Shown here one piece after another: positions 1 through 64,000 of a stretch of DNA of 64,000 nt (position 1 is the stretch's first letter; each line of letters opens with the position of its first letter). Position numbers and translations under genes: made by a program. Source of the DNA: Pontiellaceae bacterium B12219 (GTDB lineage Bacteria > Verrucomicrobiota > Kiritimatiellia > Kiritimatiellales > Pontiellaceae); NCBI GenBank assembly GCA_029432795.1, contig JARNMJ010000002.1, positions 124,001 through 188,000 on the forward strand, written 5' to 3'. Under the pieces are notes generated by a model. It was not told where the DNA came from, ran no database searches, and was given only the letters and a program-made list of their open reading frames with translations.

Positions 1-1652
1 ACGTTGGCTTCAGTATCCTGAATGGTCTCATTTACTTCTTCTGCTATCTCAAGCAACAAAGAGTTCATGGCTGGTGAGATTGCCTGATTCTGCCATATTT
101 TAAGATAGTCTAGGTGATACCCTGTTGCGTCGATCATATTGGAAAGCTTTGCAAGGGAATAGGTCACAATGTTTGCCTTGTAACCGCCATACCATGGCTG
201 ATTCATAATCTGTTTATCCAGACTCTTAAATATTATGGCTTTTGCAATCGCACTTTTAAAATAGAGTTCATTGAACTGCTTTTCACTTTTCTCCCATTTT
301 TTTCCTATATCACTGGCAAACTGAGCGAAACAGAATTGAGCACCTTTACTGACTATGTGAGGCCGCTGTTCAAACGAATATATATACTTTGCCAAATCAG
401 TTTTAGTGAACATCTGATGTTTGGGATTCATACGCAAAAATTCATTCTGCTTACTCTTTGTCATGTTTGCATATGCATTAGCATACTGACCGCGTGCTCG
501 CTCATAAAACCAATGCGTTTCCTGAGATCCGGAAGAAGGGGCCCAAAGCCGTCTGGAAAACTTTTCAACCAACAGATGAAATGGATGATTGGAGAAAAAG
601 TCTGCCGCGTTGACCTTGTTCTGCGTATTGGCATACTCAGATATTCGCGGAACAACAGACTCCACCTCGGATGGAGTTATGACCGTAAGCTTCACCTGTA
701 CATAAACCTTCGATAAGTCATGCTGATGCTTTCTTTTCGATGTAAACAATGAGGCTGTAGTTTGACCACCGTTCACTATCTGTAGATTAGTGATGGACTT
801 AAGTGTATTAGTGGAAGTGTCGAACTCCACATCCTCAGCAGTTGTCGTCAGCCCATTATTGTAGGCGAAGAACATTTCTGGCTCATTCTGAACGGTATTT
901 CGCATACCTTTATTTACTTTCCCACGGAACTGAAGAAACGTTCGGACATTCTGCTCAAGGAGCCGCTCACCGTATTCGTCATATAAGGAAGCAATCAGCT
1001 CGCCCGGCAATGCCAGCAGGAATGACCGGCAGTTTTCTGAACCAGTAAAAGCGGGTAGACAGGGAATGCCATCTTCAAAAGGAACCACCATATCTTCGCG
1101 AGCTTTCCCAGACTCTTCAATTCGGGCAATCCGGCCTAAATCCCAAACCTGATAGGACCAGTTCTTGTCACTGCTTGCTATATCCTTTGCCGATTTGCTT
1201 AAAACCGAGTTTGAAACCAGGAAAAATTGAACTCTTGCGGTTACCATTCTGCGCTCACTGATTTCTCGCGCAGCTGTATAACCGGGAGTGCTCTCCTCCA
1301 GTGACTGGAAAAAATCATCTGTCGCACAGTTCGACAGAAATCGTTCAGCAAGCAAAAATAGTTTTTTGATTTCAGTATTTTTTAACGTGTCTGCCGTTTT
1401 GCCAGCCCTAAAGTCTGAGATTATCAGGCTTAACACTTCGGTTTCTTCATTATAGTTGTATGCATCCAAACGAACGCCCGCAACACCCGAACCTCCTGCT
1501 TTTTTATATTCGGCAACTGTATAGTTCTGGAGAATTGCCTGCTCAACCAGAAAGTCGCACATACGCTCTGTAAACACTGATTCTAAATAATTTCCATCCG
1601 CCCCGGAACGAGCAACAAGGTCCTGCATAAAGTTTTTGTAGTAGTCATCCAT
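1..1652 (-). CDS. AIPR-family (abortive infection phage resistance) protein, 3' part outside window
   Basis: About 550 codons stay open from an ATG at 1652 to the left edge, so the stop lies outside the window. Seen in the translation: a start MDDYYKNFMQDLVARSGADG, then the signatures LLEQNVRTFLQF, FFAYNNGLTTTA, QIVNGGQTTASL and ISEYANTQNKVNAADFFS. These are typical of AIPR proteins, a family first named from a plasmid-borne phage-resistance protein; the biochemical activity is not settled. The ATG overlaps the stop of the upstream PD-(D/E)XK gene by one base (TAATG), so the two are translationally coupled. It is the last visible gene of the defence-type operon. The family call is firm; the role in phage defence is inferred from family and neighbours. 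Confidence 0.85.
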   Translation of the reverse strand, partial: MDDYYKNFMQDLVARSGADGNYLESVFTERMCDFLVEQAILQNYTVAEYKKAGGSGVAGVRLDAYNYNEETEVLSLIISDFRAGKTADTLKNTEIKKLFLLAERFLSNCATDDFFQSLEESTPGYTAAREISERRMVTARVQFFLVSNSVLSKSAKDIASSDKNWSYQVWDLGRIARIEESGKAREDMVVPFEDGIPCLPAFTGSENCRSFLLALPGELIASLYDEYGERLLEQNVRTFLQFRGKVNKGMRNTVQNEPEMFFAYNNGLTTTAEDVEFDTSTNTLKSITNLQIVNGGQTTASLFTSKRKHQHDLSKVYVQVKLTVITPSEVESVVPRISEYANTQNKVNAADFFSNHPFHLLVEKFSRRLWAPSSGSQETHWFYERARGQYANAYANMTKSKQNEFLRMNPKHQMFTKTDLAKYIYSFEQRPHIVSKGAQFCFAQFASDIGKKWEKSEKQFNELYFKSAIAKAIIFKSLDKQIMNQPWYGGYKANIVTYSLAKLSNMIDATGYHLDYLKIWQNQAISPAMNSLLLEIAEEVNETIQDTEAN

Positions 1653-2614
1653 TAGTTTTTCTCCAGCCAAACGGGCCATTTTTCATAAGGAAGGCACTCA
1701 GACAGACTTATATTATACCTCAATTTCGTAATACCTTCGTGGATGGTTCCTGCGTCAATCCTGGGAAATTCATCCTTTACCTCGAACATAATTTCCTCAG
1801 TTAAGATGTAGTTGAAGTTCTGATACTTCTGGGAATCAACATAGCCCAGACCAAATAGTAAATCAGAGAAACGCTCAGCCTGTTGAGATGATGCCAGCTC
1901 CAACTCATTTCGTATCAGCTTTACCAGCATTGGAAGATTAACCGCATCCTGATGATCAGCAGTAGTTTTCCCAAGCGTTACGACATACAGAAACATGTAA
2001 GGAAGTTGAGGGCTCAATTGCTCTACAGAAGAAATCTTCACGTATGGCTGAGTTGTGCCTCCCTGGCACTTCACCTCCACAGCAGCATCATTAACATTAA
2101 AATCCTGCGGGGCATCCTCCGGACCAACCCAGAAATTTACCGCATCAACATATCCGTAAACAGGAGCCAGATGGTTCCTGATAAATAACAGCTCCCCAAT
2201 TAGCCCCTTAATTTGCTCTTCCGGTAAAATATCGGCTTTAATTTTTTTCAGGAAATCATGCCACCGGTTCAGTCGACGTAAAATAATGGTAAACGCGGCA
2301 GAACTACCCTCTATTTTCCGGGTTGCCTCTACAATGTCAGTACACAGTGCATGAAATATCTCCCAGTTCGACTGCTCGTTCAGCATAAGAACCAGTCTTG
2401 TTTTTCCATTCAACGTAATAAAATCAGCAACAATACCCGCTAATTCCGGTATATCCGTCTTTTTCACCTTCCCGTTTTCATCCGTTTCACAAATAAATAA
2501 ATATTTTCCAAAATGATCTCGGGCCCAGTACAGCCCTAAAGGATGCGCATAGTCTATCAGACGAGCACTAATGTCGTCCTTAGGAGGTGAAATTTCATGC
2601 CATGGATTATTCAC
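1652..2614 (-). CDS. PD-(D/E)XK motif protein (DUF4420-type putative nuclease)
   Basis: A protein of 320 residues resembling the PD-(D/E)XK motif family that accompanies Z1 and AIPR genes. The candidate nuclease core is visible: E141 in GLIGELLF, D171 in PQDFNV, and E180-V-K182 in AAVEVKC, matching the E...D...ExK pattern of this fold. No signal peptide or membrane segment is seen, so it should be cytoplasmic. It overlaps the upstream Z1 gene by 8 bases and the downstream AIPR gene by 1 base, which indicates one transcript and fixed stoichiometry. It probably supplies the DNA-cutting activity of the system. The intact core suggests an active enzyme; the substrate is unknown. Confidence 0.82.
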   Translation of the reverse strand: MNNPWHEISPPKDDISARLIDYAHPLGLYWARDHFGKYLFICETDENGKVKKTDIPELAGIVADFITLNGKTRLVLMLNEQSNWEIFHALCTDIVEATRKIEGSSAAFTIILRRLNRWHDFLKKIKADILPEEQIKGLIGELLFIRNHLAPVYGYVDAVNFWVGPEDAPQDFNVNDAAVEVKCQGGTTQPYVKISSVEQLSPQLPYMFLYVVTLGKTTADHQDAVNLPMLVKLIRNELELASSQQAERFSDLLFGLGYVDSQKYQNFNYILTEEIMFEVKDEFPRIDAGTIHEGITKLRYNISLSECLPYEKWPVWLEKN

Positions 2615-5306
2615 TTTCTACTCCTTCATCCTCTTCACTTTCAATTTCCTGCCCGTATTCCTGTTGCCAATACCGCGTATTAACCATGTATTGCACCAAC
2701 TTCTTAGGACGGCCATTTCCTGCCACGCCGGGGAAGCTCAGCCCCCAGCCGACAACTCCCGATTCAAATAGCGGCTCCTCACGTTTATCAGCATCCCGGC
2801 AGTCAATAAGATGCAACATCAAAAGAGGTTTATTCCTCTCTTTACGGAAGAGAGAATCAGAAATTGTTTTTCCGGTTGATTCATTCTTAGCACGTTCAAT
2901 TTTAGAATCGCTCAGCCCGGTTTTCTCTGTACCTACTGTTGCCACCCTACGATTAGGGAATTTTATACGCCGATCATTACTATCAACCGTTCGATACTGA
3001 TATTTTACTTTCAACCCTTCTTCCACAAATGGCTCCAGATCTGACTTCCCATCCTCAACACTGCAGACAATAACATCCCACTTAGAATATCCATTTTCTG
3101 AAAGCCATTGAATATAATCAAGCAATGGCATTTTTTCGGTTAGATCTGATTCCGGATCATTAATGACTCCCTCAATAAATCCTCTCACATGTGTATGATC
3201 GACTCCTGACCAGAAAAAGTTATGCCCAACATTATCCATTCCGCGAGTTTCGTTCGCATTCAAATGCTTTAGCAACTGCCTAAATGCACCAAAATTATGT
3301 TCGATGCTACCGCGACTAAGGGCTTTAGTTTCAACAAGTCGACCCTCAAGACCAATCTGCCTCGGAATGATCTTACCGGTTCGCATTTTATTTCTAGCTG
3401 TGACAATTAATGATTCCGGGTGCGCTCTTACGCATAATCCAAATTCGTCGGGGGTTAGTTTCGCTGCCTTCATACGTTTAAATTCATCGCGCAACTCCTC
3501 AATGACAGTTGAAATATGACCATACCAACCAGCTGCTTTTGAGCTCATGTAAATCCTACAGATGTCAGCAAAACCATCCCTATACCCAAACCAGCGTCCC
3601 ATCTGAAGCAACGTGTCATACATGATTGAGTTTCTGAGGAAATAACTGACAGTAAGTCCCTCAAGAGTCAGGCCGCGAGATAGACTCATCCCCCCCACGG
3701 CTATGACATTTCTCCCATTGGGATAATTAACCAGGCTGTAGTCCAAAGGCTCGGCATTAGCAGACGAATTAACTTCTATAACGCCAATTGGGGAGGCTGC
3801 TTCATCAAGTGTTTTCTGAATCTGTAACCAACAGAACTCATCGACGTTATATTCCTCTTCCCATAAATCTTTCAAACTGCGAATCACACGATTCTTCAAA
3901 GCCTCTTTTTCGGGTAGCATGCAGTGATTATTGATCGCCGGCTTTAACTCCTCTTTTAAGAATTCATTTACCAGACCTTTGATGTGCGACTGCACATCTG
4001 TAAACCGACTAACATTAATCATCATGGAGTTATGTTTGCCCGCTTGTCCTCGTAGAATTCGAATAGTCCTTGTCAGAATAAAGGACTGGACTGCTTTGTA
4101 TAAACTGAGAGGCAGAATCTCCGGCTTTAAATCTTTTTTATGTTTTAAGGGCAGTAAGTCCTCATAATCATCGATCGTCTTTACAATTCCAAGATTACTA
4201 TTTTGGGAGAATACCTTTTCCGGCCCTATATAGTTGTCCGGAGGATCCAGACTGAGAATAAAATCTCGAGGAAACAGATCATCACCGTACATTTCATCAT
4301 CCGTATCAGGATCAATAAAAATATTGGCAAAAGGAGTTGCAGTGTATCCGACATACGAGGATTGATCGAAAAGGGAAAGTAACTCGCGAATTCTTTTATT
4401 GATTGTTGTAACGTCTCCTTCTTTGTAGTTGATGGAGGCATGATCCGCTTCGTCATCTATCAGAAGCATTGGATATTCATTGAGCTTATGCGGGTTATTA
4501 TCCTTCAACCACGAAATCAGGTTTTTTAAAGTGGATGGATTCTTCTTTATTACCAGAACGACCGGCTCTTTTAGATCGCCTATCTGCACTCCAATTTGAT
4601 TTGCAATGGTCTTTTTAAAATCATCGGTACTGGTAGTAAAATATGCCGGTGTCCTACCATTATCAAAAGTACCTGCACCTATGAATTCTCGTAGTCGCGT
4701 ACATTTGCCTATGAATCCCTGATCTATACGTTCCTGAGTTTGATTCCTGAGTGAATTTAACATTCCAGCCATTACAATAATAACCTGGTATCCAGCATCT
4801 GCAGCTTTGCAGATCAGACCAGTGTAATTTGCAGTTTTACCCGACTGAACGTGACCCACGACCATACCTCTGCGATCCCATCCCCCTTCTTTCCGGGGGT
4901 TTTCCGTATGATCAAGAACCTGATCGGTGATGCTGTCTAAACTTCGTACAACATGAAGAGGAAATTTCTGATTAATCAGTAAATTTTTGTATCGGCTCCA
5001 GTAGTACCAATCTATTTTTCCGGACACCTGCTCAAGCCAAGGTTTATATTTCTCTGAGTTCGCGAACATAGTGCCAAGCGTCATCTTAATATTGAACCGC
5101 TGTTGTAATTTCTTCGCGATCAAATCAAGTGGGATATTTTCGACAGAAATATCATAGATAGCCACAACGCTATCAGCGGCACCTCGTACAGCCCTGTGAA
5201 AAAATTGCTCAGGAATCTGCGGTTCTCTTTTGGCCATTTGCGACAACATATTTGTTGCCGAAATTTCCACGGCATTAATCAGCTCGTTAATATCGACATC
5301 GGTCAT
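2607..5306 (-). CDS. DEAD-Z1 helicase-like ATPase
   Basis: A protein of 899 residues with a superfamily-2-like motor: Walker A GHVQSGKT at 151-158, Walker B IDDEAD at 283-288, motif III-like YTATPFAN at 321-328. The Z1 half carries SRGLTLEG (543-550) and QMGRWFGYR (568-576). The Z1 motor type is known from the H subunit of the CglI and NgoAVII restriction enzymes, where ATP hydrolysis drives DNA cleavage. Here it is probably the motor of a restriction-like complex with the nuclease next to it. The start ATG overlaps the stop of the GHKL ATPase gene by 4 bases. All key nucleotide-binding residues are present, so it should be active. Confidence 0.88.
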   Translation of the reverse strand: MTDVDINELINAVEISATNMLSQMAKREPQIPEQFFHRAVRGAADSVVAIYDISVENIPLDLIAKKLQQRFNIKMTLGTMFANSEKYKPWLEQVSGKIDWYYWSRYKNLLINQKFPLHVVRSLDSITDQVLDHTENPRKEGGWDRRGMVVGHVQSGKTANYTGLICKAADAGYQVIIVMAGMLNSLRNQTQERIDQGFIGKCTRLREFIGAGTFDNGRTPAYFTTSTDDFKKTIANQIGVQIGDLKEPVVLVIKKNPSTLKNLISWLKDNNPHKLNEYPMLLIDDEADHASINYKEGDVTTINKRIRELLSLFDQSSYVGYTATPFANIFIDPDTDDEMYGDDLFPRDFILSLDPPDNYIGPEKVFSQNSNLGIVKTIDDYEDLLPLKHKKDLKPEILPLSLYKAVQSFILTRTIRILRGQAGKHNSMMINVSRFTDVQSHIKGLVNEFLKEELKPAINNHCMLPEKEALKNRVIRSLKDLWEEEYNVDEFCWLQIQKTLDEAASPIGVIEVNSSANAEPLDYSLVNYPNGRNVIAVGGMSLSRGLTLEGLTVSYFLRNSIMYDTLLQMGRWFGYRDGFADICRIYMSSKAAGWYGHISTVIEELRDEFKRMKAAKLTPDEFGLCVRAHPESLIVTARNKMRTGKIIPRQIGLEGRLVETKALSRGSIEHNFGAFRQLLKHLNANETRGMDNVGHNFFWSGVDHTHVRGFIEGVINDPESDLTEKMPLLDYIQWLSENGYSKWDVIVCSVEDGKSDLEPFVEEGLKVKYQYRTVDSNDRRIKFPNRRVATVGTEKTGLSDSKIERAKNESTGKTISDSLFRKERNKPLLMLHLIDCRDADKREEPLFESGVVGWGLSFPGVAGNGRPKKLVQYMVNTRYWQQEYGQEIESEEDEGVESE

Positions 5307-6817
5307 TGAACGATTCCTTTTTGGGAAAGTAGCTTTAGGGTGGCACCTTGGTTTAATGAAAATGGATCTACTTGAAGCAGTTCACTGATTTGTTCTTTCG
5401 TTGATTCCTCATCGAGGCCCCAGAACTCAATATAATCCTCCAGTACCCGGCCTAACTGTTCTTCGTCAAAACCCGGTCTCTGGAGCTTCTCAGGCGCGCT
5501 TGCGAAATCACTAAAAAACAGATCTACAGGAAAACTACCTTCAAACATTTTAAGAAGATTACTGAACATGATCGCCTGCTCGGAACCGACATTATCCACC
5601 AACTGTTTCACCAGAGGATGCTTTCGGTTTATTTCATAAAATACCTGATCGCCAGCGGCTCTACGCTCCCACGCAGGCGTCTTGATAGCTGATTTCAAGC
5701 GTTGCCCTCTTTGCTCGTAAACACGCTTTCCGGAACATTCAATTTTGCTGATGATCCGCTTCAGCTCGGTTCGAATACTTTCAGGGGGGCTTGCATTTGA
5801 TTTCTTAACATCAATCTTCCAGAGATGATCCAGCGTGTTCGGAATATCAACCCGAACCCTGACCAGTTTTGTTAATTCAGCTTTCTTTATTAACCTGAAC
5901 CAGGTGCCCTTAATAATCAGTCGCTTATTTCGGTAAACGTAAAAGCCCTGATTCTGAACATAGCCTTCCTTGCCTGCGTAGAGCTGGTATTGCTCCTTAC
6001 CTATTTTATTGTGATGTGGAAGAACAAAAGGCTGAACAGAAATTTTCTGTCCGTCACATTCAAAGCACTCATGGGGAAGTTCTATCGTTGTCATGTGCTT
6101 GCTATTGAATGGATCGAATGCTTCCAGTTGATTTCCATTCAAAAAGATTTTGAGCTTCTTCCCTGTATCCGGAGCTAGGTATCGGTGAAAAACAAGCTCC
6201 AGATGGTGTCGAGTATCAGCGATGAGGCTATTTAGACTGGCTTCTTGCTGACTCGTGGAAACCAGTCGATCTATGCGGTCTATTTTCTCCCACAAGACGA
6301 TAGTTCCCGACTTAGCTTGTTCTAAGTAGGTATCAGATAGCTCTAATAAATGTTTCTTCTTAGAACATTCCTCTTCACTCAACACATGCAGCAACCACTT
6401 GCTGTTGTCATTTGATGAAATTATGTCAAGGTCCCACTCACAGCATGTTGCAACCCCCGCTTTTTTGCTGAAAACCGTTAAATGCCTGCATTGTGAAAAT
6501 GAAGCGGTCTTCATTCCTAACCCGAATCTCCCAAGATCATCAGCAGCGCGGTCAGCTAACGGGCTAAGGCTACCGAAGCGCATTGCAGCAACAAGTTCCT
6601 CTCTCGACATTCCATGGCCATTATCAATGATACCCAGCCACGGCTCGCCTGAATTCCAGGAAAATCGCATATTAATCTCTGAAGCCTTAGCCGTTATGCT
6701 GTTGTCCAAAATATCCGCAACAGCAGTCTGCATTGAATATCCAATATCCCGAAGGGATTCCATTAAGGAAGCCGGTGACGGCGATAGGTCAATAAATTCG
6801 TCTGTTTTGTAATTCAT
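5303..6817 (-). CDS. GHKL-type ATP-binding protein of the Z1 operon
   Basis: A protein of 504 residues starting with a histidine-kinase-like ATPase fold: N box DILDNS (35-40), G1 box DNGHGM (65-70) and G2 box GRFGLGMKTAS (96-106). There is no histidine-kinase dimerisation region, so it belongs with the MutL/MORC/Hsp90-like ATPases rather than with sensors. Proteins of this kind recur beside Z1, PD-(D/E)XK and AIPR genes. ATP-driven dimer closure on DNA is a reasonable inference but is not shown by the sequence. It sits 21 bases downstream of the HEPN gene and overlaps the Z1 gene by 4 bases. Confidence 0.83.
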   Translation of the reverse strand: MNYKTDEFIDLSPSPASLMESLRDIGYSMQTAVADILDNSITAKASEINMRFSWNSGEPWLGIIDNGHGMSREELVAAMRFGSLSPLADRAADDLGRFGLGMKTASFSQCRHLTVFSKKAGVATCCEWDLDIISSNDNSKWLLHVLSEEECSKKKHLLELSDTYLEQAKSGTIVLWEKIDRIDRLVSTSQQEASLNSLIADTRHHLELVFHRYLAPDTGKKLKIFLNGNQLEAFDPFNSKHMTTIELPHECFECDGQKISVQPFVLPHHNKIGKEQYQLYAGKEGYVQNQGFYVYRNKRLIIKGTWFRLIKKAELTKLVRVRVDIPNTLDHLWKIDVKKSNASPPESIRTELKRIISKIECSGKRVYEQRGQRLKSAIKTPAWERRAAGDQVFYEINRKHPLVKQLVDNVGSEQAIMFSNLLKMFEGSFPVDLFFSDFASAPEKLQRPGFDEEQLGRVLEDYIEFWGLDEESTKEQISELLQVDPFSLNQGATLKLLSQKGIVQ

Positions 6818-6838
6818 AAATGATTCCAGATATATGGT

Positions 6839-7492
6839 CTATGAAATTGGCGGAAAGCAGGGGCTGCCCCACTCTTCGTCCGCGTTTTCCATCATGATGT
6901 AAATCATGGCCGGGATAATTTGTTCTAATATGCGGGTCCCATCTTTGACCTGCGCCCGGTTGATGTCGCTCTTCCAGGTGGCGCCGCCGTGCATAAGCTG
7001 ATTGCGCAGGACGTATAACCGATCGAACAGGATGGTGCAGAAGATGGTCGTATCTTTGATCGCCAGTGCGCGCTGGGCATCGCGCCGGCTCTGTTCAAAT
7101 TTTTTCTTCCATTGTTCTTCCGTAAGCCGACCGTTGTGAAAGTTCCAGAAATAGCGCGAACAATAGGGATTGTCGATAAACAGCCGGATCTTACCGGAAT
7201 AGTTGTCCCAGGCGATTTTGTGGATCAGGTTTTCGGCATCGAGCTTCACCAGCTGGCCGAGAAAGCGATTCAACAGACCTTTCTCACCAAACGTTTCGTG
7301 CGCATTAAATTCCTGCGCATAGATTGAATTGAAGGTAATCCACAAAAAGATGAAGCGGGTATCGGCCTGATCGCTTTGCTCAGCAGCCTTCAGCCAGCTT
7401 AATGCACGATGAATCCGCAGCCGTATCGCCTCCGGTTGCCCATCCCTGATTTCTCTATGCCGACTCTTCAGAGTCTTATAATTCAGTACCAT
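6839..7492 (-). CDS. HEPN-domain protein (Apea-like), first gene of the defence-type operon
   Basis: A helical protein of 217 residues. Near the C-terminal end it has RNQLMH (R163 to H168), the Rx4H motif of HEPN ribonucleases, followed by GG as in Apea-like HEPN proteins. HEPN domains commonly act as RNA-cutting toxins in abortive infection. It lies 21 bases upstream of the GHKL ATPase on the same strand and is probably the first gene of the transcript. Related clusters often carry a cytosine methyltransferase; none is visible in this window, so this HEPN gene may be a different accessory module. Domain assignment is moderately sure, the catalytic motif is clear, the role is inferred. Confidence 0.7.
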   Translation of the reverse strand: MVLNYKTLKSRHREIRDGQPEAIRLRIHRALSWLKAAEQSDQADTRFIFLWITFNSIYAQEFNAHETFGEKGLLNRFLGQLVKLDAENLIHKIAWDNYSGKIRLFIDNPYCSRYFWNFHNGRLTEEQWKKKFEQSRRDAQRALAIKDTTIFCTILFDRLYVLRNQLMHGGATWKSDINRAQVKDGTRILEQIIPAMIYIMMENADEEWGSPCFPPIS

Positions 7493-8139
7493 ACCACGAC
7501 TTCCAATCCCCCCAGACTGTTAGGGATCAAGAAATACTCTTAACGGAGTAACCCATCAAGCCAAACCCTTGGAAAGATGTGACAGGAGCAACACCTGTTA
7601 TAGTACTTTTTACTAGAGCATTAACGAATGAAGTGTCGTCGTGGTTTTGTCGTGCGAGCATGGCTGCGAATTCAGCTGTAAAAAACCCAGACTTTTTAGT
7701 TGTTGTTTAACACCGTTGCTCAGCCGTTTCTGCCCTACAATTTTTTGCGGCATCAGAACCGTTAATTGCTCTAAAGATCCGGCGGATAAATATCGGGAGA
7801 ATAGCCACAAAAAAGCACAGGAAGCGCAAAGACAAAAACAGCAGGGTTTTCGTGCAGATTGCTGCGCTTGCACGCAATCATGTGCCTCTTTGCGGCCATT
7901 AATCAGTCGCATGGAATTCTCAATATTTAATCGCCGAAGCAATAGAATAGAGACTGCCGGCAAGGCCTTCACTTTCCAGTTCCTCTGTGTAAATCCATGA
8001 CAATGGATCCCGTTTCGCTGATTACTGAGGCTCGTATTTTTCAATATCGGGCGCGTACTGATTTTACCGGCGGCGAGAGCTGCCTTCAGACAATCAACGA
8101 TCGATAAGCCGCAATATCCTTACAGCAAGATGTGTGTGT
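7493..8139. other. Non-coding border between defence operon and sulfatase gene
   Basis: No convincing gene in about 650 bases. Overlapping frames on both strands (7613-8044 minus, 7641-8000 plus) give cysteine-rich, low-complexity peptides with no family signature and no ribosome binding site. Around 7798-7850 there is an A-rich string of degenerate repeats (units like caca, aaagc, gcaaagaca) that looks like sequence decay. The promoter of the HEPN operon should be in the first 100 bases, but I see no strong -35/-10 pair. No attachment-site repeat or tRNA was found here. Confidence 0.5.
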
Positions 8140-9567
8140 TTATTCCTGCGGGGCGTAGTCGGGGTTGAGTTCGGTCGGTACGGGGGCGTTGACGGATTCG
8201 CGCCATTCTTTCAGCTGCTGATGCATGGCTTCGGTTTTACCCGGATGAATGGCGGCGAAGTTCATGCGTTCGGAGGGATCGGCGGCGAGGTCGTACAATT
8301 CAAGTTTTCCATCTTCAAAATTTTCGAAGAGCTTCCATTTTCCCAACCGCATGGCGGAACCGGGGCGGCTTAAAAACTGCGGATCGCGTGCCTGGTCGTC
8401 GGTGCCGGCTTCGTAGACGGGATAGTGCCAGAATAAGGGACGTTGCGGGATTTCTTCTTTTTTCATCAGCGGAATCAGACTGACTCCATCGAGCGTTTTA
8501 TCTTTTGCCACCGGAATTCGTGCGGCTTCCATAAACGTGGGATACAGATCAATCAGGTTGATGGGATATTCGCAGAGGAAGGATTTTTTGATGACGTCCG
8601 GCCATTGGATGACGAGCGGCACGCGGATGCCGCCATCGAAATAGGCCCCCTTTCCCGAGCGGAACGGCGCCTGGCTGGAGGTTGCGCGGATGCCCCCGTT
8701 GTCGGAGGTGAAAACCACCATGGTGATGTCGGTAAGGCCGAGTTTGTCGAGCGCGTCCAGAATTCCGCCGACGGCCTGATCCATTTTTTCAATCATGGAG
8801 GCGTAATCGACATTCACTTTTTCTTCGTCAAATTTTTCCCAGAGCTTGGGGACCCGGGTGATTTCCTCCTGAACGGAATAGAAGGAGAGGTGAATATAAA
8901 ACGGTTGTTCCCGGTAAATCTGAAGCGACTTAATGACCTGATCGGCCAGGATGTCGGCCCGGTGTGTTCCGGCTTCATAGCGATCGTTAAACTGCTGAAG
9001 CGGGCCCGATTTAAACGGGGTGAAATATTCTGTGACCGGACCGTCGGATTCGTCGTCGCCGATACTGACATCAAAGCCGTGCTCTTCCGGCGTTCCGCTC
9101 AGCGCCCATTTTCCGATGTGGATGGTTTTATAGCGCGCACGTTTCAGATCGGTCGGAATGGTTGTATTTTCCAGGGTCCGGAACTCGGCGCTTTCAACAG
9201 GAATCAGCTTCCGATCGGAGGAACGTCCCTGATCGGCATTCGCATTGGCATAGACCCCGTGGCGCGGTGTGTACTGCCCGGTCAGCATGCTGGCCCGGCT
9301 CGGTGCGTCGGTTGCGGCGGGGGCATAGGCTTCGCTGCAGACCATGCCGCGGGCACATAGACGGTATAGATTCGGGGTGTAGTATCGGTTGCCGTTGTAT
9401 CCGGCATCCATGATGCCCATATCATTGGCGCAGATGTATATAATGTTCGGCCGGGAGGCCTGCCCGTTTGAAATGCCGGTCTGAAAGATAAACGCGGTGG
9501 TCAGCAGCAGGATGGTGCTCCCGGTTTTCCGGATGCGCGGCTGGAGTGTAGAAAAGAAACTGTTCAT
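8140..9567 (-). CDS. Secreted sulfatase-family protein with degenerate active site
   Basis: The start at 9567 is chosen because GAGGT precedes it at good spacing; two earlier ATGs lie at 9579 and 9582. The product has 475 residues and a signal peptide (basic start, hydrophobic STILLLTTAFIF). The alkaline-phosphatase/sulfatase fold is clear (RPNIIYI at the start, SRASMLTGQYTPRHG, TSDNGG). Key positions are altered: the metal-binding DD is N48-D49, the formylglycine Cys/Ser of C-x-P-S-R is D87 in DAPSR, the His of GKWHLG is A155, and the His of the later LSFYxVH region is Q233. K153 and D289-N290 remain. It is therefore probably not a working sulfatase; it may bind sulfated glycans. Confidence 0.85.
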   Translation of the reverse strand: MNSFFSTLQPRIRKTGSTILLLTTAFIFQTGISNGQASRPNIIYICANDMGIMDAGYNGNRYYTPNLYRLCARGMVCSEAYAPAATDAPSRASMLTGQYTPRHGVYANANADQGRSSDRKLIPVESAEFRTLENTTIPTDLKRARYKTIHIGKWALSGTPEEHGFDVSIGDDESDGPVTEYFTPFKSGPLQQFNDRYEAGTHRADILADQVIKSLQIYREQPFYIHLSFYSVQEEITRVPKLWEKFDEEKVNVDYASMIEKMDQAVGGILDALDKLGLTDITMVVFTSDNGGIRATSSQAPFRSGKGAYFDGGIRVPLVIQWPDVIKKSFLCEYPINLIDLYPTFMEAARIPVAKDKTLDGVSLIPLMKKEEIPQRPLFWHYPVYEAGTDDQARDPQFLSRPGSAMRLGKWKLFENFEDGKLELYDLAADPSERMNFAAIHPGKTEAMHQQLKEWRESVNAPVPTELNPDYAPQE

Positions 9568-9701
9568 CGTGTACCTCATCATATTGGCGGTTTGTTTTAC
9601 CGGGCACTATACACTTTTCAGCGCGAAGGAAAAGTTTGGAGCGATGGGTTATTGGCGATTTTGATTGATTCAGCACAAGCACATCTTGGTTAATAGCGGC
9701 C

Positions 9702-10433
9702 ATGGCAAAATTACGATTAGATCAGCTGTTGGTGGAACGGAATCTGGTGGACAGCCGCGAGCAGGCGCAGCGCCTGATTCGCGCCGGCATGGTATCCGTT
9801 GGTGAAGAACTGGCCACCAAACCCGGTCATCAGTTTAAAGATGATGTCGCCGTATCTCTTAAAGAGAAGGAAAAGTATGTCAGCCGCGGCGGGCTCAAAA
9901 TTGAAGGCGCCTACAATCAATTCGGCTTTAATCTGCAGCATGCGGTCTGTCTGGACATCGGCTCCTCCACGGGCGGGTTTACGGATTTTATGCTGCAGCA
10001 CGGCGCAACCAAGGTCTATGCCGTCGATTGCGGAACCAATCAGCTTCATTATAAACTGCGCGAAGATCCGCGCGTGGTGGTGATGGAAAATACAAATGCG
10101 CGATACATCACCCCGGAAGACATCCCCGATCCGGCTGATTTCTGCAGCATCGATACGTCGTTTATTTCGCTCACCAAAATTCTGCCGCCGCTCAAACAGC
10201 TGCTGAAGCCCGGCGGTCATATTGTCTCGCTGATCAAGCCGCAGTTTGAAGCCGGTAAAAATCAGGTGGGAAGAGGCGGCGTGGTTCGCGATCCGGCCAT
10301 CCATGAGGAAGTTATTGAAAAGATCCGGACGTTCGGCACACAGGAACTCGGGTTCCACTGGTTGGACGTCTGCACATCGCCCATTAAAGGTCCGGCCGGA
10401 AACATCGAATTTCTGGCCTATTGGAAAGTCTGA
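9702..10433 (+). CDS. tlyA: TlyA-family rRNA 2'-O-methyltransferase
   Basis: A protein of 243 residues: an N-terminal S4 RNA-binding domain (RLDQLLVERNLVDSREQAQ, residues 5-23) followed by an FtsJ-like methyltransferase domain with the SAM-binding segment CLDIGSSTGGFTDFML (about 88-103) and the catalytic-region motif SLIKPQFE. TlyA proteins methylate ribose 2'-OH groups of cytidines in 16S and 23S rRNA; some were first called haemolysins. Length and domain order are normal for the family. It diverges from the sulfatase gene and is followed two bases later by a small membrane-anchored protein gene. Confidence 0.9.
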   Translation: MAKLRLDQLLVERNLVDSREQAQRLIRAGMVSVGEELATKPGHQFKDDVAVSLKEKEKYVSRGGLKIEGAYNQFGFNLQHAVCLDIGSSTGGFTDFMLQHGATKVYAVDCGTNQLHYKLREDPRVVVMENTNARYITPEDIPDPADFCSIDTSFISLTKILPPLKQLLKPGGHIVSLIKPQFEAGKNQVGRGGVVRDPAIHEEVIEKIRTFGTQELGFHWLDVCTSPIKGPAGNIEFLAYWKV

Positions 10434-10435
10434 TT

Positions 10436-10720
10436 ATGAAACGGTATTTACCTCTGGCCATTATCGCAATCGCCATTGCACTGACGGTTTTTGTTGCGCC
10501 CTACACCGAGTGGAACCAATGCGAAATCTGCGGCGTTCAACAGTGGGACCGCGGCATCTGCAGCACCAAGGTTGCCGCCTGGTCGGTGGAAGAATTTGAT
10601 GAATACGGAACCTACGCGCAGTGGAAAGAGCTGAATCAGAAGGACCACTGCGAACATCAGTATGTTCCGGTGAGGCATAAATCGCCCAAAATGACACTCG
10701 AAGAACTCGGGCAGCATTAA
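10436..10720 (+). CDS. Small membrane-anchored or secreted protein with cysteine pair
   Basis: The ATG at 10436 lies two bases after the tlyA stop. The product has 94 residues: an N-terminal hydrophobic stretch (YLPLAIIAIAIALTVFVAP) that is either a signal peptide or a single anchor, then an outside part with CEIC, a further Cys, and an acidic C terminus (MTLEELGQH). I do not recognise a family. The CxxC could bind metal or form a disulfide. Coupling to tlyA suggests co-transcription only. Confidence 0.6.
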   Translation: MKRYLPLAIIAIAIALTVFVAPYTEWNQCEICGVQQWDRGICSTKVAAWSVEEFDEYGTYAQWKELNQKDHCEHQYVPVRHKSPKMTLEELGQH

Positions 10721-10756
10721 ACGGCATTTCTTCCAATCTCCGGAAGATCAGACCGG

Positions 10757-11164
10757 CTACCCTACCGGTTCGTTTTCATCGGCCGGCTCTTTCTCCGGCT
10801 CGCTCACGGGAATGACCGCAGCAGGAGCCGTTTCAATCAGCACATTCGTTGCCGGCGGCGGATTTTCAATGTTTTCAATCTGCACCGAAAGCTCTTCGGG
10901 TTTAAATCCCGCAACGGTCGCCAAACTGGGGGATGTCTGTTCCTGCCCCGATACCGCCGCGGCCATGCGCTGACGATTGGCCGTTGTTTCTCCCACCATT
11001 TTGCGGAACGTCCAGTAAAACCACGGCGCGGCGGATTTAACCGTCGTGGTCTTGATTTCATACACACCAAAGAGGAACACCATCTGAAAAAGAGCCAGAA
11101 CCACAACGCATATCAGCGTGAGGGTTGAAATCGGTACGATCCTTCGGGTTTCTGATTTATTCAT
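10757..11164 (-). CDS. Single-pass membrane protein of unknown function
   Basis: The reading frame is open far upstream, antisense to glyS, but the plausible gene begins at the ATG at 11164 (MNKSETRRIVPIST). It gives 135 residues: a short cytoplasmic start, one transmembrane helix (LTLICVVVLALFQMVFLFGV) and a hydrophilic, proline- and glutamate-rich tail with low complexity at the end. I see no family signature. It diverges from glyS with about 100 bases between the starts. The longer version seen on this strand is rejected because its N-terminal part is glyS antisense. Confidence 0.5.
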   Translation of the reverse strand: MNKSETRRIVPISTLTLICVVVLALFQMVFLFGVYEIKTTTVKSAAPWFYWTFRKMVGETTANRQRMAAAVSGQEQTSPSLATVAGFKPEELSVQIENIENPPPATNVLIETAPAAVIPVSEPEKEPADENEPVG

Positions 11165-11263
11165 GACATATTCAATTAAAGGAGTTCGACCGCCTTGTAC
11201 ATGCTTTTCTAGCAGTTGTTCTTCTTGACCCGTCAATGGCGCTTCGGCATTCTCGCCCGTCTT

Positions 11264-12802
11264 ATGAAAGCAAACGACTACGAAGTAACAATGGACGCCC
11301 TTGTCAGCCTCTGCAAGCGGCGTGGTTTTATTTTCCAGACCTCGGAAATTTACGGGGGAATCAACGGCTTCTGGGACTACGGCCCCCTTGGCGTTGAGAT
11401 GAAACGCAATATTAAATCGTGCTGGTGGAAATCCATGACCCAGCTGCGTGAAGATATTGTCGGCCTCGATTCCTCCATCATCATGCACCCCCGCGTCTGG
11501 GAAGCCTCGGGCCACGTTGGCAACTTCAAGGATCCGATGCTTGATTGCCGCGAAACCAAAGGGCGGTATCGCGCCGATCAGATTTTTGTGCTGAAGCACA
11601 AAACCGACGATTCGGCTCTGATGTTCGCCTATCACGAAAATGCGCCGGCTCCGGCGGAAAAGAAAATCAAGAAAATCGCCAAAGGCGATGCCGCAGACTA
11701 CGAGGAAGTTGCGCTGCTCGATATTCCGCTCGATGCCTTCGATAAACTCGTCGGTCCCGACACCAATGAACCGGGCACACTCACCGAGCCCCGTGCATTC
11801 AACCTGATGTTTAAAACCTTTGTTGGTCCGGTGGAAGAAAGTTCGAATGTGGCGTATCTCCGCCCCGAAACCGCTCAGGGTATTTTTGCGCAGTTCAGTA
11901 ATGTGCTGTCCACCGTTCGGAACAAAGTTCCTTTCGGTATCGCACAGATCGGTAAAGCATTCCGCAACGAAATCAACCCGCGCAACTACACGTTCCGTTC
12001 GCGCGAGTTTGAACAGATGGAACTCGAATTTTTCATTAAACCCGGCACGGATGCCGAACAGCACGAATACTGGGTGGCGGAACGTTTGAAGTGGTATGAA
12101 AAGGTTGGATTGCCGGAAGGCCGGATGCATCGGGATATTCACGAAGGCGATGCCCTGGCGCACTACGCTTCGGCCTGCACCGACATTCTATACGATTTCC
12201 CGTTTGGTACGCAGGAGCTCGAAGGCATTGCCGCGCGCGGCAACTTCGACCTGACCCAGCATCAGAACACCAGCGGCAAGAAAATGGAATACCGCGACGA
12301 AGAAACCGGCGAAACCTATATTCCGCACGTTGTTGAACCGTCTGCCGGGGTTGACCGTATTGCCCTTGCGCTGCTTTGCGAAGCCTATCGCGAAGAGTGG
12401 ATCAATAAGGAAACCGGCGAAGTGACAACGGCGGAAGTCGGCGCCAAACGTGCTCCGGAAGGACACGAAGCGCGTACGGTGCTGCGTTTTGCTCCCTGCA
12501 TTGCACCGTATAAAGTGGCTGTTCTTCCGCTCGTTAAAAACAAGGAAGAATTGGTCGGGAAAGCACGTGAGCTGTTTGAGCAGCTTTCCAAACGCTGGAA
12601 AGTGTTCTACGACCAGACCGGCGCCATTGGCCGCCGCTACCGTCGACAGGATGAAATCGGAACACCGCTGTGTGTTACGGTCGACTTTGAAACGATTGAA
12701 CAGGACAATGCGGTTACGGTTCGCGACCGCGATACCATGGAACAGATTCGCCTGCCGATCGCTGAGCTGGAAGCCTACATCTCCAAGATCGTCGACTTCT
12801 AA
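11264..12802 (+). CDS. glyS: Glycine--tRNA ligase, dimeric class II type
   Basis: It charges tRNA-Gly. The ATG at 11264 (MKANDYEVTMDALVSLCKRR) is preferred over a TTG at 11216; an internal ATG at 11291 is also possible. The product has 512 residues with the class II core of the alpha2 enzyme: GFIFQTSEIYGG and DYGPLGVEMKRN (motif 1 region), FRNEINPRNYTFRSREFEQME (motif 2), and VEPSAGVDRIALALL (motif 3). The C-terminal anticodon-binding domain covers PYKVAVLPLVKNKEEL onward. This single-chain type resembles the archaeal/eukaryotic and Thermus enzymes rather than the GlyQ/GlyS tetramer. A clear terminator follows. Confidence 0.93.
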   Translation: MKANDYEVTMDALVSLCKRRGFIFQTSEIYGGINGFWDYGPLGVEMKRNIKSCWWKSMTQLREDIVGLDSSIIMHPRVWEASGHVGNFKDPMLDCRETKGRYRADQIFVLKHKTDDSALMFAYHENAPAPAEKKIKKIAKGDAADYEEVALLDIPLDAFDKLVGPDTNEPGTLTEPRAFNLMFKTFVGPVEESSNVAYLRPETAQGIFAQFSNVLSTVRNKVPFGIAQIGKAFRNEINPRNYTFRSREFEQMELEFFIKPGTDAEQHEYWVAERLKWYEKVGLPEGRMHRDIHEGDALAHYASACTDILYDFPFGTQELEGIAARGNFDLTQHQNTSGKKMEYRDEETGETYIPHVVEPSAGVDRIALALLCEAYREEWINKETGEVTTAEVGAKRAPEGHEARTVLRFAPCIAPYKVAVLPLVKNKEELVGKARELFEQLSKRWKVFYDQTGAIGRRYRRQDEIGTPLCVTVDFETIEQDNAVTVRDRDTMEQIRLPIAELEAYISKIVDF

Positions 12803-12827
12803 AGCACATCTTCCACGGTATGGAAAG

Positions 12828-12852
12828 TCCGCCGATAAGGCGGATTTTTTTT
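12828..12852 (+). terminator. Rho-independent terminator of glyS
   Basis: The stem TCCGCC/GGCGGA has a five-base loop and is followed by eight T. It lies 26 bases after the glyS stop. Confidence 0.9.
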
Positions 12853-12891
12853 ATCTATGCATCAATATCTCTTTCCCGGTATTCTCTTTAA

Positions 12892-13971
12892 ATGAAAATT
12901 AAAACTGCTGTGTGGGCACTTGTTGCTCTGACCTCTATTTCATTCGCCGAAACAAATTCCACTTCAGCGGTTAAAACAGAACGGGAACGCCCGTGGCTGG
13001 CCGCTCCGATGCTCGTATCCAATCCGTCCTTCGGAACCGGAGGCGGAGTGATGGGCATGTATTTCTTCAATACCGAAAAAGGATCCACGAATAATCCCAT
13101 GTCATCGCTTTCCGGACTGGCCCTGTATTCGGATACCGACAGCCACTTTCTAGGCATCTTTGCCAAAACCTACTGGAAGCAGGATACCTGGCGGGTGACC
13201 GCCGGAACGGCAAACCCGCTCATTAATAATGATTTTAATCTGGATGGTTTCGGGGATGTTAAATTCACAACCAAAGTTAATATTCTGTTTGCCCGCGTTG
13301 ACCGGCGGGTTTACGGGGATTGGTTTTTAGGGATGAAGGGTCAGTTGATGGCGGTAAATTATACGGACCCGAACAGTGCCGCCGAGAACTACTTCCGATT
13401 GGCCGACGTGGAAAACAGTACCTCCGGGCAGTTAGGCGCAATTTTATCGCACGACTCGCGCGACCATGTCCGCTATCCAACCTCCGGAAATGAAGCGGAA
13501 CTCGGGTGGTCGGCGGCACCGGAAAGCTGGGGCGCGACAGAAAGTTATTCCGTCACCGAAGGGTTTTACAATCAGTATATGTCCTTTGTGGAAAAGCAGG
13601 TGCTTGCCCTGCGCGCATACGGACGTTTCACCCCTTCAGGAACCCCCTACTCCGGCCAGTCCGCTTTAGGCCGGTTCGGCGACCTCCGCGGATATACCTC
13701 CGGAAAATATGTGGCAGAAAACCTGGTTGCACTTCAGGCGGAATACCGTGTGCGGGTTACAAAACGGGTCGGAGGCGTGGCTTTTGCCGGCGTATCGCAG
13801 CTCTATAACGGCAGTTTCAAAAATACCAATTCGGATACGTATTATCCCAGCGGCGGCATCGGATTCCGCTATATGATGAATCTTGAAAATAAAATGAATT
13901 TCCGCCTCGATTATGCCTGGGGCACCGGCGATGAAAGCGGCTTCTATATGAGTTTTGGCGAGGCCTTCTAA
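12892..13971 (+). CDS. Outer-membrane beta-barrel protein, BamA/TamA (surface antigen D15) type
   Basis: A protein of 359 residues with a signal peptide (MKIKTAVWALVALTSISFAE). The rest is alternating amphipathic strands rich in aromatic residues and ends in a phenylalanine (SFGEAF), as outer-membrane barrels do. The segment ALGRFGDLRGYTSGKYVAENL matches the RGY-type strand of the Omp85 barrel. No POTRA domains precede it, so this is a stand-alone barrel rather than BamA itself. It resembles short Omp85-like proteins of unknown cargo. It is transcribed alone, between two terminators. Confidence 0.75.
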   Translation: MKIKTAVWALVALTSISFAETNSTSAVKTERERPWLAAPMLVSNPSFGTGGGVMGMYFFNTEKGSTNNPMSSLSGLALYSDTDSHFLGIFAKTYWKQDTWRVTAGTANPLINNDFNLDGFGDVKFTTKVNILFARVDRRVYGDWFLGMKGQLMAVNYTDPNSAAENYFRLADVENSTSGQLGAILSHDSRDHVRYPTSGNEAELGWSAAPESWGATESYSVTEGFYNQYMSFVEKQVLALRAYGRFTPSGTPYSGQSALGRFGDLRGYTSGKYVAENLVALQAEYRVRVTKRVGGVAFAGVSQLYNGSFKNTNSDTYYPSGGIGFRYMMNLENKMNFRLDYAWGTGDESGFYMSFGEAF

Positions 13972-14017
13972 AGTCGACGTTCCGTTTCCAATGCCTGAAA
14001 AAAGCGGATGCTCGCAT

Positions 14018-14042
14018 AAAAAAAGCCCCGCAACTGCGAGGC
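14018..14042 (-). terminator. Terminator of the small lipoprotein gene
   Basis: On the minus strand the stem GCCtCGCA/TGCGgGGC has a two-base loop and is followed by seven T. It lies 30 bases past the lipoprotein stop. Confidence 0.85.
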
Positions 14043-14072
14043 GTTCTGATTTAAACGAAATGCGCGAAAGGT

Positions 14073-14225
14073 CTAACTTTCCGGCTTGTCGCAGCAGGGT
14101 TTCGCGCAGTCTGGCGGGCACGCTTTTTTCATTGCAGCGTCTTCTCCTTTTACACATATCGAGCAACAACCGGTCAGTCCGGCAATCATTAAGGCTGCAG
14201 CAATAACACGCAGTACTTTTTTCAT
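14073..14225 (-). CDS. Small cysteine-rich lipoprotein
   Basis: The start at 14225 has an AAAGGAG ribosome binding site 8 bases upstream. It encodes 50 residues: MKKVLRVIAAALMIAGLTGC is a textbook lipoprotein signal with lipobox LTGC. The mature part is about 31 residues and has seven cysteines (CC, C, C, C, CC). Such tiny Cys-rich lipoproteins may bind metals or be cross-linked at the envelope; the function is unknown. It has its own terminator and so is an independent unit. It is easily missed because of its size. Confidence 0.7.
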   Translation of the reverse strand: MKKVLRVIAAALMIAGLTGCCSICVKGEDAAMKKACPPDCAKPCCDKPES

Positions 14226-14298
14226 TGAAGAACTCCTTTGGTTATTTATTGGTTGCAATTTAATTTTGAAATCCAGCTTTCGCAACAGTTTCCCGCGA

Positions 14299-15201
14299 CT
14301 ATTTCCAGTCCGTTTTTTCGAGAATCAGAAGCACCTCGTCGGTATTCTTTTCTTCGGTTTCATCAAACAACTGCCCGAGCCGGGCGATGGACTGCCTTTC
14401 TTTCCACGCGTTGAATGAGTCGAGGGTGAGCCCTTTGGCGGCAAGGAATTCGCCGACCGGATTGGAGAGCATATCAAAATCGGGTTCATGAATCACCCGT
14501 TCGACAAACCCTTCAAACGGCCCGGCACTGCCGTGCACAAAATTATCGCGTCCGGGGAACGGGGTCGGATATTCGGAATACAGCTGGCCGCGGAAACTTT
14601 CCGGAAGCGCATTGCTGGAATTGGTGGAGCCCAGCACCTCTTTCCGGAACTTTTTCCACGAAACCTGCTGCGGATCGAATTCGACGACATAGTATGCGAT
14701 GCGTGTGTCGGGATGATAGAAATTGGCTTCCATGGATGGATAAAAGGCATTGATGCAGTAGGCGTCGACATCTTCCAGATAGCCCATAATAACACCGTCC
14801 TGAAGTTTGGCGGTTTTCCCGGCGCCGAAGAGCCCGTTCCATCGGTTAAACAACTGATGAACACTCATCGTTTTTGTGTGCAGCAGTTCAGCGGTCGGCA
14901 TAATTTTCCCGGCACTGAATTCCGCCTCCCAGGTTTTCCCGAAAGCGGTTTCAAACTTCGCTTTGGCCTGATCTGTTACGCTGACGTGATCGGCGCAGGC
15001 CGCCTGGCTGTACATCAGATAGTGCTGGCGAATGACGTTCCCTGCCGCGAGCTCGGAACCGGTCCGCGTTCGGCTGAGCACAAATGAAAATCCCTTGGAT
15101 TCGAAAAAAATACGGGCCAGTTCATCGAGCCGTTCCGGGGTCAGATCGGATTCAAGATGATGTAAAGGTTTGGTAAAGAGCACTGCCTGATTGACTGACA
15201 T
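14299..15201 (-). CDS. Nucleoside-diphosphate-kinase-like protein, enlarged
   Basis: The start has a strong site, GGAGG six bases before the ATG. The product has 300 residues, twice the usual NDP kinase. Similarity to the kinase is patchy but ordered: FTKP (K11) like the IKP of strand 1, GSTNSSNALPESFRGQLYSE like the G-x-T-x-P-x-A-x-P-G-T-I-R-G segment, and N220-F-V-H223-G-S like the catalytic N-x-x-H-G-S. H223 would be the phosphorylated histidine. The first two thirds carry an insertion of about 120 residues that I do not recognise. It could phosphorylate NDPs, or be a diverged relative. It is a single-gene unit. Confidence 0.6.
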   Translation of the reverse strand: MSVNQAVLFTKPLHHLESDLTPERLDELARIFFESKGFSFVLSRTRTGSELAAGNVIRQHYLMYSQAACADHVSVTDQAKAKFETAFGKTWEAEFSAGKIMPTAELLHTKTMSVHQLFNRWNGLFGAGKTAKLQDGVIMGYLEDVDAYCINAFYPSMEANFYHPDTRIAYYVVEFDPQQVSWKKFRKEVLGSTNSSNALPESFRGQLYSEYPTPFPGRDNFVHGSAGPFEGFVERVIHEPDFDMLSNPVGEFLAAKGLTLDSFNAWKERQSIARLGQLFDETEEKNTDEVLLILEKTDWK

Positions 15202-15343
15202 AAATCCTCCAAATCAATTTAGTAGCGTTGAATCTATCGTGCACACCGAACGGGATCAACGTATTTTAAAGACCGGTAAGACCTTCCATCGATTTCCGGG
15301 GTGTTCTGAAACCCATTTTCAATCAATTTCGGAACCGTTACCG

Positions 15344-16057
15344 TTACATCTCCACGATTGAAATTTTTCGGATGTAGGCCTTGGTATGGCGTCCGTTAAT
15401 ACGCTTCGTATCTTTGGCATCCACCTCAATGGCGATTCCGGTTACCGGCGGCGCCGGTTTGCCAAATGTTTTCTGAAACGTTTCACTGAGGGCAAAGCGG
15501 GTTTGAATCGGTTCCAATGTACCCGACCCTGAAATACAGAAATATCGTCCACCTTTCTGCCAGTAGTTTCCATAGTATGCTTTTCCCGCGGTCTCCCCAT
15601 CTCCCGGGAATAAACCGATGAAATAAGGCATGTTGGGAATCAGCAGTTTTCCACTGCTTATTTTTTCTGTTCCAAAAGAAATGATGACGTCGATGGCGTC
15701 GCGCGTATTCCGGCTTTTATCGATCGGGCCCTCCCAGTCGGCACCTTCCGGATACTGTTCAACTCCCCAATCGATTAAAATATAGTTCGCGTTATTCACA
15801 TAGGAACCATCTTCAAATTCATAGATGAACGCACCGGAGTCGCTGTCCAGGGTTTCAAGCACCAATGCACCGCCTTCAAACCGGGGATTCATTTTCAGAA
15901 TTTTTCCCTGAAAACGCCAGCCTTTGGCCTCAAACCACGCTTTGACATCGCCCTGGGCATCGGCAAAATCCAATTCATAAGGCCCCTCAGCCTGTAAAAT
16001 CAGAGGCAACAGAATTATCATAAATACCGCTGTAAATAGTTGTTTTACATATTTCAT
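15344..16057 (-). CDS. Secreted protein of unknown function
   Basis: A protein of 237 residues with a clear signal peptide (MKYVKQLFTAVFMIILLPLILQAEG). The mature part is rich in aromatic residues and predicted strands and ends in VTGIAIEVDAKDT...AYIRKISIVEM, a pattern seen in DUF3047-like beta-sandwich proteins; that link is weak. It would act in the periplasm or outside. It diverges from the DUF2062-psd-pssA operon, and its start lies about 90 bases from the chosen DUF2062 start. Confidence 0.65.
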   Translation of the reverse strand: MKYVKQLFTAVFMIILLPLILQAEGPYELDFADAQGDVKAWFEAKGWRFQGKILKMNPRFEGGALVLETLDSDSGAFIYEFEDGSYVNNANYILIDWGVEQYPEGADWEGPIDKSRNTRDAIDVIISFGTEKISSGKLLIPNMPYFIGLFPGDGETAGKAYYGNYWQKGGRYFCISGSGTLEPIQTRFALSETFQKTFGKPAPPVTGIAIEVDAKDTKRINGRHTKAYIRKISIVEM

Positions 16058-16144
16058 ATTTTAATTCTTTCGTTATATATTGGCGCTCATACCATTTCGG
16101 ATTTTGTTATACACGTAACTGATTCACCTTACCCGTTTGTATTT

Positions 16145-16681
16145 ATGAGGCCTCCTTCAATATATGCTTTAAAGCAATCCTATGTCCGGCTGCTGAACCA
16201 TAAAGGTTCTCCGGAAAGCATTGCCCGTGGTGCGGCCATCGGGTTGTGGGTCGGTATGGTCATCCCCTTTTCGTTTCAAATGCTCATTGCCTTGCCGATT
16301 GCGCTGCTCTTAAAAGCGGCCAAGTTTCCCGCTCTCTTGTTTACCTGGATCAGCAATCCGTTAAGTATACCCTTTATCTATCCGATTCAGTGTTATGTAG
16401 GAAGCTATTTAATTGGTCGGCCATTAAGCTATGAAGCAATCAGATCGTCTTTGGATCTGCTGATTGAAGCTCCATCGATTTCGCATTTTTTCGGGTTCAG
16501 CGGCGATTTGATTTATTCCTTTTTTGCCGGCGGAATTTTCTTTGGAAGCGTTTTTGCCCTGACAGGCTATTTCTTAACCATCCAGGCCATACAGAAATAC
16601 CGCATAAAAAGAGCCGAACAAAAAGAGCGCAAGCTCAAAAGATTAAACAATAAAAAGAGCGTAATTCATGAAACTTGCTAA
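16145..16681 (+). CDS. DUF2062-domain membrane protein
   Basis: The start at 16145 (MRPPSIYALKQSYVRLLNHK) fits DUF2062 proteins; the frame is open further upstream to 16040 but that would overlap the divergent gene. The product has 178 residues: a basic start, the conserved SPESIARGAAIGLWVGM segment, and several membrane helices with the family-type SNPLSIPFIYPIQCYVG loop. The role is unknown; such proteins are often beside lipid or glycosyltransferase genes. Here it overlaps psd by 14 bases, which suggests a part in phospholipid handling. Confidence 0.75.
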   Translation: MRPPSIYALKQSYVRLLNHKGSPESIARGAAIGLWVGMVIPFSFQMLIALPIALLLKAAKFPALLFTWISNPLSIPFIYPIQCYVGSYLIGRPLSYEAIRSSLDLLIEAPSISHFFGFSGDLIYSFFAGGIFFGSVFALTGYFLTIQAIQKYRIKRAEQKERKLKRLNNKKSVIHETC

Positions 16682-17357
16682 GTATGGAATTAAAGAATGG
16701 CTTGGAAGCGGCTGCATTGCACTTGTGCTTTGCGGACTCTGGACGGTGGTTGCCACGCGCTGGAATGTCCCGCTCGGAATTACACTCATCCTGATCACCG
16801 CCCTGTTATGGATGGCCATTGCAGCATTTTTCAGAGTTCCTGTTCGTAAAATTCCGGCGGAAGAACAGGTTCTGGTTTCGCCGGCGGACGGCGTGGTGCG
16901 CGATATAGAAAAAATTACGGACCACGGAATTGATCTTTTTCAGGGGCGGGAATTGCTTCGAATCGGAATTTTTCTGTCTGTTCTGGATGTTCATGTAAAC
17001 CGTGCTCCCTGTACTTTCAACGTAAAATACAAGAAGTATAAAGAAGGACGGTTTCACGATGCAAGAAGCTCCGATTGCGTAAAAGAAAACGAATCGCTGG
17101 TCATCGCCGGGGAAGGACAGGCTTCCGGCAAATGCTTTCCGGTGGCCGTTCGGCAGGTCTCCGGTGCCATTGCCCGGCGAATTGTCTGTGAAGCCCGTAA
17201 TGGCGATCAAATTGAAAAAGGTGCGATCTATGGGATGATCAAATTCGGATCCCGCACGGAACTCTTTCTTCCGGTTGAACCGTGGATGAATGCCGCCGTC
17301 TCAATCGGGGACCGTGTTCATGCAGGTACAACGATCATTGCCCGTATTGATCTTTAG
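16668..17357 (+). CDS. psd: Phosphatidylserine decarboxylase proenzyme (short type)
   Basis: It converts phosphatidylserine to phosphatidylethanolamine. The product has 229 residues: two membrane helices at the start (residues about 12-55), then the decarboxylase core with VSPADGVV, HVNRAP (substrate region) and near the end KFGSRTELF, where chain cleavage between G and S creates the pyruvoyl group. The short form is typical of many non-enterobacterial lineages. It lies between the DUF2062 gene and pssA in a tight operon, so both steps of the pathway are made together. Confidence 0.92.
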   Translation: MKLAKYGIKEWLGSGCIALVLCGLWTVVATRWNVPLGITLILITALLWMAIAAFFRVPVRKIPAEEQVLVSPADGVVRDIEKITDHGIDLFQGRELLRIGIFLSVLDVHVNRAPCTFNVKYKKYKEGRFHDARSSDCVKENESLVIAGEGQASGKCFPVAVRQVSGAIARRIVCEARNGDQIEKGAIYGMIKFGSRTELFLPVEPWMNAAVSIGDRVHAGTTIIARIDL

Positions 17358-17367
17358 GAAGTTTTTT

Positions 17368-18156
17368 ATGAAACAATTTAAAATTAAATCCTGGGGAGAA
17401 ACGCTCACATGTATTCCGTGTTCTCTGACACTGGGGAATATGCTCTGTGGGCTTTGTGCGCTGATGTATATGGTTGGCGGCCATTCGAACAATACATTTC
17501 CCGTTCCATCGACTGCAATCTGGTTTGTGTTTGCCGGAATGCTCTTTGACTCGCTGGATGGTTTTGCGGCGCGCAAACTCAATGCTGAAAGCCTGCACGG
17601 CATGCAGCTCGACTCACTTTCCGACATGCTGACCTTTGGAATTGTCCCGGCCGTTTTAATCTATCTGGCCGGCGAATCCTGGTGGGATACCTCTTCGTCT
17701 CCCCTCCGATGGATCAACTGGGCCGCGGCCGGATTTTATGCATCCTGCACGCTTTGGCGACTGGCGTATTACAATGTCAGCTCACTCACGGAGAACCATT
17801 CAAAAGACCGGTTCTCCGGCTTGCCTTCCCCCGGAGCCGCACTCGGAATCTGTTCCGTTATGCTGTTGCTGAACCGCATCGATCTCAGTGCTCAGACGAT
17901 GGCCTTTGTGGCTGTTGCCTATGCGTTTATTCTCGGTTTTCTAATGGTCAGCAGCGTTGAGTATATGCACGCAAAGAAGATTGTAACCTCCGGTCCCGCT
18001 CCTCTTCGTGCCCTGTTGCTCATTCTGATTATCTGGTCGCTTATACAGTTCGGCCCCTTTGCGCTGGCAGCCCTGGTTCATCTGTATATCCTCTCCGGAC
18101 CGCTCTCGGAAGTGCTCCTTAAAAACGATGAAGAGGCCATTGACCGCCTTCCGTAA
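17368..18156 (+). CDS. pssA: CDP-diacylglycerol--serine O-phosphatidyltransferase
   Basis: It makes phosphatidylserine from CDP-diacylglycerol and serine, the substrate of the gene just upstream. The start at 17368 is set by AGGAAG seven bases upstream; the frame extends further but into psd. The product has 262 residues with several membrane helices. The CDP-alcohol phosphotransferase signature DG(x2)AR(x8)G(x3)D(x3)D is complete: D-G-F-A-A-R ... G-M-Q-L-D-S-L-S-D. Together with psd this shows phosphatidylethanolamine is a membrane lipid of this organism. Confidence 0.92.
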   Translation: MKQFKIKSWGETLTCIPCSLTLGNMLCGLCALMYMVGGHSNNTFPVPSTAIWFVFAGMLFDSLDGFAARKLNAESLHGMQLDSLSDMLTFGIVPAVLIYLAGESWWDTSSSPLRWINWAAAGFYASCTLWRLAYYNVSSLTENHSKDRFSGLPSPGAALGICSVMLLLNRIDLSAQTMAFVAVAYAFILGFLMVSSVEYMHAKKIVTSGPAPLRALLLILIIWSLIQFGPFALAALVHLYILSGPLSEVLLKNDEEAIDRLP

Positions 18157-18168
18157 GCGACCCGCCCC

Positions 18169-18780
18169 TTATTTTTGAAGTGCAGCAGCAAGGTCATTTT
18201 CACACTCCGAAAGGATGGTGTAAATCGCCTGGTTGTACGCTCGGATCAAGGCATCGATGGAGGTGCCGTCCACCTCAACGCGTTGTTCATATTCCGAAGA
18301 ACTGAGCACACTTAATTCGCGGGAATGTTCATCGAACAACGTCACCTTTATTTTCAGAACGGCTTTCTTTTCAACCAAATCTTCATGAAAGCTCAGAACC
18401 GATACGGTCAGCCGGTGCGTCATAGCGGCCCGATCCGCCATTGTCACATCGCGAAAGAGTCCGCTGCCGGCAATCCAGGTATAGAATATATTTCTGAAAT
18501 TTTCGGAGGGCGACATCAGAAGTTCCGAGTAGTAACTCATGGAATATTCGACATCGCTTTCTTTTAAAATGAGGTTCCGGCTATTCCCGGGCGGAAGCAC
18601 AACCACGGAGTCAATCCACAGTTTATCCGCCAATGGTTTTTCAGCCGTCGGCAGATCTCTGTTCACATCCATCATATAGGTCTTGATATCCAGATTATCC
18701 TGCCACAGTTTCACGCAGCCGGAGGTGCATAATGCCGCCGCCGCAGCGACGATTGAAATGGACTGTTTCATGATTTTCAT
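18169..18780 (-). CDS. ABC-type transport auxiliary lipoprotein (PqiC-like)
   Basis: A protein of 203 residues. The signal SISIVAAAAALCTSGC is a lipoprotein signal with the lipidated Cys in TSGC. The mature part resembles the auxiliary lipoproteins that accompany MCE-type transporters: a short LWIDSVVVLPP strand, TWIAGSGLFRDVTM, and a C-terminal AYNQAIYTILSECENDLAAAL helix. It probably sits on a membrane leaflet and works with the MlaD-like protein encoded 11 bases upstream. It is the last gene of the Mla-type operon. Confidence 0.75.
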   Translation of the reverse strand: MKIMKQSISIVAAAAALCTSGCVKLWQDNLDIKTYMMDVNRDLPTAEKPLADKLWIDSVVVLPPGNSRNLILKESDVEYSMSYYSELLMSPSENFRNIFYTWIAGSGLFRDVTMADRAAMTHRLTVSVLSFHEDLVEKKAVLKIKVTLFDEHSRELSVLSSSEYEQRVEVDGTSIDALIRAYNQAIYTILSECENDLAAALQK

Positions 18781-18790
18781 AGCCGCGCCC

Positions 18791-19660
18791 TCATTTACCT
18801 AATGTTTGTTTTGGCGGATCCGTCAGCAGAATACCGGGATAGCGCTTAATCATTCGAATCAGCTCTTTTGTATCCTCGGTGATATAGCGAAGGTTCAGCA
18901 TAACTTCATCGAGGTCTTCCCCCGATTCCAGAACCATATCCTGAATTAAAACAATGGATGACGTTAGATTCGATGTAATCCCCGGCAGATCATCCGAAGC
19001 ACGGTGTATGTTACGAATTACTTCATCCGAGGCCCCGGCCGCATTGCGCGTTATGTATTCAATATGCTCGGCCGTTAGGTTCAGATTGCTCGTGATCGAC
19101 TCCACATTGGCCCCAATCGTGTGGATATTGATTCGGTTGATTTCCGATGCCACCCGTTCAACCGACCGGCCCAGCAGCGTAAGCATCGCGGGCGTTGACG
19201 GAATGTAGATGTATTTCGGCTCCCAGTCGATTTCAAGCGGCTCGGTGTCGGTGTCGGGATAAAAATCAGCTTCCAGAAACGATAAGCCGGTGATGCCCTG
19301 AGGAACGAGTTTCAATCGCAGTCCGTCTGCAATCATTTCCTGACTTTCGCGCTGCCAGGCCTCCTGATCCTTCAATAAATCCTGATCATCCAGCGCCACA
19401 CGAATCATGACATACATTTTACTCGTATCATAAACCGTCGAAACCATAGCAATCTCGCTGACGTTCCCCACTTTCACGCCCCGAAACTTAAAGGGGGTCC
19501 CGACATCAATGCCCTGAACCGATTCATCCACGTACGTTTCGAGGAAATATTTGGGAGAGCGCATCGCATCGGAACTGATATAAATCACCCCCAGCAATCC
19601 CAGCGCAGTGGCCAGAATTACAAACAGACCGATCGCAAAATAATGTGGTTTACCGCTCAT
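18791..19660 (-). CDS. mlaD: MCE/MlaD-family lipid transport protein
   Basis: The start at 19660 has GGAGG seven bases upstream. The product has 289 residues: one N-terminal membrane helix (HYFAIGLFVILATALGLLGVIYI), an MCE domain with ESVQGIDVGTPFKFRGVKVGNV (about 45-66), then a long helical region ending near the C terminus. MCE proteins form rings that carry phospholipids between the membranes. The helical tail suggests a needle or extended tunnel. Its partners, permease and ATPase, are directly upstream on the same strand. Confidence 0.88.
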   Translation of the reverse strand: MSGKPHYFAIGLFVILATALGLLGVIYISSDAMRSPKYFLETYVDESVQGIDVGTPFKFRGVKVGNVSEIAMVSTVYDTSKMYVMIRVALDDQDLLKDQEAWQRESQEMIADGLRLKLVPQGITGLSFLEADFYPDTDTEPLEIDWEPKYIYIPSTPAMLTLLGRSVERVASEINRINIHTIGANVESITSNLNLTAEHIEYITRNAAGASDEVIRNIHRASDDLPGITSNLTSSIVLIQDMVLESGEDLDEVMLNLRYITEDTKELIRMIKRYPGILLTDPPKQTLGK

Positions 19661-19674
19661 ATAGGCCTCCTCCA

Positions 19675-19795
19675 ATCATTCGTAATGCGGAATCCGTAAT
19701 GCGGGCCTTTACCAAATCTGTATTGTATGCATTTCGTACGGCATATTGCATCGTTCATTTCCTCTGTTTACGAATTATGTATTACCCGTTACGCC
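19675..19795. repeat. Inverted repeat element with CGTAAT units
   Basis: Between mlaF and mlaD, units like attcgtaatgcgg and atccgtaatgcgg (19677-19705) face the opposite orientation of the same words (tttacgaattatgtattacc, 19767-19788). The arms are imperfect. A similar element lies at 26051-26131 in the suf operon. An mRNA hairpin inside the operon is likely. Confidence 0.45.
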
Positions 19796-20550
19796 TGCTG
19801 CGTTTTCCGATTAAAGAAACTTTTCACCCATGGATCTTCTGCGGAATCCCGAAGTACAACCGGATCTCCTTCAGCAATAATCTTTTTCGTGCGGGCATCC
19901 AGCATAATCACCCGGTCGGCAATTTTATAAATACTCGGCAGCTCATGGGTCACAATCACAAACGTAATATTCAGCGAGCGCGACAACTGAATAATCAAAT
20001 CATCCAGTTCATCTGCCGTTACCGGATCCAGCCCGGCCGACGGTTCATCCAAAAACAGAATTTCCGGATCCAAAGCCATTGCACGGGCAATGGCGGCGCG
20101 CTTTTTCATGCCCCCGCTGATTTCGGAAGGCATCAGGTTTGCAAACTCCGCCAAACCGACCAAACTCAGTTTCATATGGGCAATCAGCTCGCGGGCGTCT
20201 TTTCCAAGGTCTGTAAATTCCTCCAACGGAAGACAGATGTTTTCCAGCAGGGTCATTGAACCGAACAACGCCCCGCTTTGATACATCACGCCAAAACGCC
20301 GAATCAAGGCATCCCGTTTTTCGCCTTCCGATGAAACCACACTCACCTCACCGATTCGGATATCGCCGGCGGCCGGCTTATACAACCCGATCATATGCTT
20401 CAGCAGCGTCGATTTTCCGCACCCCGATCCTCCGAGAATCACGAAAATTTCTCCGCGTTTCACATCGAACGTCAACTCATCCAGTACGAGCCGATCGCCG
20501 TATTTCGCCGTCATCTTCTCGACGGTTATAATGGGTTTCTTTTCGTTCAT
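19789..20550 (-). CDS. mlaF: MlaF-type ABC transporter ATPase
   Basis: The start at 20550 (MNEKKPIITVEKMTAKYG) overlaps the permease stop by one base; the longer frame seen upstream is permease antisense sequence. The product has 253 residues with Walker A GGSGCGKST, signature EISGGMKKRAAIARA and Walker B ILFLDEPSAGLDP. It powers lipid movement by the MlaE-like permease. The signature SGGMKKR is that of the Mla subfamily. The stretch of about 130 bases between this gene and mlaD holds an inverted repeat. Confidence 0.92.
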   Translation of the reverse strand: MNEKKPIITVEKMTAKYGDRLVLDELTFDVKRGEIFVILGGSGCGKSTLLKHMIGLYKPAAGDIRIGEVSVVSSEGEKRDALIRRFGVMYQSGALFGSMTLLENICLPLEEFTDLGKDARELIAHMKLSLVGLAEFANLMPSEISGGMKKRAAIARAMALDPEILFLDEPSAGLDPVTADELDDLIIQLSRSLNITFVIVTHELPSIYKIADRVIMLDARTKKIIAEGDPVVLRDSAEDPWVKSFFNRKTQQA

Positions 20551-21692
20551 CAGATTCCGAGGTAATAAAACAGCACAGCAAAAATTCCATCCGCAATGAC
20601 AATCATAATGATGGAGCTGACCACGGCGCGGGTGGCGGACGTGCCAACGGCACTGGCCCCTTCTCCGGTTCGCAGACCGCACAGACAACCCGCCGAAGAA
20701 ATCAGCAGACCAAAGACAATCGCTTTAAACAGGCCTCCTAAATAATCCGCCGGCGTCACAGCCGCCATCACCCGGTTCACATAGGTGATTAATGGAAAAC
20801 CAATCCCGCTCATCACAACCGCTCCCCCGGCCAACCCAAAGAGATTTGTCATCACGGCCAGCAGCGGCGTCATCAGTGTTGCCGCCGCCACACGCGGAAT
20901 CACCAGAAAACGAACCGGATCGAGGCCCATCGTTTTTAAGGCATCCACTTCTTCATTCACTTTCATGGTGCCGATTTCAGCCGCAAAAGCAGACCCCGTC
21001 CGTCCTGCAACAATGATGGCCGTAATCAATGGGCCGAGTTCGCGGGTTACTGATTTCCCGACAAAATCGGCAATGTAAATCTCCGCACCGAACTGTGCCA
21101 TTAACACCGCCCCCTGAAAGGCCAGAATAAGCCCCACCAGAAAACCCAGCATTCCAATGATTGGAAGAGCCTGCGGGCCGCTTGCTTCAACTACAGAGAA
21201 AAAATCTTTGACCCGAATGCCTCCGGGATGAAAAACCATCTTAAACAAACCGACCACCAGCTCGCCCAGAAATGAAATATGATCCTTCACACCGACAAAC
21301 GCACCCCATGCTGCGTGCCCGATCTGCTCCACCAAATCGGAACTCCGCTTCGGCGCTGCAGCAATCGGGTCTGCCAGTTTTTCAGCGGGATACAGTTCGA
21401 GCATCGCGGCCACGTCCGCTTCCAACCCCTGGAACTCCAGTGCGATTTCCCGCCGCAGAGCAACCTGCCGCATGAACACCAGCAGTGCAGTTCCGGCTCC
21501 ATCCGCATATAGAATCCCGGAGCCATCCACCACCATCGAACGCACGTCTTTCGTTTCCAGCAATGCATGAACATCCGGCCACAGGTGAGCTGCACTTGGC
21601 GCATCCAGCCGTCCCGTCACCGTAATCGAAAGCACGCCGCTTTCGAGATGACCACGGCATTCGGTCTGGCTGCTGGAGGCCTGTTTTGTCAT
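20550..21692 (-). CDS. mlaE: MlaE-type permease with N-terminal STAS domain
   Basis: A protein of 380 residues. Residues about 10-100 form a STAS domain (LSITVTGRLDAPSAAHLWP, MVVDGSGILYADGAGTALLV), the part supplied by a separate MlaB protein in E. coli. Residues about 130-380 are the MlaE permease with FQGAVLMAQFGAEIYIADFV, RELGPLITAIIVAGRTGSAFAAE and EVDALKTMG. The STAS-MlaE fusion is known in several phyla. Its ATG follows the rhomboid-like gene's stop with no gap (TAAATG). A perfect copy of the dispersed palindrome lies within it at 21152. Confidence 0.9.
   Translation of the reverse strand: MTKQASSSQTECRGHLESGVLSITVTGRLDAPSAAHLWPDVHALLETKDVRSMVVDGSGILYADGAGTALLVFMRQVALRREIALEFQGLEADVAAMLELYPAEKLADPIAAAPKRSSDLVEQIGHAAWGAFVGVKDHISFLGELVVGLFKMVFHPGGIRVKDFFSVVEASGPQALPIIGMLGFLVGLILAFQGAVLMAQFGAEIYIADFVGKSVTRELGPLITAIIVAGRTGSAFAAEIGTMKVNEEVDALKTMGLDPVRFLVIPRVAAATLMTPLLAVMTNLFGLAGGAVVMSGIGFPLITYVNRVMAAVTPADYLGGLFKAIVFGLLISSAGCLCGLRTGEGASAVGTSATRAVVSSIIMIVIADGIFAVLFYYLGI
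21152..21166. repeat. Dispersed palindrome, perfect copy (mlaE)
   Basis: TTCCAA-TGA-TTGGAA inside mlaE; read on the minus strand it encodes Leu-Pro-Ile-Ile-Gly. Confidence 0.85.
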
Positions 21693-22484
21693 TTAATCGT
21701 GGTGGTGATCCCTGATATGATTTTCGCAGTAGCACTTTCCGCAGGTTGAGCAATACCGGAAGTCCAGAGTCGGCTCGGTTTTATCGGTAACGCCGCACTC
21801 GGCACAGGTATGCCGGGGCTGCGCCGCCGCCTCGCTGCGTTCGGCAACAAAAGCTTTTCGTCGCTGTCCCGCCTTTACGCCGGTTAAATAATCTTTCCCG
21901 AAAAACAGCAGATAGTTTGCAAAGGCCGAGACAACCCCCAGGCGGGCCCCGGAATCGGATGAAAACAGTGCCATCACATAGAAGCCGACCGTAATCCAGG
22001 CCAGCCACTTCACCTTCACCGGCAGAATTAAAAACAGACGGAATTCGATGTTTGGAAACAGCGTGGCAAATGCCAGAAATACACCACCCAGAAAATAGGT
22101 ATTGGTTATAATCGCGCCCGGATTGATGAACGCCATCAGAATGGTCAGCAGATATCCGCTTAAAATATACAGATTAAACCGGAAGGTCCCCCACTGATCC
22201 TCCAGCGCCTTTCCAATCATGAAAAAAATATAAAATGAAAAGAACAGCCATAACATAAACAGCCGACTGCCGAGGTCGACCGAGGGCAGCATCAGAAACG
22301 AGAGCAGACGCCACCATTCCCCCCGGTGAACCACTCCGCTGCCATACAAAAGCAGGTCGGAGTAGTTTGCACGGTCCGACAACAGCAGCATCACGCCAAT
22401 CGCCTGAATGGCAATAATATACAGGGCCAGATTCGGAATCGCCCACGACCCGAACCGCTTCTCAAGTTTTGATATAAAATTCAT
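21693..22484 (-). CDS. Rhomboid-like membrane protein with zinc-binding tail, catalytic residues absent
   Basis: A protein of 263 residues with about six membrane helices and the general plan of rhomboids: HRGEWWRLLSFLMLPS in the first loop and a later helix with GKALEDQWGTFRFNLY. The protease motif GxSG is not present (FLGGVFLAF stands at that place) and no His pairs with it, so proteolysis is unlikely. The C-terminal 50 residues carry CAECG...YCSTCGKCYCENHIRDHHHD, a zinc-binding tail. It is the first gene of the Mla-type operon and abuts mlaE, which suggests a role in membrane lipid or protein quality. Confidence 0.7.
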   Translation of the reverse strand: MNFISKLEKRFGSWAIPNLALYIIAIQAIGVMLLLSDRANYSDLLLYGSGVVHRGEWWRLLSFLMLPSVDLGSRLFMLWLFFSFYIFFMIGKALEDQWGTFRFNLYILSGYLLTILMAFINPGAIITNTYFLGGVFLAFATLFPNIEFRLFLILPVKVKWLAWITVGFYVMALFSSDSGARLGVVSAFANYLLFFGKDYLTGVKAGQRRKAFVAERSEAAAQPRHTCAECGVTDKTEPTLDFRYCSTCGKCYCENHIRDHHHD

Positions 22485-22504
22485 TACCAGACGGTAATGA
22501 AATC

Positions 22505-22519
22505 TTCCAATGCTTGGAA
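22505..22519. repeat. Dispersed palindrome, perfect copy (intergenic)
   Basis: TTCCAA-TGC-TTGGAA, 20 bases upstream of the rhomboid-like gene and 18 bases downstream of the nitrilase-fusion stop. It could pair as a hairpin at the end of the upstream message, but no T run follows. Confidence 0.85.
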
Positions 22520-22537
22520 GTGCGGAGTTTCCAGAAA

Positions 22538-24070
22538 TCAGCTTTGTTTATGCTGAATCGTGTAGAGATCCTTCCGTCGGTCTTTCAGGTTCCGAACACT
22601 GCCGCGGGAATGGAGCTCCTTCAGCAAATCCAGATTCACATCCGCAATCAGTACCATTTCCGTATTCGGCGTTGCCTCGGCTTTGATGGTATTCGTCGGA
22701 AAAGAAAAATCCGACGGCGTCAGAATGGCTGACTGGGCATATTGAATATCCATGTTGTTCACATTCGGCAAGTTCCCGACCGCCCCGGCAATCACAACAT
22801 AACATTCATTTTCAATCGCACGCGCCTGAGCGCAATGGCGCACCCGCATGTAACCGTTCTGTGTGTCGGTCAGGAAGGGAACAAACAGGATCTTCATTCC
22901 CTGATCCGCCAGAATACGGCACGACTCCGGAAACTCGACGTCGTAGCAGATCTGAATACCGATCTTTCCGCAGTCGGTATCAAATGCCTGGATTTTGTCT
23001 CCGCCCATCATGCCCCAGGCTTCCACCTCCGAAGGGGTCGGATGAATCTTATAGAAACTTTCGTACGAACCATCCCGACGGCAGAGGTAGGAGACGTTCA
23101 GCAACTGGTCGTCTTCAACCACCGGCATACTGCCGGTGATGATGTTCACATTGTAGGCCACCGCCAAAGACGAAAACCGCTCGCGCAAAGGTTCTGCGAA
23201 AGCAGCCAGCTCGCGAATGGCTTTCGGCTCAGGAAGGTGATTGTACGGCGACATCAACGGCGCATTGAAAAATTCGGGAAAGAGCATGAAATCGGCTTTA
23301 TAATCCGAAACCGCATCAACAAAATATTCTGCCTGCTCCATCAGAGAGTCCATATCGACAAACTGACGCATCTGCCATTGCACCAATCCCACGCGCACCT
23401 CTGAGCGCTCGACGTTGAGCACCTGCGGATTGGGCTGATAATAGATATTATTCCATTCCAGCAGAGTCGCAAATTCATGACTTTCAACATCCCCTTCAAG
23501 GTAGTTTTTCAGCACCTTGCGAACATGGAACCCATTGGAGAGCTGAAAGGTCAGCGTTGGATCATAAATTTCTTTTCCCTGCACTTTTTCAATATAAACC
23601 CGAGGGCTCATATCCGCAGCGTGCTCCTTATAGCGGGGAATGCGCCCGCCCGCCATAATGGCTTTCAGGTTCAGGTTTTCACACAGCTCTTTCCGTCCTT
23701 CATAAAGGCGGCGCCCCAACCGCATTCCGCGGTAATCGGGATGCACAAACACATCAATTCCGTACAGCACATCGCCTTCCGGATCGTGCGTGTTGAAGGT
23801 GTTATTCCCGTGAATCTGATTGTAGGTATGGTTATCCCCGAAATCCTTGTAGTTGATGATCAGCGCGAGCGCACTGGCGACAACCTTTCCATCGACCGTG
23901 ATGCACAGCTGGCCATCCGGAAAAATATCCAGCAACCGGCGAATATCCTTTTCCTTCCACGACCCCAGACCGGCCTGTTCATAGGCCTTATCCATGGAGG
24001 AGCGCAGGTGTACATAGTCCTCAATGCAGAGGTGGCGGAGTTCAATCAAATCACGGTTTTCTTCAGACAT
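22538..24070 (-). CDS. GNAT acetyltransferase fused to carbon-nitrogen hydrolase
   Basis: The ATG has AAGGAAG seven bases upstream. The product has 510 residues: a GNAT domain in the first 220 (VFVHPDYRGMRLGRRLYEGRK is the acetyl-CoA loop) and a nitrilase-superfamily domain from about 225. The Glu-Lys-Cys triad is visible in order: E in LFPEFFNAP, K in FYKIHPTPSE, C in QICYDVEFPE. The nitrilase part acts on amides or nitriles of small molecules. The fusion is known in many bacteria, but its substrate is not. It is transcribed alone. Confidence 0.9.
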   Translation of the reverse strand: MSEENRDLIELRHLCIEDYVHLRSSMDKAYEQAGLGSWKEKDIRRLLDIFPDGQLCITVDGKVVASALALIINYKDFGDNHTYNQIHGNNTFNTHDPEGDVLYGIDVFVHPDYRGMRLGRRLYEGRKELCENLNLKAIMAGGRIPRYKEHAADMSPRVYIEKVQGKEIYDPTLTFQLSNGFHVRKVLKNYLEGDVESHEFATLLEWNNIYYQPNPQVLNVERSEVRVGLVQWQMRQFVDMDSLMEQAEYFVDAVSDYKADFMLFPEFFNAPLMSPYNHLPEPKAIRELAAFAEPLRERFSSLAVAYNVNIITGSMPVVEDDQLLNVSYLCRRDGSYESFYKIHPTPSEVEAWGMMGGDKIQAFDTDCGKIGIQICYDVEFPESCRILADQGMKILFVPFLTDTQNGYMRVRHCAQARAIENECYVVIAGAVGNLPNVNNMDIQYAQSAILTPSDFSFPTNTIKAEATPNTEMVLIADVNLDLLKELHSRGSVRNLKDRRKDLYTIQHKQS

Positions 24071-24138
24071 AGCAATAACTTCCTTTTGTAGAGGAATGCG
24101 TACATACGCCGTTTTTGATCAACTGTAAACCTGCAAAT

Positions 24139-24182
24139 CAAAAATGAATAATGCCCCCGTCTATCGGAATAAACGAGGGCAT
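24139..24182 (-). terminator. Probable terminator of the suf-mrp operon
   Basis: On the minus strand ATGCCCtCGt pairs with aGACGGGGGCAT around a 12-base loop, followed by a broken T run. It lies about 30 bases past the mrp stop. Confidence 0.55.
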
Positions 24183-24210
24183 ACGCATTCAGTAAATTTA
24201 TGGAATGGTT

Positions 24211-25590
24211 TTATTTACAACCACAGGATCCTGAACCGCATCCTGCATTGCCGGTTGCGGAATTCACGCCCTTGTTATGGCGGGCCATTTTTTCCAGTTC
24301 CCGGAAAACCGAATACGGGAAAAAGCCGGTATTATGCCCGTCCGACCAATCAACCATTACCGCGTAATTTCCGATCAGCTCGATTTTTTCGGCATGAATA
24401 TCCATAGGAATCGAAGCCGGATCGAGCAATGGTTTTCGGGTCATTTCGTCCACGCAAAGTGCACAATTACACGCCCGGCGCAACGCCGCATTTGAAACGG
24501 TTACCGTCTCATCCGGCCACGTCAGCGTAATCGTTTTCGCATCGTGCGTAACTTCCGGACGCTCGACTTTATCCATCAGCTTTTTGCCCAGTGTACGAAT
24601 AACAATATCCGTTGTTTCATTGGCAATTCCGCTGGCGGCCAATTCATCCAGCGAACCGCTCAGATTTCCAGTGATTGGAAGTTCGGCAATGGTTTCCAGG
24701 CCGAAACGTTCTTCGAGTTCTTTTCCGCCGGACTCGCCGAAAATATAATGCTTTTTGTCGCAGCCATCACAAACGAAGTACGCCATGTTTTCAACAACAC
24801 CGAGTACCGGCACGTTGACTTTATCAAACATCATGATGCCTTTGCGGACATCCGTCAGCGAGAGCTGGTGCGGGGTTGTAACAATAACCGAGGCATCAAT
24901 CTGAACCGCCTGGGAAATCGTCAACTGAATGTCGCCCGTTCCGGGAGGCATATCAATGATCATATAATCCAGCTCGCCCCACTCCACGTTATGCAGCAGC
25001 TGCTGCATATACTGGGAAACCATCGGTCCGCGAATAACGGCCGGACCATCGCCCATCAGAAAACCGAAGGACATCAGTTTAAGTCCATCCACATCGTTCG
25101 GAATAAAAAATTTCTTATCCGTGGAAGCGCGAACGCCCTGCCCGTGCAGATTGAACAATGTCGGCACGGACGGACCGTAAATGTCTGCATCCAGCAGCCC
25201 GACTTTTGCTCCGCGGGCTGCCAGCGTTTTGGCCAGCAGAGCCGCAACCGTGGATTTCCCGACGCCGCCTTTGCAGGAACTGACCGCGAGAATGTATTTT
25301 ACATCTTTCAGTCCGCTTTGTTCAGCCGACATCTGCCGATCCCCGCGTTTGCGGGCCGTCATCGTTGGAAGCACCTGTTCAACACCGGGCAGATCACCCA
25401 CCAGGTCAATGGCCTGCTTCTGAAAGACCGGGCTCAACGGACAGGCCGGAGTGGTCAGTTCAATAATGAACGAAACCGTTCCGCCTTCAATCTTCATGTT
25501 CTGAATGAAGCCCAGCGAAACAATATCGCGTTGAAAATCGGGATCAATAATTTTGCTCAATTCAGCGAGCACCTGTTCTTCAGTAACCAT
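24211..25590 (-). CDS. mrp: Mrp/NBP35-type iron-sulfur carrier ATPase with DUF59 and DUF971 domains
   Basis: The start at 25590 has AAGGAA upstream; an in-frame ATG further up is less likely. The product has 459 residues in three parts: an N-terminal DUF59/MIP18 domain (LSKIIDPDFQRDIVSLGFI, about 8-26), the Mrp ATPase with deviant Walker A CKGGVGKST and LLDADIYGPSVP, and a C-terminal DUF971 domain (LTWPDETVTVSNAALRRACNCALC...IELIGNYAVMVDWSDGHNTGFF). It ends in CGSGSCGCK. Mrp carries Fe-S clusters to target proteins. It is the last gene of the suf operon, which fits delivery. Confidence 0.9.
   Translation of the reverse strand: MVTEEQVLAELSKIIDPDFQRDIVSLGFIQNMKIEGGTVSFIIELTTPACPLSPVFQKQAIDLVGDLPGVEQVLPTMTARKRGDRQMSAEQSGLKDVKYILAVSSCKGGVGKSTVAALLAKTLAARGAKVGLLDADIYGPSVPTLFNLHGQGVRASTDKKFFIPNDVDGLKLMSFGFLMGDGPAVIRGPMVSQYMQQLLHNVEWGELDYMIIDMPPGTGDIQLTISQAVQIDASVIVTTPHQLSLTDVRKGIMMFDKVNVPVLGVVENMAYFVCDGCDKKHYIFGESGGKELEERFGLETIAELPITGNLSGSLDELAASGIANETTDIVIRTLGKKLMDKVERPEVTHDAKTITLTWPDETVTVSNAALRRACNCALCVDEMTRKPLLDPASIPMDIHAEKIELIGNYAVMVDWSDGHNTGFFPYSVFRELEKMARHNKGVNSATGNAGCGSGSCGCK
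24666..24680. repeat. Dispersed palindrome, one mismatch (mrp)
   Basis: TTCCAG-TGA-TTGGAA within the mrp coding sequence. Confidence 0.6.
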
Positions 25591-25686
25591 AATAAATTCC
25601 TTGGATGATCGGATCGCTGGATTCATGGAAAATTGCTTTCAGTTTCCCGCCCGCAATCCGCAGTTCCTTTTCCATCAATCCGTTTT

Positions 25687-26037
25687 TTAAATAAGTCCCA
25701 ATGCAAGCAGTGCGGCGGTCGACATTTTATCGCGCGTCCAGGGCGGATCAAAAACCAATTCAATATCGGCCTTGGAAACGCCCTCCGTTTCCTCGATCGC
25801 TTTTTGAATGTTTCCAGGAATGCGTTCGGCTTCCGGACAGTTGGGAGCCGTTAGCGTAATCCGGCAATACACCTTATTGTCTTCATCAATATCAAGGTTA
25901 TAGATCAACCCCAGATCATAGACATTAACCGGAATTTCCGGGTCGAACACCATACGGAGTGAGCGAACCACCTGCTTGTGAAGCTCCGGGTTGGTTTCTT
26001 CCAGTGAGAACCGTTCTTTTTTCTTTCTTCCAAACAT
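25687..26037 (-). CDS. SufT-like MIP18 family (DUF59) Fe-S assembly protein
   Basis: A protein of 116 residues that is almost wholly one DUF59 domain: VFDPEIPVNVYDLGLIYNLDI, ITLTAPNCPEAERIP with the conserved Cys, and a VFDPPWTRDKMS segment. SufT proteins help Fe-S cluster maturation when iron demand is high. It lies between sufU and mrp in the suf operon. Its start codon lies inside a one-mismatch copy of the dispersed palindrome (26028-26042). The basic N-terminal extension MFGRKKKERFS is short and of unknown role. Confidence 0.85.
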   Translation of the reverse strand: MFGRKKKERFSLEETNPELHKQVVRSLRMVFDPEIPVNVYDLGLIYNLDIDEDNKVYCRITLTAPNCPEAERIPGNIQKAIEETEGVSKADIELVFDPPWTRDKMSTAALLALGLI

Positions 26038-26050
26038 TGGATGTCATCCT

Positions 26051-26131
26051 TAATTCACAATTCGTAATTCGTACTAACGACCGACTCGGCCCGATTGCAG
26101 GGTCAATTACGTCTTACGCATTACTCATTTA
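26051..26131. repeat. Inverted repeat element with CGTAAT units, suf operon
   Basis: Between sufU and the SufT-like gene, aattcacaattcgtaattcg (26052-26071) is faced by aattacgtcttacgcattac (26105-26124), the same words reversed and imperfect. It resembles the element at 19675-19795. Confidence 0.45.
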
Positions 26132-26134
26132 TAT

Positions 26135-26584
26135 TTATTCCGTGGAAACATTACCCTGCATTTTCTTCAGCGCCGCATCGAATGTGTGCCAGGCCAGGGT
26201 GGCACATTTCACGCGAACCGGATAATCCTTCACCCCGGTCAACACTTCCAGTTTTCCCAGCGGAACGTCATCCGGGAAAGTCCCCTCATCGGTGAGCGCA
26301 TGGTGGAAACTGTTAAAAAGCGCTTCCGCTTCCGCTTCCGTCTTGCCCTTCAGCGCAGTCGTCATCATCGATGCCGACGACGTGCAGATTGCACATCCGT
26401 TCCCATCGAAAGAAACATCTTCCACTACGCCATCGGTAATTTTCAGATACACGTCAATCTGATCACCGCAAAGCGGGTTTTTGCCGTGTGCAAAACCATC
26501 CGGTTCTTCCATTTTACGGAAGTTGCGCGGATTCTTATTGTGGTCAAGAATGACCTCCTGATACAGATCTCTCAGGTTATCCAT
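26135..26584 (-). CDS. sufU: SufU, Fe-S scaffold or sulfur-transfer protein
   Basis: A protein of 149 residues of the IscU/SufU fold: YQEVILDHNKNPRN at the start, NPLCGDQIDVYLKI, the Cys-containing FDGNGCAICTSSASMM, and RVKCATLAWHTF near the end. Three Cys (in PLCGD, GCAIC, VKCAT) and the Asp of CGD form the zinc or cluster site. The gap between the second and third Cys is long, as in SufU rather than IscU. SufU takes sulfur from SufS, encoded 37 bases upstream, and raises its activity. Confidence 0.93.
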   Translation of the reverse strand: MDNLRDLYQEVILDHNKNPRNFRKMEEPDGFAHGKNPLCGDQIDVYLKITDGVVEDVSFDGNGCAICTSSASMMTTALKGKTEAEAEALFNSFHHALTDEGTFPDDVPLGKLEVLTGVKDYPVRVKCATLAWHTFDAALKKMQGNVSTE

Positions 26585-26599
26585 GTGATTCCCCTGTTC

Positions 26600-26620
26600 C
26601 CTTTCCGTTTTTCGGAAAGG
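26600..26620 (-). other. Stem-loop between sufS and sufU
   Basis: A perfect 8-bp stem CCTTTCCG/CGGAAAGG has a five-base loop and no T run. It overlaps no coding sequence. It may set the ratio of sufS to sufU message by stabilising or cutting the transcript. Confidence 0.5.
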
Positions 26621-27853
26621 CTAATTAAACATGTTAATGGTTTTTTTAATCGCTTCGGCAAGCACATCAATTTCCTGGAAGGTGTTGTACATTGCAAAAG
26701 ATGCCCGCGCCGTTGCCGGCACGTTATAGCGCTCCATAATCGGCTGCGCACAATGATGGCCGGCCCGAATCGCGACGCCTTCGCCATCCAGAATCGTTCC
26801 GATATCGTGCGGATGCACGCCATCCAGCACAAATGAAATCAAGCCGGCTTTCTGATCGGCTTCGCCGATAATCCGCAAGCCGTCAATCTGTTCAAGTTTG
26901 GAGGTGGCATACATCAGCAAACCGTGTTCGTGAGCGGCAATGGTGCCGATCCCGATTTTATTCACATAATCAATGGCGGCGCCAAGTCCGACCGCGCCGG
27001 CAATATTCGGCGTGCCCGCTTCAAATTTATAAGGCAGCTGATTGTAGATTGTTTCTTCAAAAGTGACCGACAGAATCATATCGCCGCCGCCCTTATACGG
27101 AGGCATTTCATTGAGCAGTTTTTCTTTGCCGTACAACACGCCGATTCCGGTCGGCCCGTAAATCTTATGTCCTGAAAACACGTAAAAATCCGCATCCAGA
27201 TTTTTCACATTCACCGGAAGGTGGGGGATGGCCTGCGCACCGTCAACCAGCACCGGCACACCGAGCTCATGCGCGGCATTAATGATGCTCGTAATCGGGT
27301 TCACCGTGCCCAGTGCATTGGAAACATGCACCACCGAAACCATCTTTGTTTTTTCAGAAAGCAAGGCATGGAACTGATCCATTTCCAATTCGCCTTTATC
27401 CGAAATCGGCACCACTTTGAGTTCCGCACCGGTCTGTTCACACACCATCTGCCACGGAACAATATTGGAGTGATGCTCCATGTGGGTGATCAGAATTTCA
27501 TCGCCTTTTTTAAGGCGCGGCCGGGCATAACACTGTGCCACCAGATTGATCGATTCGGTGGCTCCGCTGGTGAACACCACTTCGTGAACACAGCTTGCAT
27601 GAATGAACCCGCGGACTTTCACCCGCGCATCATCATACAGATTCGATGCTTCCTGACTCAGCGTATGCACACCGCGATGCACATTCGCGTAGGAATGTTC
27701 ATAGAGGTTTTTAACCGCGTTAATGACCGCGGTCGGATGCTGAGTCGATGCCCCGTTATCCAGATATACCAGTGGCTTATCGAAGATTTTCCTTTCAAGG
27801 ATTGGAAAGTCATCCCGGATCGACTGAATATCGTATTGCGCAGAATTGGTCAT
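26621..27853 (-). CDS. sufS: Cysteine desulfurase SufS
   Basis: It takes sulfur from cysteine for Fe-S assembly. The start at 27853 gives a 4-base overlap with sufD (ATGA); the product has 410 residues. PLP-enzyme hallmarks: THMEHHSNIVPWQ, VLVDGAQAIPHLPV, and the Schiff-base lysine in FSGHKIYGPTG. The active-site Cys loop RAGHHCAQPIMERY is the short type II form. It is co-transcribed with its partner sufU. A one-mismatch dispersed palindrome lies at 27793-27807. Confidence 0.94.
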   Translation of the reverse strand: MTNSAQYDIQSIRDDFPILERKIFDKPLVYLDNGASTQHPTAVINAVKNLYEHSYANVHRGVHTLSQEASNLYDDARVKVRGFIHASCVHEVVFTSGATESINLVAQCYARPRLKKGDEILITHMEHHSNIVPWQMVCEQTGAELKVVPISDKGELEMDQFHALLSEKTKMVSVVHVSNALGTVNPITSIINAAHELGVPVLVDGAQAIPHLPVNVKNLDADFYVFSGHKIYGPTGIGVLYGKEKLLNEMPPYKGGGDMILSVTFEETIYNQLPYKFEAGTPNIAGAVGLGAAIDYVNKIGIGTIAAHEHGLLMYATSKLEQIDGLRIIGEADQKAGLISFVLDGVHPHDIGTILDGEGVAIRAGHHCAQPIMERYNVPATARASFAMYNTFQEIDVLAEAIKKTINMFN

Positions 27854-29040
27854 TTTGAAACCTGATCCAGCCATTCATGCACCAGATCCTCAATATAGAC
27901 CTTGGCGATTTTACATTTCACTTCATCCATCACTTCGTTTGCAAAAGCAAACGTCAGCATGGCGTGGCCCTGAACGGGGTCAATTCCGCGGGTCTGCAGA
28001 TAATACAGCGCCGTTTCGTCCAACTGCCCGATGGTTGCACCATGCGTGCATTTCACATCGTCAGCATAGATTTCGAGCTGCGGCAGCGTGTTCACTTTTG
28101 CCGCGCGGCTCAGCAGCAGGTTTCCATTCGACTGAATGGCATCCGTTTGCTGGGCATCTTTCTGAACCAGAATACGACCGCAGAAAACCGCGCGCGCTTT
28201 ATCGTCCAGAATACCTTTGTAGAGTTCATGGCTGTTGCATTTCGGAACCGCATGATCCATGAAAATGTGCGTATCGAAAACCTGCTTGTCTTTCAGCAGA
28301 TACAGTCCGTTGCAAATGGCTTCGCCCCCTTCGCCGGTCAGCTTGCCGCGAATATCATTCCGGCCCAGCGCACTGCCGAATGTTACAGCATGGTTGCTGA
28401 ACACCGCATCCGCACCCAACTGCGCTTCCAACGTCTGGAAGTGAAAGGACGATTCGCTTTCGCGCTGCACTTTATAATGATCAACCGCCCCCTGATCCGC
28501 AACAAACACTTCCGTCACGGCATTGGTCCAGTAGGTTGCGCCGCTCTGCCCGATGTATTCTTCAACCACCGTGACCTGCGCATCTTTTCCAACCGAAATA
28601 AAATTGCGCAAGTGGAAGGCCGCGCCGTCAACGTCGGCCAGATAAATCAGGTGAATCGGCGTATCGATTTTTGCACCATCCGTGACTTCAATGAAGGTGC
28701 CGTCCGCAAAGAAGGCCGTGTTCGAAGAAACAAAGGCGCTCTGCGCATCAGCCAGCGTTCCAATCCTTGGATCCACCAGATCCAGAATGGAACCGATGCA
28801 GATGCCTTCCGGAAGTTCCGTGAAATTTGATTTTTCGCGGGACAGTTTTCCATTTTCAAAAACCACCGTAATTTTATCCAGGGCCCGGAACGTCAGATCC
28901 GACGGTTTCCAGTCGTTGGAAAACTCTGCCGTCGCAACCCGTGAAACATCGGTGAAGCGCCAGAGTTCTTCTTTTGTGGTGGGAAAACCGTTTGCCTTGA
29001 AATCGGCGGCGGCTTTTTCGCGTAGTTTTTTCAGATCCAT
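27850..29040 (-). CDS. sufD: SufD, SufBCD scaffold subunit
   Basis: The start at 29040 has AAGGACC upstream; the frame continues into sufC sequence but no better start is there. The product has 396 residues, the usual size. The SufBD beta-helix core shows in VFSNHAVTFGSALGRNDIRGKL, CKGIL-like ELYKGILDDKARAVFCGRI and GATIGQLDETALYYLQTRGI. It pairs with SufB and is powered by SufC. Two one-mismatch palindromes lie within it (28758, 28907). Confidence 0.93.
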   Translation of the reverse strand: MDLKKLREKAAADFKANGFPTTKEELWRFTDVSRVATAEFSNDWKPSDLTFRALDKITVVFENGKLSREKSNFTELPEGICIGSILDLVDPRIGTLADAQSAFVSSNTAFFADGTFIEVTDGAKIDTPIHLIYLADVDGAAFHLRNFISVGKDAQVTVVEEYIGQSGATYWTNAVTEVFVADQGAVDHYKVQRESESSFHFQTLEAQLGADAVFSNHAVTFGSALGRNDIRGKLTGEGGEAICNGLYLLKDKQVFDTHIFMDHAVPKCNSHELYKGILDDKARAVFCGRILVQKDAQQTDAIQSNGNLLLSRAAKVNTLPQLEIYADDVKCTHGATIGQLDETALYYLQTRGIDPVQGHAMLTFAFANEVMDEVKCKIAKVYIEDLVHEWLDQVSK

Positions 29041-29050
29041 TTTACGGTCC

Positions 29051-29800
29051 TTATTCAGCAACCCAGGATGCATATCCTTCGTCTTCAAGTTCAAGGGCAA
29101 GTTCTTTACCGCCCGATTTAACAATCTGACCATTCACCAAAACATGAACATGATCCGGAACAATGTAATCCAGCAGCCGCTGGTAGTGTGTAATCACAAG
29201 AAATCCGCGATCGGGCGAACGCAGTGCATTCACACCATCGGCCACAATCCGCAGGGCATCGATATCCAGCCCGGAATCGGTTTCATCCAGAATGCCCAGT
29301 TTCGGTTCCAGCATGGCCATCTGAAAAATTTCATTACGCTTTTTCTCACCACCGGAGAAGCCGGAGTTCACGGCGCGTTCCAAAAGGTCGCTGCGAATCT
29401 TCACGATCTTTTTCTTTTCTTCGACGAGGTCGAGAAAATCCATGGCATCGAGCTGATCAATTCCCTGATATTTACGAACCGCATTTACGGCCGCTTTCAG
29501 AAAATACATATTGCTGATCCCGGCAATTTCGACCGGATACTGAAAGGCCAGGAACATGCCGGCACAGGCACGTTCATGCGCCGCCAGCTCGTCGATATCC
29601 TGCCCGTCGAACAAAATCTGTCCTGCTGTTTTGGTATACGCTTCGTTTCCGGCCAGCACATTTGAAAGCGTGCTTTTTCCGGAACCGTTCGGACCCATGA
29701 TGGCGTGAACTTCACCGGGCTTGATTGTCAGGTTGATCCCTTTAAGGATCGGCTTGTCCGCCACACTTGCGTGCAGGTCTTTAATTTCTAGTAATGCCAT
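29051..29800 (-). CDS. sufC: SufC, ATPase of the SufBCD complex
   Basis: The start at 29800 ([20 protein letters not shown]) is preferred over a TTG fifteen bases earlier; GGAG lies about ten bases upstream. The product has 249 residues with Walker [10 protein letters not shown], signature [12 protein letters not shown] and Walker [13 protein letters not shown], all typical of SufC. Hydrolysis drives the change in SufBD that lets a cluster form. It is placed between sufB and sufD as in most SUF operons. Confidence 0.95.
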
Positions 29801-29862
29801 TGATTCATTCTCCAATCATTGTCTTCCCCACCCTTGCGAAAAGGTGGGAAACTCCATTCAAA

Positions 29863-31323
29863 TTACCCAACTGATCCTTCAAGACTGATGCCCAGAAGCT
29901 TCTGCGCTTCCACTGCAAACTCCATCGGCAGTTCACGGAATACCTCTTTACAGAATCCATTCACGATCATCGTCACCGCTTCCTCCGTATCGAGCCCGCG
30001 CTGATTACAGTAAAAAATCTGGTCTTCGCCGATTTTGGTGGTGGTTGCTTCGTGTTCCACCTGAGCCGTCGGATTATTCACATCAATGTACGGGAACGTA
30101 TGCGCCCCGCATCGATCGCCGATCAGCATGGAATCGCACTGCGAAAAGTTGCGTGCATTTTCTGCCGTTTCCTGAACCCGAACCAGTCCCCGATAGGTAT
30201 TCTGCGCTTTGCCGGCGGAGATCCCTTTCGAAATGATCGTGCTTTTCGTGTTTTTACCGATGTGCACCATCTTGGTGCCGGTATCGGCCTGCTGCATATT
30301 ATTCGTCACGGCCACTGAATAAAATTCACCCACCGAATTATCGCCCTTCAGAATGCAACTGGGATATTTCCAGGTGATCGCCGAACCGGTTTCCACCTGC
30401 GTCCATGAAATCTTGGAATTATCGCCGCGGCAATGACCGCGCTTGGTTACGAAGTTATAAATTCCGCCCTTGCCGTCCTTATCACCGGGATACCAGTTCT
30501 GTACGGTTGAATATTTAATCTTGGCATCTTTGTGCGCGATCAATTCAACCACCGCGGCGTGCAGCTGATTTTCATCGCGCTGCGGAGCGGTACAGCCCTC
30601 GAGATAACTCACCTGCGCACCTTCGTCGGCCACGAGCAGCGTACGTTCAAACTGCCCGGTGTTGGCGGCATTGATCCGGAAATAAGTTGAAAGTTCCAGC
30701 GGACATTTTACGCCCTTGGGGATGTAGCAGAATGAACCGTCTGAAAATACGGCCGAGTTCAGCGTGGCATAATAATTGTCTTTATACGGAACCACCGTTC
30801 CCAGATATTTTTTAACCAGTTCCGGATGATCTTTCACCGCATCGGAAAAGGAGCCGAAAATGATGCCCAGCTCTTCCAGATTTTTCTTAAACGTGGTGGC
30901 CACGGAAACGGAATCGAATACCGCATCGACCGCCACGTTGGCAACGCCGGCCAACACTTCCTGTTCTCCCAGCGGAATGCCGAGTTTTTCGTAGGTTGCC
31001 AGCAGCTCGGGATCCACATCATCCAGACTTTGCGGCATATCGGCTTTCTGCTTTGGTGCAGAATAATAGCTCAATGCCTGATAATCGACCGGCGGAAATT
31101 CCACCTTCGCCCACTTCGGTTCTTCGAGCGTGAGCCAATGGCGATAAGCCTTCAGCCTGAACTCCATCAACCATTCCGGCTCGTTCTTGCGCTTGGAAAT
31201 GGCGCGTACAATATCTTCATTTAATCCCGGCGGAAGACTGTCGGACTCAATATCGGTTACAAACCCATATTTGTATTCCTTATCAGTCAACGTATCGAAG
31301 GATTTTTCATCTTCAATTTTCAT
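29863..31323 (-). CDS. sufB: SufB, SufBCD scaffold subunit
   Basis: The start at 31323 ([14 protein letters not shown]) is chosen over an ATG 36 bases upstream that lacks family similarity. The product has 486 residues, the typical length. Family motifs: [18 protein letters not shown] region ([17 protein letters not shown]), SYLEGCTAP, and C-terminal [20 protein letters not shown] and [13 protein letters not shown]. It holds the nascent cluster. It is the first structural gene after the Rrf2 regulator, 63 bases downstream of it. Confidence 0.95.
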
Positions 31324-31386
31324 ATCAGCCCTATGGGTGCCATCGCATGATGATGGCACACTGGTTTAGTGGTTTAAACAGAGAGA

Positions 31387-31782
31387 TTAGCCGTTCGTCA
31401 TATCGTCTAACGTGAGTCCTTCCAGCGCTCCGATGACCGCGGTGTTGACGCGTTGCCAGCTCGGACTTATCGGGCAATTGCGTTCGCACCCGTCCGCGCT
31501 TGAACAATCTGTGATTGCAACCGGACCTTCAACAGCTTCAATAATCTCCGCCGCTGAAATAACGGTGGCTTCTTTCGCCAGCGAATAGCCGCCTTTGCTT
31601 CCCTGGTGCGAGCGAAGAATTCCGCCTTGCGTCAAAATCTTGAGCACTTTGCTCACCGTTGGAAGTGGAATACCGATTGCTGCCGACAAATCTTTAGCAT
31701 TATGCAGCTCGTCTTTGCCTTGATTGGCCATATGAGCCAGCAGAATAAATCCGTAATCCGTTATTTTAGTGATTCGTAACAT
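31387..31782 (-). CDS. Rrf2-family Fe-S-sensing repressor of the suf operon
   Basis: A protein of 131 residues with the Rrf2 winged helix (KITDYGFILLAHMANQ, LSAAIGIPLPTVSKVLKIL, GGILRSHQGSKGGYSLAK) and a cysteine cluster C-x5-C-x3-C (CSSADGCERNC) where IscR and SufR bind their Fe-S cluster. It most likely senses Fe-S status and represses its own operon. It is the promoter-proximal gene of the suf operon. Two candidate operators lie in its upstream region (31802 and 31872). Confidence 0.9.
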   Translation of the reverse strand: MLRITKITDYGFILLAHMANQGKDELHNAKDLSAAIGIPLPTVSKVLKILTQGGILRSHQGSKGGYSLAKEATVISAAEIIEAVEGPVAITDCSSADGCERNCPISPSWQRVNTAVIGALEGLTLDDMTNG

Positions 31783-31801
31783 CTTTGTCGTCCTTAGATA
31801 G

Positions 31802-31883
31802 AAGACCTATTTAGTCTTAATTGAGGTCACCGTAACAGAAGGAAGGTCCCGAGCAAGTTTTTATTACCCAGAATAGTACTATT
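31802..31883 (-). promoter_or_regulatory. Candidate Rrf2 operators upstream of the suf operon
   Basis: Two related words lie in the leader: AAGACCTATTTAGTCTT at 31802-31818 (5-bp arms) and a perfect 12-bp palindrome AATAGTACTATT at 31872-31883 that runs into TAGACCC. Both contain CTATTTAG followed by TC or AC. GACTAAAT-like words are typical of IscR-type sites. No -35/-10 pair is certain. Confidence 0.45.
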
Positions 31884-31924
31884 TAGACCCGATTTAAATT
31901 AGGGTATAATTTCTCCGAAACCGC

Positions 31925-32719
31925 TTACAGATTGCGCTCTTTTGCCTCGTCCCAAAAACGATCCAGTTCTTCAAGTGAAAATTCCTTAAACGCCCGGCCG
32001 GTGGCATGGACCTGCTCTTCCACAAACCGGAAGCGCGCAACGAACTTTTTAATGTTCTGATTCAGCAGCTCTTCCGGGTTATGCCCCAGATACCGACTGA
32101 CATTCACCACCGAAAACAGCAAGTCGCCGATTTCATCGCGAATATCCTCTTCATGCTTTCGCTGAATGGCGTCCTTCACCTCATCAATCTCTTCATGAAG
32201 TTTTGCAAAAACATCATCAATATGCGCCCAGTCAAATCCGGCGCGCGCGGCGCGCTTCTGGATCTGATGCGCTTTCTGAAGCGCGGGCAGATGTTTCGGA
32301 ATGCCTGCAACAATCGATGCCGGAGCTTCGCCCTCGCCCTGCTTTTCGGCCTTTTTGATTGCATCCCAGTTTTGAAGCACTTCGCCGGCATCCGCCACCT
32401 GCACCTCGCCGAAAACATGCGGGTGCCGCCGGATCAGCTTATCGGATATTCCATCGGCCACGGCATCGAACTCAAACTCACCCGCCTCCGCAGAAATCTG
32501 CGCATGAAAGACCACCTGCAAAAGCAGATCGCCCAGCTCCTCCTCCAAATCCGAGGGATTGCCGCTTTCGATTGCATCAATCACCTCATACGCTTCTTCA
32601 ATCAGATCCGATTTCAGCGACTCATGGGTCTGCTCCTGATCCCATGGGCAGCCATCCGGCGCACGCAGCCTGCGCATAACCCCCAGCAGCCTTTCAATTG
32701 ATTCGCCCGCTTTACTCAT
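31925..32719 (-). CDS. mazG: Nucleoside triphosphate pyrophosphohydrolase MazG
   Basis: It hydrolyses (d)NTPs to NMP and pyrophosphate and clears aberrant nucleotides or lowers ppGpp. The start at 32719 has GGAG eight bases upstream. The product has 264 residues with two MazG domains: the first with DGCPWDQEQTHESLKSDLIEEAYE and EEELGDLLLQVVFHA (EExxE...ExxD metal site), the second with EEIDEVKDAIQ and DEIGDLLFSVVNVSRYLG. Length and both sites are as in E. coli MazG. It is probably transcribed alone, after the terminator at 32736. Confidence 0.92.
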   Translation of the reverse strand: MSKAGESIERLLGVMRRLRAPDGCPWDQEQTHESLKSDLIEEAYEVIDAIESGNPSDLEEELGDLLLQVVFHAQISAEAGEFEFDAVADGISDKLIRRHPHVFGEVQVADAGEVLQNWDAIKKAEKQGEGEAPASIVAGIPKHLPALQKAHQIQKRAARAGFDWAHIDDVFAKLHEEIDEVKDAIQRKHEEDIRDEIGDLLFSVVNVSRYLGHNPEELLNQNIKKFVARFRFVEEQVHATGRAFKEFSLEELDRFWDEAKERNL

Positions 32720-32735
32720 ATCTTTATCTCCAATC

Positions 32736-32766
32736 AAAAAAAAGGCGCTCCAGAGATTGGAACGCC
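32736..32766 (-). terminator. Terminator of the HAD-like gene built on the dispersed palindrome
   Basis: On the minus strand GGCG + TTCCAATCTCTGGA + GCGCC folds into a stem and is followed by eight T. The upper part of the stem is a two-mismatch copy of the dispersed palindrome. Confidence 0.85.
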
Positions 32767-32785
32767 AATTGAATCCATCCGGAAA

Positions 32786-33478
32786 TTACATCCGGAGAGT
32801 CAGGTCGAGCAGCACATCGGGCTTTTCGTCTTCGAGCGACTCCAGAACCATTTTCGCGCCACTGAAATCCTGGAACGAAGTAAATTCATCCGGAACCACA
32901 ATGCAGGCCGCGCCGGCAGTCAGCGCACCCTTGCAGGCAACCTGCGAAGAAACCACGGCAACAAGCGTCGCACGTTCTTTATTGCACTGCTTCAGCATTT
33001 TCAACCAATCGTCGGCACGCGGGAAAGAATCTTTCACTTCATCCGGAATCAACAGTTCAACCCCCATCGCATCCAGACCAAGCTTAGCCATCAGCTTCTT
33101 GGCAACCGCTTCCGGCAGCGCAGTGAAAGCGATAACCGGAATATTGCGTGCCTGTGTTGCTTTAATCAGCTTGGCCAGCCCGGCATCGAGCTCCGCTTCA
33201 TTTTCGCAATAGTTGGCAACGGTTTTATCCACTTCACCAACCGCCTTTTCAATGGCATCAGCTTTTTTACCGGCCTGCAAAAGCACATCCGTAACAGCTG
33301 TACGGTGCAGCGGCGACATACCCGAACGGGAAAAAGCAACGGGTGTGAGCTCAACGCCCTTCGTATTCATTGCACTTTTAAGTGCGGCAAATTCAACCTC
33401 GCGCGTTTTCGCGGCAACATATTCAAGTTCAAAGATCAGGGCGTGGGTCTTGGAGACCTTTTTGGCTTCAGCGCTCAT
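32786..33478 (-). CDS. HAD-superfamily protein without the catalytic aspartates
   Basis: The start at 33478 (MSAEAKKVSKT) has AAGGAG a little over 10 bases upstream. The product has 230 residues laid out like beta-phosphoglucomutase-type HAD enzymes: an ALIFELEYVAAKTREVEFAALK start, an IAFTALP motif II region and an AACIVVPDEF motif IV region. The DxD nucleophile motif is ELE here, and the later acidic pair is replaced by VVSSQ. It should lack phosphatase activity. It may be a ligand-binding or regulatory relative. It ends at the palindrome-based terminator. Confidence 0.7.
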   Translation of the reverse strand: MSAEAKKVSKTHALIFELEYVAAKTREVEFAALKSAMNTKGVELTPVAFSRSGMSPLHRTAVTDVLLQAGKKADAIEKAVGEVDKTVANYCENEAELDAGLAKLIKATQARNIPVIAFTALPEAVAKKLMAKLGLDAMGVELLIPDEVKDSFPRADDWLKMLKQCNKERATLVAVVSSQVACKGALTAGAACIVVPDEFTSFQDFSGAKMVLESLEDEKPDVLLDLTLRM

Positions 33479-33863
33479 GTATTGCTTTCTCCTTGGTAAA
33501 CAACTGTTTTTTTTAAAATGAGGGCGTAGTGTATGGAGCTTAGCTGCTTTGGTCAACTCCCTATTTTTACACAGAAAACAAGCTCATTTACTGCAAATTA
33601 ACCACAAAATAAGCCGTACCCAAACCGGGAAAGCAGAATCGGTGTTTTTAATACCGCCGCGGAATCTCCGAAAAACTCAAGCGGGCACATTTTTCACGCC
33701 CCATCATGCAATCCGGGGCCTGGCGCAACAAAAACCACCGCGTTTTCAAAGGTTGAAACACAAAACCCCAATATAGGGTTGCATGGGAAGCACCTGACAT
33801 GGATGATACTCCGAATTTTGGAAAAACGATGCCCCGAAACAGCGTAATTTTACTGGAAAAACG
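33479..33863. other. Divergent promoter region between HAD-like gene and carA
   Basis: No gene is seen in 385 bases. The part next to carA holds three imperfect relatives of the dispersed palindrome (33744-33758 TTTCAA-AGG-TTGAAA; 33809-33823; and a half-site near 33850). No PyrR-type or other known leader was recognised. Confidence 0.5.
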
Positions 33864-34961
33864 ATGAAAAAAGCAATCATAGCACTCGAAGACGGAACTT
33901 GTTTTGAAGGCCGCGCCTTTGCCGGATCCGGCGAATTTTACGGCGAACTGGTTTTCAACACCTCCATGACCGGTTATCAGGAAATCCTGACCGACCCCTC
34001 CTATCACGGCCAAATCGTCACCATGACGTATCCACTCATTGGAAACTACGGCATTAACGACGAAGATATTGAATCGCGCGGTATTTTTGCACAGGGGCTG
34101 GTGGTCAGCGAATGCTCGCGAATTCACAGCAACTGGCGCGCAACTAAATCGCTCCCCGACTATCTTGAGGAGAACGGAAAAATCGGCATCGATGATGTCG
34201 ACACCCGTGCCATTACCCTGCACATTCGCGACAAAGGCGCCATGAAGTGCGTAATTTCCACAGAAGACCTGAATAAAGAAAGCCTCGTGGCCAAGGCCAA
34301 GGCCTCCGACGGACTCATCGGCCGCGACCTCGCATCCGAAGTTTCCATCGACTCCAGCTATGTCTGGCCCGAAGGCGGAAAAGCCGATGCGGCCTATAAG
34401 GTGGCGGTCATCGACTGCGGAATTAAACTCAATCAGCTTCGCATTCTCGAAGAGCTCGGATGCGAATGCACCGTGTATCCCAACAATACCGATGCGGCGG
34501 CAATTCTGGCAGCCACTCCGGATGGCATCTTTGTCTCTAACGGACCCGGCGACCCGGCCGGCGCGCCCGAAACCACAAAACTGGTCGGCAAGCTGATTGA
34601 ATCGAAAGTTCCAATGTTTGGAATCTGTTTCGGGCATCAAATGCTCGGTCGTGCACTTGGAGCCGATACCTTTAAATTAAAATTCGGTCATCGTGGCGGC
34701 AACCAGCCGATCCAGGACCTGCGGACCACAAAGGTGGAAATCGCATCGCATAACCACGGCTTCTGCATCGATGCCGACACCGTTAATCCGGACGTCGCCG
34801 AAATCACTCATATCAATCTGAACGACAATACGGTCGCCGGGTTGAAACATAAAAAACAGCCGCTCTTCTGCGTGCAGTATCACCCCGAAGCCGCTCCCGG
34901 CCCACACGATCCGTTCTACCTCTTTGAGGAGTTCATCGACTTAATGAAGGAAAATAAATAA
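33864..34961 (+). CDS. carA: Carbamoyl-phosphate synthase small subunit
   Basis: It supplies ammonia from glutamine to CarB for pyrimidine and arginine synthesis. A protein of 365 residues, the normal size. The CPSase small-chain domain starts with EDGTCFEGRAFAGSGEFYGELVF and MTGYQEILTDPSY; the class I amidotransferase has VSNGPGDPAGAP, nucleophile Cys in FGICFGHQMLG, and His-Glu in QYHPEAAPGPHD. Its stop overlaps the guaA start (TAATG). A perfect palindrome copy sits just before the active Cys (34609-34623). Confidence 0.95.
   Translation: MKKAIIALEDGTCFEGRAFAGSGEFYGELVFNTSMTGYQEILTDPSYHGQIVTMTYPLIGNYGINDEDIESRGIFAQGLVVSECSRIHSNWRATKSLPDYLEENGKIGIDDVDTRAITLHIRDKGAMKCVISTEDLNKESLVAKAKASDGLIGRDLASEVSIDSSYVWPEGGKADAAYKVAVIDCGIKLNQLRILEELGCECTVYPNNTDAAAILAATPDGIFVSNGPGDPAGAPETTKLVGKLIESKVPMFGICFGHQMLGRALGADTFKLKFGHRGGNQPIQDLRTTKVEIASHNHGFCIDADTVNPDVAEITHINLNDNTVAGLKHKKQPLFCVQYHPEAAPGPHDPFYLFEEFIDLMKENK
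34609..34623. repeat. Dispersed palindrome, perfect copy (carA)
   Basis: TTCCAA-TGT-TTGGAA encodes Val-Pro-Met-Phe-Gly, six codons before the end of the active-site Cys motif. Confidence 0.85.
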
Positions 34962-36508
34962 TGAATCATCCCGAATGGATTGCCATCCTCGACTACGGCT
35001 CCCAGGTCACACAGCTGATTGCCCGCCGTCTCCGCGAACAGAAAGTCTATTGCGAAATCATCCGCTTTGATACGCCCGCCGAAGAGCTGAAAGCGCGCTC
35101 GCCGAAAGGCATTATTCTTTCCGGCGGCCCGTGCAGCGTTCCCGATGAAGATTCTCCGAAATGTGATCCGGCACTGTTTGATCTCGGACTTCCAATCCTT
35201 GGAATCTGCTACGGCATGCAGCTGACCTCACAGGTACTCGGCGGCTCGGTGCATCGCGGACTCAAAGCGGAATACGGCAAAGCCATGATGTCCATCACCA
35301 AACCCTCTCCGCTGTTTAAAGGGCTCGAGCCCGACATTCAGGTATGGATGAGTCATGGAGACAAGGTTGAAACCATGCCGGAAGGTTTTGAAGTGGTTGC
35401 CGAATCCGACAACTGCCCGCTCGCCGCCATCCAGAATCTCGACCGAAATATCTTTGGCGTTCAGTTTCACCCCGAAGTGGTGCACACCCCGCAGGGTAAA
35501 GAAATGCTTTGGAACTTTGCCTTCACCGTCTGCAAATGTTCCGGCGACTGGGAAATGTCCAAATTCATCGAAAACACCGTCAAACAGATTCAGGATCAGG
35601 TCGGTACCGACCATGTGCTGCTCGGTCTTTCCGGCGGCGTGGACTCCTCGGTGGTTGCCGCCCTGCTCCACAAAGCCATCGGTCCTCAACTGCATTGTGT
35701 TTACGTCGACAACGGACTGATGCGCCACAAAGAAACCGAAGAGATTGAAGATCTGTTCGGCCGCGCCTTCGGAATCGATCTGATTGTTGCCCAATCCGGC
35801 GACCTGTTCCTCGAAAAACTCAAAGGCGTTTCCGACCCCGAAGAAAAACGGAAAATTATCGGCAGCACCTTCATCGACGTTTTTGCTGAAAAAGCACGCG
35901 GACTCAGCGATAAGGTTAAATTCCTCGGACAAGGCACTCTCTACCCCGACGTCATTGAATCCGTCTCTCCCATCGGCGGCCCGTCGGCCACCATCAAGAG
36001 CCATCACAATGTCGGCGGTCTGCCGGAAGATCTTCAGTTTGATCTCGTTGAGCCCCTGCGCGAACTCTTTAAAGATGAGGTCCGCGAGGTCGGCCGCGAA
36101 CTCGGGCTCCCGAGCTACGTTGTCGACCGCCAGCCCTTCCCCGGGCCGGGCCTTGCCGTACGCATCATCGGCGACATCACCCCCGAGCGCATCGAAGTGC
36201 TGCAGCAGGCTGATTTGCGGGTCCGCGAAGAAATTCTGAAAATGCCGAACCATCTCGATGTCTGGCAATACTTCGCCGTGCTGCTGCCGATTCAGACCGT
36301 GGGTGTTATGGGCGACGACCGAACCTACGAAAGCGTCATTGCAGTACGTGCAGTGGAAAGCCGCGACGGCATGACAGCCGACTGGTACAAACTGCCCTAC
36401 GAAGTCATGGATTCCATTTCAAACCGGATCATTAACGAAGTCCCCGGCGTAAACCGTGTCTGCTACGACATCAGTTCCAAGCCGCCATCCACGATTGAAT
36501 GGGAGTAG
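34961..36508 (+). CDS. guaA: GMP synthase (glutamine-hydrolysing)
   Basis: It converts XMP to GMP. A protein of 515 residues with an amidotransferase domain (LSGGPCSVPDED, Cys in LGICYGMQLTSQ, FHPEVVHTP), an ATP pyrophosphatase domain with the PP-loop LSGGVDSSVVAALL (about 224-237), and a C-terminal dimerisation domain ending CYDISSKPPSTIEWE. The full chain is present. It lies between carA and carB, an unusual place that groups three glutamine- or ATP-using nucleotide steps. A perfect palindrome lies at 35190-35204. Confidence 0.95.
   Translation: MNHPEWIAILDYGSQVTQLIARRLREQKVYCEIIRFDTPAEELKARSPKGIILSGGPCSVPDEDSPKCDPALFDLGLPILGICYGMQLTSQVLGGSVHRGLKAEYGKAMMSITKPSPLFKGLEPDIQVWMSHGDKVETMPEGFEVVAESDNCPLAAIQNLDRNIFGVQFHPEVVHTPQGKEMLWNFAFTVCKCSGDWEMSKFIENTVKQIQDQVGTDHVLLGLSGGVDSSVVAALLHKAIGPQLHCVYVDNGLMRHKETEEIEDLFGRAFGIDLIVAQSGDLFLEKLKGVSDPEEKRKIIGSTFIDVFAEKARGLSDKVKFLGQGTLYPDVIESVSPIGGPSATIKSHHNVGGLPEDLQFDLVEPLRELFKDEVREVGRELGLPSYVVDRQPFPGPGLAVRIIGDITPERIEVLQQADLRVREEILKMPNHLDVWQYFAVLLPIQTVGVMGDDRTYESVIAVRAVESRDGMTADWYKLPYEVMDSISNRIINEVPGVNRVCYDISSKPPSTIEWE
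35190..35204. repeat. Dispersed palindrome, perfect copy (guaA)
   Basis: TTCCAA-TCC-TTGGAA encodes Leu-Pro-Ile-Leu-Gly just before the active-site Cys of guaA. Confidence 0.85.
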
Positions 36509-36517
36509 GACGAAAAT

Positions 36518-36961
36518 CTGAAACAGGAAACTTGAAACCTGAAAGTAGGGAATCTGAAAAGTGAGCAGTGAATTTGACAGATGCGATTTGAGAGAGCGAA
36601 CCACTGCGTTCGCCATCCAGATCGTTCATCTTTACGGATCACTGCCAATGAAAGATCGCTACGATATTCAGGTTGCAGGAAAACAGATAATGCGGCCCGG
36701 CACTTCCGTTGCCGCAAATTATCGGGAAGCATCCCGAGCCAGAAGCAAAGCGGATTTTATTTCAAAAATTGATATATGCACACAGGAAACAGATGAAACA
36801 CTCCTGTGGCTCGAGGTATTAAACAAAGGTTGCAAACTAAATTTAGAAACAATCGAACCGCTGAAGCAGGAAGCCGACGAACTTATTTCGATTTTCGTCA
36901 CGATGTCTAAAAACAGCAAAAGCTGATTTCAGGTTTCAGGTTTCAGGTTTCAAGTTTCAGG
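36518..36961. mobile_element. Four-helix-bundle cassette bounded by inverted repeats
   Basis: GAAACTTGAAACCTGAAA at 36527-36544 is the exact reverse complement of bases 36941-36958. The right end is a tandem array of TTTCAGG/TTTCAAG heptamers (36927-36961) that starts right after the stop of the enclosed gene. The left end has further GGAAAC/CTGAAAC units from 36518. The layout resembles the intervening-sequence elements of 23S rRNA genes, which carry the same protein family and fold as a hairpin. The right end contributes the AGGAG of carB. Confidence 0.65.
36561..36926 (+). CDS. Four-helix-bundle protein (S23/IVS-encoded type)
   Basis: A protein of 121 residues from a GTG start. It is wholly helical with family words [60 protein letters not shown] and [17 protein letters not shown], typical of the proteins encoded in intervening sequences of 23S rRNA and of related cassettes. 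They form pentameric bundles; Avd of diversity-generating retroelements is a relative. No reverse transcriptase or variable repeat is near. The gene lies in the inverted-repeat cassette between guaA and carB. Confidence 0.85.
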
Positions 36962-36969
36962 AGCGAAAT

Positions 36970-40179
<3,210 letters not shown>

Positions 40180-40201
40180 AAACGGTACTTTCCAATCGAT
40201 G

Positions 40202-40238
40202 AAAAAAGCGTCCGGAAAGTTTCGGGCGCTTTTTTTTT
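40202..40238 (+). terminator. Terminator of carA-guaA-carB
   Basis: GCGtCCG pairs with CGGgCGC around a short loop, with six A before and nine T after. It can act on either strand. Confidence 0.88.
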
Positions 40239-40285
40239 GAACACAATGGAGTCCGTAGCGTCTGACTTTACGAACTTGAGGCGCA

Positions 40286-40354
40286 CAGAGGGTTTCCTTT
40301 CTCCTTTTCCCTCTGAAAACCTGAAGGCGGTCGTTCCCCTGCGACCGCCTTTTT
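40286..40354 (+). ncRNA. Two-hairpin structure ending in a T run; possible small RNA or second terminator
   Basis: After the carB terminator come a 7-bp stem CAGAGGG/CCCTCTG with a 16-base pyrimidine-rich loop and an 8-bp stem GGCGGTCG/CGACCGCC followed by five T. The second stem is a good plus-strand terminator, yet no plus-strand gene remains to be ended. I see no convincing promoter at 40239-40280. Confidence 0.35.
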
Positions 40355-40356
40355 CA

Positions 40357-41325
40357 TTATCCAAGCAGCTGCTGAACGGCCGAATAAACCTGATCCGGCA
40401 AAATGGACGCCAGGGCCTTTTCGGCTTCTTCAGAGGTGCGGGAAATATCGCGCGCCTTCACGGTGCTGTTCTGAATCACGCTGAAACGGCGGGCCAGCGG
40501 TCCGGTTTTGTCGGGATCGGTGATACCGTAAATTCCAACCACAGGAACACCGACGGCTCCGGCCAGATGCATACCGCCACTGTCGTTGGCAACGGCCACT
40601 CCGGCATTTTTCAATAAGGCCGCCCATTCCTGAAGACTGGTTCGACCGGCCACGCTTACAGCGCGGTCGCCCAGTTTTTCCGCCAAACCATCGCATGCCG
40701 GCGCATCGCCGGCTCCACCGGCAAACACCAAGTGCAACCCAGTCTGATCCAGCAGCATTTTTGCAAGTTTTTCAAAATGATCCAGCGGCCACATTTTCGA
40801 TGCGCCGCGTGCGGCGCCGGGCATCAGAACCGCGTAGTGGGTTCCAAGGTCCGGCACTTTCTTTTCCAGGGTTTGGAAGGCCGATTCCGGCACAGAAAGT
40901 TCCGGCAGTTCCTTCACCAGATCGACGGAGCCGGGCGCAACAATCGGATAGTATTCGTTCGACTGATGACCGCCGGCCAGCGGAATCACCTCGGTCAGCA
41001 TCAGGCGCCGGTGATCCCCTTTCAACCCTATGCGATGGCGAACTCCGGCTAACGTCGGAATCAGCGCTGAACGGAACGAATTGGGCAGAATACAGGCGGT
41101 TTCGAAGCCGTAGTCCCGAATCTCGAAAACGGTTCGGCTCATTTTATCCAGCGTCAGAATCTGATCCGGAACCGCATGCATTTCCCACAGCGGTTTCAGG
41201 TAGGGCTTAACCAATAGTGCAATATGGGCATCGGGATGTTCAGCACGGCACGCCTGAATGGCCGGCATGCTCATGATGGCATCCCCGATCCAGTTGAGTC
41301 CGATAATTAAAATTCGTTTCGGCAT
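40357..41325 (-). CDS. waaF: Lipopolysaccharide heptosyltransferase (WaaF-type, GT9)
   Basis: It adds heptose to the LPS inner core at the inner face of the inner membrane. A protein of 322 residues with an N-terminal nucleotide-sugar fold (RILIIGLNWIGDAIMSMPAI) and GT9 motifs MPGAARGASKMWPLDHFEKLA and VANDSGGMHLAGAVGVPVVGIYG. Length and motifs match WaaF better than WaaC. Its start overlaps the lpxK stop by one base, so lipid A and core synthesis are coupled. A one-mismatch palindrome lies at 40864. Confidence 0.88.
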   Translation of the reverse strand: MPKRILIIGLNWIGDAIMSMPAIQACRAEHPDAHIALLVKPYLKPLWEMHAVPDQILTLDKMSRTVFEIRDYGFETACILPNSFRSALIPTLAGVRHRIGLKGDHRRLMLTEVIPLAGGHQSNEYYPIVAPGSVDLVKELPELSVPESAFQTLEKKVPDLGTHYAVLMPGAARGASKMWPLDHFEKLAKMLLDQTGLHLVFAGGAGDAPACDGLAEKLGDRAVSVAGRTSLQEWAALLKNAGVAVANDSGGMHLAGAVGVPVVGIYGITDPDKTGPLARRFSVIQNSTVKARDISRTSEEAEKALASILPDQVYSAVQQLLG

Positions 41326-42506
41326 CAGTCGGTCCGGGGTGTTTTAAAACAGATACGGGAAATCCAGTTCATGAATTCCTCTTCGCCGCTGAGCATTTCG
41401 ATTTCCACCCGCATATAAATGACGGGAATATCGCGCCGATCCACAAACGGAAAACGAACGGCGTCCTTTTCCGTGGTCAAAATGGCTTCTGCTCCGCGTT
41501 TAATGCTCCAGTTGATCGTATTAATGATTTCCTGCTGCGTAAATCGGTGATGGTCGGCAAAACGGCGGGCATACACAATTTCGGCGCCAAAGGCTTCCAG
41601 TGCTTTTTCAAAACTTTCCGGAACCGCAATGGCCGACACCGCCGCAATTTTCATCCCCTTGAGCTTTTCCAGCGGATAGGTTTCGTCGCCGAAAACATCT
41701 TTAAGATATTTCGCCGCATGGCGGCATTCTGAAATTTCGGCAACCGGATTCAGTTTGCGCAGTTGCTCCTTTAATTCCGGCTCGCCTTCTGCACCGCATT
41801 TTGTGATGAAAATAAACCCGGCGCGCTTGATATTTCTTTTCGGTTCGCGCAGCAGGCCGCGCGGCAGGAGATGGCCGTAGCCGAATGGATTGGTACGGTC
41901 AACCAGTGCAATATCCAACCGATTCCCGACTTTTAAATACTGAAAACCGTCGTCGAGAATGAGCGTATCGCAACCCAGTTCTTTGATGGCATATTTACCC
42001 GCTTTCACGCGGTCCTTATCCACCACCACAGCCACTTCCGGCAAATTGGACGCCAACATAAAGGGCTCGTCGCCCGCCGTCCAGGAATCCAGCAGCAGGC
42101 GCTTCCCGTCGGAAACAACACGGGGGGGCGTTTCAATTTTTCCGGTGGTGATCCGCTGAATCATTTTTTCGCGAAACGACATCTCTTTACTTTTGTAACC
42201 CCGGCTTAGAATGGCCACTTTCCGGCCCTGTTCCTGCAGGTTTCGGGCAAAGACTTCCACCACCGGCGTTTTTCCCGTTCCGCCAACCGTCAGGTTTCCC
42301 ACGCTGATCACCTGGCATCCGAGCGTATTGCCGCGAATGATCCGGTGTTTGTACAACATAATCCGCACCTGAACGATGAAGGAAAACAGGCAGGAAAGCA
42401 CCTTCATCAATACCCGTAGAGTGGCCGCGCGTTTTCCTTTTTCTGATCCGTCGATGACGCTCAGCAGGTAGGTTTCGAGTTGTTCAGCTTTTCGTTTATT
42501 GGCCAT
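41325..42506 (-). CDS. lpxK: Tetraacyldisaccharide 4'-kinase
   Basis: It phosphorylates lipid A precursor at the 4' position. A protein of 393 residues with the P-loop [13 protein letters not shown], the ILSRGYKSK and VVSDG segments, and [22 protein letters not shown] with the catalytic Asp-Asp. The first 50 residues include a membrane-associating helix ([22 protein letters not shown]). The final [11 protein letters not shown] motif is the family's. It forms a two-gene unit with waaF and shows the cell makes lipid A. Confidence 0.93.
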
Positions 42507-42576
42507 ATATTAAATCAGAGGTACTAAGGAATCAGCCCACTATACGCACAGCGAACGCGACTTCAAGACAGGACAC

Positions 42577-42610
42577 AAAAAACGCGTTGCCCGCCCAGGC
42601 AGACAACGCG
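42577..42610 (-). terminator. Terminator of metK
   Basis: On the minus strand CGCGTTG pairs with CAACGCG around a 14-base loop, followed by six T. Confidence 0.85.
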
Positions 42611-42612
42611 TC

Positions 42613-42627
42613 TTCCAATCCCTGGAA
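42613..42627. repeat. Dispersed palindrome, one mismatch (between metK stop and terminator)
   Basis: TTCCAA-TCC-CTGGAA lies 5 bases past the metK stop and next to the terminator stem. Confidence 0.65.
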
Positions 42628-42631
42628 AATA

Positions 42632-43819
42632 TTACAGATTCAAAGCCTTGCGCAGCGCGTCCACCTTGTCCGTCTTTTCCCAAGGGAACTGCGAGCGGCC
42701 GAAATGACCATAGGCCGCCGATTCGCGATAGCTCCAGCCCTTCGGAGTCATCAGGCCGAGGTCGGCAATCAGCCCGCTCGGACGGAAGTCGAAAATCTCC
42801 CCTGATTTCAGCACATTTTCAATCAGAATATCTTCAACCTTGCCGGAGCCATAGGTATCCACATTGATGCTCAGCGGTTTCGGAACACCGATCGCGTACG
42901 CCACCTGGATTTCACATTTGTCGGCCAGTCCGGCGGCAACAATATTTTTAGCTGCATAGCGGGAATAATAAGCCGCAGAACGGTCAACCTTCGACGGGTC
43001 TTTTCCGGAAAACGCCCCGCCGCCGTGGCTGCCGACGCCGCCATAAGTATCCACAATGATTTTACGGCCGGTCAGACCGGCATCGCCATGCGGACCGCCG
43101 ATTACAAATTTACCGGTCGGATTGATAAAATATTCAGTGTCATCTTTCAGCAGGCCGGTCGGTTCCAGAACCGTTTTACAAACCTTGATCAGGTCTTCCC
43201 GAATCTGCTCAAGCGAAACATCGTCCGTCTGATGCGAAATCACAACGGTTTCAATGGAGACCGGTTTTCCTTCTACGTAGCGAATGGAAACCTGCGACTT
43301 CGAGTCGGGGCGCAGATAAGGAACAGTGCCTGCCTTGCGGATTTTCTGCAGTTCATCCAGCAGCTGGTGGCTGTATGCGATCGGAGCGGGCATCAGCTCT
43401 TCCGTTTCATTACTCGCATAACCGAACATCATGCCCTGGTCGCCGGCGCCCTGCTCCGCAAACAGGCCTTCGCCTTCCGTCACCCCCTGCGAAATGTCAG
43501 GCGACTGGCCGTGCAGACGGTTGATATATTCAAACGTTTTGTCGCAGAATTCCAGTTCTTCGCGATCGTAACCGATTTCCCGAACCACATCGCGGGCAAT
43601 CTTTTCTGCATCAATATTATCCCAGCCGGAACAGCTGATTTCACCGGCATTAACCACCAGATTGGTCGTGGTCAGCGTTTCGCAGGCCACGCGGCTCTTC
43701 GGGTCCTGCGCAAGACACGCATCGAGAATCGCATCGGAAATCTGGTCACATACTTTATCCGGATGCCCTTCAGACACCGATTCGGATGTAAAAACATGGT
43801 CTACGCGTATTTTGCTCAT
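42632..43819 (-). CDS. metK: S-adenosylmethionine synthase
   Basis: It makes SAM from methionine and ATP. A protein of 395 residues, family length. Motifs: [24 protein letters not shown] at the start, [12 protein letters not shown] (ATP-binding), and [29 protein letters not shown] (P-loop-like, metal and phosphate). AGAGG lies upstream of the ATG. No SAM riboswitch could be recognised in the 165-base leader, so feedback control is not evident. Confidence 0.96.
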
Positions 43820-43933
43820 TTTCTAAACCTCTATTCGTTTATTCGGATTTATGGATATATGCGCAGAATCTAGCGAAAGGCCTCGACCAGATCGACAAAA
43901 ATATTTGAAAAAGAGCCTTTTGAAGGTCGATGC

Positions 43934-43963
43934 TTGACCCTTCCGCTTGACCCGCCCTACTGT
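43934..43963 (+). promoter_or_regulatory. Candidate promoter of the HAD hydrolase gene
   Basis: TTGACC at 43934 and TACTGT at 43958 are 18 bases apart, 25 bases before the start codon. A second TTGACC lies at 43947, and a two-mismatch palindrome overlaps the start site (43964-43978). Confidence 0.45.
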
Positions 43964-43987
43964 TTCCAAACACGGGAACCTATTTTT

Positions 43988-44881
43988 ATGAGAGAATTTA
44001 CTAAAGACGACCTGATTAACTTTCTTCCAACGTTTGGAACGTTTGTCGGCATTGATTCCGACGGCTGTGTCTTTGACACCATGGAAGCCAAACAGAAAGA
44101 CCACTTTCACCCCGCAATCATCAAAAACTGGGGGCTGGAAATCATTGAGCCGGAAGTGCGGGCGGCGGCGGAATTTACTTATCTGTATTCCACCTACCGC
44201 GGGCTAAACCGATTTCTCGGGCTGTGCAAAACCTTTGAACTGCTGCAGGACTGGCCGCAGGCCAAAGAAAAAGCAGCTTTGCCCGATCCCACCGATCTGC
44301 GCATCTACTGCGATTCCGGCCTGCCGCTGAGTAATGCCACCCTGAAGGCTGAAGCGGAACGTACCGGAAGTCCGGTTCTGGCACAGGCCTATGCCTGGAG
44401 CGTCGCGCTCAACGAAAACATCGATAAAAATATGATCGATCCGCCGCCGTTCCAAGGGGTGGAAAAAGCCCTGCAGCGGATTCACAAAACCTCCGACGCC
44501 ATCGTGATCTCCCAAACCCAGGCCGTTGCACTGCTGAAAGACTGGTACCGCGACAATCTCGCGCAATACGTCTCCGTCATCGCCGGACCGGAACTCGGAA
44601 GCAAGGTCGACCATTTCACCATGTCGGCCGTCGACCGCTACCCCGCCAACGCCATTCTCATGATGGGCGATGCGCCCGGCGATATGGCCGCCGCTCAGGC
44701 CATCGGCTGCAATTTTTTCCCGATCAACCCAGGGCATGAAGTCGAAAGCTGGCAACGGTTTATGGACGAAGGCTACGACCGTTTTCTCGAGGGCGGCTTT
44801 TCAGACGACTATCAGAAAACGCTCATCCACGAATTTAAAGCCCTGCTTCCCGGCACCCCGCCGTGGAAAACACAGCAATAG
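43988..44881 (+). CDS. HAD-superfamily hydrolase
   Basis: The start at 43988 is chosen downstream of the promoter; an earlier in-frame start overlaps it. The product has 297 residues. Active HAD motifs: VGIDSDGCVFDTMEAK (DxDGxxxDT, nucleophile and acid/base Asp), motif II Ser in AIVISQTQ, and motif IV in MMGDAPGDMAAAQAIG. The cap is large and helical and sits after motif I, as in phosphoglycolate-phosphatase-like enzymes. The substrate is unknown. It holds one perfect palindrome (44025) and one with a mismatch (44450). Confidence 0.85.
   Translation: MREFTKDDLINFLPTFGTFVGIDSDGCVFDTMEAKQKDHFHPAIIKNWGLEIIEPEVRAAAEFTYLYSTYRGLNRFLGLCKTFELLQDWPQAKEKAALPDPTDLRIYCDSGLPLSNATLKAEAERTGSPVLAQAYAWSVALNENIDKNMIDPPPFQGVEKALQRIHKTSDAIVISQTQAVALLKDWYRDNLAQYVSVIAGPELGSKVDHFTMSAVDRYPANAILMMGDAPGDMAAAQAIGCNFFPINPGHEVESWQRFMDEGYDRFLEGGFSDDYQKTLIHEFKALLPGTPPWKTQQ
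44025..44039. repeat. Dispersed palindrome, perfect copy (HAD gene)
   Basis: TTCCAA-CGT-TTGGAA encodes Leu-Pro-Thr-Phe-Gly near the N terminus of the HAD protein, 37 bases past its start. Confidence 0.85.
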
Positions 44882-45271
44882 AGCCGCGAAATACACGAAC
44901 CGTACGAAAACTTCTTACGCCCCGTCCTTTCGTCTATTTCCCCTCAATGGCCGCAACGCCAGCCCGCACAAACAGGACCTACACCTTTTCCAATTTTTCC
45001 CAAGCATTGGAAGTTTTCGCCATCAGGAAAACAAGCGGGAGGCATGCTCTGCAGTTTCAACCTCCTGCTTTTTGCGTCTCGTGCGCTTTTTTTTGGCCGG
45101 CATTCTCTATGGCCGATGGCCCAGAGCGCCAGCCCGATCGCTATCCAGCCGCTTGCCTCGCCGGATTCTCTACACCATTTCCAAAACGGCATCTGGCGGG
45201 CCGCGAGTGATAGAGCAAAAAGGGGGCGACGTGTTTACATCCACCCTGTCATTCGGTAAAAATTAAAGGGT
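44882..45271. other. Non-coding stretch between HAD hydrolase and DHH gene
   Basis: No gene is seen in 390 bases; a frame of 115 residues here has no family signal and begins inside the previous gene. It opens with a degenerate run (gccgcgaaatacacgaacc) of a kind common in decaying intergenic DNA. It has one near-copy of the dispersed palindrome (44998-45012) and a cysteine-free pyrimidine-rich part. The promoter of the DHH gene is expected near 45235 but is not clear. Confidence 0.5.
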
Positions 45272-46321
45272 ATGACAAAAAAAATGACATCAAAAGCGCT
45301 GCGAAACGCATCAAAGCTCAGCCGCCTTAAAGAATGCCTGCAGAATAAACGTACATTGCTGATCGTGATGCAGAATTTCCCCGATCCGGATGCCATTGCG
45401 TCGGCAGTGGGTCTTCGTTCCCTGGTCAAAACGTTTGGCGGCATCCAGTGTTCGCTGGCGCACGGCGGCACCATCGGTCGCGCGGAAAACCGGGCGTTGG
45501 CGAAATATCTCAAGCTGAACCTTCATCCACTCGAAGAACTTCAAACTCATCGTTATGATGCCATTGCCATGGTGGACGCGCAGCCCAGAACCGGAAACAC
45601 CATGCTGCCGGCACATGCCTTGCCGGATATTGTGATCGACCATCACCCAATCCGCAAAGCAACACGTAGCTGTTGCTTTACGGATGTGCGGGGAACATAC
45701 GGATCCACCTCCACCATCATCCATGAATATCTGCAGCAGGCCGGAATTGAAATTAAGACCGATCTTGCGACAGCACTGCTATACGGAATTCGGTCCGACA
45801 CACAAGACCTCGGCCGGGAAACCAGCCGGGCCGATATCGATGCCTATCTGGCCCTCTACCCCTTGGCCAACAAGCGCATGCTCAGCCGCATTTTAAATGC
45901 ACCCATTCCGGTTTCCTACTTTCAGTTGTTCGCCAGAGCATTGGAAAGCGCGGAGGTCTGTGGATCGGCGGTACTGGCTACCGTCGATGAAACCGATAAT
46001 CCCGATATGATTGGCGAAGTTGCCGATCTGCTGATCCGAAAAGAAGATACTGAATCTGTCATCTGCTGCGGATATCATGAAGGCAAAGCCCTCTTCTCCA
46101 TCCGCACAACTTCAACCCAGCTCAACGCGGGCCGAATGGCACGTCAAGTGGCCGGCCCGAAAGGAACGGCCGGTGGACATAAGGGGTTTGCGGGGGGACA
46201 GATTTCCATGAAAAACGATGCCTCCGAAAAGACATGGAACGAGATATCTCAGTCTATTAGCGAACGGTTTAAAATGGCCGTTAAAGTTTCACAGCTCACA
46301 GGAGAAAAACTGGTGCCCTGA
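45272..46321 (+). CDS. DHH/DHHA1 phosphoesterase, NrnA-like
   Basis: A protein of 349 residues. DHH motifs are seen in order: MQNFPDPDAIASAVGL (metal Asp), MVDAQPRTGN and VIDHHPIRKAT (DHH). The C-terminal DHHA1 domain ends in GTAGGHKGFAGGQI, the GGGH-like RNA-binding loop. Such enzymes degrade 2-5 nt oligoribonucleotides or pAp (NrnA) or c-di-AMP; the order of motifs favours NrnA-like. It is transcribed alone. Confidence 0.85.
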   Translation: MTKKMTSKALRNASKLSRLKECLQNKRTLLIVMQNFPDPDAIASAVGLRSLVKTFGGIQCSLAHGGTIGRAENRALAKYLKLNLHPLEELQTHRYDAIAMVDAQPRTGNTMLPAHALPDIVIDHHPIRKATRSCCFTDVRGTYGSTSTIIHEYLQQAGIEIKTDLATALLYGIRSDTQDLGRETSRADIDAYLALYPLANKRMLSRILNAPIPVSYFQLFARALESAEVCGSAVLATVDETDNPDMIGEVADLLIRKEDTESVICCGYHEGKALFSIRTTSTQLNAGRMARQVAGPKGTAGGHKGFAGGQISMKNDASEKTWNEISQSISERFKMAVKVSQLTGEKLVP

Positions 46322-46481
46322 CCCCGAAACCGAGGATACAGCGGCAGGGTGCCAATTTGAACGAAAGGGCTGAACGCTTCACTTCGCTCATTTGGGGGAA
46401 GCCGATTTATGTCGCGCTCCTTTTTTACATTCATCGATCTGTGTTTAGTGTATGAATCGGAAAACTCAGAAAGGATTTTTC

Positions 46482-47228
46482 ATGGAAATTGATAAGCTAG
46501 AACAGCTGTTGAACCAGTTTAAAAACGGCGAGGTTGATTTGCCGTCCACACTCTCGACGCTTAAACAGCTGCCATTTGAAGATATGGGCTTTGCGAAAGT
46601 GGACCACCATCGCGCACTGCGGACCGGCTATCCCGAAGTGGTTTTCTGTCAGGGAAAAACCCACGAGCAGGTGGAGAAAATTTTCCAATCCCTGGAAAAA
46701 CAGAATGACCATATTCTTATGACACGCGCCGAACCGGAATTGTTCCAACGATTGGAAAAGGTGGATAGCCGACTGATTTACAACAAACTCGGTCGCACCA
46801 TCACTCTCAATAAGACCGAAAAGAAAACCACCGGACTCGTACTGGTGATATCCGCCGGAACAGCCGATATTCCCGTAGCCGAAGAAGCGGCCGAAACCGC
46901 CTCGATTTCCGGTGCACACGTAGAACGGATTTACGATGCGGGCGTCGCCGGCATTCATCGCCTGTTGGCCCACACCGAAAAAATCCAGCAGGCGCGGGCC
47001 ATCGTCTGTGTGGCCGGAATGGAAGGCGCCCTGCCCTCCGTCGTCGGTGGTCTGGCGCAATGCCCGGTGATCGGTGTCCCGACTTCGATCGGCTACGGCT
47101 CGCACTTAAACGGTATGGCCCCGCTCTTAACGATGCTCAATTCCTGTGCGCCGAATATCACCGTAGTAAATATCGACAACGGCTTTGGCGGCGGATTTTC
47201 GGCGGCACTGATTAATGCCGATCGCTAG
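46482..47228 (+). CDS. larB: LarB-type pyridinium-3,5-biscarboxylate synthase
   Basis: The start at 46482 has AGAAAGGA six bases upstream. The product has 248 residues. LarB carboxylates nicotinic acid adenine dinucleotide as the first step of the nickel-pincer cofactor. Motifs: ALRTGYPEVVFCQGKT, VISAGTADIPVAEEAAETA, RIYDAGVAGIHRLL, VVAGMEGALPSVVGGL-type VCVAGMEGALPSVVGGL, and VPTSIGYG. No larC, larE or racemase lies in the window. Two palindromes are inside (46683 one mismatch; 46744 perfect). Confidence 0.93.
   Translation: MEIDKLEQLLNQFKNGEVDLPSTLSTLKQLPFEDMGFAKVDHHRALRTGYPEVVFCQGKTHEQVEKIFQSLEKQNDHILMTRAEPELFQRLEKVDSRLIYNKLGRTITLNKTEKKTTGLVLVISAGTADIPVAEEAAETASISGAHVERIYDAGVAGIHRLLAHTEKIQQARAIVCVAGMEGALPSVVGGLAQCPVIGVPTSIGYGSHLNGMAPLLTMLNSCAPNITVVNIDNGFGGGFSAALINADR
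46744..46758. repeat. Dispersed palindrome, perfect copy (larB)
   Basis: TTCCAA-CGA-TTGGAA encodes Phe-Gln-Arg-Leu-Glu, a different reading frame from the copies in carA and guaA. Confidence 0.85.
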
Positions 47229-47306
47229 ATTAAATTAGCTGCATTAAGTTCTATATTTAAAACTATGTTTGATTTATAAAACACACTCTCGACTTCATCT
47301 CAACGA

Positions 47307-48140
47307 ATGGGAAGAAGCAAGTCTGGGGCGGTTATGAATCAGCAATATCACGTGCCCGGGTTATCCCGGGCTCTGGAAGTTATTGAATATTTGGCGGAAT
47401 GCGGTCAGAGCGGAGCGACGTTGACGGAGCTGACCGCCGCGCTTGATTATCCTAAAAACTCGATTTTCCGCATCACCACCACCCTGCTCGATAAAGGTTA
47501 TTTTTCGCGGGATCCCGATTCCCAGAAATTTCGGATGACGAAAAAATTCCTTTCGTACGGGCTCGTTTCAGTGACAGACCGAAACATCATCGAACATGCT
47601 TTAGACATAATGAGGCACCTTCGCGACGAAACCAACACATCGGCATTTATCGGCGTTCTCCATAACGGGGCCGGCATGATACTCGAACAGGCACCGGGTG
47701 GATCTCCTTTTAAACTCAGCGTCGATCCGGGCACCCGATTCAATCTGCATTGCAGCGCACCGGGTAAAGCATTGCTGGCCTTTGTCAGCGAAGAAGAACG
47801 GGAACTGCTGTTGAAAAAAATAAAATTCACTTCGCATACGCCTCAAACCATCACGGCCATGAAGCCGTTTCGCACGGAACTGAAGCAGGTGAAAGATCTC
47901 GGTTACGCACTCGACTGCGCCGAGGAATTTGACGGCATTCACTGCATCGGTGCACCGATCTTCGACTACACCAATCAGGCCGTAGCGGCCATCTGGATCA
48001 GCGGAGCCAGCTTTGCTTTACCGCCTGAATCCTTCAGCAAAAATGGCCAGCGCGTCAAAACCGCCGCACTGAAAATTTCCGAGCGGCTGGGTTATCTGAG
48101 TAATGAAAAGGAGCGCCAAGATGAAAAACAGGATTCTTAA
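47307..48140 (+). CDS. IclR-family transcriptional regulator
   Basis: A protein of 277 residues from the first ATG; the ATG at 47334 (MNQQYHVPGLSRALEVIEYL) is an equally good start. It has an N-terminal winged helix (ATLTELTAALDYPKNSIFRITTTLLDKGYFSRD) and a C-terminal GAF-like IclR effector domain (FNLHCSAPGKALLAF, CIGAPIFDYTNQAVAAIWISG). IclR proteins sense small organic acids or aromatics. Its stop overlaps the start region of the HzsA-like gene, so it leads and probably controls the operon. The AT-rich 75 bases upstream should hold promoter and operator. Confidence 0.9.
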   Translation: MGRSKSGAVMNQQYHVPGLSRALEVIEYLAECGQSGATLTELTAALDYPKNSIFRITTTLLDKGYFSRDPDSQKFRMTKKFLSYGLVSVTDRNIIEHALDIMRHLRDETNTSAFIGVLHNGAGMILEQAPGGSPFKLSVDPGTRFNLHCSAPGKALLAFVSEEERELLLKKIKFTSHTPQTITAMKPFRTELKQVKDLGYALDCAEEFDGIHCIGAPIFDYTNQAVAAIWISGASFALPPESFSKNGQRVKTAALKISERLGYLSNEKERQDEKQDS

Positions 48141-50454
48141 AACAGCCATCGCGCTGTTATGTTTAACAGCATCCTCCCGGAGTGCAGATGAATCAGCCCT
48201 TTGGCAGGAATATCCGCTGATTTTTGTAACGCGGCACCAATACAAACCGGATCATCACAATACCGCAACCCTGTTTCAGCGGGGCGAGGTTAACGAAGCG
48301 TCCTATAACCCCCCAGGACGAATAAAGATCCTGAACCCGAAAACGGGTGCGGTTAAAACGCTGGTCGATGCCGGTCCCACCGGTATTGCGCGCGATCCTG
48401 AAATCTCGCCCGACGGCAGCAAGGTGGTCTTCAGCATGCGCAGGAGCATTGAGGACGATTACCATATTTATGAGATTAACGTCGACGGATCGAACCTGAA
48501 ACAACTGACCTCGCTTAAAGGTGTATCCGATATTGATCCGGTCTATCTGCCCGATGGAAAGATTGCCTTCAGTTCCACACGTGAACCGAAATTCTGCATG
48601 TGCAACAAGCATATTATGGCGAATCTCTATCGGATGGATGCCGATGGCGCAAACATCCACCAGATTGGAAAGAGCACCTTGTTTGAGGGGCATGCCAGTG
48701 TTATGGAGGATGGACGGATTCTCTACGATCGCTGGGAATATGTAGACCGCAATTTCGGCGACGCACAGGGCCTCTGGACGGTAAACCCTGACGGCACGAT
48801 ACACGCCATTTATTACGGAAATAATACCGCCTCCCCCGGCGGGATCATCGATGCGCGCCAGATTCCCGGCACCCAGAATGTCATCGCAGTTTTCGGGTCC
48901 TGCCATGATCGTCCGTGGGGCGCACTGGCCATACTCGACCGAAACAAAGGGATCGATGAAGCTGACGGAGTCGAGCACATCTGGCCGGCATCGGCCCGGA
49001 AACTGATCGGGAAGGGCAACTTTGACACATTCAAAAAAGTGCGCCCGCGCTATGAAGATCCTTTTCCGCTCTCCGCAACCCGCTTTCTCTGCTCCAGAAC
49101 CATTTCCGACGATGATGAACGCACCGGCATTTATCTGATCGATACCGCCGGCAACGAAAAACTGATTTATGAGGACCCCGATGGCTTCGGCTGTTTTGAT
49201 CCCATGCCGGTCAAGGCCCGCAAGGCGGCACGCCCCAAACCGGATATGCGCAGTTTTGATCACGCCGGCGGCACACTCTATGTGCAGGACGTCTATGAAG
49301 GTACGCACATGGAAGGTGTTGAACATGGGGAGGTTAAGTTCCTGCGGGTGGTCGAATCCCCGGAAAAACGAAGCTTCAATCGAAACCGGTGGGGTGGCCA
49401 GGGCACGCAGATCCCAGCCATGAACTGGCATAGCTTTGAGAACAAACGCATTCTCGGCACCGTTCCGGTCGAAGAGGACGGTTCGGCTTTTTTTGAAGTT
49501 CCCGCTGACACCTTTTTCTATTTTCAGTTGCTTGATGCCGACGGAAAAATGATTCAGTCAATGCGGTCCGGCACCATCGTGCAACCGAATGAACGGCAGG
49601 GCTGTGTCGGCTGTCATGAAAACCGTGTAGAGCCCCCGCTGGCGGCCTCGCTGAGCCTTCAGGCACTGACACGCCCGCCCTCGCCGATGGGCCTAGGTTA
49701 TGGTGCAGGCCGGATGTTCAGCTATCTGGAAGAGGTGCAGCCGGTCTTTGATAAACACTGCGTCTCCTGTCACGACTTCGGCAAACCGGCCGGAGAAATC
49801 CTCAACCTCGCCGGAGATAAAGAACTGGTATTCAATGCGTCTTATGCTGACCTGCACCGCAATAAGTTCATCACGGTTGCTGGTGCCGGACGCGCAGCAA
49901 TCTATCCAGCCAAATCGTGGGGATCGTATGCCAGTGCGCTGTCGAAACAGCTGGACGGCCACAGCGGAACTCTCCTGACCGATGCCGAAAAAACAGCCGT
50001 CTACACCTGGATGGACCTCAACGGGATATATTATCCGAGCTATGACTGTGCCTATCCCAGCAATCCGGCTGGCCGCAGCCCGATCACGAACGCCCAGTTG
50101 TCTCGCCTGGCTGAACTCTGCGGTTTTGAGCACAAATCCGGACTCCACTGGAGAACCCACCCCGGCGCACTGATTAGCTTTGACCGCCCAACGCTGAGTC
50201 CCTGCCTCAAAAACCTGGACAAAGACGCTGAAGCCTATACCGAAGCTCTGGCCATCATTGAGAGCGGACAAACCAATCTGAAATCAACCCCGCGCGCCGA
50301 CATGGACGGCTTTATTCCCTGCCAGAACGACCTCGAACGCACCGAGCGGTATGAAAGGTTGCGGACTGTCGAAGCCGCCTACCGCAAAGCCGTCCTTGAA
50401 GGCAGAAAACTTTATGACACCGATATGCAACCCGCCACAGGAGAAATGTTATGA
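48121..50454 (+). CDS. Secreted HzsA-like dihaem protein with propeller-type N-terminal region
   Basis: The start at 48121 has AAGGAG eight bases upstream. The product has 777 residues with a signal peptide (NRILKTAIALLCLTASSRSA). The N-terminal half has TolB/WD40-like blades (ISPDGSKVVFSMRR, YLPDGKIAFSSTR), and the middle resembles the HzsA middle domain, where hydrazine synthase alpha was first described. Two CxxCH haem sites: C495-V-G-C-H499 and C547-V-S-C-H551. It should be periplasmic. Related proteins in PVC bacteria without anammox have unknown substrates. It overlaps the IclR gene and the next gene by a few bases. Confidence 0.82.
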   Translation: MKNRILKTAIALLCLTASSRSADESALWQEYPLIFVTRHQYKPDHHNTATLFQRGEVNEASYNPPGRIKILNPKTGAVKTLVDAGPTGIARDPEISPDGSKVVFSMRRSIEDDYHIYEINVDGSNLKQLTSLKGVSDIDPVYLPDGKIAFSSTREPKFCMCNKHIMANLYRMDADGANIHQIGKSTLFEGHASVMEDGRILYDRWEYVDRNFGDAQGLWTVNPDGTIHAIYYGNNTASPGGIIDARQIPGTQNVIAVFGSCHDRPWGALAILDRNKGIDEADGVEHIWPASARKLIGKGNFDTFKKVRPRYEDPFPLSATRFLCSRTISDDDERTGIYLIDTAGNEKLIYEDPDGFGCFDPMPVKARKAARPKPDMRSFDHAGGTLYVQDVYEGTHMEGVEHGEVKFLRVVESPEKRSFNRNRWGGQGTQIPAMNWHSFENKRILGTVPVEEDGSAFFEVPADTFFYFQLLDADGKMIQSMRSGTIVQPNERQGCVGCHENRVEPPLAASLSLQALTRPPSPMGLGYGAGRMFSYLEEVQPVFDKHCVSCHDFGKPAGEILNLAGDKELVFNASYADLHRNKFITVAGAGRAAIYPAKSWGSYASALSKQLDGHSGTLLTDAEKTAVYTWMDLNGIYYPSYDCAYPSNPAGRSPITNAQLSRLAELCGFEHKSGLHWRTHPGALISFDRPTLSPCLKNLDKDAEAYTEALAIIESGQTNLKSTPRADMDGFIPCQNDLERTERYERLRTVEAAYRKAVLEGRKLYDTDMQPATGEML

Positions 50455-51593
50455 CCTTTGATTATTTGATTCCCACAAAAATTCTATTCGGAGCCGGAAA
50501 ACTGAACCAGTTGGCCGAAGAAAAACTGCCCGGTAAAAAAGCGCTTATCGTGATTTCAAGCGGCACATCCATGCGCAAACACGGCTATCTCCAACGATTG
50601 GAAGATCTGCTGAAACAACAGAAAATCAGCTCGGTGGTCTACGACAAAATTCTGCCCAACCCGATTAAAGAACACGTAATGGAAGGTGCCTCAATTGCCA
50701 AAGAGAACGGCTGCGATTTTGTGATCGGACTCGGCGGCGGCTCCTCAATTGATGCCGCAAAGTCGATTGCCGTCATGGCCGTGAATCCGGGCGATTACTG
50801 GGATTACATCGGATCGGGTTCCGGCAAAGGCAAGCCCGTTAAAAACGGCGCCCTGCCCATCGTGGCCATCACCACCACCGCCGGAACCGGAACCGAGGCC
50901 GACCCATGGACGGTGATTACCAACGGCGATGAGAAAATCGGGTTCGGCGATCCGGCCTTTACCTTTCCCGTGCTTTCCGTGGTTGATCCGGAACTGATGC
51001 TCTCCATCCCACCGCACTTAACGGCTTATCAGGGCTTCGACGCCTTTTTCCATGCGGTGGAAGGTTACATTGCAAACGTCGCCACCCCGATGAGCGACAT
51101 CTATGCGCTCGAAAGCATTCGCCTTATTGCAACGTATCTTCCGCGTGCTGTGGAAAACGGTTCCGATCTGGAAGCCCGTGAAAGCGTGGCATTGGCCAAT
51201 ACACTTTCAGGACTGGTGGAATCGACATCCTGCTGCATATCCCAGCACTCGCTGGAACATGCCATGAGTGCATTTCATCCGGAACTGCCGCACGGAGCCG
51301 GCCTGATCCTGCTGTCCGAAACCTATTTCTCGCACTTTACACCGCACTGCACCGAACGCTACGCCAATATGGCGAAGGTGATGGGCGGATCCGACTTTGT
51401 GGCCGAGCTGATTTCCCTCCAGGAAAAATGCGGCATGCGTGACCTGAAAATGTCGGATTTCGGTATCACCGAAAATGAGCTCGAAGCGATTGCGGCGAAT
51501 GCATTTGATACCATGGGGTTCCTTTGCGACTTTGATCCTGTCCAGATCAGCCCGTCCGATGCCGTCTCTATTTTAAAAACCGCTTTTAAATAG
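50451..51593 (+). CDS. Iron-containing alcohol dehydrogenase
   Basis: A protein of 380 residues of the group III (Fe-ADH) family. The NAD-binding loop GLGGGSSIDAAKSIA (about 93-107) is complete. Metal ligands fit the family pattern: D197 and H201 in GFDAFFHAVEGY, H266 in SQHSLEHAM, and H281 in LPHGAG. It reduces or oxidises small alcohols and aldehydes such as lactaldehyde/propanediol; the substrate is not decided by sequence. It has no signal peptide, so it works in the cytoplasm. Its ATG overlaps the HzsA-like stop by 4 bases. Confidence 0.93.
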   Translation: MTFDYLIPTKILFGAGKLNQLAEEKLPGKKALIVISSGTSMRKHGYLQRLEDLLKQQKISSVVYDKILPNPIKEHVMEGASIAKENGCDFVIGLGGGSSIDAAKSIAVMAVNPGDYWDYIGSGSGKGKPVKNGALPIVAITTTAGTGTEADPWTVITNGDEKIGFGDPAFTFPVLSVVDPELMLSIPPHLTAYQGFDAFFHAVEGYIANVATPMSDIYALESIRLIATYLPRAVENGSDLEARESVALANTLSGLVESTSCCISQHSLEHAMSAFHPELPHGAGLILLSETYFSHFTPHCTERYANMAKVMGGSDFVAELISLQEKCGMRDLKMSDFGITENELEAIAANAFDTMGFLCDFDPVQISPSDAVSILKTAFK

Positions 51594-51608
51594 ATTTGGA
51601 ACTCCCTC

Positions 51609-54600
51609 ATGAAAAAAAATATCCTGTCCCTTCTCACCATCTTCGGCATCACCCTCTCTGGCACTCAGGCGGCACAGGAATCGCTTGAACAGAACATTGA
51701 AAACACGGCGCTGGCCATTCGTTTTCTGGGTGAAACCAACAGGGACTACGACAGCGATAAACTGCTTAAAGAGCTGGCAGGGTTAAAGCGGAAAAATGCA
51801 TCAGAGAGCGCGTTGGATACCTTTCGCTACAAAGCACTGGTGCTGCAAAACCCCGTCGTTGATTTTGACCGAATTCTGTTCCGACAATCGGGCAGCGAGA
51901 AAATGCCTTCCAACTGGCGGGGGAACTCCCAGTTCCTTCACCGGGGAGGGAAAAAATACAGCTATACCTTTAACGACAGTTTCCAAATGCTGGATTTAAA
52001 AAGCGGCAGGATTCGGACCGTTTATGAACCGAATGATGAGAAGGAAGGATTGATGGATATCTGTCTGGATTATTCCGGCGATAAATTTCTCTATTCCGGC
52101 ATCGATACCGAAACCGGCACTTTTCAGCTCTATGAAATGAAAATAAACGGCTCCGGAAAGCGACAGATCACTTCCTATATTCCGGAGATCGACCATTACA
52201 ACGGCATCTATCTTCCCAATGGAAAAATCCTGTTCTGTTCCACCCTTCCGCTGAATTCTGTACCGTGCGTCGGCGGCAGCGACTACGTCGGAACACTCTA
52301 CGAAATGAATCCCGACGGCAGCGGACTGCGGCAGGTCACGTTCGATCAGGAAAACAACTGGTACCCGTGGGTGAAGGACAACGGCAAGGTGATGTATCAC
52401 CGTTGGGAATACACCGACAACTCCCACTATTTCACGCGCGTTCTGATGGAGATGAATCCCGACGGCTCCAATAACCGTTCCATCTACGGTTCGAACTCCT
52501 ATTGGCCGAACACCCTTTTCTATGCGAAGCAGATTCCCGGGAACACTTCGAAATTTTCCGCCATCGTTTCCGGGCACCACGGTACCGCCCGCGCAGGCGA
52601 GCTCTGGATCTTCGATCAGAACCTCGGCGACTTCGAAGGCGAAGGTGCTGTCCAGCGCATTCTCGCCAAGGACGAACCGATGGAGTTCCCGATCATCGAT
52701 AATTACACCGCCGGAAAATGGCCGCTGTTTCTTCACCCGTTCCCGTTGAGTGAAAACTTTTTTCTCGTTTCCATGAAAGAATCAAAAAAGAGCAAGTGGG
52801 GGCTTTATCTCGTTGATACCTTCGACAACGTAATCGAATTGGCCCGTGCGCCGAAAAATCATTTCTTCGAACCCGTACCGATTAAACCCCGCGAAGTTCC
52901 GCCGGTCATTCCAGATCGTTACAACCCCGATGCGGATCATGCGACACTTTACATTCAGGACATCTATGAAGGACCCGGCCTGGCGGACGTTCCGCGTGGT
53001 GAAGTCGCTGCGATGCGCATTTTCACCTATGGCTATGCTTACCGAAATACGGGCAGTCATGATGCCCTGGCCATTGAAGGCGCCTGGGATACCAAGCGTA
53101 TCCTCGGCACAGTTCCGGTGGAAGAAGACGGATCCGTGATGGTCAATATTCCGCACAACCTTCCGCTGTCGCTCCAACCTCTGGATAAAGACGGCCGGGC
53201 CATGCAGGTGATGCGAAGCTGGTTGACCGCGCAGCCCGGCGAACGCCTCTCCTGTATCGGTTGCCACGAATCTCCCCTCACGGCTCCCCCGCCAACCGCG
53301 CCGCTCGCTTCGCGTAAAGCGCCGCAGGAACTGACGCCTTGGTCAAAAGCGGATCGCCCGTACAACTATGGGTTCAAACGGGAAATTCAGCCCATTCTGG
53401 ATCGGAACTGTGTGGGTTGTCACGACGGCTCTCACGACAACCGCCCGAACTTTCAGGACATCACCGAAAAACGATTTGGCAGAGGAATCTTTTCCTATTC
53501 CTACATGGCGTTGCATCCCTACGTCCGCCGCCCCGGGCCCGAAAGCGATCTGCATGTGCTCACCCCGCTCGACTACCACACCTCCACCAGCGAGCTGTTC
53601 CAACTATTGGAAAAAGGTCATCACGGGGTGAAGTTGGACGACGCCTCTCTTCGCGAGCTGATCACCTGGGTTGATCTGAACGTCCCCTACTCGGCCACCT
53701 GGCTGGAGTTGAAGGATAATGAAGAAACGCGCGATCTGGCGGCACGCACTGTTGAGTTTAAAAAGAAGTATGCCGATCTCGATGACGATATTGAATGGCT
53801 TCCCCCCATGGAACCGCGTCCCGAATTTGTTGAACCGGAAAAACCGGCAAAGCGCCCGGCTCCGCTGACGCTCAAAGGCTGGCCGCTGAACGAATCGATT
53901 AAGCCGCAGACCAAAATGATTCGGATTGGGAATGCAGAACTGCAGATGGTTCGAATTCCGGCCGGGAAATTCGTGATGGGTTCCGTTGAGGGTGCCCGGG
54001 ACGAGTTTCCGCAGACCATCGTTGAAATCAGAAAACCGTTCTGGATGTCAGCAACCGAAATCTCCAATGAGCAGTTCCGGCAATTCAAACCGGAGCACAA
54101 CAGCCGCGTGATCGACCAACAATGGAAAGACCACATTTATGCGGGCTATCCCGCCGATGAGCCGCAGATGCCGGCCATTCGTGTGACGTGGAATGAAAGC
54201 ATGGAATTCTGCAGCTGGCTTGCGGAAGAAATCGGAAAAACCGTTACGCTGCCAACCGAAGCCCAGTGGGAATGGGCTGCGCGTGCCGGTTCTGACCAGC
54301 CCTTTTTCTTCGGCCAATCAGGTTTTGAGCACTATGCCAATCTGGCCGATGAAAGCATTGGATTTCTGGCGGTCCGGGGTGTTAACCCCAAACCTGTTCC
54401 CGAAAAAAACCGCACACCCGTCAACGATTTTGTTCCGCGCGATGCCTCATTTAATGATGGCCGAATGATTCCCGACGGCACCGCGCAATACAGGGCCAAC
54501 CCGTGGGGCTTGTATGATATGCACGGCAACGTATCGGAATGGACCCGCTCCGATTACAAACCCTACCCCTATACGGAAAGCGCCCCCTCTTCCAATGCCC

Positions 54601-54725
54601 GGAAATCGGTTCGCGGTGGTTCGTGGCGCGACCGTCCGCATCGGGCCACCTCATCCTATCGATTGGGCTACCTCCCGTATCAGCGCGTTTTCAACGTCGG
54701 CTTCAGAATCATCATCGAGGAATAA
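51609..54725 (+). CDS. Secreted HzsA-like dihaem protein fused to a SUMF1-like domain
   Basis: A protein of 1038 residues with a signal peptide (LSLLTIFGITLSGTQAAQ). The first 720 residues are HzsA-like: propeller blades with MNPDGSG repeats, a domain with ILGTVPVEEDGSVMVNIP, and two CxxCH sites (C549-I-G-C-H553, C601-V-G-C-H605). From about 775 a SUMF1/EgtB-type domain follows: MVRIPAGKFVMGS, VTWNESMEFCSWL, LPTEAQWEWAARAG, YDMHGNVSEWTRS, SVRGGSWRDRPHR. The Cys pair that binds copper in true formylglycine-generating enzyme is missing (the RGGSW segment has no Cys). A binding or structural role is more likely than catalysis. Confidence 0.85.
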   Translation: MKKNILSLLTIFGITLSGTQAAQESLEQNIENTALAIRFLGETNRDYDSDKLLKELAGLKRKNASESALDTFRYKALVLQNPVVDFDRILFRQSGSEKMPSNWRGNSQFLHRGGKKYSYTFNDSFQMLDLKSGRIRTVYEPNDEKEGLMDICLDYSGDKFLYSGIDTETGTFQLYEMKINGSGKRQITSYIPEIDHYNGIYLPNGKILFCSTLPLNSVPCVGGSDYVGTLYEMNPDGSGLRQVTFDQENNWYPWVKDNGKVMYHRWEYTDNSHYFTRVLMEMNPDGSNNRSIYGSNSYWPNTLFYAKQIPGNTSKFSAIVSGHHGTARAGELWIFDQNLGDFEGEGAVQRILAKDEPMEFPIIDNYTAGKWPLFLHPFPLSENFFLVSMKESKKSKWGLYLVDTFDNVIELARAPKNHFFEPVPIKPREVPPVIPDRYNPDADHATLYIQDIYEGPGLADVPRGEVAAMRIFTYGYAYRNTGSHDALAIEGAWDTKRILGTVPVEEDGSVMVNIPHNLPLSLQPLDKDGRAMQVMRSWLTAQPGERLSCIGCHESPLTAPPPTAPLASRKAPQELTPWSKADRPYNYGFKREIQPILDRNCVGCHDGSHDNRPNFQDITEKRFGRGIFSYSYMALHPYVRRPGPESDLHVLTPLDYHTSTSELFQLLEKGHHGVKLDDASLRELITWVDLNVPYSATWLELKDNEETRDLAARTVEFKKKYADLDDDIEWLPPMEPRPEFVEPEKPAKRPAPLTLKGWPLNESIKPQTKMIRIGNAELQMVRIPAGKFVMGSVEGARDEFPQTIVEIRKPFWMSATEISNEQFRQFKPEHNSRVIDQQWKDHIYAGYPADEPQMPAIRVTWNESMEFCSWLAEEIGKTVTLPTEAQWEWAARAGSDQPFFFGQSGFEHYANLADESIGFLAVRGVNPKPVPEKNRTPVNDFVPRDASFNDGRMIPDGTAQYRANPWGLYDMHGNVSEWTRSDYKPYPYTESAPSSNARKSVRGGSWRDRPHRATSSYRLGYLPYQRVFNVGFRIIIEE
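53598..53612. repeat. Dispersed palindrome, perfect copy (HzsA-SUMF1 gene)
   Basis: TTCCAA-CTA-TTGGAA encodes Phe-Gln-Leu-Leu-Glu. Confidence 0.85.
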
Positions 54726-54726
54726 A

Positions 54727-55584
54727 ATGAAACACCTTATTAGTGCACTGCTTTTAATCACCGCATCCGTTCAGGCTCAACACCGCCTCCTGGTCAGCGG
54801 ATGTAATTACGGCGAAGTGGCGGTTTACGCCGCCGACGGTTCCAGAGAATGGAGCGGTCTGGAAAAAAATGAAGTCAGCGATGCCTGGCTTTTGCCCCAT
54901 GGCGATATCGCCATGGCCTATAAATATGGAGCACGCATCATTCGTCCCGACTGGGGACGTGGAAACGGCTTCACAGTCATCCATGATCGCCCCACGGCAA
55001 AAGGGGGTGAAAATCACACCTGCATGCCGCTGCCTGACGGCGGTTTTTTAATTGGCGAAAGTTTTGACCAGGTGTCGTATATCATTGAACTGGACGATAG
55101 CTTCAACGAAACCAAACGGATTGAGCTCAACGGATTGGGCGGCAAACACAGCACGTTTCGACAGATCAATAAAACACCGCAGGGAACGTATCTCATTACG
55201 CAGCAGCATAAGAAGGGCATTGCCATGGAAGTGGATGCCGAAGGATCCATTATCCGACGCTTCCCCGATGGCAAGTTCTGCGCGGTCCGTCTGGATAACG
55301 GCAACACCCTGCTGGCCTGCGGTGATGCGCACCGTCTGCTGGAAGTGGATGCCGAAGGCAAGGAAGTCTGGTGTGTGGAACAGAACGATCTGGAGGGTAT
55401 TAAAATCGGTTTTGTTGCCGGTGTACAACGGCTCCCCAACGGCAACACACTTTTTTGTAATTGGGGCGGTCACGGCGGAACCTCAGGAGATTCCGTTATT
55501 GAAGTGTCGCCGGATAAAAAGGTGATCTGGTCCACATCGCCCGGCAAAGCGAACCGAATCTCAAATATTAAAGTTTTGAAATGA
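54727..55584 (+). CDS. Secreted beta-propeller protein
   Basis: The start at 54727 lies one base after the previous stop. The product has 285 residues with a signal peptide (KHLISALLLITASVQAQ). The mature protein has repeated blades, each ending in a D/N-G-N-T or DGG turn (LPDGGFLIGE, LDNGNTLLACG, LPNGNTLFCNWGGHGG), like PQQ-type propeller proteins, but the tryptophan-docking motif of PQQ enzymes is weak. It has no haem site. In this operon it may hold a cofactor or the substrate. Its stop overlaps the cytochrome start by 4 bases. Confidence 0.78.
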   Translation: MKHLISALLLITASVQAQHRLLVSGCNYGEVAVYAADGSREWSGLEKNEVSDAWLLPHGDIAMAYKYGARIIRPDWGRGNGFTVIHDRPTAKGGENHTCMPLPDGGFLIGESFDQVSYIIELDDSFNETKRIELNGLGGKHSTFRQINKTPQGTYLITQQHKKGIAMEVDAEGSIIRRFPDGKFCAVRLDNGNTLLACGDAHRLLEVDAEGKEVWCVEQNDLEGIKIGFVAGVQRLPNGNTLFCNWGGHGGTSGDSVIEVSPDKKVIWSTSPGKANRISNIKVLK

Positions 55585-57374
55585 AATATATTTCCTCTAT
55601 TTATGTCCTGCTGTTTGCCGCATTAAGTACAATTGCACAAACCTACCTTTCTCCCAATAAGGTAGCCCTTTCCCAAGATGGGAAGACGGTCTATCTGACT
55701 GCAGAGACCGCTAACCAGTTGCTCAGCTTTGACCTTTCCACCAAAAAGGTTTCGCAAACCGTTCCCCTGCCCGGTTCTCCTTCTGGCATGACCGTGCAGG
55801 AAAACGCCCTTCTCATTACCGGCGGCGGACACCTCGGACGCGTCTGGAAAATTCAGGCCGGAAAAATTTCTGACGAAATTAAAACCGGTCATACCCCGAT
55901 GTCGCCGGTGCTCTCGCCGGATGGAAAAACGCTCTATGTCTGCAACCGCTTCAACAACGACGTATCCTTCATCGACCTTGAAACCGGCGAAACACGCGCC
56001 CGCATTCCGGTGATCCGGGAACCGGTGGCCGCAGATCTTTCCAAGGATGGGAAGTTCCTCTTTGTGGCGAATCATATTCCCGACGGGCGCGCTGATGTGG
56101 ACTATGTGGCCGCCAAAATTTCCGTCATCAACACGAAAACCAAAGAGGTGAAAACTATTCCGCTGGTCAACGGAGCCGAAGGATTGCGCGGACTCAAAAT
56201 ATCGCCCGATGGTAAAACCGTTTTTGCCACCCATCTGATGGCGCGTTTTCTCGTGCCGACCACGCAGCTTGAACGCGGCTGGGTTTCAACCGATGCGCTC
56301 AGCGTGATTGATGTGGCCACGCAAACCCTGCAATACACGGTGCTGCTCGACGACCTCGATCAGGGATTTCCCAATCCGTGGGCAATCGGTTTTTCCAACG
56401 GCGGAAAAACACTGGTGGTCTCATCGGCCGGCAATCACGAAATCAGCCTGATCGATCTGCCGGCCCTGACAAAAAAAATTGAAGCAGAAGCAACCGCAAG
56501 CACGAGCGCCGCCCATCTGAATGCCCATAACAACCTCTCCTTTCTCTCCGGCATTCGCAAACGTGTTAAACTGCAGGGCAACGGCCCCCGCTCGCTGGCG
56601 GTGGACGGCGAATTTATCTTTATCGGCAATTATTTTTCGGATGCACTCGAAGTGGTGCGCGTTTCCAGCGATTGGAACACCCGCAGCGGTTTGTTCCCGC
56701 TGGGCAAAGAACAACCGATCACCATGGCGCGACAGGGCGAGCTGTATTTTAACGACGCCGGTCTCTGTTTTCAAAATTGGCTCAGCTGCGCCACCTGCCA
56801 TCCGGATGCCCGCACCGATGCCATGAACTGGGATCTGCTCAACGATGGAATGGGTAATCCTAAAAACGTCAAAACGATGCTGCTGGCCCACGAAACACCG
56901 CGGGCCATGTGGCTGGGCGTCCGGGACGATGCCTATGCGGGAGTTCGCGCAGGCCTGCGCCACATTCAGTTTTCAGTCCGTCCCGAAATCGATGCGCAGG
57001 CAATTGATGCCTATTTAAAAAGCCTTAAGCCGGTTCCAAGCCCCTATTTAGAGAATGGCGAACTGAGCCGTGCGGCTTTGCGAGGCAAAACGATCTTTGA
57101 TTCCATTGGCTGTGCCCACTGTCACCCTGCCCCCTTGTTTACCGACCTGAAAATGTATGATCTCGGCACAACCACCGGACCGGACGAAGGACTTCCCGTG
57201 GATGTTCCCCACCTCGTTGAGGTGTGGCGCACAGCGCCCTATATGCACGATGGCCGCGCCGCCACCATGCTGGACGTTTTCACCGTCCACAAACATGGAA
57301 ACAAACATGGAGCAATCGACGGACTGACCACGGAACAGCTGAACGACCTTGTGGAATATGTGCTCTCGCTGTAA
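55581..57374 (+). CDS. Secreted propeller-dihaem cytochrome c (MauG/peroxidase-like C-terminal part)
   Basis: A protein of 597 residues with a signal peptide (KYISSIYVLLFAALSTIAQ). Residues 25-360 form a YVTN-type beta-propeller (LSPDGKTLYVCNRFNNDVSFIDLETG, ISPDGKTVFAT). The C-terminal part is a dihaem domain: C403-A-T-C-H407 in LSCATCHPDARTD and C511-A-H-C-H515 in IGCAHCHPAPLFTD, with the family words LFTDLKMYDLGT and APYMHDGRAATMLD. It may act as an oxidase or peroxidase, or pass electrons. It is the last gene of the operon. Confidence 0.85.
   Translation: MKYISSIYVLLFAALSTIAQTYLSPNKVALSQDGKTVYLTAETANQLLSFDLSTKKVSQTVPLPGSPSGMTVQENALLITGGGHLGRVWKIQAGKISDEIKTGHTPMSPVLSPDGKTLYVCNRFNNDVSFIDLETGETRARIPVIREPVAADLSKDGKFLFVANHIPDGRADVDYVAAKISVINTKTKEVKTIPLVNGAEGLRGLKISPDGKTVFATHLMARFLVPTTQLERGWVSTDALSVIDVATQTLQYTVLLDDLDQGFPNPWAIGFSNGGKTLVVSSAGNHEISLIDLPALTKKIEAEATASTSAAHLNAHNNLSFLSGIRKRVKLQGNGPRSLAVDGEFIFIGNYFSDALEVVRVSSDWNTRSGLFPLGKEQPITMARQGELYFNDAGLCFQNWLSCATCHPDARTDAMNWDLLNDGMGNPKNVKTMLLAHETPRAMWLGVRDDAYAGVRAGLRHIQFSVRPEIDAQAIDAYLKSLKPVPSPYLENGELSRAALRGKTIFDSIGCAHCHPAPLFTDLKMYDLGTTTGPDEGLPVDVPHLVEVWRTAPYMHDGRAATMLDVFTVHKHGNKHGAIDGLTTEQLNDLVEYVLSL
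56663..56677. repeat. Dispersed palindrome, one mismatch (cytochrome gene)
   Basis: TTCCAG-CGA-TTGGAA within the propeller-dihaem gene. Confidence 0.6.
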
Positions 57375-57464
57375 TGAAAAGCCGCAAATTAAGGCGACGC
57401 ATTCAACTTGATTGTTTTCCCGAGTTTGGAGATATTCCGGCTTTTGCAAATAAGGAGCATTTTA

Positions 57465-58031
57465 ATGGTTAAAGCATGTGATTTAAAGAAAACGCACGTC
57501 ATTGATTTTGACGGTGCCCCTCATGCAGTTGAAAGCATTTCCCAGCAGTCGCCCACAGCCCGTGGCGGCGGAACCATCTATAAAGTCCGGTTTCGAAATG
57601 TTTCCACCAAAGCAAAGGTTGATAAAACCTTCCGCAGCGATGACGCACTGCAGGAAACATCGTTCGATCTTCAGGAGGTTTCATACGATTACCAGAGCGG
57701 CGACCGGTATTCCTTTATGGATCTGGAAACCTACGAATCGTTTGAGCTCACCGCTGAAGATATCGAGGATATTCTCCCCTTCCTGACCGAAGGTATGGAA
57801 GGCATCACCGCCCTCGTTTCCGAAGGAAAAATTCTGACGCTGCGCGTGCCCGACACCATTGAACTGGAAATCGTGGAATGTCCGCCGGCGATGAAAGGTG
57901 CATCGGCAACCTCCCGCAACAAACCGGCAACGCTCACGACCGGCCTCATTGTTCAGGTGCCGGAATATATTGCTCCCGGTGAAGTCATCAAGGTGGACAC
58001 CAAAGAGCGTAAATTCCTCTCCCGCGCTTAA
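57465..58031 (+). CDS. efpL: Elongation factor P-like protein (EfpL/YeiP)
   Basis: The start at 57465 has AAGGAG nine bases upstream; the product has 188 residues. The three EF-P domains are present: the first with the loop SPTARGGGTIYKVRFRN, as in YeiP where an Arg replaces the Lys that EF-P modifies; the second with YSFMDLETYESFEL; the third with GASATSRNKPATLTTGLIVQVPEYIAPGE. EfpL relieves ribosome stalling at poly-proline and a wider set of motifs, without post-translational modification. No canonical efp is in the window. Confidence 0.92.
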   Translation: MVKACDLKKTHVIDFDGAPHAVESISQQSPTARGGGTIYKVRFRNVSTKAKVDKTFRSDDALQETSFDLQEVSYDYQSGDRYSFMDLETYESFELTAEDIEDILPFLTEGMEGITALVSEGKILTLRVPDTIELEIVECPPAMKGASATSRNKPATLTTGLIVQVPEYIAPGEVIKVDTKERKFLSRA

Positions 58032-58099
58032 GTTCGACTGGATAACAGGACAAACAAAATCTAAACCGATTTTCTACAGCCTGTTATCCCGTCTAAAAA

Positions 58100-59065
58100 A
58101 TGTCCGCCCCGAATCCAGTCTTAGTTCTTGCCCCAATGCGGGGCATCACCACGATGCACTATCGTCAGGCCTTCGTGCGCCATTTCCAGGGATTGGATAT
58201 CGAGATGGCTCCGTTCATCCCGACCGTTAATGCGGATCGAATCAACCCGAAACTGCTGAAGGATGTGCTGCCCGAAAATCAGTCCGGTCTTCCCATGATT
58301 CCACAGGTAATTGGCAACAATGCCGACGATTTTGTGCAGATGAATATCGCCCTTCACGATCTGGGTTACACGGAAGTGAATTGGAATATGGGTTGCCCGC
58401 ATAAACCCATCCGGAAAAAGCGGCGCGGCTCCGGCTTGCTGCCCTATCCCGATACGGTCGACACCATTCTCGCTCAGGTCTGTGAACGCAGCCCCGTAAA
58501 GATCTCCGTAAAAGTCCGCCTCGGGGTTACGGACAAATCGGAACTGATGAGACTCATTCCGGTGCTGAATAGATATCCGCTAAGCGAAGTGATCATTCAT
58601 CCACGCACTGCCGAACAAATGTATAACGGTACCGTCGATCTGGACGCGTTCGAAGAGTCCTTCCAGGCCTTGGAACAAACCGTTTGTTATAACGGCGACA
58701 TCAACGACCTCACCTTTTTCCAGTCTCTGGAAACCCGCTTTCCAACCCTTGGAAGATTCATGCTCGGCCGTGGTCTGCTGGCCAACCCGTTTCTCTGTGA
58801 AGAAATCAAATGCTCACACTTGCGCAAGTGTGAGAATCCCGTCCAGCGCATCGCAGAATTCCATGAAGACCTTTTATCCCGCTATGAGACGGTATTGCAC
58901 GGCGCTCATCCCGTCCTCGGCAAAATGAAAGAGTTCTGGACCTATCAGGCTACGCACCTTTCCAATGGTCGCAAAATGTTCAAGAAGCTCAAAAAAACGC
59001 AACATCTCGGAACCTACAAAGACATCGTCGCCGAATTTATGGCCGACGCGCAGTGGCTGGCCTGA
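58100..59065 (+). CDS. tRNA-dihydrouridine synthase
   Basis: A protein of 321 residues, a flavoprotein that reduces uridines in tRNA loops. Family words: LAPMRGITTMHYR (FMN site), VNWNMGCPHKP with the catalytic Cys, VKISVKVRLG, and a FMLGRGLLANPFL segment. The active Cys and the Lys/His of the VKVR and IHPR segments are present. Subfamily (A, B or C) is not decided. It has four palindrome copies, one perfect (58740), and a perfect 22-base palindrome near the end. The ATG follows the efpL stop by about 70 bases. Confidence 0.92.
   Translation: MSAPNPVLVLAPMRGITTMHYRQAFVRHFQGLDIEMAPFIPTVNADRINPKLLKDVLPENQSGLPMIPQVIGNNADDFVQMNIALHDLGYTEVNWNMGCPHKPIRKKRRGSGLLPYPDTVDTILAQVCERSPVKISVKVRLGVTDKSELMRLIPVLNRYPLSEVIIHPRTAEQMYNGTVDLDAFEESFQALEQTVCYNGDINDLTFFQSLETRFPTLGRFMLGRGLLANPFLCEEIKCSHLRKCENPVQRIAEFHEDLLSRYETVLHGAHPVLGKMKEFWTYQATHLSNGRKMFKKLKKTQHLGTYKDIVAEFMADAQWLA
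58740..58754. repeat. Dispersed palindrome, perfect copy (dus gene)
   Basis: TTCCAA-CCC-TTGGAA encodes Phe-Pro-Thr-Leu-Gly. Three weaker copies lie at 58184, 58661 and 58718. Confidence 0.85.
58813..58834. repeat. Perfect 22-base palindrome inside the dus gene
   Basis: The arms CTCACACTTGC and its reverse complement meet with no spacer. The segment encodes CSHLRKCENP, right after the conserved NPFL motif of the dihydrouridine synthase. Confidence 0.8.
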
Positions 59066-59106
59066 TTTCGCTTTATCATTCCTGAAGCCTTCCCCATACT
59101 TTCGCC

Positions 59107-59979
59107 ATGAAAAAAATTGGACTGGCATTAGGGGGTGGCGGCGCAAAGGGATTTGCACATATTCCGATCCTCGAAGTTTTCGATGAACTGGGCATTAAAC
59201 CCCATTGCATCACAGGAACAAGTATCGGCGGAATTCTGGGGGCGCTTTATGCCGCAAACCATTCGGCACTCGATATTGCGGAAATGATCAACGATCTGCT
59301 GGTTAAACCGCAGAAATCTTCGCTGAAGGATTTTTTCCGGAATAAGGATCTCTTTAAATTTCTCCAGCTGATGGATCCGCAGCTGAGCCTCAAGCCCAAA
59401 GGGTTGCTCAAAGGCGATAAACTGTTGGGATTTCTTTATGAACAACTTGAAATCGACTCCTTTGAAAAACTGAGCATTCCATTGAAAGTGGTTGCAACCG
59501 ACTTCTGGCGTAAAGAACAAGTCGTCATTGATAAAGGCGAGCTTCTGACCGCTCTCCGCGCAACCATGGCCATTCCCTATGTCTTCACGCCGGTCATCAT
59601 CGACGACCGTGTGCTGGTAGATGGCGGTCTGGTGAATATCGTTCCACATGATTTACTTGATACGGATTGTGATATACGAATTGCGGTCGATATCATGGGA
59701 AACAGCACCGTATCAAAAACAAAAATTCCTTCCCCGCTCGACGCCATGTTTAATACGGTGGATGTGTTGCAGGACGCTTTGGCCACAGAGAAACGAGCCA
59801 ATCATCCCGTCGACATCTATCTGCAACCCCCCATCACCGATATTCAGATGATTGACTTCCACAAAGCAGAACTGATTTACAAACAGGCGCTGCTGGCCAA
59901 AGATGATTTCAAACGTCAGCTGGAAAAAATGCTCGAAGAAAAATCCGGTGACCGCCACTGGTTCCGGAGAAAACGCTGA
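59107..59979 (+). CDS. Patatin-like phospholipase (RssA-type)
   Basis: A protein of 290 residues. The Ser-Asp dyad enzyme is intact: the oxyanion loop GLALGGGGAKGFAH (5-18), the nucleophile elbow GTSIGG with Ser at about 39, and the Asp in LVDGGLVNIVP. It should hydrolyse acyl groups from phospholipids; bacterial RssA types have unknown natural substrates. It has no signal peptide. It overlaps the next gene by one base (TGATG). Confidence 0.9.
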   Translation: MKKIGLALGGGGAKGFAHIPILEVFDELGIKPHCITGTSIGGILGALYAANHSALDIAEMINDLLVKPQKSSLKDFFRNKDLFKFLQLMDPQLSLKPKGLLKGDKLLGFLYEQLEIDSFEKLSIPLKVVATDFWRKEQVVIDKGELLTALRATMAIPYVFTPVIIDDRVLVDGGLVNIVPHDLLDTDCDIRIAVDIMGNSTVSKTKIPSPLDAMFNTVDVLQDALATEKRANHPVDIYLQPPITDIQMIDFHKAELIYKQALLAKDDFKRQLEKMLEEKSGDRHWFRRKR

Positions 59980-60449
59980 TGCGTCCCGTCTGGCTTATAA
60001 TCGACGGGTATAACGTGCTTCACATGGTTGATGAACTCAAAGCTCTTTTGAATTCAGACATCGAATTGGCGCGCCACCGGCTGATTCGCATGATCGAAGG
60101 TCCAGCCCTTCGCATGGCCCGCCAAACCACCGTGGTCTTTGATGGAAAAGAGGCCGGGCAGGATGCCGCCCTCACCTCAAAACATCTCGAGATTTATTAT
60201 TCCCCCGGAAAACATACCGCCGATACCATTATCGAACGGCTCGTTGCCCGATATTCAACACCGGAAAAAATACTCGTCGTCACCTCCGACCGCGCCGAAG
60301 CCAATGCCGTGCTGAGCGATGGAGCCCAGGTGATGTCGGCGCAGGAATTCATTGACCAATGCAATATCGACAACAGAAAAACCGTTCCCAGGCAGATGCG
60401 TCCGGGCGAAAAACCCAAACTCGGCGATCTGTTCCCCGATGGGCTTTAA
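59979..60449 (+). CDS. NYN-domain (YacP-like) RNA-binding protein
   Basis: A protein of 156 residues with the NYN/PIN fold: LIIDGYNVLHM (acidic Asp and Asn), TTVVFDGKEAGQD, and TADTIIERLVARY with VVTSDRAEANAV. The acidic residues of the putative nuclease site are present. YacP proteins are thought to process or degrade RNA in the cytoplasm. Translational coupling to the patatin gene (1-base overlap) indicates an operon, not a functional link. Confidence 0.88.
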   Translation: MRPVWLIIDGYNVLHMVDELKALLNSDIELARHRLIRMIEGPALRMARQTTVVFDGKEAGQDAALTSKHLEIYYSPGKHTADTIIERLVARYSTPEKILVVTSDRAEANAVLSDGAQVMSAQEFIDQCNIDNRKTVPRQMRPGEKPKLGDLFPDGL

Positions 60450-60533
60450 CGTCGGCAGAGTTGAATCGTCGAGCCATCCGCCCGAAAAAACAGCCCCGGC
60501 ACATTCATCGAAAAAGCCCTGCCTTTTGGAATT

Positions 60534-61475
60534 TTATGTCTGATCCACATCCTTGAGAACAACTTCTTCCTTCAGCCGTTCCACATCCTCTGGTTTCAAA
60601 TAACCCGAAAGTAAATTAAGCGCATTCGCCGCACCGCAGGCCATTCCCAGCGTGAGGGCCTCCCGAATATCCAGCCCTTCATTCAAAGCCACCGCAAGCC
60701 CCGCAGTAACCGCATCACCACTGCCCACCGGATTGATCGCATCAATCTTCGGCGGAAAAAGTTCCAACCGCTGCAAAGCATCCACATAAAAAGCCGACCG
60801 GCTTCCCCGCGTAATTAAAACCGACTGCGCGCCCCGCTTCATCAATTCGCTGCATGCAGCCATCAGATCCGCCCCGCCGATCGTGGCCAGTAATTCCTCA
60901 TCATTGATTTTAACCACCGCCGGCTCATGCTCCAGTGTCAGCAGCAACGGTTTACTCGGCGCATCGATAATCACCCGTCCGCCCCGATCATGAACCAGCT
61001 TACAAATCTGGGCATACGCATCAACCGGAGCTCCCGCCGGTAATTTCCCAGAGATTGGAACCACCGTCCCGGAAAGCTCCAGGGATTGGAAAAGATCCAT
61101 CATACGCTTCCAGTCCTTGGAAGAAATCGGCGGCATCTCCTCCACCAGCTCCGTCGTCTCCGGATTCCCTGATTCCACCAATGTCTGACAAATTCGCGTT
61201 TCGCCATCCACGGCAACATGGCGATATCCAACGCCCTCCGCTTCCAGCATTTTTTCCAAAAGAACGCCGTTCGGCCCACCGACAAATTCCACCAATTCGG
61301 TGGAATTTCCCAGCTGATGAACCATTCGGGCCGTATTTGCGCCCTTCCCGCCAATGCCGATTGTGACGTTTTCGGCCCGATTCACGGAAAATTTTTCAAC
61401 TTTTTTAAACTCGATGATGCGCTGAACACATGGCGTAAATCCGCAACAGATAATGGGTTTTGATAATTTTTTCAT
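60534..61475 (-). CDS. PfkB-family sugar kinase (1-phosphofructokinase-like)
   Basis: The start at 61475 (MKKLSKPIICCGFTPCVQR) fits the family; an ATG 30 bases earlier is possible. The product has 313 residues with the PfkB fold: IGIGGKGANTARMVHQLG (sugar binding), FVGGPNGVLLEKML, and the anion-hole and catalytic Asp motif NPVGSGDAVTAGLAVAL. The FTPCVQRIIEF start suggests 1-phosphofructokinase or tagatose-6-phosphate kinase. No PTS or fru operon is near. Several palindrome copies (61046, 61077, 61108) and a 10-bp inverted repeat at 61284-61308 lie inside. Confidence 0.85.
   Translation of the reverse strand: MKKLSKPIICCGFTPCVQRIIEFKKVEKFSVNRAENVTIGIGGKGANTARMVHQLGNSTELVEFVGGPNGVLLEKMLEAEGVGYRHVAVDGETRICQTLVESGNPETTELVEEMPPISSKDWKRMMDLFQSLELSGTVVPISGKLPAGAPVDAYAQICKLVHDRGGRVIIDAPSKPLLLTLEHEPAVVKINDEELLATIGGADLMAACSELMKRGAQSVLITRGSRSAFYVDALQRLELFPPKIDAINPVGSGDAVTAGLAVALNEGLDIREALTLGMACGAANALNLLSGYLKPEDVERLKEEVVLKDVDQT
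61284..61308. repeat. Inverted repeat in the PfkB gene
   Basis: Ten-base arms AAATTCCACC/GGTGGAATTT with a five-base spacer. The inner words TTCCA and TGGAA are the same as in the dispersed palindrome, at a wider spacing. Confidence 0.5.
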
Positions 61476-61515
61476 AGGCGGAATAGAATAACCGAATTTT
61501 TTCATAAATTCACAG

Positions 61516-61543
61516 TAGACAAACTAAAAAATTCAGGTACCTT
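61516..61543 (+). promoter_or_regulatory. Candidate promoter of tRNA-Tyr
   Basis: TAGACA and TACCTT are 16 bases apart and end 21 bases before the tRNA. Confidence 0.5.
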
Positions 61544-61564
61544 ATTCGCTCCTTTCGAGGAAAC

Positions 61565-61649
61565 GGTGGGATAGCGAAGTGGTTAAACGCAGCAGACTGT
61601 AAATCTGCCCTCTTTGAGTTCAATGGTTCGAATCCATTTCCCACCACCA
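61565..61649 (+). tRNA. tRNA-Tyr (anticodon GUA)
   Basis: It folds with acceptor arm GGTGGGA/TCCCACC, anticodon loop CTGTAAA (GUA), a long class II variable arm, a T loop with GGTTCGAATCC, discriminator A and an encoded CCA end. A terminator follows directly. Confidence 0.95.
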
Positions 61650-61653
61650 TCTT

Positions 61654-61692
61654 AAAAACCCCAGTAAAACTTCGGTTATACTGGGGTTTTTT
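61654..61692 (+). terminator. Terminator of tRNA-Tyr
   Basis: The stem CCCCAGTA/TACTGGGG is flanked by A5 and T6, so it works on both strands. Confidence 0.9.
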
Positions 61693-61714
61693 ATTGCCCA
61701 TCCGTAATCCGTGC

Positions 61715-62140
61715 CTATCACCAGACGGGATTCCATTGTTCTTGGTAAACCGCCACATACAGGCGATCTCTGCACTCCAGTTTTCCAGTGTGCCGGCCAG
61801 CGTTTCCATCGCCGGCAAGCCGCTGTAACACAACTTCCATATCCAATTGAACAATTGCCTGATCAACGGCTGGATCCGCTTCTTCGTGCGATGTTTAATG
61901 TTAAGTAGTTTACAGAGCAACTCTTTGGCTGGATACAGCGGCCGGGTGGGCCTCGAGATAGCGATCCAGGCGTTCCCCCCCGGTCAGGAAGTGATGCAGT
62001 ACGGTTCGAATTACATGGAATCATTCCGATACGATTCGTGCATTCGGGAAATATTTTCGCACGATGGTGCGGCAGGAAGAGGATAGATCGATGATGGTGG
62101 CATCAATGCTGTAAAGCGGATTCTTGAGCTGAAAACGTAT
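61715..62140 (-). pseudogene. Transposase debris (ISL3-type, with an IS4-like fragment)
   Basis: Minus-strand translation in shifting frames gives parts of an ISL3 transposase: KYFPNARIVSE-FHVIRTVLHHFLT (62080-61985 region), ERLDRYLEAHPA, HRTKKRIQPLIRQLFN, and IACMWRFTKNNGI (about 61775-61736), broken by frameshifts and stops. Further upstream, 62138-62081 reads LKNPLYSIDATIIDLS, which looks like an IS4-type (DUF4372) transposase instead. Neither has intact catalytic residues, and no terminal repeats were found. It lies between tRNA-Tyr and the CapD gene. Confidence 0.6.
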
Positions 62141-62235
62141 TCAAATTATGCAGGAGATCTCTTCCAGGCCGTCTATGATTTAAAATGATTACCGGACACG
62201 AGTGATTAGATCGCGAATCAGGACAAAAAGTGGAT

Positions 62236-62273
62236 AAAAAAAGCCGCTGCGAGTTAATCTTCCGCAGCGGCTC
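62236..62273 (-). terminator. Terminator of the CapD-receiver gene
   Basis: On the minus strand AGCCGCTGCG pairs with CGCAGCGGCT around an 11-base loop, followed by seven T. Confidence 0.9.
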
Positions 62274-62299
62274 TCCCTCCTCCTTATTTTCAACATCAA

Positions 62300-64000
62300 T
62301 TATCCCATAACACTAGACGGAGAAGCTTGTTCTATTGCCTTCTCAAAGGCTTCCGGACCAAACGGTTTTTTCAACACGGTCAACTTATGGTCAATTTCCA
62401 AAATGCTCAACACAGTAGCACTATCATATTGGCTCATAGCTATTACCGGAAGATCGGACCCCATCAACCGTACTTTATCCCGAAACTTCCAGGCGGGTTC
62501 GTCCGGGGCAATAAAATCGCATAAGACAGCACTATATAACGGATTTGTGGCGAGCATCAGCAAAGCCTGCTCCGAAGTACAGACACAATCCAGCTCATAG
62601 CCAACCGCATTCAGAGTCGCGGTCAAAACCTCCTGAATTTCCGAACTTCCGACAACAGCTAAAATACGACCGCGGCTGACCTTGTGCCATCGGCTTTCCG
62701 ACAGACTGACCATATCAAACCACTCTGAAATCAGCTCATCCATACTTTTTCCAATCAGAGTTTCCATCCCGCCCTGCGCTCGTTCAATATCAAGATCGGT
62801 CATCCGCCAAAGCAGTTTTCTGGCATTTTCCACCCGTCGATTTAATGCAACGTCCTCCAAGTGACGAATCATCGTCAGAAAAACATCCCGAGCGATCAAA
62901 CTGCCGGTCTGTTTAAGTACATTCACTTTGGGTATCCGAGTAGGAATCAACTCTTCCCCGTACGCCACCAACTCTTCATACATTTTCTCCCCCGGCCGCA
63001 GACCGGTAACCTCAATAGAAATATCATTATTTTCCCGAAGCCCGGACAGACGGATCATATTCCGGGCCAGATCCATAATTTTAACCGGGGTTCCCATATC
63101 CAGCACAAATACATCCCCTGCCTCGGCAATCACCCCGCACTGCAACACGAGGGTCACAGCTTCCGGAATCGTCATAAAATACCGGGTCATGTCCTGATGG
63201 GTCACGGTCAGCGGCCCCCCTGCTTCTATCTGCTTCCGGAAAATCGGAATCACACTGCCGTTACTCCCCAACACATTACCAAAACGGACTGCGGCAAAAA
63301 CCGTACCCGCCCCATTCATCGACTGAATAACCAACTCACACATGCGCTTCGTGGCCCCCATCACATTCGAAGGACGTACCGCTTTATCCGAGGAAATCAT
63401 GACAAACCGTTTGCATGAATGCTGACGAGCAGCTTCCGCTAATAACCGTGTCCCCCGCACATTATTTAATACAGCTTCATCCGGATGAGCCTCCATCAGA
63501 GGCACATGTTTATAAGCCGCAGCATGGTACACATAATCCGGTTTAAACTCAGAAAACACGCGTTTCACCACATCTTCGTGCTTAATATCACCAATGAACG
63601 GTTGAATATCGAGATTCGGAAAATTGTGCTGCAATTCACGGTCAATTTCAAAAGTTGGGGTTTCCCCCGCATCCATCAAAATCAGTTGGCTGGGACCGAA
63701 TGAGGCAATCTGACGACATAGTTCCGAGCCAATCGATCCCCCGGCCCCCGTCACCAATACGGTCTGCCCCGACAGAGCCCGCTGAACCGGCGCTGTATCT
63801 ACCTCCACCGGCTTGCGACCCAGTAAATCTTCCACGCACAAGCGGCGCATTCGATCCACACTAACCCCACCCGTTTCCAAATCCTGCAGCACCGAAACGG
63901 TATTAAAACGAACATTTAATCCATCACAACGGTGAACGACCTCCTCCACGAAACCAGCAGGGGGGTCCGAAATGGAAAATACGATTAACTGAATGGAACA
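62300..64000 (-). CDS. CapD/FlaA1-type sugar dehydratase with C-terminal receiver-like domain, 5' part outside window
   Basis: The frame stays open to the right edge, so the N terminus lies outside; the in-frame GTG at 63949 is probably internal. The visible 566 codons show the SDR domain: VLVTGAGGSIGSELCRQI, DYVYHAAAYKHVPLME, SSDKAVRPSNVMGATKR (the M-x-x-x-K form of nucleotide-sugar 4,6-dehydratases), AVRFGNVLGSNGSVIP and VTGLRPGEKMYEELV. It makes dideoxy or 4-keto sugars for polysaccharide. The last 123 residues (62303-62670) look like a response-regulator receiver: RILAVVGSSE, AVLCDFIAPDEP, PVIAMSQYDSA, LTVLKKPFGP. The acidic pair after strand 1 is missing, so phosphorylation is doubtful. 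Confidence 0.88.
   Translation of the reverse strand, partial: CSIQLIVFSISDPPAGFVEEVVHRCDGLNVRFNTVSVLQDLETGGVSVDRMRRLCVEDLLGRKPVEVDTAPVQRALSGQTVLVTGAGGSIGSELCRQIASFGPSQLILMDAGETPTFEIDRELQHNFPNLDIQPFIGDIKHEDVVKRVFSEFKPDYVYHAAAYKHVPLMEAHPDEAVLNNVRGTRLLAEAARQHSCKRFVMISSDKAVRPSNVMGATKRMCELVIQSMNGAGTVFAAVRFGNVLGSNGSVIPIFRKQIEAGGPLTVTHQDMTRYFMTIPEAVTLVLQCGVIAEAGDVFVLDMGTPVKIMDLARNMIRLSGLRENNDISIEVTGLRPGEKMYEELVAYGEELIPTRIPKVNVLKQTGSLIARDVFLTMIRHLEDVALNRRVENARKLLWRMTDLDIERAQGGMETLIGKSMDELISEWFDMVSLSESRWHKVSRGRILAVVGSSEIQEVLTATLNAVGYELDCVCTSEQALLMLATNPLYSAVLCDFIAPDEPAWKFRDKVRLMGSDLPVIAMSQYDSATVLSILEIDHKLTVLKKPFGPEAFEKAIEQASPSSVMG

Follow-up and report, generated by a model that had tools for sequence, protein, structure and literature searches.

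The window, a stretch of 64,000 nucleotides from Pontiellaceae bacterium B12219, carries a one-gene cassette between guaA and carB (Table 1). The preliminary description had reported a small gene bounded by an exact 18-base inverted repeat and by a heptamer array starting at the stop codon. All of these parts are present, and the first base of the right array lies directly after the TGA at 36924-36926. The coordinates also confirm that the cassette sits inside an operon without breaking a gene. Its right arm was proposed to give carB its ribosome binding site, in agreement with the sequence: the last heptamer of the array carries the AGGAG that precedes carB. At the same site in two genus-mates (G026 and G027), the orthologues of the small gene have ATGAGCAGTGAATTC at the position of the start codon, which is GTG here. 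The empty guaA-carB site of a further genome, G016, has TTTTCAGGAG where the cassette has its AGGAG. The arm score of the cassette, 19.5, exceeds the 99th percentile of 19 found in 1880 mismatched-pair controls.

Table 1. The cassette between guaA and carB and its neighbouring genes (positions are those of the window).
Feature	Position	Strand	Basis
guaA, upstream neighbour	34961..36508	+	ORF listing, identity from its sequence
Left arm, CTGAAAC-type heptamer array (CTGAAAC AGGAAAC TTGAAAC CTGAAA)	36518..36544	+	sequence
Exact 18-nt inverted repeat, left copy	36527..36544	+	sequence
Gene for S23 / 23S_rRNA_IVP four-helix-bundle protein, GTG start, 121 aa	36561..36926	+	PF05635, TIGR02436, structure model
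Right arm, array of five TTTCA(G/A)G heptamers inverted relative to left arm	36927..36961	+	sequence
Exact 18-nt inverted repeat, right copy	36941..36958	+	sequence
AGGAG, outer end of right arm, likely carB ribosome binding site	36959..36963	+	sequence
carB, downstream neighbour, ATG at 36970	36970..40179	+	ORF; homologues at same place in relatives

The encoded protein is a clear member of the S23 family, scoring above the curated cut-offs of PF05635 (5.4e-15, 56 bits; cut-off 33.8) and TIGR02436 (6.6e-21, 74.6 bits; cut-off 24). The former was its sole match in the Pfam search, which recognised no catalytic or transposase domain. An AlphaFold2 model (pLDDT 93) is all-helical and forms a four-helix bundle. 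Its closest solved structures are the S23 proteins 2RLD (2RLD_B, Z 17.8) and 2GSC (2GSC_D, Z 15.3). Next in the structure comparison is Avd of the diversity-generating retroelements (8UBE_D, Z 13.0; 4DWL_B, Z 12.5), a likeness of fold at Z scores close to the value of about 12 reached by unrelated helical bundles, which make up most of the matches ranked below it. A reverse transcriptase partner of the kind found in such retroelements was sought with PF00078, which had no match in this genome. S23/IVP genes are present in 100 of 144 genomes sampled across the phylum; a single query of a phage collection found none. The passages of PMC4990558 that deal with the S23 protein assign it no known function.

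The preliminary description also proposed to look for the heptamer array next to further genes for four-helix-bundle proteins, a check that held for the arrangement and failed for the sequence. This genome has eight S23 genes: the same heptamer occurs at none of the other seven (0/7), and five of those seven lie between inverted arms of their own, with a different sequence for each pair. Inverted arms are also common around S23 genes elsewhere. Within the genus, 70 of 94 loci have an arm score of at least 13, compared with 60 of 1880 mismatched pairs. Across the phylum, scores of at least 12 were obtained for 23/27 loci and 40/702 mismatched pairs. In a named cross-phylum set (Bacteroidota, Nitrospirota, Planctomycetota, Desulfobacterota, Clostridia, Elusimicrobia and others), 61 of 77 loci score at least 13 against 139 of 915 controls, the control rate being high because the arms of this set have a motif in common. 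Eight of ten S23 loci on cyanobacterial plasmids score at least 12, two of the ten being near-identical. With a uniform cut-off of 12, 163 of 201 S23 loci pass, compared with 6 of 269 displaced blocks from the same loci, and 38 of the 201 fall below it. The median length from arm to arm is 472 bp.

These counts refer to the following samples. The genus sample comprises 28 genomes and 97 S23 loci among the matches listed, with partial, weak or otherwise unpicked places excluded; eight of the 97 are this genome's own, 94 passed the stricter flank filter and 96 the looser one. The phylum-wide set was entered with 28 new loci, 27 of which were used, and the cross-phylum set with 78 of 80 loci, 77 of which were used. 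The MAG ‘Kiritimatiellales bacterium SZUA-494’ and the congener G009 have one identical locus in common.

The arms have a regular internal structure. Genus arms (n = 75) match themselves at a lag of 7 with a frequency of 0.62-0.67, compared with 0.32 expected, and also at lags 14 and 21 but at no other lag; the ORFs show no such signal. When 75 longer arms were aligned gap-free, the repeat unit was 7 in 52 and 8 in 23. The left arm in the genus is C-poor (0.13) and G-rich (0.30), and the direction of the motif is therefore fixed relative to the gene; part of this bias may be an effect of lying in the ribosome binding region. Compared with direct repeats within one side, the inverted arm score is higher in 95 cases, lower in 64 and equal in four (n = 163). 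A mirror test of the units across the two arms was tried as a discriminator between a stem and a set of binding sites, giving 0.851 in the true register and 0.778 at the best unit shift. It was rejected because the alignment itself picks the register and because the scores of inverted arms do not clearly exceed those of one-sided direct repeats.

A transcript of the cassette is predicted to form the long hairpin, with the gene in its loop, that had been anticipated for this locus (-147.9 kcal/mol, z -6.1). The strength of this fold favours an IVS-like RNA cassette, in which the arms would be kept for the stem of the transcript and RNase III cutting would free the S23 part or alter expression of carB. 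In line with such a role, cassettes in tandem contexts, between co-directional genes, are oriented 119 sense to 6 antisense, a stronger bias than that of the window's own genes (28 sense to 6 antisense; Fisher p 0.02), and 23S IVSs with S23 are described in passages of PMC4990558 as RNase III substrates. The mismatches between the arms speak against the hairpin being what is kept: at 170 loci, transitions that leave a G-U pair in the transcript show no excess over those that disrupt it (230 vs 248; share 0.48, 95% CI 0.44-0.53). With no G-U preference, the arms thus behave as DNA-level inverted repeats, and the lack of an RNA-pairing mark favours recognition at the DNA level, most simply by S23 itself. 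Moreover, some cassettes lie antisense to their operon, for example at nrdB/nrdA in Nostoc edaphicum, and in some relatives the cassette is absent altogether. The sense bias is also explained by ordinary selection for read-through expression, 119/125 being expected if cassettes rely on read-through transcription. A search of Rfam gave a sub-threshold snoRNA match only. Maintenance of the arms for an RNA stem is, on this balance, unlikely.

The sequence of the arms follows the S23 protein. When 163 S23 proteins are placed on a tree, those next to each other have arms of similar sequence. Among pairs from different phyla, the Spearman coefficient between the distance of the proteins and the similarity of the arms is -0.46, a value reached in 0 of 300 shuffles of the arms within phyla (mean -0.19, minimum -0.30). 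Two motifs illustrate the pattern. The S23 clade of L070, which spans many phyla, has AGGCA/GGCAC in 51 of 73 arms. The window's own S23 clade, sampled outside the genus, has TGAA in 21 of 26 arms and AGGCA/GGCAC in none (0/26). Within the phylum alone, the same separation is found between the window's clade and another one, both for TGAA (21/26 vs 3/19) and for AGGCA/GGCAC (0/26 vs 11/19). These two motifs were chosen after inspection of the arms; the shuffle test is independent of that choice. Since the arm motif tracks the S23 protein across phyla, the arms are a property of the element rather than of the host.

Two pairs of close copies show which stretch travels as a unit. The cassettes L199 and L212 are 94% identical in unrelated flanks, and the match runs from arm to arm only. 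Likewise, two copies in one Elusimicrobia MAG (L230 and L233) have only the arms and the ORF in common. The cas10-cmr3 junction is occupied in PCC 7003 and has no cassette in PCC 7002 (96% identity). At a traM junction, the cassette is present in Nostoc C052 and N. edaphicum, two Nostoc C057 plasmids are empty (95-96% identity) and ATCC 53789 has the arms without the gene. No target-site duplication is visible in two occupied/empty comparisons at approximately 96% identity, where some intergenic bases are replaced. A search of the plasmid collection for the empty sites of L298, L301 and L302 found no useful relatives. As a separate observation, three S23 cassettes on cyanobacterial plasmids (L299, L302 and L304) lie inside CRISPR operons, at cas6-cas4 (with type I-D genes adjoining in L299) and at cas10-cmr3 of type III-B.

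The guaA-carB gap itself has a varied history in the genus. Among 24 loci examined, 21 could be resolved: five contain S23, five a GxxExxY gene (one decayed), two arms only and two an MNT/HEPN-like pair, while seven are bare gaps of 6-16 nt with no cassette. As the gap is bare in 7/21, carB does not depend on the cassette. The apparent MNT/HEPN gene pairs, in L042 (G019) and L057 (G009), were labelled by eye. S23 of the window's clade also occupies guaA-carB in four genomes from other families. Between this genome and its genus-mate G013, the guaA C-terminus is 97% identical and S23 60%; between this genome and G039, the values are 58% and 64%. Such comparisons suggest that S23 arrived at this site repeatedly. 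Judging from one empty site (G016, with TTTTCAGGAG), the clade motif may mark the target as well. Many S23 loci of the genus are orthologous sites that were inherited vertically, so the elements move rarely.

The GxxExxY genes (PF13366, PD-(D/E)XK-like) found at the guaA-carB junction in G001, G015, G023 and G025 belong to a second family with this design. At L266-L295, 22 of 30 loci have inverted arms scoring at least 12, compared with 45 of 870 controls, and these arms have their own CACGAA/ACCAC-type motif at a spacing of about 8-10. The design is therefore not confined to S23.

The coevolution of motif and S23 protein would also be expected of a domesticated regulator, a nucleic-acid-binding protein acting through its cognate arms and the solo arrays on expression or DNA packing, its copies having spread by array recombination and gene transfer. 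Solo arrays adjoin many genes, some orthologous S23 sites are conserved throughout the genus, and S23 is related in fold to Avd, an RNP subunit. Against this, the patchy occupancy of sites, the unrelated replacement cassettes and the arms-only remnants look like turnover of dispensable elements, and nothing here ties S23 to regulation. We regard domestication as quite unlikely.

Arrays of the window's heptamer also occur in this genome apart from any S23 gene. With at most one mismatch, TTTCAGGTTTCAGG is found at 74 places, compared with two for the reversed pattern; its exact form is found at eight, one of which is the cassette. TTTCAGG arrays reach two contig ends of this draft genome (G000:C110, end 73778; C14, end 4889), and the number and length of arrays given here are therefore underestimates. 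Across the 28 genus genomes, the abundance of two adjacent TTTCAGG units outside the cassette follows carriage of a TGAAACC-type S23: the four carriers have 39, 3, 2 and 15, and the other 24 genomes at most 4 each (p 4e-4). The corresponding excess of solo ATTGCCG arrays in carriers of the cognate S23 is not significant (p 0.17, 28 genomes), and solo GGTCGAA arrays occur too rarely for a comparison of carriers.

Two gene-less hairpins were observed individually. L023 (G000:C88, near 20302-20427) is a CCTGAAA/TTTCAGG hairpin that overlaps the beginning of the gene that follows, and part of that gene's signal peptide appears to be encoded by the repeat. L350 (G027:C2:1185300-1186300) has clearly more than 20 heptamers in one arm and roughly three in the other, and is a strong expansion of an array without S23.

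That the arrays are borne by the host, the heptamers being each genome's ordinary simple repeats at which S23 genes insert or persist, is very unlikely: S23-less arrays of the same heptamer do exist in this genome and passages of PMC4692102 and PMC4679880 describe abundant heptamer repeats in other bacteria, but the motif goes with the S23 clade whatever the phylum, a single genome can have S23 copies with different motifs, the arms travel together with the gene (L199/L212, L230/L233) and the empty sites have no array.

The closest known relatives of the cassette are the intervening sequences (IVSs) of 23S rRNA, a kinship that the preliminary description had pointed out and that the comparison upholds. 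The IVSs of Leptospira and Coxiella have the same protein family, an ORF with complementary borders, a length of about 430 nt and a sporadic, horizontally spread distribution. The Coxiella IVS also has two to three tandem GACAGAT heptamers just before its S23 ORF, with a copy number that varies between strains; the passages of PMC4990558 on these repeats draw no link to other S23 genes. Insertions in the rRNA of CPR bacteria can likewise encode an S23-family protein, according to a passage of PMC11270868. In contrast to the IVSs, the cassette described here is located in a protein operon (guaA/carB) rather than inside an rRNA gene, and its arms are long, clade-specific heptamer or octamer arrays on both sides. 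A search with seven short 23S oligos matched none of the 312 collected loci.

A second parallel is provided by REP/RAYT systems (REPINs, BIMEs), which resemble the cassette in having one gene between inverted short elements, with gene and element coevolving (passages of PMC2817692). The same source reports a correlation between copies that lack the gene and presence of the cognate gene; for S23 this is the case for TTTCAGG (p 4e-4) and not significantly so for ATTGCCG (p 0.17). The two differ in their proteins, as RAYT is an IS200/IS605-related tyrosine transposase whereas S23 is all-helical and has no recognised catalytic motif. They also differ in their ends, which in the S23 element are tandem heptamers and not single palindromes.

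The ‘STRR’ repeats of cyanobacteria are heptamers. Repeats of Xanthomonas (GGGAATC), Nostoc and Beggiatoaceae (TAACTGA) are described, in the relevant passages, as 7-bp tandem arrays between genes, as are the solo arrays here. In two Xanthomonas genomes, GGGAATC forms convergent inverted pairs, 70 in one and 75 in the other (passages of PMC4692102), and the TAACTGA arrays of Beggiatoaceae are mostly intergenic (passages of PMC4679880). S23 has a term count of 0 in the main texts of these two papers. The S23 protein Xcc0516 (PDB 2GSC) is from the same Xanthomonas species as the GGGAATC repeats, and a link between them is a possibility. The listed titles and abstract openings of the open-access literature yielded no S23 or four-helix-bundle genes tied to heptamer arrays.

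Its occurrence in many phyla, with a motif particular to each branch, suggests that this arrangement is a widespread mobile element with a single gene, so far largely unrecognised. From the sequence comparisons, we judge the odds to be somewhat in favour of the cassette being a mobile element of approximately 450-500 bp with a single gene, whose cognate ends are the inverted arrays of 7-bp (in some clades 8-bp) units. The arm motif would be part of such an element and characteristic of the S23 clade concerned. S23, which its homologues suggest to be a pentamer of Avd-related four-helix bundles, would recognise its own arm motif at the DNA level or possibly at the RNA level. Through this recognition the unit, together with solo arrays of its motif, would be able to spread into the intergenic gaps of operons, where the inserted S23 gene would be read from host transcripts. 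We infer that S23 binds the arms and that it is needed for movement. By analogy, the element may work as REP/RAYT units do, though with no known transposase, and the 23S rRNA IVSs are probably members of the same class lodged in rRNA.

A broader proposal is more doubtful and is offered tentatively. S23 might be the recognition factor, and perhaps the moving factor, of very widespread one-gene mobile elements with clade-specific inverted heptamer or octamer arrays. Their autonomous and gene-less forms would include the IVSs of 23S rRNA as well as many heptamer repeats that are so far unexplained, in cyanobacteria, Xanthomonas and further bacteria, and their movement would use none of the known transposase chemistries. 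If S23 does read the arrays, the function of the rRNA IVS protein and the origin of many bacterial heptamer repeats would become one question. The cognate motif of each S23 clade provides a direct handle for comparing matched with mismatched arrays, and the combined question would be testable in strains that can be cultured, Picosynechococcus PCC 7002 and 7003 among them.
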